From a virus, in the IMG/VR virus record IMGVR_UViG_3300017917_000577, positions 1-20,290 of that record: a stretch of DNA of 20,290 nt; one strand, 5' to 3'. Shown one piece after another: positions 1-20,290 of the stretch. How positions within the stretch are numbered: position 1 is the stretch's first letter; the number at the start of each line of letters is the position of its first letter. The position numbers and the translations under genes are program-made. The notes under the pieces are model-generated. The model worked only from the letters and a program-made list of their open reading frames with translations, searched no databases and was not told the DNA's origin.

Positions 1-1
1 G

Positions 2-2020
2 GCCGGCGGTCCTGGTTCGGGAAAAGATTATGTCCTTGACAATACTCTTTCAGGTCACGGTTTAACAGAAATCAATTCAGATAAAGCATTAGAGTTTTTA
101 ATGGACAAAGAAGGTCTTGATAAAACAATGCCTGCTTCTGAAAAAGAAAGCCGTGATGTTGCTCGTGGTAAAGCAAAAAACATGACAGAACTCCGTCAAC
201 GTTTAGCACTACAAGGTCGTAACGGTTTAATTATCAATGGAACTGGTGATGACCATGAGAAGATTGGTAAAATCAAAGAGAAATTGGAATCTATGGGTTA
301 TGACACCCATATGGTTGTAGTGAATGCTTCTGATGAAGTATCAGCTGCAAGAAATGTTGAAAGAGGTCAACGTGGTGGTAGAACCGTACCAGAAGATATC
401 CGTAAAAAGAAATGGCAAGCAGTTCAAAATTCTAGGCCAGAATTAGCAAAAATGTTTGGTGATAATTATGTTGAGTTTGATAACTCACAAGATTTGCGTA
501 ATGCACCACCTGAAGTTGTTAAGGCTAAAAAAGATGAGATGCTTCAGATTTTTAAAAAGGTTCAAAAGTTTGTAAAAGCACCACCTAAAAATGAACAGGC
601 AAAAGGTTGGATTGCTCAAGAGTTACAAAATAAAGATTTACTAAAGGTGGATAAAAAATCTTCTGAAGCTGTACCACATCCTAGTTCTGCCGCTGCTGAA
701 GAGGCTAAAAAGTTAGGATTAGATTACTACGGTTTTGGTCGTTACGGTAAGGATAATAAAGTGACCTATCGCTCACTACATGATAAACTACAACCTGTTC
801 AAAATATTAATGAAGAATTTGAACAGCTTGATGAAGATTTAAGGCAGTGGTTTGACCCAAAACATCCAAAAGGTGGATGGAAACGTATCAATAGTAAAGG
901 TGAAGCAATTGGTCCTTGTGCAAGAGAACCTGGTGAAGCTAAACCTAAATGTATGTCAAATGAGAAACGTGCTCAATTGAGCAAAAAAGAACGAGCATCA
1001 GCTGTTGCTGCTAAACGCAAACATGACCCTAATCCTGAACGCAAAGGTGAACCAATCAATGTTTCAAACTTTGGCAAAGGTAAGATTAGTGAAGCAACCT
1101 CATTAGAGAAGTTCCGTGCAGCTGCATCTCAACGACAAAAAGAACATGACCAAAGACAAAAAGAAATGGAAACTCGTCATGCTCAAGGTAAAGAAGATAT
1201 GAAAGGTGCTATTGACCGTTTAGCTAAAGCAATCGGTGAAGAAACACTTGATGAAGTGTCAGTAGGCACATTGCAAAGTTATAAAATCAAAGCTTCACAA
1301 GATGCAGTAATGAGAGCCCATTCAGGAAAAGGTGGTAGTTTAGACCGTTTCTTAAATATTCAAAAAGCTCAAGACAAAATTAAAGCTGCTAAAGAAAAAG
1401 AAAAAACCCATGTTCAACAAACAGGTATGTCTGAAGAAGTTGTAACAGAAACACATAAACCGGAACATTTATTGAAAGATAAAAATGGAAAAGTGAGAGT
1501 GTTCATGCTTCGCCGTTCGGCCGCAAAAGAGGCACATCAAAATGGTGGAGTTGTATATAAACAAGGTAACGGATATGTTATCAAATTAAAGGAGAGTGAA
1601 GATGTTTCAAGCATTAATCAACCTATTCAAGAGCAAGAAAGAGGAAGTTCAACAGGAATTTCCAGTGAAGGAAGAATCACCGAAGGAAGTTGTGGTGCAA
1701 CCAAAGACGAATCCTGTAACTGCGGATGTAGTGGTGGAGAAGAAACCAGCAGTAAAGGCAAAATCACGCTCAGGCAAATCCTCGCCAAAAAAGAAAAAGC
1801 AGTAAAAGAATCTATTGATAAAGGTATTGAACCTGGTCTATCAATGTCAACAAGTGGTGAAAACCTTGGTCGTAATTCATTAAAAACTAAAGCGATAAAG
1901 AAACCACTTGAGGAACTCACTGGTGATGAAACTACAATGAGTATTGGTTCTCAAAAAGAAGATGAACTAAAAAAGAAAGGTATTAACCTATCATCATTTA
2001 AAGCAAAAAACTACCTATGA
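2..2020 (+). CDS. P-loop kinase-like protein with modular basic tail (5' partial)
   Basis: The frame is open to the left edge, so the ATG at 101 is internal and the true start lies outside the window. The first residues, AGGPGSGKD, form a Walker A motif (G2-K8 of the visible 672 residues). The next ~175 residues look like a zeta-toxin or polynucleotide-kinase type P-loop phosphotransferase; the substrate is unknown. After about residue 230 the protein becomes a chain of short modules: DYYGFGRYG near 242-250, a QLDE hinge near 275-278, a Cys/Lys-rich module with GPC (C306) and KPKC (C317), a coiled-coil-prone Lys/Glu/Gln stretch near 365-405, a TLDEVSVGTLQSY motif near 415, and a cluster at C564, C572, C574 and C576. 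The C-terminus is Lys-rich. It overlaps the next gene by ATGA. Similar kinase-plus-module proteins occur in marine myoviruses; the role is unproven, and packaging in the head is my inference. Confidence 0.85.
   Translation, partial: AGGPGSGKDYVLDNTLSGHGLTEINSDKALEFLMDKEGLDKTMPASEKESRDVARGKAKNMTELRQRLALQGRNGLIINGTGDDHEKIGKIKEKLESMGYDTHMVVVNASDEVSAARNVERGQRGGRTVPEDIRKKKWQAVQNSRPELAKMFGDNYVEFDNSQDLRNAPPEVVKAKKDEMLQIFKKVQKFVKAPPKNEQAKGWIAQELQNKDLLKVDKKSSEAVPHPSSAAAEEAKKLGLDYYGFGRYGKDNKVTYRSLHDKLQPVQNINEEFEQLDEDLRQWFDPKHPKGGWKRINSKGEAIGPCAREPGEAKPKCMSNEKRAQLSKKERASAVAAKRKHDPNPERKGEPINVSNFGKGKISEATSLEKFRAAASQRQKEHDQRQKEMETRHAQGKEDMKGAIDRLAKAIGEETLDEVSVGTLQSYKIKASQDAVMRAHSGKGGSLDRFLNIQKAQDKIKAAKEKEKTHVQQTGMSEEVVTETHKPEHLLKDKNGKVRVFMLRRSAAKEAHQNGGVVYKQGNGYVIKLKESEDVSSINQPIQEQERGSSTGISSEGRITEGSCGATKDESCNCGCSGGEETSSKGKITLRQILAKKEKAVKESIDKGIEPGLSMSTSGENLGRNSLKTKAIKKPLEELTGDETTMSIGSQKEDELKKKGINLSSFKAKNYL
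1602..1805 (+). CDS. Candidate overlapping gene: small Lys-rich protein nested in the kinase gene
   Basis: A 67-codon frame lies wholly inside the preceding gene, in the +1 frame. Its ATG at 1602 has a good Shine-Dalgarno sequence, GGAG at 1591-1594, seven bases upstream; a GTG at 1596 is an alternative start. The product has an amphipathic start (MFQALINLFKSKKEE), a Val/Pro/Glu linker and a very basic end (KSSPKKKKQ), the layout of many small phage DNA- or membrane-associated proteins. In the same stretch the host frame encodes low-complexity Ser/Gly/Glu/Cys sequence, as if it carried less constraint. Against it: the +1 frame of an A-rich gene tends to read Lys/Glu-rich by chance. Conservation in relatives would decide. 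Confidence 0.38.
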   Translation: MFQALINLFKSKKEEVQQEFPVKEESPKEVVVQPKTNPVTADVVVEKKPAVKAKSRSGKSSPKKKKQ

Positions 2021-2301
2021 TAAATTTTAAAACATTCATCACTGAAGATTGGCAAAAAGTCAATAAATCTGATAGAACGGATGGCCTATCACAAAAAGCT
2101 GTTGACGCCTATCGCAGAGAAAATCCAGGTTCAAAGTTACAGACAGCTGTAACTGAAAAGAAACCTACAGGTAAACGTGCTGCTCGCCGTAAATCATTTT
2201 GTTCTCGTATGAGTGGTATGAAAAAGAGATTGACCAAATCCGAGAACGCAAGGGATCCAGATAGTCCAATCAATAAAGCATTACGCCGTTGGAGATGCTA
2301 A
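2017..2301 (+). CDS. Small, very basic protein; possible internal head protein
   Basis: This 94-residue protein starts on the ATGA overlap with the kinase gene. The N-terminus, MINFKTFITED, resembles the capsid-targeting sequence of T4 internal proteins (IPIII begins MKTYQEFIAEA), including an I-X-E end like the T4 gp21 protease site. The rest is an Arg/Lys-rich module with SQKAVDAYRRENPGSKLQ, KRAARRKSFCSRMSGMKK and a terminal ALRRWRC, a pattern I recognise from uncharacterised phage proteins (possibly the DUF6321 type; not checked). Two Cys (in SFCSR and at the C-terminus) could bind metal. I infer a DNA-associated, packaged protein; no enzymatic motif is visible. Confidence 0.85.
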   Translation: MINFKTFITEDWQKVNKSDRTDGLSQKAVDAYRRENPGSKLQTAVTEKKPTGKRAARRKSFCSRMSGMKKRLTKSENARDPDSPINKALRRWRC

Positions 2302-2335
2302 TTGGAACAAACGAATTAAAAAACAGGAGATAACA

Positions 2336-3805
2336 ATGAGTATCAATAACGAAAATTTGAGAAATGTTGCTCAAGCGGCATTAGATATTATGACAGAAAA
2401 AAAATTACATCCAAATCAACAAAAATTGGATGTGCATGAGCCAGAGAAAGATGAATTGACTGCTGATGATTTCAAAAAGCTTCGTGCTATGAAGAAAGAA
2501 GAAACAGAGCAAGTTGATGAGGCTATGCAGAAGGCTGATGTGCCTGCATACCTACGCAAACAGAAAGGTGAGAAACCATTATCTGTTGCTGATGTTAAGG
2601 CACCACGCAAAGATTCTATCTCTGCTTCAGAAAATTTAGCCAAAGCTCGCAACGAAGAAGTTGAAGAATTGGATGAAGCAGAAATTGAAAAAACTGCAAC
2701 TGGTATGCGTGTTTATGGTTCATCATATGGCAATTCACAAAGAGCTCGCCGTGAACAAGTTAAGAAATCTATTGATACAGCTAAAGGTCCAAAGATGAAA
2801 GATATTTCGGATATTGAAGCAGAAAAGAAGAAGAAAAAGAAATTCTCAGAATCTTTAGAAATCTTCAAAGAAAGTGGTATTAAAGGTTTATTTGGTTCTT
2901 TTATAAAAGAAGAGCCAGATAATGAAACATTTGCCAAAGAAGTTGAAGAAAATAAAAAGAAAGCTGCAGGTGAAGCAAAACAAGCTGATGTAGCAAAAGC
3001 TTCTGTAAAGGCAGTTCAATCTGAAGAAGTTGAACAGTTGGATGAATTGACTGGTAAAGGTAAATTGCCACAAATAGCAGCTTATCATAAACAAAAAGGT
3101 GATGAAGCTAAAGGTAAAATGGAAACGATTAGAAATACAAATAGAACCGTTCCTGTTCCTAAAGAAAAATCAGCAAAAATTTATGCTAAAGATGCCGAAT
3201 CAACATATCACTATACACAAGCTAAACGAGCAAAAGCTCTAATGGCAAAAGAAGAAGTTGAACAGTTGGATGAATTGAGTCCTGGTACTTTGAAATCTTA
3301 TATCAAAGGTGCTAAAGCCAATAAGAAATTTGAAGCAGATACACAAAATACCGCAATGCGTAAGGATGACCACATGATGGCGTCTGATGCTGCTGAAAAG
3401 GTTGCAAAGCGTAAAGAAGGTATTAAGACTGCTAAAGCAAAATTAAATGCTGAAGAAGTTGAACAAATTGACGAATTATCCTTGGATACTCTAAAGTCTG
3501 CTGCACAGAAAAACGCAGATAAAGCATATGAATACCATATGGATGATAACAAACATTGGGCAAGAAAATCTGCAAGCAGAGCGTTAAATCTTAAAGCTAA
3601 AATCGCTCGAAAAGAAAGACAAATGAAAGCGAATGAAGAAGTTGAACAAGTTGAAGAGCGCTCATTGACAGATGCTGAAATGAAAAAGCGTGAAACAATT
3701 GTAAAATCTATGAAAAAAGGTTTATCAGGTTTCAAAGAGCGTTACGGTGAGCGTGCAAAAGAAGTGATGTATGCCACAGCAACAAAACAAGCAAAAAAGG
3801 ACTAA
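2336..3805 (+). CDS. Lys/Glu-rich repeat protein with EEVEQLDE hinges
   Basis: A 489-residue protein preceded by a good ribosome site (AGGAG near 2323). It has no enzymatic motif. Basic, helix-prone segments are separated by six acidic hinges: EETEQVDE (55-62), EEVEELDE (107-114), EEVEQLDE (230-237 and 306-313), EEVEQIDE (373-380) and EEVEQVEE (434-441). Two hinges are followed by related sequence, LSPGTLKSYIKGA and LSLDTLKSAAQKN, matching a motif in the kinase gene. The C-terminus, with YGERAKEVMYATATKQAKK, is a recurrent phage module. L-D-E and I-D-E fit the T4 prohead protease rule (Leu/Ile-X-Glu), so the protein could be a precursor of packaged peptides. That is inference; a scaffold or core role is the alternative. 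Confidence 0.88.
   Translation: MSINNENLRNVAQAALDIMTEKKLHPNQQKLDVHEPEKDELTADDFKKLRAMKKEETEQVDEAMQKADVPAYLRKQKGEKPLSVADVKAPRKDSISASENLAKARNEEVEELDEAEIEKTATGMRVYGSSYGNSQRARREQVKKSIDTAKGPKMKDISDIEAEKKKKKKFSESLEIFKESGIKGLFGSFIKEEPDNETFAKEVEENKKKAAGEAKQADVAKASVKAVQSEEVEQLDELTGKGKLPQIAAYHKQKGDEAKGKMETIRNTNRTVPVPKEKSAKIYAKDAESTYHYTQAKRAKALMAKEEVEQLDELSPGTLKSYIKGAKANKKFEADTQNTAMRKDDHMMASDAAEKVAKRKEGIKTAKAKLNAEEVEQIDELSLDTLKSAAQKNADKAYEYHMDDNKHWARKSASRALNLKAKIARKERQMKANEEVEQVEERSLTDAEMKKRETIVKSMKKGLSGFKERYGERAKEVMYATATKQAKKD
2498..3658 (+). repeat. Dispersed hinge repeats, six copies in one gene
   Basis: Copies of the sequence encoding EEVEQLDE begin near 2498, 2654, 3023, 3251, 3452 and 3635. The copies at 3023-3050 and 3251-3278 are identical over 28 bases; the others differ by a few bases. 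Spacing is uneven (156, 369, 228, 201 and 183 bases), so this is a shuffled-module pattern, not a simple tandem array. Confidence 0.85.
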
Positions 3806-3806
3806 T

Positions 3807-4958
3807 ATGAAAACTGTTTCTGACATTTTCAAATCTATCAAGTTTGCTTCAATTGACCCTAAACGTCAAGGTGAAGGCCATAAGGGCGGTTCACAAGATG
3901 ATGAAGAACATTATACTGTTGGTGAAAAAGAATATGCTGAACAATTGAAACACGTCAAAAAACGTGCAGGTCAAGAAGTTAAAGAAGAATGGTCAAAGAC
4001 TGGTAAAGAAGCTACTCACCGTGAAACTGGTGAAAAGACTTATGAATACCATGAAGTAGATAAAGAAGGCAAACCAACAGGTAAACGTGAATATCGTAAC
4101 GCACAAGGAAAATCTATGGGTGAATCAGTAGAACAATTAGAAGAAAAAAATGTTCCTACATCTCCAGAAAAGTGGGCACAAGCAAAGGCACAAGCGAAAG
4201 CTAAGTTTGATGTTTATCCATCAGCATACGCCAATGGTTGGGCTGCAAAGAAATACAAAGAGATGGGTGGTGGTTGGAAATCTGTCAGTGAGGCAGTAAA
4301 GGATGAATTTGATGTTGGTGAATATGACCAAGAAGGTGATATGGCCAAATCTGATTTGCGTTCTATTATTGCTAATGCTAAAAAACTACATGACATGATG
4401 GAAGATTCAGACAATTTGCCTGAGTGGGTTCAATCTAAGATTACTAAAGCTGAAGATTACATATCAACAGTTGCCAATTATATGACAGCTGAAATGAATG
4501 AAGAATCTGAAAATTTGGATGAAGGCATGATGAAGCGCATGGCAACAGATAAAGAAGAAGATGCTCGCCTATCTAAACCACCTTTTGATAAACCTTACAC
4601 AACAACAAAAGGTACTGTAACAGATAAATCTGGTGCAAAACATGGTCCTATGTCCCGTGCAAGAGATTTAGCTCGTGCAGCTGCTAGAAAACAAGCAGGC
4701 ATCAAAGAAGAAACTAAAGATAAGAAAGAAACTGAATATCAAAAAGCTTACAAAGAAGCACGTAAGAGTGGTTCTTCAGTAGCTAATGCGAGAGCAAGAG
4801 CTGCAGGTGCAGATAATAAACACGTTTTTGAATCTCGTCAATTAGAGATTGTTAAAGAAGCGATGAAAACTGCAAAGAAAAAGAAAGAAACTAAGACTAG
4901 TGATGATACATTCCAAGCGGAACCAGAGTTGACTAGTCAAATAGTAAAAACAAACTAA
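3807..4958 (+). CDS. Modular Lys-rich protein with YPSAYAN and EYDQEGDMAKSDL modules
   Basis: The start is the ATG at 3807 (383 residues), with AAAAAAGGA five bases upstream; an in-frame ATG at 3771 lies inside the preceding gene and lacks such support. Modules in order: a hydrophilic N-terminus; ESVEQLEE (106-113) followed by NVPTSPEKWAQAKAQAKAKF and YPSAYANGWAAKKYKEMGGG; FDVGEYDQEGDMAKSDLRSI and NLPEWVQSKITKAEDYIS; EESENLDE (232-239); then a basic Ala/Arg/Lys-rich tail. The YPSAYAN and EYDQEG modules recur in cyanophage and pelagiphage-like proteins of unknown function. The hinges match those of the upstream genes, so I group it with them. No catalytic residues are recognisable. Confidence 0.87.
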   Translation: MKTVSDIFKSIKFASIDPKRQGEGHKGGSQDDEEHYTVGEKEYAEQLKHVKKRAGQEVKEEWSKTGKEATHRETGEKTYEYHEVDKEGKPTGKREYRNAQGKSMGESVEQLEEKNVPTSPEKWAQAKAQAKAKFDVYPSAYANGWAAKKYKEMGGGWKSVSEAVKDEFDVGEYDQEGDMAKSDLRSIIANAKKLHDMMEDSDNLPEWVQSKITKAEDYISTVANYMTAEMNEESENLDEGMMKRMATDKEEDARLSKPPFDKPYTTTKGTVTDKSGAKHGPMSRARDLARAAARKQAGIKEETKDKKETEYQKAYKEARKSGSSVANARARAAGADNKHVFESRQLEIVKEAMKTAKKKKETKTSDDTFQAEPELTSQIVKTN

Positions 4959-4959
4959 A

Positions 4960-4967
4960 CATAAATA
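4960..4967 (+). promoter_or_regulatory. T4-like late promoter candidate (CATAAATA)
   Basis: The 40-base gap before the structural gene contains CATAAATA, one mismatch from the T4 late consensus TATAAATA and a fit to the NATAAATA form reported for T4-like cyanophages. Transcription would start near 4973, leaving a ~26-base leader with AGGAG (4985-4989) nine bases before the ATG at 4999. Confidence 0.55.
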
Positions 4968-4998
4968 GTAAATCAACCGATTTTAGGAGAAAAATAAA

Positions 4999-5559
4999 AT
5001 GGCTCTATGGGGAAGTTTAGACGCTAGTAATAATGCACCAAAACAGACTGATACAACAGGTTACGGTGGTACTACACCACAAGTAACTGCCAATGGTCAA
5101 GTTTATTACGCTAATACAGCAATTGGCGCTTATTCAGCAAGACAAGCAATTGGCATCTTTGGTGTTGATGCTTCAGAACAAGGTACAGCTACTGCTGCTA
5201 CTGGTGTTCCACAACACGCAGGTTGGGTAATTCGTAAAGTAGGTACAGGCCCAATCGTATCAATCACAGCTAATGCTGGTGCAGTTGGTACAAATAGTTT
5301 TATCACATTCTCAGGTGGTAATGGTATTGATGGTTCAGGCTCTACTGCTGCTAACGCTAGCGTTTCAGTAAATACAGCTGGTTACATCACAAGCATTACA
5401 ATTAATAATCCTGGTTTATATGCTAATACTCCAGTTGCTACACCAGCAAGTGGTAATGCCGTATTTACAGTTACAATGGGTGGTCGTGCAAACCGTGTTC
5501 AAACAGAAACATTGGTTGCGATGGGCTCAATGACTGGCGATAACGAAACAGTATTCTAA
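4999..5559 (+). CDS. Putative virion structural protein, Gly/Ala/Thr-rich
   Basis: A 186-residue protein with no Cys and much Gly, Ala, Thr, Asn and Val, typical of beta-structured virion proteins. It starts MALWGSLDASNNAPK. The second half has alternating patterns such as GPIVSITANAG, ITFSGGNG and AGYITSITINNPGLYAN, like glycine-rich beta repeats of surface proteins. It has the best expression signals in the window: a late-promoter-like site and a strong ribosome site. This suggests an abundant head decoration or other structural component. I do not recognise a named T4 counterpart. Confidence 0.82.
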   Translation: MALWGSLDASNNAPKQTDTTGYGGTTPQVTANGQVYYANTAIGAYSARQAIGIFGVDASEQGTATAATGVPQHAGWVIRKVGTGPIVSITANAGAVGTNSFITFSGGNGIDGSGSTAANASVSVNTAGYITSITINNPGLYANTPVATPASGNAVFTVTMGGRANRVQTETLVAMGSMTGDNETVF

Positions 5560-5933
5560 TGCGATTCAAAGAGTTTGTAAACGAATTGGCGGTACCACAT
5601 CTGCCACCTGTATCACTAGATGATGCGGTGGCGGAGTCCATCAATCGTCAATTTGACATACATCTCAACGATACAATTTTGTCTCCACAAATCGGTCTAT
5701 ATAAGATTCGTAAGGTGTTGAATAGTTATGGTTATGACTTGCCAGCACTTTACGAAGTTGAACCTGAAGGTGATGAAGTAGTATTTGATTTGGGTGATAC
5801 TGATTCGTTTGTGTATATCCTATATTATCTTACAGATGATGGTAATTATGATTTTTATGCCTTGGTGACTAATGAAGAAGGCATAAACGAAATAATGTCT
5901 GAAGATGAGGTTTTAGAAAAAGAAGAAGATTAA
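5559..5933 (+). CDS. Small acidic protein of unknown function
   Basis: A 124-residue protein starting on a TAATG overlap with the structural gene. The N-terminus MRFKEFVNEL resembles the FKEFI-X-E start of T4-type capsid-targeted proteins, though the residue three before the possible cut is Val rather than Ile or Leu. The middle contains LYKIRKVLNSYGYDLPALYE, and the end is strongly acidic. Translational coupling on both sides suggests it is made with the structural proteins. No known domain is recognised. Confidence 0.8.
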   Translation: MRFKEFVNELAVPHLPPVSLDDAVAESINRQFDIHLNDTILSPQIGLYKIRKVLNSYGYDLPALYEVEPEGDEVVFDLGDTDSFVYILYYLTDDGNYDFYALVTNEEGINEIMSEDEVLEKEED

Positions 5934-6325
5934 TGTCCTTTGATGATTTGAGTAGTGAAAATGTAATGTTATATGCGATGAAAGTTTATGATAAACCAAA
6001 TTGCATAATGAGTGAGTTCAAAGAGGACATGAAGCGTTTCAATTATTTGAAGCGACTGTTTTTTCGCTATCGTAAAATTGGTGAAATCAAAGAAAGACTA
6101 ATATTGAATCACTTGGTGGTTTTATATAACGTCTTTGGACCTGAGGCTGCAACCAGATTGCTTTTCTATAAAGTATCAAAAGAAGATTACTCAGTATTAA
6201 AAACATATTTGGTGTTTCTAAGTTGTATGCCAGAAAAAATAAAAGGTATAAAAGGACACGATATCATATCATCGGATATTCCAGTTGATATGACGATTGC
6301 TAATTCACTAAGGAATTTTGCGTGA
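5933..6325 (+). CDS. Conserved phage protein, DUF7207-like
   Basis: A 130-residue, helix-rich protein on a TAATG overlap. It contains MKVYDKPNCIMSEFKEDMKR, FNYLKRLFFRYRKIGEIKER and LILNHLVVLYNVFGPEAATR, a pattern I recognise as a widely conserved T4-like phage protein (DUF7207-type, from memory, not searched). It ends on a GTGA overlap with the fibre gene. Its position between a structural gene and the fibre suggests a virion or assembly role, which is inference. Confidence 0.83.
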   Translation: MSFDDLSSENVMLYAMKVYDKPNCIMSEFKEDMKRFNYLKRLFFRYRKIGEIKERLILNHLVVLYNVFGPEAATRLLFYKVSKEDYSVLKTYLVFLSCMPEKIKGIKGHDIISSDIPVDMTIANSLRNFA

Positions 6326-9009
6326 AAAAGTTTAGCCAACACATTCAACCTAAAGAAGAAAAAAAAGAACTTTCTCTAACGGAAAAAGTTTGGCTTGATG
6401 CTAAGAAAAAAATTGAACAAGAACAAAAACAATCTGAACAATATCGTTTAGAAGAACAACAAAAAGAAGAAGAGCTTCGTAAAAAACTTTATGTTGAAAA
6501 AATTGTTGATGTTAATGTTACTAGACAAGAATTTGTTGGTGAAGATTTATTTGAAGAAGAATCTGCACCAGAAGAAATAATTCCTGAGCCACAAACAATT
6601 ACTGAACAAGTAGTCATTCAAGGAACTCCTGGACCACAAGGTCAACAGGGACCGATTGGACCACAAGGACCAAAAGGTGATAAGGGTGAAAAAGGTGACC
6701 GTGGAGAAACTGGTCTAAATGGTTTGCGTGGTGAACGTGGTGAAAAAGGCGACACTGGCCCACAAGGTATTCAAGGTGAGCAAGGACTTCCAGGCCGTAA
6801 TGGTAAAGACGGAGCTAAAGGTGATAAAGGCGACCGTGGTGAGCAAGGCCTTCCAGGCCGAGATGGTGTTGATGGAAAAGATGGTCAACCAGGCCAAAAA
6901 GGTGATACTGGTGAGCGTGGCGAAAAAGGCCAAGATGGTAAAGACGGCCTCAACGGAAAAGATGGTCGTGATGGCCAAGACGGAAAACCAGGACCCAAAG
7001 GTGAAAAAGGTGACAAAGGTGACCGTGGCGAGCAAGGTGAACGGGGACCACAAGGACCAAAAGGTGATGATGGTGAAACACCAGATATCAAACCTTTTTA
7101 CGAAAAATTCAATAAACTATCGCTAGACATTAACAAGAAAGTTGGCCGTATCGTTGGTGATATGGGCGCTCTTGCTGGCAGCGGTGGTTCAGGTTCATAT
7201 TGGTTGAATGACTTAGGTGATACCGATTATTCAGGCATCGTCAATGCAACCAACAATCAAGTATTAACATACGATTCAACACTTAAAAAATGGACAGCTA
7301 AAGACCAAGGTGGTGGTGCAGCTGTTGGTACACTACAACAAGTTACCGAGAATGGCAACACGACAACACTAGGCATCACAACCGCTTCAGTCCAATTAAA
7401 TCTTACATCAGCAATTACAGTAACAACAGGTCAGATGGCATGGAATGCTCAAGACCTTACTGTTGATGTTGGTATGGCCAATGGTGTTACACTACAACTT
7501 GGCCAAGAACAATATATCAAAGTTAAAGCATCTGAAGATATTACCAATGGTCAAACAGTCATGTTTGCTGGTGCGGATGGTGAACATATTTTAGCCGCAA
7601 GATGTAATACTACGGTTACTGGTTTTAGACCAGAATGGTTTATTGGTATTGCAACACAAGACTTGGTTAGAAATGGTTTTGGTTATATTACCACATTTGG
7701 TAAAGTCCACAATGTAAACACATTGGCATTCCAAGAGGGAGAAATCCTATATGTTGATGCTAACACAGTTGGCGGTTTATCCAATACTGCACCAACAATA
7801 CCAAGACCGCAAATCACAGTTGCTGCTGTAACAAAGAGAGCAGGTGGTGATGGTCACTTAATGGTCAGACCAACCTTTGAAACGCAGCTTGCAATAGATG
7901 GTTATGTGAGTGCAGCTGCAGCCTATCGTCAAACAAATTTAGCGTTTGAAGCTGCCAATTCATCAGCATCATATGCTAACTCCGCATTTACTGTTGCTAA
8001 TAATGCGCTTACAAGTTCTAATGGTACAATCATTTGGAATACTGCTAACGCAGCCTTTTTACAAGCAAACACACCAAGTCATGTAGCAAACTCTGCTGCT
8101 TCTTATGCGAATAGTGCTTTCTTGGTGGCAAATAATGCTTTTACAAGTTCCAATGGAACTATTGTGTGGAATACGGCCAATGCGGCCTTCATTCAGGCCA
8201 ATACACCATCTTATACTGCTAACTCAACATCCAGTTATGCTAATGCAGCCTTCACTAAGGCTAATACCGCAATCACAACATCAGGTGGTTCAATCACTGG
8301 TCGTTTGAATGTTGCATACACTCCTGCAACCACAACAGGTTACGGATTAACAATCTCCTCGGCGAATACACAAGGTGGTACAGGCTATGCAGACTTCTTA
8401 AGAGTTACCAACACTTCTGCTGGTGCAACCAATCCAAACAAATCATTCCGTTTGACAAGTTCCGGCGACATAGAAATTATTAATAGTGATTATACCGCAT
8501 CATTATTAGGTTTAACCGACACTGGTGATTTTTCTGTTAGTGGAAAAATATCTGTTAATGGTGCTCAAGCAGTCAATGGTCCCGCTTTTTCTGCATATGC
8601 AGCTGCTATCTTGCAGACTATTCCAAATAATGCTCAGACCAAAGTTCTGTTCCAGACAGAAGAATATGATACAAATGGTTGTTACGCAAGTTCAAGGTTT
8701 ACTCCTAATGTTGCAGGTTATTACCAGTTAAATGCTGAAGTTCGTTTAGATGGTGCCAGTGGTACTGGTGAAATGATGATTATTCTTTACAAAAATGGTT
8801 CGGAATACAAACGAGGAACAAACCAAAGCGGTACACAAATTGCTTCGAATTTTTGGGCTATGCAAGTGAGTTCGTTAGTGTATGCAAATGGTTCAACTGA
8901 TTATTTTGAAATATATGTTCAACAAGGATCTGGTGGGTCTGTAACTGTGACCGCAGTTAATAACCCTGCTATTACTTGGTTCAATGGTTGTATGATGAGA
9001 GGTGCATAA
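6322..9009 (+). CDS. Collagen-like tail fibre with C1q-like tip
   Basis: The 895-residue protein starts at GTG 6322 (GTGA overlap), with AAGGA at 6310-6314. Domains: a charged coiled-coil N-terminus (~1-90) rich in Lys/Glu/Gln; 51 uninterrupted Gly-X-Y triplets (101-253); a linker with YWLNDLGDTDYSG; a beta-rich shaft (~300-520); an Ala/Asn-rich repeat region (~528-655) with 44-residue periodicity; and a C-terminal domain (~753-895) with PAFSAYAA, FTPNVAGYYQLNAEV and NGCMMRGA, which looks like a C1q/TNF-type trimeric jelly roll. The architecture predicts a trimeric fibre or fibritin-like structure with a receptor-binding tip. Assembly may need no chaperone because collagen and C1q domains both trimerise. 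Which virion part it belongs to is not shown. Confidence 0.9.
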   Translation: MKKFSQHIQPKEEKKELSLTEKVWLDAKKKIEQEQKQSEQYRLEEQQKEEELRKKLYVEKIVDVNVTRQEFVGEDLFEEESAPEEIIPEPQTITEQVVIQGTPGPQGQQGPIGPQGPKGDKGEKGDRGETGLNGLRGERGEKGDTGPQGIQGEQGLPGRNGKDGAKGDKGDRGEQGLPGRDGVDGKDGQPGQKGDTGERGEKGQDGKDGLNGKDGRDGQDGKPGPKGEKGDKGDRGEQGERGPQGPKGDDGETPDIKPFYEKFNKLSLDINKKVGRIVGDMGALAGSGGSGSYWLNDLGDTDYSGIVNATNNQVLTYDSTLKKWTAKDQGGGAAVGTLQQVTENGNTTTLGITTASVQLNLTSAITVTTGQMAWNAQDLTVDVGMANGVTLQLGQEQYIKVKASEDITNGQTVMFAGADGEHILAARCNTTVTGFRPEWFIGIATQDLVRNGFGYITTFGKVHNVNTLAFQEGEILYVDANTVGGLSNTAPTIPRPQITVAAVTKRAGGDGHLMVRPTFETQLAIDGYVSAAAAYRQTNLAFEAANSSASYANSAFTVANNALTSSNGTIIWNTANAAFLQANTPSHVANSAASYANSAFLVANNAFTSSNGTIVWNTANAAFIQANTPSYTANSTSSYANAAFTKANTAITTSGGSITGRLNVAYTPATTTGYGLTISSANTQGGTGYADFLRVTNTSAGATNPNKSFRLTSSGDIEIINSDYTASLLGLTDTGDFSVSGKISVNGAQAVNGPAFSAYAAAILQTIPNNAQTKVLFQTEEYDTNGCYASSRFTPNVAGYYQLNAEVRLDGASGTGEMMIILYKNGSEYKRGTNQSGTQIASNFWAMQVSSLVYANGSTDYFEIYVQQGSGGSVTVTAVNNPAITWFNGCMMRGA
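6622..7080 (+). repeat. Collagen-like Gly-X-Y repeat, 51 triplets
   Basis: Every third codon is a glycine codon (GGN) across 153 codons with no interruption. X and Y positions are mostly Pro, Lys, Asp, Glu, Arg and Gln, and KGD/KGE triplets stabilise unhydroxylated bacterial collagens. Longer near-repeats occur, for example the sequence coding GEQGLPGR at about 6775 and again near 6840. The 9-base periodicity creates long spurious frames on both strands. Confidence 0.95.
7963..8280 (+). repeat. Ala/Asn-rich tandem repeat, 44-residue period
   Basis: Two full copies (7963-8094 and 8095-8226; period 132 bases) and a partial third, anchored by SYANSAF or SYANAAF at residues 550, 594 and 638. Each full copy also has SSNGTI-WNTANAAF and QANTPS. 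Protein identity is high while many codons differ, so the duplication is not recent or is under selection. Confidence 0.88.
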
Positions 9010-9725
9010 TGATTATTGGTTCAGGTATTACATTCGGTTCAGGTATCACTTTCACTGGTGATTCATTAGACTATGATGTGCCAGCTAATGTAACAGGTGC
9101 AACTGTTGTTGCTCAAAGTCCATTTGCTGGCGGTGGTAACAGTTATAGCTTTGCGGGTTCAACATCATCATATGTCTATTATAATGGTTCATCAGCACTA
9201 GCATTTGGAACTGGTGATTACACAATTGAATGGTGGCAGTATGATTTAGGAAGTGGGTCATTCCCAAGAATATTTTGGTATTCTTCCACTGTTGGGTCAA
9301 ATTCTCCAAGTTTAGGTCATAGCCAAGAAGGTTCAACATCAAGTAGAGCTTGTTATTTGTGGCCTGCGGTATTGAATATGTCATCAACTGCCATTTCAAC
9401 AAATACTTGGTACCATTTTGCAATAGTTAGAATTTCTGGTAAAGTGTATTTCTACAAAGATGGCACTCTATTAAATGCTGGTGGCACAAACAATACAACG
9501 AATGTAACCGACAGTTCTTCTAGATTCTATATTGCAACCAAGTCTGGTGGTGGTTTATCGTCAGAGCAGTTCTATGGTTATATCACCAACTTCCGTGTAT
9601 GTAAGGGATTAGGTGTATATACTGGTAACTTTACTGTTCCAACCGTAGCCCTATCAAAAACTCAGAGCTCTGGCACCAATATTAGTGCGATTACCAATCA
9701 ATGTTCATTCCTGATGAAACCTTAA
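9009..9725 (+). CDS. LamG/concanavalin-like adhesin-type protein
   Basis: The ATG at 9009 (238 residues) overlaps the fibre stop as TAATG and has an AGAGGT ribosome site; an earlier in-frame ATG at 8976 lies inside the fibre gene. The pattern fits a LamG-type jelly roll: YSFAGSTSSYVYYN, TGDYTIEWWQY, TNTWYHFAIVRISGKVYFYKDG and EQFYGYITNFRVCKG. Such domains in phage tails usually bind glycans. Directly after the fibre gene, it is probably a second host-recognition or fibre-associated protein. The N-terminus with GSGITFGSGITF is a short repeat. Confidence 0.83.
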   Translation: MIIGSGITFGSGITFTGDSLDYDVPANVTGATVVAQSPFAGGGNSYSFAGSTSSYVYYNGSSALAFGTGDYTIEWWQYDLGSGSFPRIFWYSSTVGSNSPSLGHSQEGSTSSRACYLWPAVLNMSSTAISTNTWYHFAIVRISGKVYFYKDGTLLNAGGTNNTTNVTDSSSRFYIATKSGGGLSSEQFYGYITNFRVCKGLGVYTGNFTVPTVALSKTQSSGTNISAITNQCSFLMKP

Positions 9726-9726
9726 T

Positions 9727-9734
9727 CATAAATA
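9727..9734 (+). promoter_or_regulatory. T4-like late promoter candidate (CATAAATA)
   Basis: The 16-base gap between the LamG-like gene and the next gene holds the same octamer as at 4960. By T4 spacing, transcription would begin near 9740, two bases before the ATG at 9742, and no Shine-Dalgarno is visible. It would open the lysis cassette. Confidence 0.45.
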
Positions 9735-9741
9735 AGCAACT

Positions 9742-10026
9742 ATGAAAAAGAAAACCAAAGAAATGCGTGAAGAATGGTCAGAGAAATACAAAAGGAGTAT
9801 TGATTGCAATAATCCAAAAGGTTTCTCACAAAGAGCCCATTGTCAAGGCAGAAAAAAACAAATCAAAGAAGATGGTGTTGGTATGGTCGGTGGTGTTCCA
9901 ACCAATAATGTTAGTGATGGAAACATTGATGGCATTGGCGTTGGACAAAAAGGTGAACCTGGTGTGAATATGAGAAAGAAAAAGAATGTGATTCCTTTTA
10001 GGATGTTTACGAGAAAACAAAAATGA
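9742..10026 (+). CDS. Small basic protein with SIDCNNPKGFSQ module
   Basis: A 94-residue Lys-rich protein. Residues ~14-35 contain YKRSIDCNNPKGFSQRAHCQ, a Cys/His module known to me from many uncharacterised aquatic-phage proteins, with two Cys and one His that could bind metal. The second half is GIGVGQKGEPGVNMRKKK followed by a basic end, also recurrent. No ribosome site is visible, and it overlaps the next gene by ATGA. Function unknown; DNA- or virion-associated by composition only. Confidence 0.8.
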   Translation: MKKKTKEMREEWSEKYKRSIDCNNPKGFSQRAHCQGRKKQIKEDGVGMVGGVPTNNVSDGNIDGIGVGQKGEPGVNMRKKKNVIPFRMFTRKQK

Positions 10027-10472
10027 TATCGTTATTTGTTGATTATGTTAGTTGGATACAAAAACTAAATCACGGCCTACTAGTTCTAAGTTTTATAGGA
10101 TTAGTCGCTGGGTCGGTTCTTAGCAGAATTCCATTTATAAACCAATACGGAAACCTAATCAAAGGTTTATGTGTATTGGTACTTGTTGTAACCATTTTTG
10201 GTGAAGGTTATTTTTATGCTTCTAAAAGTTGGATTGAACAAGTAAAAGAATATCAACAAAAAGTTGCCATTGCTGAGGCTAAATCAGCAGAAGCGAATAA
10301 GAATTTATCTTTAGCATTAGTTGCAAGAAAGGCAGAAATTGATGCCTCACAAAAACTAATTAAAGATGAATTGGTGAAATACACAACACAAATAGATGCT
10401 GAATGTAAAGTCAATCCAAAAGCAATTGAGATTATCAATAAGTCAGCACAAAAACCAGGAAGTAAGAAATGA
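10023..10472 (+). CDS. Membrane protein with periplasmic coiled coil; i-spanin candidate
   Basis: A 149-residue protein with hydrophobic segments at ~19-33 and ~46-66, then an Ala/Lys/Glu-rich helix (~70-125), C128 and a basic tail. An inner-membrane anchor plus periplasmic coiled coil, directly followed and overlapped by a small lipoprotein, is the usual arrangement of Rz/Rz1-type spanins that fuse inner and outer membranes at lysis. Two membrane segments rather than one is unusual for Rz, so this is inference from context. Confidence 0.75.
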   Translation: MISLFVDYVSWIQKLNHGLLVLSFIGLVAGSVLSRIPFINQYGNLIKGLCVLVLVVTIFGEGYFYASKSWIEQVKEYQQKVAIAEAKSAEANKNLSLALVARKAEIDASQKLIKDELVKYTTQIDAECKVNPKAIEIINKSAQKPGSKK

Positions 10473-10729
10473 AAAAACTAATCTTACTTTTACCATTATT
10501 ATTGACTGCCTGTATAACTCCTGATATCAGAAAGTTTCCTGATGTACCACCTGAATTGAAACAGGCCTGTCCAGATTTAGCAGAGATTGACCCAAAGACA
10601 ACAAAATTAAGTGTTGTAGTTGATACGGTCACATCAAACTATAAAGAATACCATGAATGCCGTGTGAAAGTGGATGCTTGGGTTGAATGGTACAATGAAC
10701 AAAAGAAAATATTTGAGAGTGTGAAATGA
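10469..10729 (+). CDS. Small lipoprotein; o-spanin candidate
   Basis: An 86-residue protein with a short signal sequence and lipobox LTAC (acylated C15), predicted for the outer membrane. The mature part has a Pro-rich start (FPDVPPELK), C34, C64 and VDAWVEWYNEQKK. It overlaps the upstream coiled-coil membrane protein by four bases. Pro-rich small lipoproteins in this position are typical Rz1-like outer-membrane spanins, so the two would form a spanin complex. Confidence 0.78.
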   Translation: MKKLILLLPLLLTACITPDIRKFPDVPPELKQACPDLAEIDPKTTKLSVVVDTVTSNYKEYHECRVKVDAWVEWYNEQKKIFESVK

Positions 10730-11130
10730 AAAAAATACTATTAGCATTAGCAATTCTATCATTAAACGGATGTGCATTGGTTGATGCCTATTTTATGGCA
10801 AAGTATGACACCAATGAATACGCATTAGTCAATTCAGTAAAAACTAAAGCACACGTTGCTCAAGCAGATTGTAACGACCGTGCAAAAACATTGGTAAATG
10901 TGAATGATATCTATGTAACAACATATCAATTTAGAAATTTTACATACCATATTCCACGTAATGATGATGCTACAAAAATGGCAGAGAAACTATTGAAGTT
11001 ATCTTTAGACACTAAAGACTACTATGCCAAGAATGAAAAGGTATCAGAATTTTTCTGTAAGGCCAAGTATCAACAAATATTCAAGTCTGCTGATGAAATA
11101 CAATCAGTATTAGGGAGAAAACCAAGATGA
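10726..11130 (+). CDS. Lipoprotein of unknown function
   Basis: A 134-residue protein starting on an ATGA overlap. Its signal sequence ends at LNGC (C16), a plausible lipobox with an unusual Asn. The mature domain has two more Cys, ADCNDRAK and FFCKAKY, which could form a disulfide in the periplasm. It is helix-rich and moderately charged. A second lipoprotein next to the spanin candidates could be a further lysis component or an exclusion factor; nothing identifies it. Confidence 0.75.
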   Translation: MKKILLALAILSLNGCALVDAYFMAKYDTNEYALVNSVKTKAHVAQADCNDRAKTLVNVNDIYVTTYQFRNFTYHIPRNDDATKMAEKLLKLSLDTKDYYAKNEKVSEFFCKAKYQQIFKSADEIQSVLGRKPR

Positions 11131-11333
11131 CACCAGAACAACTACAAGAATTACTAGTTTCATATCATAATGCGTATGAACAAGGTCAAATTAACAAAGA
11201 TGAATTGGTTGCATTGATTCAAGGTGTGGATATCATGGAAGGTTTAGGTGATGATGTTGATGCTATGCACACCAAAGAACAATTGAACACTATATTAAAT
11301 GCAGCTATTTCTGCTGCTTCACTATTGGCATAA
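11127..11333 (+). CDS. Small acidic protein of unknown function
   Basis: A 68-residue protein on an ATGA overlap. It is helical and acidic, with MTPEQLQELLVSYHNAYEQG and a C-terminal Ala/Ser/Leu helix (NTILNAAISAASLLA). Related short proteins sit near lysis genes in aquatic myoviruses as far as I recall. No membrane segment is convincing. Confidence 0.75.
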   Translation: MTPEQLQELLVSYHNAYEQGQINKDELVALIQGVDIMEGLGDDVDAMHTKEQLNTILNAAISAASLLA

Positions 11334-11337
11334 TAAA

Positions 11338-11955
11338 ATGACTGAACTTACATTAGACCAACTGAAACAATTACTGCCTAAGAATCCTTATGTTGAACAT
11401 TGGCATAAGGCATTAGCACAATTGTTACCTGATTATGAAATCAACACACCACAGCGTATTGCTGCTTTTATTGCTCAATGTTCTCACGAATCTGGTGGGT
11501 TTCTATTTCTTAAAGAGAACCTAAACTATCGTGCTGAATCATTGATGAGAGTTTGGCCTAAACATTTTCCTACACTAGAAATTGCGAAGGCTTACGAAAA
11601 GAAACCAGAAAAGATTGCAAATAAAGCATATGCTAATCGCATGGGTAATGGGCCAGAAGAATCTGGCGATGGTTGGAAGTTTGCAGGTAAAGGATTAATT
11701 CAACTAACAGGCAGAACGAACTACACATGGTTTGCAGCCTCATTAGAAATATCTGTTGAAGAAGCATCTGAATACCTACAAACATTTGAGGGTGCAGCTC
11801 AATCTGCCTGCTGGTTCTGGGAAAATAACAACCTAAACCGTTTTGCTGATGTTGGTGATATTAAAGGTATGACCAAAGTAATCAACGGTGGTTACATTGG
11901 TTTGGAAGATAGAGAGAAACACTATCAACACGCACTCCATGTAATGGGAGTGTAA
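11338..11955 (+). CDS. Endolysin, GH19 chitinase-like lysozyme
   Basis: The start is ATG 11338 (205 residues), four bases after the preceding stop; an in-frame ATG at 11299 lies inside that gene and adds a spurious hydrophobic leader. GH19-type features: IAAFIAQCSHESGGF with catalytic-acid candidate E51, then LKENLNYRAESL with E60; MGNGPEESGDGWKFAGKG and LIQLTGRTNY; and a C-terminal ACWFWENNNLN and VINGGYIGLEDR. The enzyme should cleave the glycan strand of peptidoglycan. It has no signal peptide, so a holin must release it. Its place inside the membrane-protein cluster fits a lysis cassette. Confidence 0.9.
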   Translation: MTELTLDQLKQLLPKNPYVEHWHKALAQLLPDYEINTPQRIAAFIAQCSHESGGFLFLKENLNYRAESLMRVWPKHFPTLEIAKAYEKKPEKIANKAYANRMGNGPEESGDGWKFAGKGLIQLTGRTNYTWFAASLEISVEEASEYLQTFEGAAQSACWFWENNNLNRFADVGDIKGMTKVINGGYIGLEDREKHYQHALHVMGV

Positions 11956-12164
11956 TGTGTAGTAATTGCCTTATTTGGGTTTTGTGGATGAAATTTAGAT
12001 GGGGCGGCCAAATTAAGTGGCACAAGAGTAGGACATGGTTTGGTTTTCACAACAGTTGGATTAGTCCAAATGGAAGTGAGTGGGAATATACGATAGTGAA
12101 ACCAAAAAGACAACCATGGTGGTATGTACCTTTGTGCTATAAAGGAATTATAAAGAGAAAATAA
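11955..12164 (+). CDS. Tryptophan-rich small basic protein
   Basis: A 69-residue protein on a TAATG overlap with the endolysin. It has nine Trp (8, 11, 16, 22, 28, 35, 43, 55, 56) and many Lys/Arg, with an N-terminal CSNC. A later in-frame ATG at 11988 is a possible alternative start, but the coupled one is preferred. Composition suggests interfacial membrane or glycan binding. I recall similar Trp-rich proteins near lysis genes of aquatic phages, with no known function. Confidence 0.72.
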   Translation: MCSNCLIWVLWMKFRWGGQIKWHKSRTWFGFHNSWISPNGSEWEYTIVKPKRQPWWYVPLCYKGIIKRK

Positions 12165-12165
12165 A

Positions 12166-12453
12166 ATGGATGATAAGAAACTAGTTAAATGGTTACTATT
12201 ACTATTGTTGCTGCCTATTGGTTTGGCATATTTTAGTGATGGTGAAAGATATCGTTACCCATGTCAGAATCCTGCCAATTGGGATAAAGAAATTTGTAAG
12301 ATGCCATTGTGTGATGTGAACAGAACTTGTCCTGAACATATATTCAAAGGACAACGTGACCCAAGATTAGGACCACCAAAAGATGAACCGACTAAAACAA
12401 CTAATATGCCAAATTTGGCGCCAGTTTCACAAGGAGCAAACTGTGGAAAATAA
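12166..12453 (+). CDS. Anchored cysteine-rich envelope protein
   Basis: A 95-residue protein starting one base after the previous stop. An N-terminal hydrophobic segment (~9-23, seven Leu in a row) follows a KKLVK start and is not obviously cleaved. The exported part has five Cys (33, 44, 49, 55, 93) in YPCQNPANW, EICKMPLCDVNRTCPEHIF and NCGK, probably disulfide-bonded in the periplasm, with a Pro-rich linker. The pattern is conserved among phages as I recall it, with no assigned function. It overlaps the next gene by 11 bases. Confidence 0.77.
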   Translation: MDDKKLVKWLLLLLLLPIGLAYFSDGERYRYPCQNPANWDKEICKMPLCDVNRTCPEHIFKGQRDPRLGPPKDEPTKTTNMPNLAPVSQGANCGK

Positions 12454-12937
12454 TGTAAGATACACCGAAGAAGAATTGATGGCACGCCTGAAGTTTTTTA
12501 TTGGTATTTGCCTATCACTAACACTTTTTGGTATTGTGTTCGTTGTGTTATATTCTTTAATTTTTGTAACACAACCACTTAATGCTATTAGTCCAATTGA
12601 CCAAAAGTTTTTTGAGTTGATTGTGCCTATCGCTACATTCTTAACTGGTACTCTATCAGGTATTATGTTGGCGGGTGGTGATAAAGATGCTCGCATGAAA
12701 GCATTAGATGCTGCTAATAGACCAACAACAGTATCACCAATGCCACCTTCAACACCTTCACCAAGTTTTGGTGGATTACCTGTTAACAATGCTGGTTCTT
12801 TTGGTGTAAAACCTTTGACACCAACAGCATTCTCGGCACCTGCTCAAAATATAAATACCACAGCATTTACACCAACTGTAACAACAGGATTTGGTGGTAA
12901 ACCAATGCCTGTTCAACCTGACCATCCGGAGATTTAA
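12443..12937 (+). CDS. Two-helix membrane protein with Pro/Thr-rich tail
   Basis: The start chosen is GTG 12443, because AAGGAG (12431-12436) lies six bases upstream; an earlier in-frame ATG at 12383 sits inside the preceding gene. The 164-residue product has membrane segments at ~18-43 and ~57-78, the second ending LSGIMLAGGDKDARM, followed by a long Pro/Thr/Ser/Gly/Asn-rich tail (~93-164). It could be a holin or antiholin-like protein by context, but the extended low-complexity tail is unlike classical holins. Confidence 0.78.
   Translation: MENNVRYTEEELMARLKFFIGICLSLTLFGIVFVVLYSLIFVTQPLNAISPIDQKFFELIVPIATFLTGTLSGIMLAGGDKDARMKALDAANRPTTVSPMPPSTPSPSFGGLPVNNAGSFGVKPLTPTAFSAPAQNINTTAFTPTVTTGFGGKPMPVQPDHPEI
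12850..12857 (+). promoter_or_regulatory. Perfect T4 late-promoter octamer (TATAAATA), internal
   Basis: TATAAATA lies inside the preceding membrane-protein gene, 81 bases before the holin-candidate ATG. If active late in infection it would boost the holin candidate, the secreted peptide and the coiled-coil protein. In A-rich DNA such an octamer can occur by chance, so confidence is limited. Confidence 0.35.
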
Positions 12938-12938
12938 C

Positions 12939-13157
12939 ATGAAATGGTTAAGAAGTATGCTTGGTGATGGTACTGATGATAATATTAGTAGCAAAAGAGT
13001 AATTACATTCTTAGCATTTATTGTTTGTGTGTATGGTTTTATTGCTGACATTCATGGATATCAGATAACACCAGCACTATTTGAATCTATGATTTATCTT
13101 GTTATCGCAGGCTTAGGCTTTACTGCCTCAGAAAAGTTTGCCTCTAAAAAGGAATAA
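12939..13157 (+). CDS. Holin candidate, two membrane helices
   Basis: The ATG at 12939 (72 residues) follows the upstream stop by one base. A charged N-terminus (MKWLRSMLGDGTDDNISSKR) precedes two hydrophobic helices at ~21-37 and ~46-63, and the C-terminus is short and basic (EKFASKKE). Size, topology and neighbourhood with an endolysin and spanin candidates match small class II-like holins. It is the best holin candidate of the cassette; the neighbour at 12443 is the main rival. Confidence 0.8.
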   Translation: MKWLRSMLGDGTDDNISSKRVITFLAFIVCVYGFIADIHGYQITPALFESMIYLVIAGLGFTASEKFASKKE

Positions 13158-13160
13158 AAT

Positions 13161-13328
13161 ATGAAACAATCCATATTAGCAATCGCATTAGCATTTGCCG
13201 TTTCTTCAGTTTATGCAGCTGAAACTAAAAAAGTTTGTGTAAAAGATGAAAAGACAGGCAAAGAAACTTGTAAAACAGTTAAGGTGCATAAGAAATTAGA
13301 TGGCACTAAGGTACCAGAAAAGAAATAA
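13161..13328 (+). CDS. Small secreted Lys-rich protein
   Basis: A 55-residue gene. GGAATAAAAT supplies the ribosome site, and the stop overlaps the next ATG (TAATG). MKQSILAIALAFAVSSVYA is a textbook Sec signal peptide with cleavage expected after VYA. The ~36-residue mature part has two Cys (26 and 37) in KVCVKDEKTGKETCKTV and ends KKLDGTKVPEKK. It should reach the periplasm, possibly with one disulfide. Similar short secreted proteins occur in aquatic phage genomes from memory; the function is unknown. Confidence 0.75.
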   Translation: MKQSILAIALAFAVSSVYAAETKKVCVKDEKTGKETCKTVKVHKKLDGTKVPEKK

Positions 13329-13798
13329 TGTTGCCTGACGAACAAGAGCTTTCTGATGTAAAATTGCAGGTGGGTCTGCTTGGCAAAGATGTTGAGCAGA
13401 CTAATCGGCTTTGTAATGCTATCTCTGAATCTATTGATAAGATGCAAGAGATGAATACAAACATGGTTAGGATGATAACTCTCCATGAACAAAGACACGA
13501 ACAACACGAAAAAGCAGAAACAGAATTGAAAAACGATATTAAAGAATTACATTCTCGTATCACAACAGTCAATAGGGAAATCCATGATAGGATTGACCAG
13601 GTTGAACACCATATCAGTTCTCGTATTGATGCTTTGCGTAGTGACCTTGCTAATCACAAGAAACAAGATACTGAAAAAACTAATGTTGGTGAAAGATTGG
13701 CAAAAATAGAACAATGGCAATGGATGGCGGCAGGTGCGATTGCAGTCATTTCATGGTTAATAGGGCATTCCGACTTTATCGGCAAATTATTGAAATAA
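13328..13798 (+). CDS. Coiled-coil protein with C-terminal membrane anchor
   Basis: A 156-residue protein. Most of it (~5-128) is charged and heptad-like, with His-rich stretches such as HEQRHEQHEKAE and VNREIHDRIDQVEHH. A single hydrophobic segment at ~132-145 (AAGAIAVISWLIG) sits near the C-terminus. The layout resembles XhlA-type haemolysin or holin-associated proteins: cytoplasmic coiled coil plus tail anchor. It ends the lysis cassette, and its stop codon lies in the hairpin at the module boundary. Confidence 0.8.
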   Translation: MLPDEQELSDVKLQVGLLGKDVEQTNRLCNAISESIDKMQEMNTNMVRMITLHEQRHEQHEKAETELKNDIKELHSRITTVNREIHDRIDQVEHHISSRIDALRSDLANHKKQDTEKTNVGERLAKIEQWQWMAAGAIAVISWLIGHSDFIGKLLK

Positions 13799-13818
13799 AC
13801 TTGATTTAGTTTATTTTA
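13791..13818 (+). terminator. A/T-rich hairpin at the module boundary
   Basis: AAATAAACT (13793-13801) pairs with AGTTTATTT (13808-13816), nine perfect base pairs around a six-base loop, extended by a G-U and a U-A pair. The 3' side is U-rich (TATTTGTTA). It overlaps the stop codon of the lysis cassette. The stem has only one G-C pair, so it would be a weak terminator. It also overlaps the -35 of the promoter candidate and could be an operator. Confidence 0.4.
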
Positions 13819-13829
13819 TTTGTTATACT
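13801..13829 (+). promoter_or_regulatory. Sigma70-like promoter for the replication module
   Basis: TTGATT (13801-13806) and TATACT (13824-13829) are spaced by exactly 17 bases: 4/6 and 5/6 matches to the bacterial consensus. The start point would fall near 13836, the A of the primase ATG, and there is no Shine-Dalgarno. It lies in one of the few gaps of the window, just where late lysis genes give way to replication genes. Confidence 0.55.
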
Positions 13830-13835
13830 TATATT

Positions 13836-14867
13836 ATGGCATTACATATTGATTCAAAATATGTGGGTTTAATTTCCCACCGTCTCCGAAATTTCAAGCG
13901 TAAGAATGATTACCTTTGGAATTTCTCATGTCCCATTTGTGGCGATTCTAAGAAGAATCTAAACAAGGCAAGGGGTTATGTTTATAAAAAGGGCAACAAC
14001 TTATTTTATTCTTGTAAAAACTGTGGCATTGGCACCACAATAGGTAGATTATTGGAATCTGTTGATGGTTCAGTTTACAAAGAATATATCCTTGAGAGAT
14101 ATAAGTCTGGTGAAAGCAATACATCACATTTCAAAGCGGAAACTCTTGCTGTCCCTACTGTCCGATTTGATAAGGTGGATAAACAAAAAGTATTTGAACA
14201 CGCAGAATGGTTATCAAATTTACCTGAAGAACATTTCTGTATTCAATATGCTATTAAGAGGCAATTACCAAAACAATTTTATGATAAGTTATTGTTTACC
14301 TCACATTACAAAAAATTCGTAGATAATTTAGTTCCTAATCACGGAAAAAAACTAGTTGATGATGCTCGTCTAATCATTCCATTCTATGATGAATATAATG
14401 AATTGATTGCTGTGTCTGGTCGTGCATTGGAAACCAGTGATAAAACGCTAAGATATATAACTATTCGTGCTAATGGCAGTGAAAGTAAATTGATTTATGG
14501 TATGGACAGAGTGAACATTCACGAACCTGTAAAGATTGTTGAGGGGCCAATTGATAGTTTATTCTTATCCAATTGTGTGGCCAGTGGAGATGCTAATTTG
14601 TTAGTAGTTGCAGATGGTATTTCAGCAGGTAAAAAAGTTTTGATTTATGACAATGAACCACGCAATAAAGATATTGTGAAATTGATGGCAGATGCAATCA
14701 AATCAGGTCATAATGTAGTAATTTGGCCTGACACCATTTCAGCAAAAGACATAAATGAGATGATAATGAGCGGAATTGCCGTGGATGAGATAGAAAAGAT
14801 TATAAGTAGTAATACTGTTTCGGGATTAGAAGCACAATTGAAATTTAATTTTTGGAAGAAAGTATAA
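13836..14867 (+). CDS. 61: DNA primase, T4 gp61-like
   Basis: This 343-residue protein (T4 gp61: 342) makes RNA primers for lagging-strand synthesis with the gp41-type helicase. An N-terminal zinc-binding domain has CPICGD (C32, C35) and CKNCG (C60, C63). The TOPRIM-like core has KIVEGPIDSLF (E236) and LIYDNEPRNKD (D272), closely matching gp61's VLEGPIDSLF and LDNEPRH; IIPFYDEYNELIAVSGRALE also aligns well with gp61. The ATG at 13836 lacks a Shine-Dalgarno. It is followed by thyX after one base. Confidence 0.95.
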   Translation: MALHIDSKYVGLISHRLRNFKRKNDYLWNFSCPICGDSKKNLNKARGYVYKKGNNLFYSCKNCGIGTTIGRLLESVDGSVYKEYILERYKSGESNTSHFKAETLAVPTVRFDKVDKQKVFEHAEWLSNLPEEHFCIQYAIKRQLPKQFYDKLLFTSHYKKFVDNLVPNHGKKLVDDARLIIPFYDEYNELIAVSGRALETSDKTLRYITIRANGSESKLIYGMDRVNIHEPVKIVEGPIDSLFLSNCVASGDANLLVVADGISAGKKVLIYDNEPRNKDIVKLMADAIKSGHNVVIWPDTISAKDINEMIMSGIAVDEIEKIISSNTVSGLEAQLKFNFWKKV

Positions 14868-14868
14868 T

Positions 14869-15549
14869 ATGAATGTGAAGTTGGTAAGTTATTCGGCACC
14901 ATCACCAACGATGCCGGAAGAAATGAAAGATGCACAAGACCTGATTGCTTTTTGTGCAAGAGTTTCAAACCCTAGTAATCAATTGAATACCGAAACCTCC
15001 GAGAAGTTAATACGATATCTAATCAAGCACAAACATTGGTCACCACTTGAGATGGTAAGTGCTTGCTTAGAAATTGAAACCACCAGAGATATTGCAAGGC
15101 AGATTCTACGACACCGTAGTTTTTCTTTCCAAGAATTCTCACAGCGTTATGCTGACCCCACAAAAGATTTGGACTTTGTGTTACGAGAAGCCAGATTGCA
15201 AGATACAAAAAATAGACAGAATAGTGTAGAATTAGAACCTACACTTGGTAATGAAAATTTAAAAGAACAATGGAAACAACACCAACAACGTGTGATTGCA
15301 TCTGCCAAAGAAGCATATACATGGGCAGTTAATAATGGTATCGCAAAAGAACAAGCTCGTGCAGTATTGCCAGAAGGTAATACGGTATCAAGATTGTATA
15401 TGAACGGTACATTGAGAAGTTGGATTCATTTCATTGAATTGCGTAGTGCAAACGGTACACAAAAAGAACACCGTTTGGTTGCAGTAGAATGTGCGAAAGC
15501 AATTGCTGCCATTTTCCCAATGGCATCAGAGTTTATAACAAAAGAATAA
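14869..15549 (+). CDS. thyX: Flavin-dependent thymidylate synthase ThyX
   Basis: A 226-residue ThyX, which makes dTMP from dUMP with methylene-tetrahydrofolate, FAD and NADPH. The signature RHRSFSFQEFSQRY is at 81-94 (RHRX7S with S91); the usual Asn before Glu is Gln88. EQARAVLPEGNTVSRLYMNG and WIHFIELRSANGTQKEHR match the conserved C-terminal half. It works with the RNR next to it to supply dTTP. Phage ThyX is common in aquatic myoviruses, whose hosts often use ThyX too. Confidence 0.96.
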   Translation: MNVKLVSYSAPSPTMPEEMKDAQDLIAFCARVSNPSNQLNTETSEKLIRYLIKHKHWSPLEMVSACLEIETTRDIARQILRHRSFSFQEFSQRYADPTKDLDFVLREARLQDTKNRQNSVELEPTLGNENLKEQWKQHQQRVIASAKEAYTWAVNNGIAKEQARAVLPEGNTVSRLYMNGTLRSWIHFIELRSANGTQKEHRLVAVECAKAIAAIFPMASEFITKE

Positions 15550-15568
15550 TAATAATTTGGAGTATTTA

Positions 15569-17359
15569 ATGGAAGATATCGTTCACGGTATTAAGGTAGA
15601 CTATTCTCGTGATTCTTTGTTTGATGAATTAGGCATCAAGCGATTGAAAGAATCATACATGAGAGAAGATGAACAATCCCCACAGGAGAGATTTGCATAT
15701 GTATCAAAGGCGTTTGGGTCTAATGAGGAACACTCGCAAAGACTTTACGAATATAGCTCTAAACATTGGCTTTCTTATTCTACTCCCATTCTTTCTTTTG
15801 GGCGTAGTAAGCGTGGCCTTCCTATATCATGTTTTCTCCCTTATCTTCACGATTCGGCAGAGGGTCTTGTTGATACTCTGGCGGAAGTAAACTGGTTATC
15901 AATGTTAGGAGGCGGTGTTGGTATCGGCCTCGGAATTAGGAGTGCTGATGATAAATCTACAGGAGTTATGCCTCATCTTAGGACTTATGATGCTAGCAGT
16001 TTGGCATATCGTCAGGGAAGAACACGCAGAGGTTCGTATGCTGCTTACCTTGATATTTCTCATCCTGATGTTCTTATGTTTTTGGAGATAAGAAAACCTA
16101 CAGGTGACCAAAATATGCGTTGCTTGAATCTCCATCATGGTATTAATATCACCGATGAATTCATGCAATTGGTTGAGAAGTCTATGTTAGACCCACACGC
16201 TGATGATACATGGGAATTAAAAGACCCAGCGTCTGGTGTTGTTCGTGATACTGTATCTGCTCGTGAACTATGGCAAAGAATCCTTGAAACTCGTATGTTG
16301 ACAGGTGAACCATATATTCATTTCATTGATACAAGTAACCGTGCTATGCCACAATTTCAAAAGGATAAAGGTTTGAAGATTCAACAATCAAACCTATGCT
16401 CTGAAATTATTTTACCTACTGATAAAGATAGAACAGCTGTATGTTGTTTATCCTCTGTAAATTTGGAATACTTTGATGATTGGAAAAATGACCCTCTATT
16501 CTTACGAGATATGGCTGAGATGCTTGATAATGTATTACAACATTTTATTGATAATGCACCGGCACCAGTTGCCAGAGCGGTACACTCAGCAAGGATGGAA
16601 AGGAGCATTGGTGTTGGCGCTCTAGGTTTCCACGCTTACTTACAAAGTAAAGGTTTGGCATTTGAAGGTGTAATGGCCAAATCAGCTAATATTCGTATGT
16701 TCAAACATATAAGGACAAAATTAAATGAAGCAAATCTTGCGTTGGGCTCAGAACGCGGCTCTCCTAGTGATTGTGCTGGCACCGGTTTACGGTTCGCTCA
16801 TGTTATGGCAGTGGCACCTAACGCCAGCTCAAGCATCCTTATGGGTAATACCTCTCCTAGCATTGAGCCATATCGTGCTAATGCTTACAGGCAGGATACT
16901 CTCTCAGGATCATACCTGAATAAGAATCGTTATTTGGATAAAATTATCCGTGATAGAGCAAAAGATGATGCTGAATACCAAGATACTTGGTCTAGCATTA
17001 TTGCTAATGATGGCTCAGTTCAACACTTAGATATGTTGACTGAGATTGAAAAAGAAGTATTCAAAACATCAATGGAAATTGACCAACGATGGGTAATTGA
17101 ACACGCTGCTGATAGACAAGAGTTTATTGACCAAGCACAATCACTTAATCTATTCTTTAGACCTGATGTGAATGTGAAGTATCTTCATGCTTGCCATTTC
17201 TTAGCGTGGAAGAAAGGACTAAAGACATTGTATTACTGCCGTAGTGAGAAACTTGCAAAGGCTGATAAAGTATCTAAACGAATTGAGAGAGAAGTTATCA
17301 AAGAATTAGATATGTCAGCAATTGCACAAGGTAACGAGTGCTTGGCTTGCGAAGGCTAA
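15569..17359 (+). CDS. nrdA: Class I ribonucleotide reductase, alpha subunit
   Basis: The start is ATG 15569 (596 residues): GGAG at 15559-15562 lies six bases upstream, better than the in-frame TTG at 15557. It reduces NDPs to dNDPs using the NrdB radical. Active-site Cys: C88 in ISCFL and C292 in AVCCLSS form the reducing pair; C277 in SNLCSEI is the thiyl position, with N275 and E279. MERSIGVGALGFH and PNASSSILMGNTSPSIEPY are conserved. The C-terminal CLACEG (C591, C594) would be the redox shuttle to glutaredoxin or thioredoxin. It is short (E. coli 761) because the N-terminal ATP cone is absent, so dATP activity inhibition is not expected. Downstream genes are co-directional up to nrdB. 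Confidence 0.96.
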   Translation: MEDIVHGIKVDYSRDSLFDELGIKRLKESYMREDEQSPQERFAYVSKAFGSNEEHSQRLYEYSSKHWLSYSTPILSFGRSKRGLPISCFLPYLHDSAEGLVDTLAEVNWLSMLGGGVGIGLGIRSADDKSTGVMPHLRTYDASSLAYRQGRTRRGSYAAYLDISHPDVLMFLEIRKPTGDQNMRCLNLHHGINITDEFMQLVEKSMLDPHADDTWELKDPASGVVRDTVSARELWQRILETRMLTGEPYIHFIDTSNRAMPQFQKDKGLKIQQSNLCSEIILPTDKDRTAVCCLSSVNLEYFDDWKNDPLFLRDMAEMLDNVLQHFIDNAPAPVARAVHSARMERSIGVGALGFHAYLQSKGLAFEGVMAKSANIRMFKHIRTKLNEANLALGSERGSPSDCAGTGLRFAHVMAVAPNASSSILMGNTSPSIEPYRANAYRQDTLSGSYLNKNRYLDKIIRDRAKDDAEYQDTWSSIIANDGSVQHLDMLTEIEKEVFKTSMEIDQRWVIEHAADRQEFIDQAQSLNLFFRPDVNVKYLHACHFLAWKKGLKTLYYCRSEKLAKADKVSKRIEREVIKELDMSAIAQGNECLACEG

Positions 17360-17360
17360 C

Positions 17361-18011
17361 ATGGCACACATTGTTGCTAATTTACCACCAGTAAAATGTT
17401 TTGTTCGTAAAGAGTTCCTCTATGACTTTGAAAAAGGTCATGGAGAACTTGTTCCTTGTTGGTGGGTGTCCATCAAATCATTAAGGGGTCAGGCATTTCG
17501 TATAGAGGCATATCTAAATGAATATGGTGCTCTGTATGATAAACTACCTATACACGCATTTTGTTGGAAACAAATTGAAGGCAAACCATTGCCACTAGAT
17601 TATTTACAGTTGTGGGATAGTTTATCTTATGATATCACAGTAATCAAAAAAGCACAGTTACAGTCAATGAAATGTAAAATCAAATTGAAAGATGGTGGCT
17701 GGGCATTTGGTGAATATATGTTTACAGTTGATTCAGCACATCCAGATTTTAATATTATAGATACAGGTTTCAGTGAGGATGTGGAAGACCACAAATCATA
17801 TAATTTTGTAAAACTAGATAATGGCCAATTTGCAGCACAACCCAACAATCGTATGTTAGTATTAGAACCAAGTAGTAATCCAAAAGAATTAAAAATTCCA
17901 GATTTCCGTGTGGCCACAAAGCGTTGGTCTGTTGAAACAGAAGCTAAATGGGCACTAGGAGATACAAACACCGTAATGTATGAGGTAAAAGATGAACTTA
18001 GAAAAGATTGA
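17361..18011 (+). CDS. Conserved phage protein between nrdA and nrdB
   Basis: The start is ATG 17361 (216 residues), two bases after nrdA; an earlier in-frame ATG at 17322 lies inside nrdA. It contains VANLPPVKCFVRKEFLYDF, WVSIKSLRGQAFRIEAYLNE, YGALYDKLPIHAF and LDNGQFAAQPNNR. I recognise this as a protein repeatedly found beside RNR genes in T4-like aquatic phages, with no function known to me. It is soluble and mixed alpha/beta by appearance, with no signal sequence. The constant neighbourhood suggests a role near dNTP synthesis, which is inference. Confidence 0.85.
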   Translation: MAHIVANLPPVKCFVRKEFLYDFEKGHGELVPCWWVSIKSLRGQAFRIEAYLNEYGALYDKLPIHAFCWKQIEGKPLPLDYLQLWDSLSYDITVIKKAQLQSMKCKIKLKDGGWAFGEYMFTVDSAHPDFNIIDTGFSEDVEDHKSYNFVKLDNGQFAAQPNNRMLVLEPSSNPKELKIPDFRVATKRWSVETEAKWALGDTNTVMYEVKDELRKD

Positions 18012-18177
18012 ACACCACATTAAACATTTAGAAGATTTACATTGGAAACTAAACAAAGATATTGATTTAATGGAAAGACACGGTAAATATACCGATTTTG
18101 AATTAGAAAAGATGAAAAAAGAAAGATTAAAAATTAAAGACGAGATTGAAACTATGAAACAGAGAATGGCCGCATGA
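17992..18177 (+). CDS. Small coiled-coil protein, DUF465/YdcH-like
   Basis: A 61-residue, highly charged helical protein. The pattern IEHHIKHLEDLHWKLNKDID followed by ELEKMKKERLKIKDEIE matches the DUF465 (YdcH) helical hairpin family, seen in some T4-like phages. It overlaps the preceding gene by 20 bases and nrdB by four, so it is translationally coupled to nrdB. Function unknown. Confidence 0.83.
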   Translation: MNLEKIEHHIKHLEDLHWKLNKDIDLMERHGKYTDFELEKMKKERLKIKDEIETMKQRMAA

Positions 18178-19163
18178 AAAAGACAGAACACAAACTAACC
18201 GAATCACGAAATAGTTTTAAACCATTTAATTATCCATGGGCGTATGATGCTTGGTTAAAACATGAACAATCTCATTGGTTACACACCGAAGTGCCTATGC
18301 TGGAAGATGTGAAAGATTGGAAAAAGAAATTAACAGCAAGTGAGAAACAATTTCTAACACATATCTTCCGTTTTTTCACACAAGGTGACATTGATGTGGC
18401 GGGTGGTTATGTAAAGAACTATCTACCATATTTCCCACAACCTGAAGTTCGTATGATGTTGATGGGCTTTGCAGCTCGTGAAGCATTACATATTGCTGCC
18501 TACTCACATCTGATTGAAACATTGGGTCTGCCTGATACAACTTATAATGAATTCTTAGAATATCAGGAAATGAAAGACAAACATGATTATGTTATGGACT
18601 TATCTGAGAAAAATGGAACAAAAGAAAACACAGCAAGACACATCGCTGTATTTTCAGCATTCACCGAAGGTATGCAGTTGTTCTCTAGTTTTATTATGTT
18701 GTTGAATTTCCCACGACATGGTAAAATGAAAGGTATGGGTCAGATTGTTACTTGGTCTATTGTTGATGAAACAATGCACGCTGAGAATATGATGAAACTA
18801 TTTAAGACATACATACATGAGAATACTGAAATCTGGAACGATGAATTAAAAGAATCTATCTATTCTATTGCAGAAAAAATGGTAGAATTGGAAGATAAAT
18901 TCATTGATTTGGCCTTCAGTATGGGTGAAATGGAAGGTCTAACCAAAGAAGAATTGAAACAATACATTCGTTATATTGCTGATAGACGATTGATTGGTCT
19001 TGGTATGAAAGGCATCTTCAAGGTCAAACGCAATCCGTTGCCTTGGGTTGAAGAAATGATTAATGCACCAACACACACTAACTTTTTTGAGAATCGTGCT
19101 ACAGACTATGCCAAAGGTGCATTGAGTGGTTCGTGGGACGATGTATGGGGTAAAGCCGCATAA
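18174..19163 (+). CDS. nrdB: Class I ribonucleotide reductase, beta subunit
   Basis: A 329-residue small subunit that houses the di-metal centre and radical used by NrdA. Ligands visible: likely E39 (HTEVPM), E103 and H106 (REALH), E165 (TEGMQLF), E199 and H202 (DETMH). The radical tyrosine is Y110, at H+4 in ALHIAAY. YPWAYDAW, FFTQGD, YQEMKDKHDY and MKGMGQIVTW closely match the alphaproteobacterial/cyanophage NrdB type. The usual Met-Glu before the first His pair is Arg-Glu here. The C-terminus, NFFENRATDYAKG and a short Trp/Asp tail, should dock on NrdA. Confidence 0.95.
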   Translation: MKKTEHKLTESRNSFKPFNYPWAYDAWLKHEQSHWLHTEVPMLEDVKDWKKKLTASEKQFLTHIFRFFTQGDIDVAGGYVKNYLPYFPQPEVRMMLMGFAAREALHIAAYSHLIETLGLPDTTYNEFLEYQEMKDKHDYVMDLSEKNGTKENTARHIAVFSAFTEGMQLFSSFIMLLNFPRHGKMKGMGQIVTWSIVDETMHAENMMKLFKTYIHENTEIWNDELKESIYSIAEKMVELEDKFIDLAFSMGEMEGLTKEELKQYIRYIADRRLIGLGMKGIFKVKRNPLPWVEEMINAPTHTNFFENRATDYAKGALSGSWDDVWGKAA

Positions 19164-19367
19164 ATGGATTTTTGGGATACAAAAACATCCTTCATAAAAG
19201 ATAGGATGGATATTTGTTTATCTTGTGAGGAATACCATAAAACTTTAAAAATTTGTAAAGCCTGTGGTTGTTTTCTTCCATTAAAATCCAGATTTGAAAT
19301 TTCTACCTGCCCTTTAAAAAAGTGGAAAATAATTACAGAAACACAAAAAAGGAATGACCTTAAATGA
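19164..19367 (+). CDS. Small zinc-binding protein
   Basis: A 67-residue protein starting directly after the nrdB stop. It has C18-X2-C21 and KACGC (C31, C34, C36) plus C49 in STCPLKKW, which fits one four-Cys zinc site. SFIKDRMDICLSC and GCFLPLKSRF are a familiar pattern in T4-like phages (DUF6171-like from memory). It may bind nucleic acid or protein; the function is unknown. Confidence 0.82.
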   Translation: MDFWDTKTSFIKDRMDICLSCEEYHKTLKICKACGCFLPLKSRFEISTCPLKKWKIITETQKRNDLK

Positions 19368-19798
19368 AAAAATTATTAGCAATTTTGTTGTTGGTGCCTA
19401 CACTGGCACTAGCACAGAAGGCACCGCAAGGTGTAACGTATGATGCTCAGATTATTAGAGTGAGTGATGGTGATACAATTGTTATCTCCGCACCATTCTT
19501 ACCTGCACCATTGAAACCAGAACTTGCAGTTCGCATCTATGGTGTGGATACACCAGAGAAAGGTTTTAGAGGTCAGTGTGAATCTGAAAAACAAAGAGGT
19601 GAAGCAGCATCAGCCTTCACAAAACATTTAGTAAGCAAGTCAACACAACGCCAAGTAACTCTCTATGGTTGGGATAAGTTTGGTGGCCGTGTGTTGGGTG
19701 ATATTATCCTTAATGGCCAATCACTACGAACATTACTCATTCAAAATGGGTATGCTCGTGAATACTATGGTGATGCTAAACAATCATGGTGTAACTAA
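19364..19798 (+). CDS. Exported thermonuclease-like (SNase) protein
   Basis: A 144-residue protein starting on an ATGA overlap. MKKLLAILLLVPTLALA is a Sec signal peptide with cleavage expected near residue 17, so the enzyme should act in the periplasm or outside. The SNase fold is clear: VSDGDT (D35, D37), RIYGVDTPEKG (R57, D62, E65) and DKFGGRVLGDI (R109), covering the calcium ligands and the Arg-Glu-Arg catalytic set of staphylococcal nuclease. C72 and C143 could form a disulfide. The target could be host, extracellular or incoming DNA; the sequence does not say. Confidence 0.92.
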   Translation: MKKLLAILLLVPTLALAQKAPQGVTYDAQIIRVSDGDTIVISAPFLPAPLKPELAVRIYGVDTPEKGFRGQCESEKQRGEAASAFTKHLVSKSTQRQVTLYGWDKFGGRVLGDIILNGQSLRTLLIQNGYAREYYGDAKQSWCN

Positions 19799-19947
19799 TG
19801 ACAACATTGAAACACTATTGCGAAGAATGTGATTCTAAGTTTAGTATTCAATACAATGAAGATGATGTAGAAGATAATCCGTCATACTGTCCGTTCTGTT
19901 CTACCTATATACAGGTAGATGAATTGGAACAGGATGACGATTATTGA
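19798..19947 (+). CDS. Small acidic zinc-ribbon protein
   Basis: A 49-residue gene. The ATG at 19798 overlaps the nuclease stop (TAATG), and the stop overlaps the next ATG (TGATG). HYCEECDSKF (C8, C11) and YCPFCSTYI (C31, C34) form a classic zinc ribbon of two CX2C pairs. The rest is very acidic (DDVEDN, ELEQDDDY), so direct DNA binding is unlikely, and protein contact or mimicry is possible. Confidence 0.8.
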   Translation: MTTLKHYCEECDSKFSIQYNEDDVEDNPSYCPFCSTYIQVDELEQDDDY

Positions 19948-20290
19948 TGTGGTTTTATTATAATACAACAGAAGAATTCACAGAAGATGATATACAAGAC
20001 CATTTCGGTTTTGTATATCTTATCACACACATTTCAACCGGTAGAAAATATATTGGTAAGAAATTCTTTACAAAATCCAAAACAAAACAAGTAAAAGGTA
20101 AAAAGAAAAAGACTAGGGTATCTAGCGACTGGCAGACCTATTGGGGTTCAAACGAAGTATTAAAACAAGAAGTAAAACAAAACGGAGAAGAACAATACAC
20201 TAGAGAGATATTGCATTTATGTAAATCAAGGTCTGAATGTAGTTATTGGGAAACTTTTGAGATTTTCTCTCGTCATGCTCTATTATCAGA
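19947..20290 (+). CDS. GIY-YIG-like endonuclease domain protein (3' partial)
   Basis: Starts on a TGATG overlap and is still open at the right edge (114 residues visible). HFGFVYLITHISTGRKYIGKK places GFVY (21-24) and YIG (35-37) as in GIY-YIG nucleases. A basic stretch (KGKKKKTR) and DWQTYWGSN follow; E102 or E105 are candidates for the catalytic Glu. Similar proteins are widespread in T4-like phages and are often called Seg-like. There is no sign of an intron or split gene here, so a homing role is not supported. Confidence 0.8.
   Translation, partial: MWFYYNTTEEFTEDDIQDHFGFVYLITHISTGRKYIGKKFFTKSKTKQVKGKKKKTRVSSDWQTYWGSNEVLKQEVKQNGEEQYTREILHLCKSRSECSYWETFEIFSRHALLS

Follow-up and report, generated by a model that had tools for sequence, protein, structure and literature searches.

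A multi-module protein of a T4-like aquatic phage with repeated protease-type hinges, a probable precursor of head cargo

We analyzed P0001, a Lys-rich protein of 489 aa encoded in a 20,290-bp stretch of viral DNA (the window), and found that it contains six copies of an acidic eight-residue hinge, which in related phages appears to bound exchangeable modules. P0001 is probably a modular head-cargo or core precursor of a T4-like myovirus that is cut in the prohead by an S77 protease. Among aquatic viruses, T4-like phages are some of the most abundant, and to our knowledge the contents of their heads beyond DNA are almost unknown. A readable joint, either an [LIV]xE hinge or an MKxFxxF[IL]xE start, would let head cargo be predicted from sequence in many uncultured phages, candidate host-takeover effectors included, and allows a direct test of multi-module packaging.

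The window starts inside a gene whose frame is open from base 2. Its gene order (kinase/nucleotidyltransferase gene, DUF6321, P0001, a second multi-module protein, a structural protein, DUF7207, tail fibre, primase, thyX, nrdA and nrdB) resembles the matching stretch in T4-like cyanophages, HTVC008M and related contigs. The portal-protease-capsid region, with the prohead protease gene, falls outside this 20-kb window, and P0001 is found upstream of the tail fibre, primase, thyX and nrdA, not in the core-protein position between gp20 and gp23. The P0001 ORF is preceded by an AGGAG ribosome site, and its product gave no match and no recognised domain in Pfam and PHROGs, polyvalent-class effector and peptidase domains included. 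The ORFs adjoining P0001 belong to the same system, and the features of this cassette are listed below, with a slash at each junction.

2–2020, + strand: upstream gene, truncated at the contig edge, a Zeta_toxin-type kinase (Walker A AGGPGSGK) with DLRQWF and other modules
812–835, + strand: hinge-like site EEFEQLDE/D in the upstream gene
1238–1255, + strand: hinge-like site EETLDE/V in the upstream gene
2017–2301, + strand: DUF6321 protein with the T4-type targeting N-terminus MINFKTFITE/DW; relatives have the same module behind hinges
2336–3805, + strand: P0001, probable multi-module precursor, 489 aa, mostly helical in the model, Lys-rich
2351–2398, + strand: N-terminal helix of P0001 (residues 6–21) ending IMTE/K, a candidate core-targeting propeptide with a putative first cut
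2498–2521, + strand: hinge 1 of P0001, EETEQVDE/A
2654–2677, + strand: hinge 2, EEVEELDE/A
2900–2911, + strand: extra candidate junction FIKE/EPD in P0001, kept in homologues as hydrophobic-x-E/EP
3023–3046, + strand: hinge 3, EEVEQLDE/L
3251–3274, + strand: hinge 4, EEVEQLDE/LS, preceding the LSxxTLxSY module
3452–3475, + strand: hinge 5, EEVEQIDE/LS, preceding a helical module (residues 381–440)
3635–3658, + strand: hinge 6, EEVEQVEE/R, preceding the conserved C-terminal module
3659–3802, + strand: C-terminal helical module of P0001, RSLTDAEMKKRETIVKSMKKGLSGFKERYGERAKEVMYATATKQAKKD, also present in cyanophages and in more than 500 viral contig stretches
3807–4958, + strand: downstream multi-module protein that includes the modules GEYDQEGDM and NVPTSPEKWA; translation probably begins at 3807 with MKTVSDIFKSIKF
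within 4122–4145, + strand: junction VEQLEE/K in the downstream multi-module protein
4500–4523, + strand: junction EESENLDE/G in the downstream multi-module protein
5559–5933, + strand: 124-aa protein with the targeting-like N-terminus MRFKEFVNE/L

The T4 late-promoter-like motif ATAAATA occurs three times in the window compared with seven expected (4961, 9728 and 12851, all on the + strand) and never before P0001; two of these sites lie shortly upstream of the genes at 4999 and 9742, and the motif is uninformative for P0001. The tail-fibre protein (6322–9009 of the window) has 895 aa and a long collagen-like Gly-X-Y stretch.

A sequence-only reading of this DNA had described six acidic hinges (EEVEQLDE and variants) in the P0001 ORF, and all six were recovered, with the triads LDE three times and IDE, VDE and VEE once each. 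Six hinges compare with 0.045 ± 0.21 expected, and a count of six was reached in 0 of 5000 composition-preserving shuffles, whereas bare [LI]xE was unenriched in P0001 (5 observed, 5.7 expected). The non-random element in P0001 is the extended eight-residue hinge, not LxE as such; an argument from exact LxE matches alone is weak, and that from the repeated eight-residue hinge is strong. Two more candidate junctions, DIMTE/K (residue 21) and SFIKE/EPD (residue 192), were mostly kept as hydrophobic-x-E in homologues, in searches whose patterns demanded the E. The segments between hinges had been called basic, which holds for most of them (42–113 aa in the core, net charge +4 to +9), the N-terminal segment being the exception at −2. 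The AlphaFold model of P0001 is mostly helical with low overall confidence (58.6), and only the last two modules are well predicted. A T4-type capsid-targeting sequence (aromatics at positions 4 and 7, [LI]xE at 8–10, a propeptide of 10–19 residues) is found in the cassette neighbors at 2017 and 5559 and not in P0001, which starts MSINNENLRNVAQAALDIMTE; the MKxFxxF motif is absent from this start and a helix ending in MTE is present. That helix (VAEAAAKIM) is similar in kind to scaffold N-termini (KLMEAAADIL).

To place the hinges among relatives, 160 loci were fetched from viral contigs by two module alignments; some are two stretches of one contig, and because two of the modules selected the loci, the statistics describe this phage group. 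We counted 485 hinges in the related loci compared with 22.8 expected (2664 ORFs, within-protein shuffling). Seeds picked solely on EE[VITA][ED] revealed Ile, Leu or Val at P3 and a conserved Glu at P1. A hydrophobic P3 was accompanied by Glu at P1 in 81%, and EEVEx?[DE]E by Ile, Leu or Val at P3 in 89%. Local alignments between hinge proteins ended on a hinge in 23%, compared with 6–9% for random masks of the same size on the same proteins. Hinge-delimited segments form families with many different neighbors (for the LSxxTLxSY family, 13 on the upstream side and 14 on the downstream side), and in an alignment of twelve P0001 homologues the N- and C-terminal modules were constant, with variable, hinge-bounded modules inserted between them. 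These comparisons indicate that the hinges are the boundaries of shuffled modules and that many related phages share this arrangement. When the hinges of a single protein were compared with each other, identical codons were slightly in excess (0.736 compared with 0.632); tandem duplication was rejected as the main source of the hinges because hinge-to-hinge codon identity in P0001 was near expectation (71 compared with 67 of 94).

Conservation of the hinges in relatives had been proposed as a check, and when it was run [LIV]-x-E proved to be kept before unrelated modules. Before the C-terminal module (59 distinct sequences), P3 was Leu, Ile or Val in 95%, P2 Glu or Asp in 82% and P1 Glu in 100%, followed by Arg or Lys; the P3–P1 triad and the Arg/Lys alone were strongly conserved, with conservation fading further upstream, and at this joint the module itself may account in part for the P1 Glu and the Arg. 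The same form preceded the LSxxTLxSY module (n = 44; P3 Leu, Ile or Val 98%, P1 Glu 98%), the NVPTSPEKWA module (n = 21; P3 Leu or Ile 100%, P1 Glu 100%) and the DLRQWF module (n = 28; P3 hydrophobic 100%, P1 Glu 100%, P2 mostly non-acidic). A looser hydrophobic-x-Glu joint lies upstream of the DUF6321 module, and the EEPDN junction also fits, though its search pattern demanded the Glu. The upstream context of the GEYDQEGDM module had Glu nearby and no fixed triad, and this module was not counted as support. Judged by these alignments, several unrelated modules share a hydrophobic-x-Glu immediately ahead of them, regardless of what stands further upstream.

Many cassette genes begin M-K-x-F-x-x-F-[IL]-x-E, a pattern also seen in the T4 propeptide MKTYQEFIAE, ten residues long (record X04567.1, IPII). 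In the T4 propeptide, which is identical in IPII and IPIII, residues 4 and 7 serve targeting and residues 8 and 10 processing (PMC9026906). When N-termini were framed as M-x(1-3)-[FYL]xx[FYLM][LIVM]x-?, the last residue was Glu in 57% of 227 distinct N-termini compared with 9% internally. The same module can stand behind either element: MINFKTFITE/DWQKVNKSD in the window corresponds to EEIEIEE/DWQKVNKAD in locus L104, and MKNFKTFITE/GRPSQRHPLE to EEVEELDE/GRPSQRHPLE. For modules also found behind targeting N-termini, the triad stood exactly at the internal junction in 64 of 213 cases (30%; random 2.6%) and within two residues of it in 146 of 213 (random 12%). The hinge and the decapeptide MKxFxxF[IL]xE thus appear interchangeable before the same modules, with a gp21-type triad as the common element. 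Of the arguments presented, this apparent equivalence speaks most strongly for a processing site in the hinge. Complete relatives of the upstream gene (2–2020) start MKFxxFLxE, followed by a cytidylyltransferase, with the kinase fused behind; in HTVC008M the kinase is a separate gene starting MIPFILKE/GLYD, which matches the fused junction LLIE/GVHD.

The protease and its capsid substrate were sought in relatives, the window being a fragment without the portal-protease-capsid region. Among 20 long records with hinge-cassette modules, 17 contained an S77 prohead protease (PF03420) and 18 a Gp23 capsid protein (PF07068). An [LI]xE triad stood just before the mature part of the major capsid protein (MCP), at the place of the T4 site, in 17 of 17 readable MCPs, judged from sequence. 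Val occupied P3 in 26% of hinges, in 9% of targeting-like N-termini and in 0 of these 17 MCP sites.

T4 has gp67 and gp68 between the portal and gp21, and several long relatives carry hinge modules between these two genes. An EF-hand-like module at the N-terminus of P0001 homologues is also found in a protein encoded between the portal and gp21 genes. In L178 and L176 this portal-gp21 protein contains a dockerin/EF-hand-like loop, DANKNGKVDGHDF, common to the N-termini of P0001 homologues and degenerate in the window. Hinges in scaffold proteins were weak matches and were not used.

Virion data bear on the cassette through cyanophage S-SM1, whose virion proteome includes the cytidylyltransferase T4-GC190 (PMC3037559). 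The gene for this protein (N-terminus MKKFSAFLNE) sits in the matching cassette, ahead of primase and nrdA. The protein is a syntenic relative of the family of the gene upstream of P0001, not of P0001 itself; the S-SM1 gene that follows contains EEVENVEE/G. The literature searched contained no usable virion proteomics for immuto, pelagiphage or HTVC008M.

Taken together, we propose that the P0001 precursor would join the prohead core, probably via its N-terminal helix, and that the phage S77 (gp21-type) protease would cut it after [LIV]-x-Glu at the six hinges and probably at two further junctions. Cutting would set free a number of small helical modules within the head, most of them basic. 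These pieces may stay with the DNA and be delivered with it, a step to which we give slightly less than an even chance. P0001 would be one of several head-cargo proteins encoded together in a cassette, a T4-type targeting decapeptide standing at the N-terminus of some of them, and the cut site would double as a fixed joint for module exchange between proteins and phages. If the cuts occur, the modules packaged per chain would be set by architecture, not by separate targeting signals. The earlier proposal of a precursor cut in the prohead gains partial support from comparison with relatives, which backs the processing-type joints; the cut itself, the location of P0001 in the head and the fate of its pieces are what we infer, and the exact [LI]xE matches contribute no enrichment. 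That lack of enrichment and the frequency of Val at P3 count against the proposed reading, as do the acidic EEVEQ context, which lies outside the known gp21 motif, the P0001 N-terminus without MKxFxxF, the position of the protease gene outside the window and the low AlphaFold confidence.

The main rival is that P0001 is a core or scaffold component like T4 gp22, gp67 and gp68, cut so that its fragments leave the head, the peptides being waste. T4 core proteins are indeed cut at several sites and the fragments mostly expelled (PMC9026906), the N-terminal helix of P0001 resembles scaffold N-termini, and the EF-hand-like module recurs at the gp67/gp68 position. However, P0001 is basic, unlike the acidic gp22, its sister proteins have modules that look like effectors or enzymes (HicA, DUF6321, kinase and ferritin), in keeping with cargo, and modules are exchanged more freely than a load-bearing scaffold would allow; we consider this explanation unlikely. 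Somewhat less likely again is an uncut internal protein built as beads on a string, in which the hinges would be flexible acidic linkers, alike because modules recombine there. The coincidence of hinges with module boundaries and the slight codon-identity excess within hinge proteins agree with such linkers, but codon identity in P0001 itself shows no such excess, and it is specifically hydrophobic-x-Glu that is kept, also with a non-acidic P2 and upstream context (DLRQWF, EEPDN). Moreover, the conserved triad coincides with the ends of T4-type propeptides.

It is also conceivable that P0001 is a cytoplasmic, non-virion protein, Lys-rich, with acidic linkers that resemble gp21 sites by chance. 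We found no published detection of a P0001 homologue in virions in the literature searched, and P0001 has no known domain. Against this, its cassette neighbors have T4-type targeting N-termini, the syntenic relative of one of them is a virion protein, and relatives place hinge modules beside portal, protease and scaffold genes, so that we regard a non-virion role as very improbable.

The proposed cargo precursor has partial counterparts. The sequence-only reading knew of no described system with a repeated-hinge precursor, which overstates the case: multiple cuts divide T4 gp22 and gp67 into fragments, of which a 2.5-kDa piece of gp22 and a 3.9-kDa piece of gp67 remain in the head (PMC9026906), and the multi-site propeptides of giant phages (PMC5694885) were also overlooked. 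T4 gp22, gp67 and gp68 likewise have several gp21-type [LI]xE sites per precursor, and relatives of one P0001 module lie between the portal and protease genes; unlike them, P0001 has basic, exchangeable modules with a fixed hinge between them, in a cassette near primase and nrdA and not in genes 20–23. T4 IPI–IPIII and Alt are basic head cargo cut at [LI]xE and have the decapeptide MKx[FY]xxF[IL]xE in common with the neighbors of P0001. However, they are separate genes with one N-terminal propeptide each (Alt adds a C-terminal one), whereas P0001 holds several modules in one chain with repeated sites, and its own N-terminus is a different helix. In phiKZ and in SPN3US gp53 and gp54, one head protein has multiple protease sites of the A/S/G-x-E type (PMC5694885, PMC10052503); there the multi-site part is a removed propeptide, whereas P0001 would be split as a whole into modules. 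Polyvalent proteins, multi-domain effectors with shuffled domains, are believed to travel in phage heads (Iyer et al. 2017, PMC5512222); no such domain occurs in P0001, and the available part of that account describes no prohead-protease-like hinges. Multiple gp21 cuts with retained fragments, multi-site propeptides and multi-domain head effectors are thus known already, from T4, giant phages and polyvalent proteins, respectively. For a whole precursor in which a fixed protease-type joint separates exchangeable modules, we found no precedent in the open-access literature searched.

More broadly, we raise tentatively, as somewhat less probable than not, the idea that T4-like aquatic phages share a general cargo-polyprotein system. 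A fixed protease joint would allow modules to be gained, lost and exchanged in one precursor, which would be targeted whole, cut apart inside the prohead and delivered along with the DNA. Its modules would be basic peptides, HicA-type toxins, kinases, nucleotidyltransferases and DUF6321.

Across the related loci, hinge segments were basic, with a median charge of +6.6 per 100 aa and 85% of them positive, compared with −0.9 and 38% for other proteins. Domain matches among 120 hinge proteins comprised HicA (ten), DUF6321 (ten) and DUF5824 (two), with single matches to ferritin, DUF5661 and cytidylyltransferase; the ferritin-like domain matched with E 3.9e-25. In locus L004 (7105–7704), a HicA-like toxin module lies between the hinges EEVEVLDE/ and EEIEIDE/, ahead of a DUF6321 module. 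A hinge protein of ∼1430 aa in locus L053 (5453–9745) has nine hinges, together with a HicA toxin domain and a weak match to an intein.
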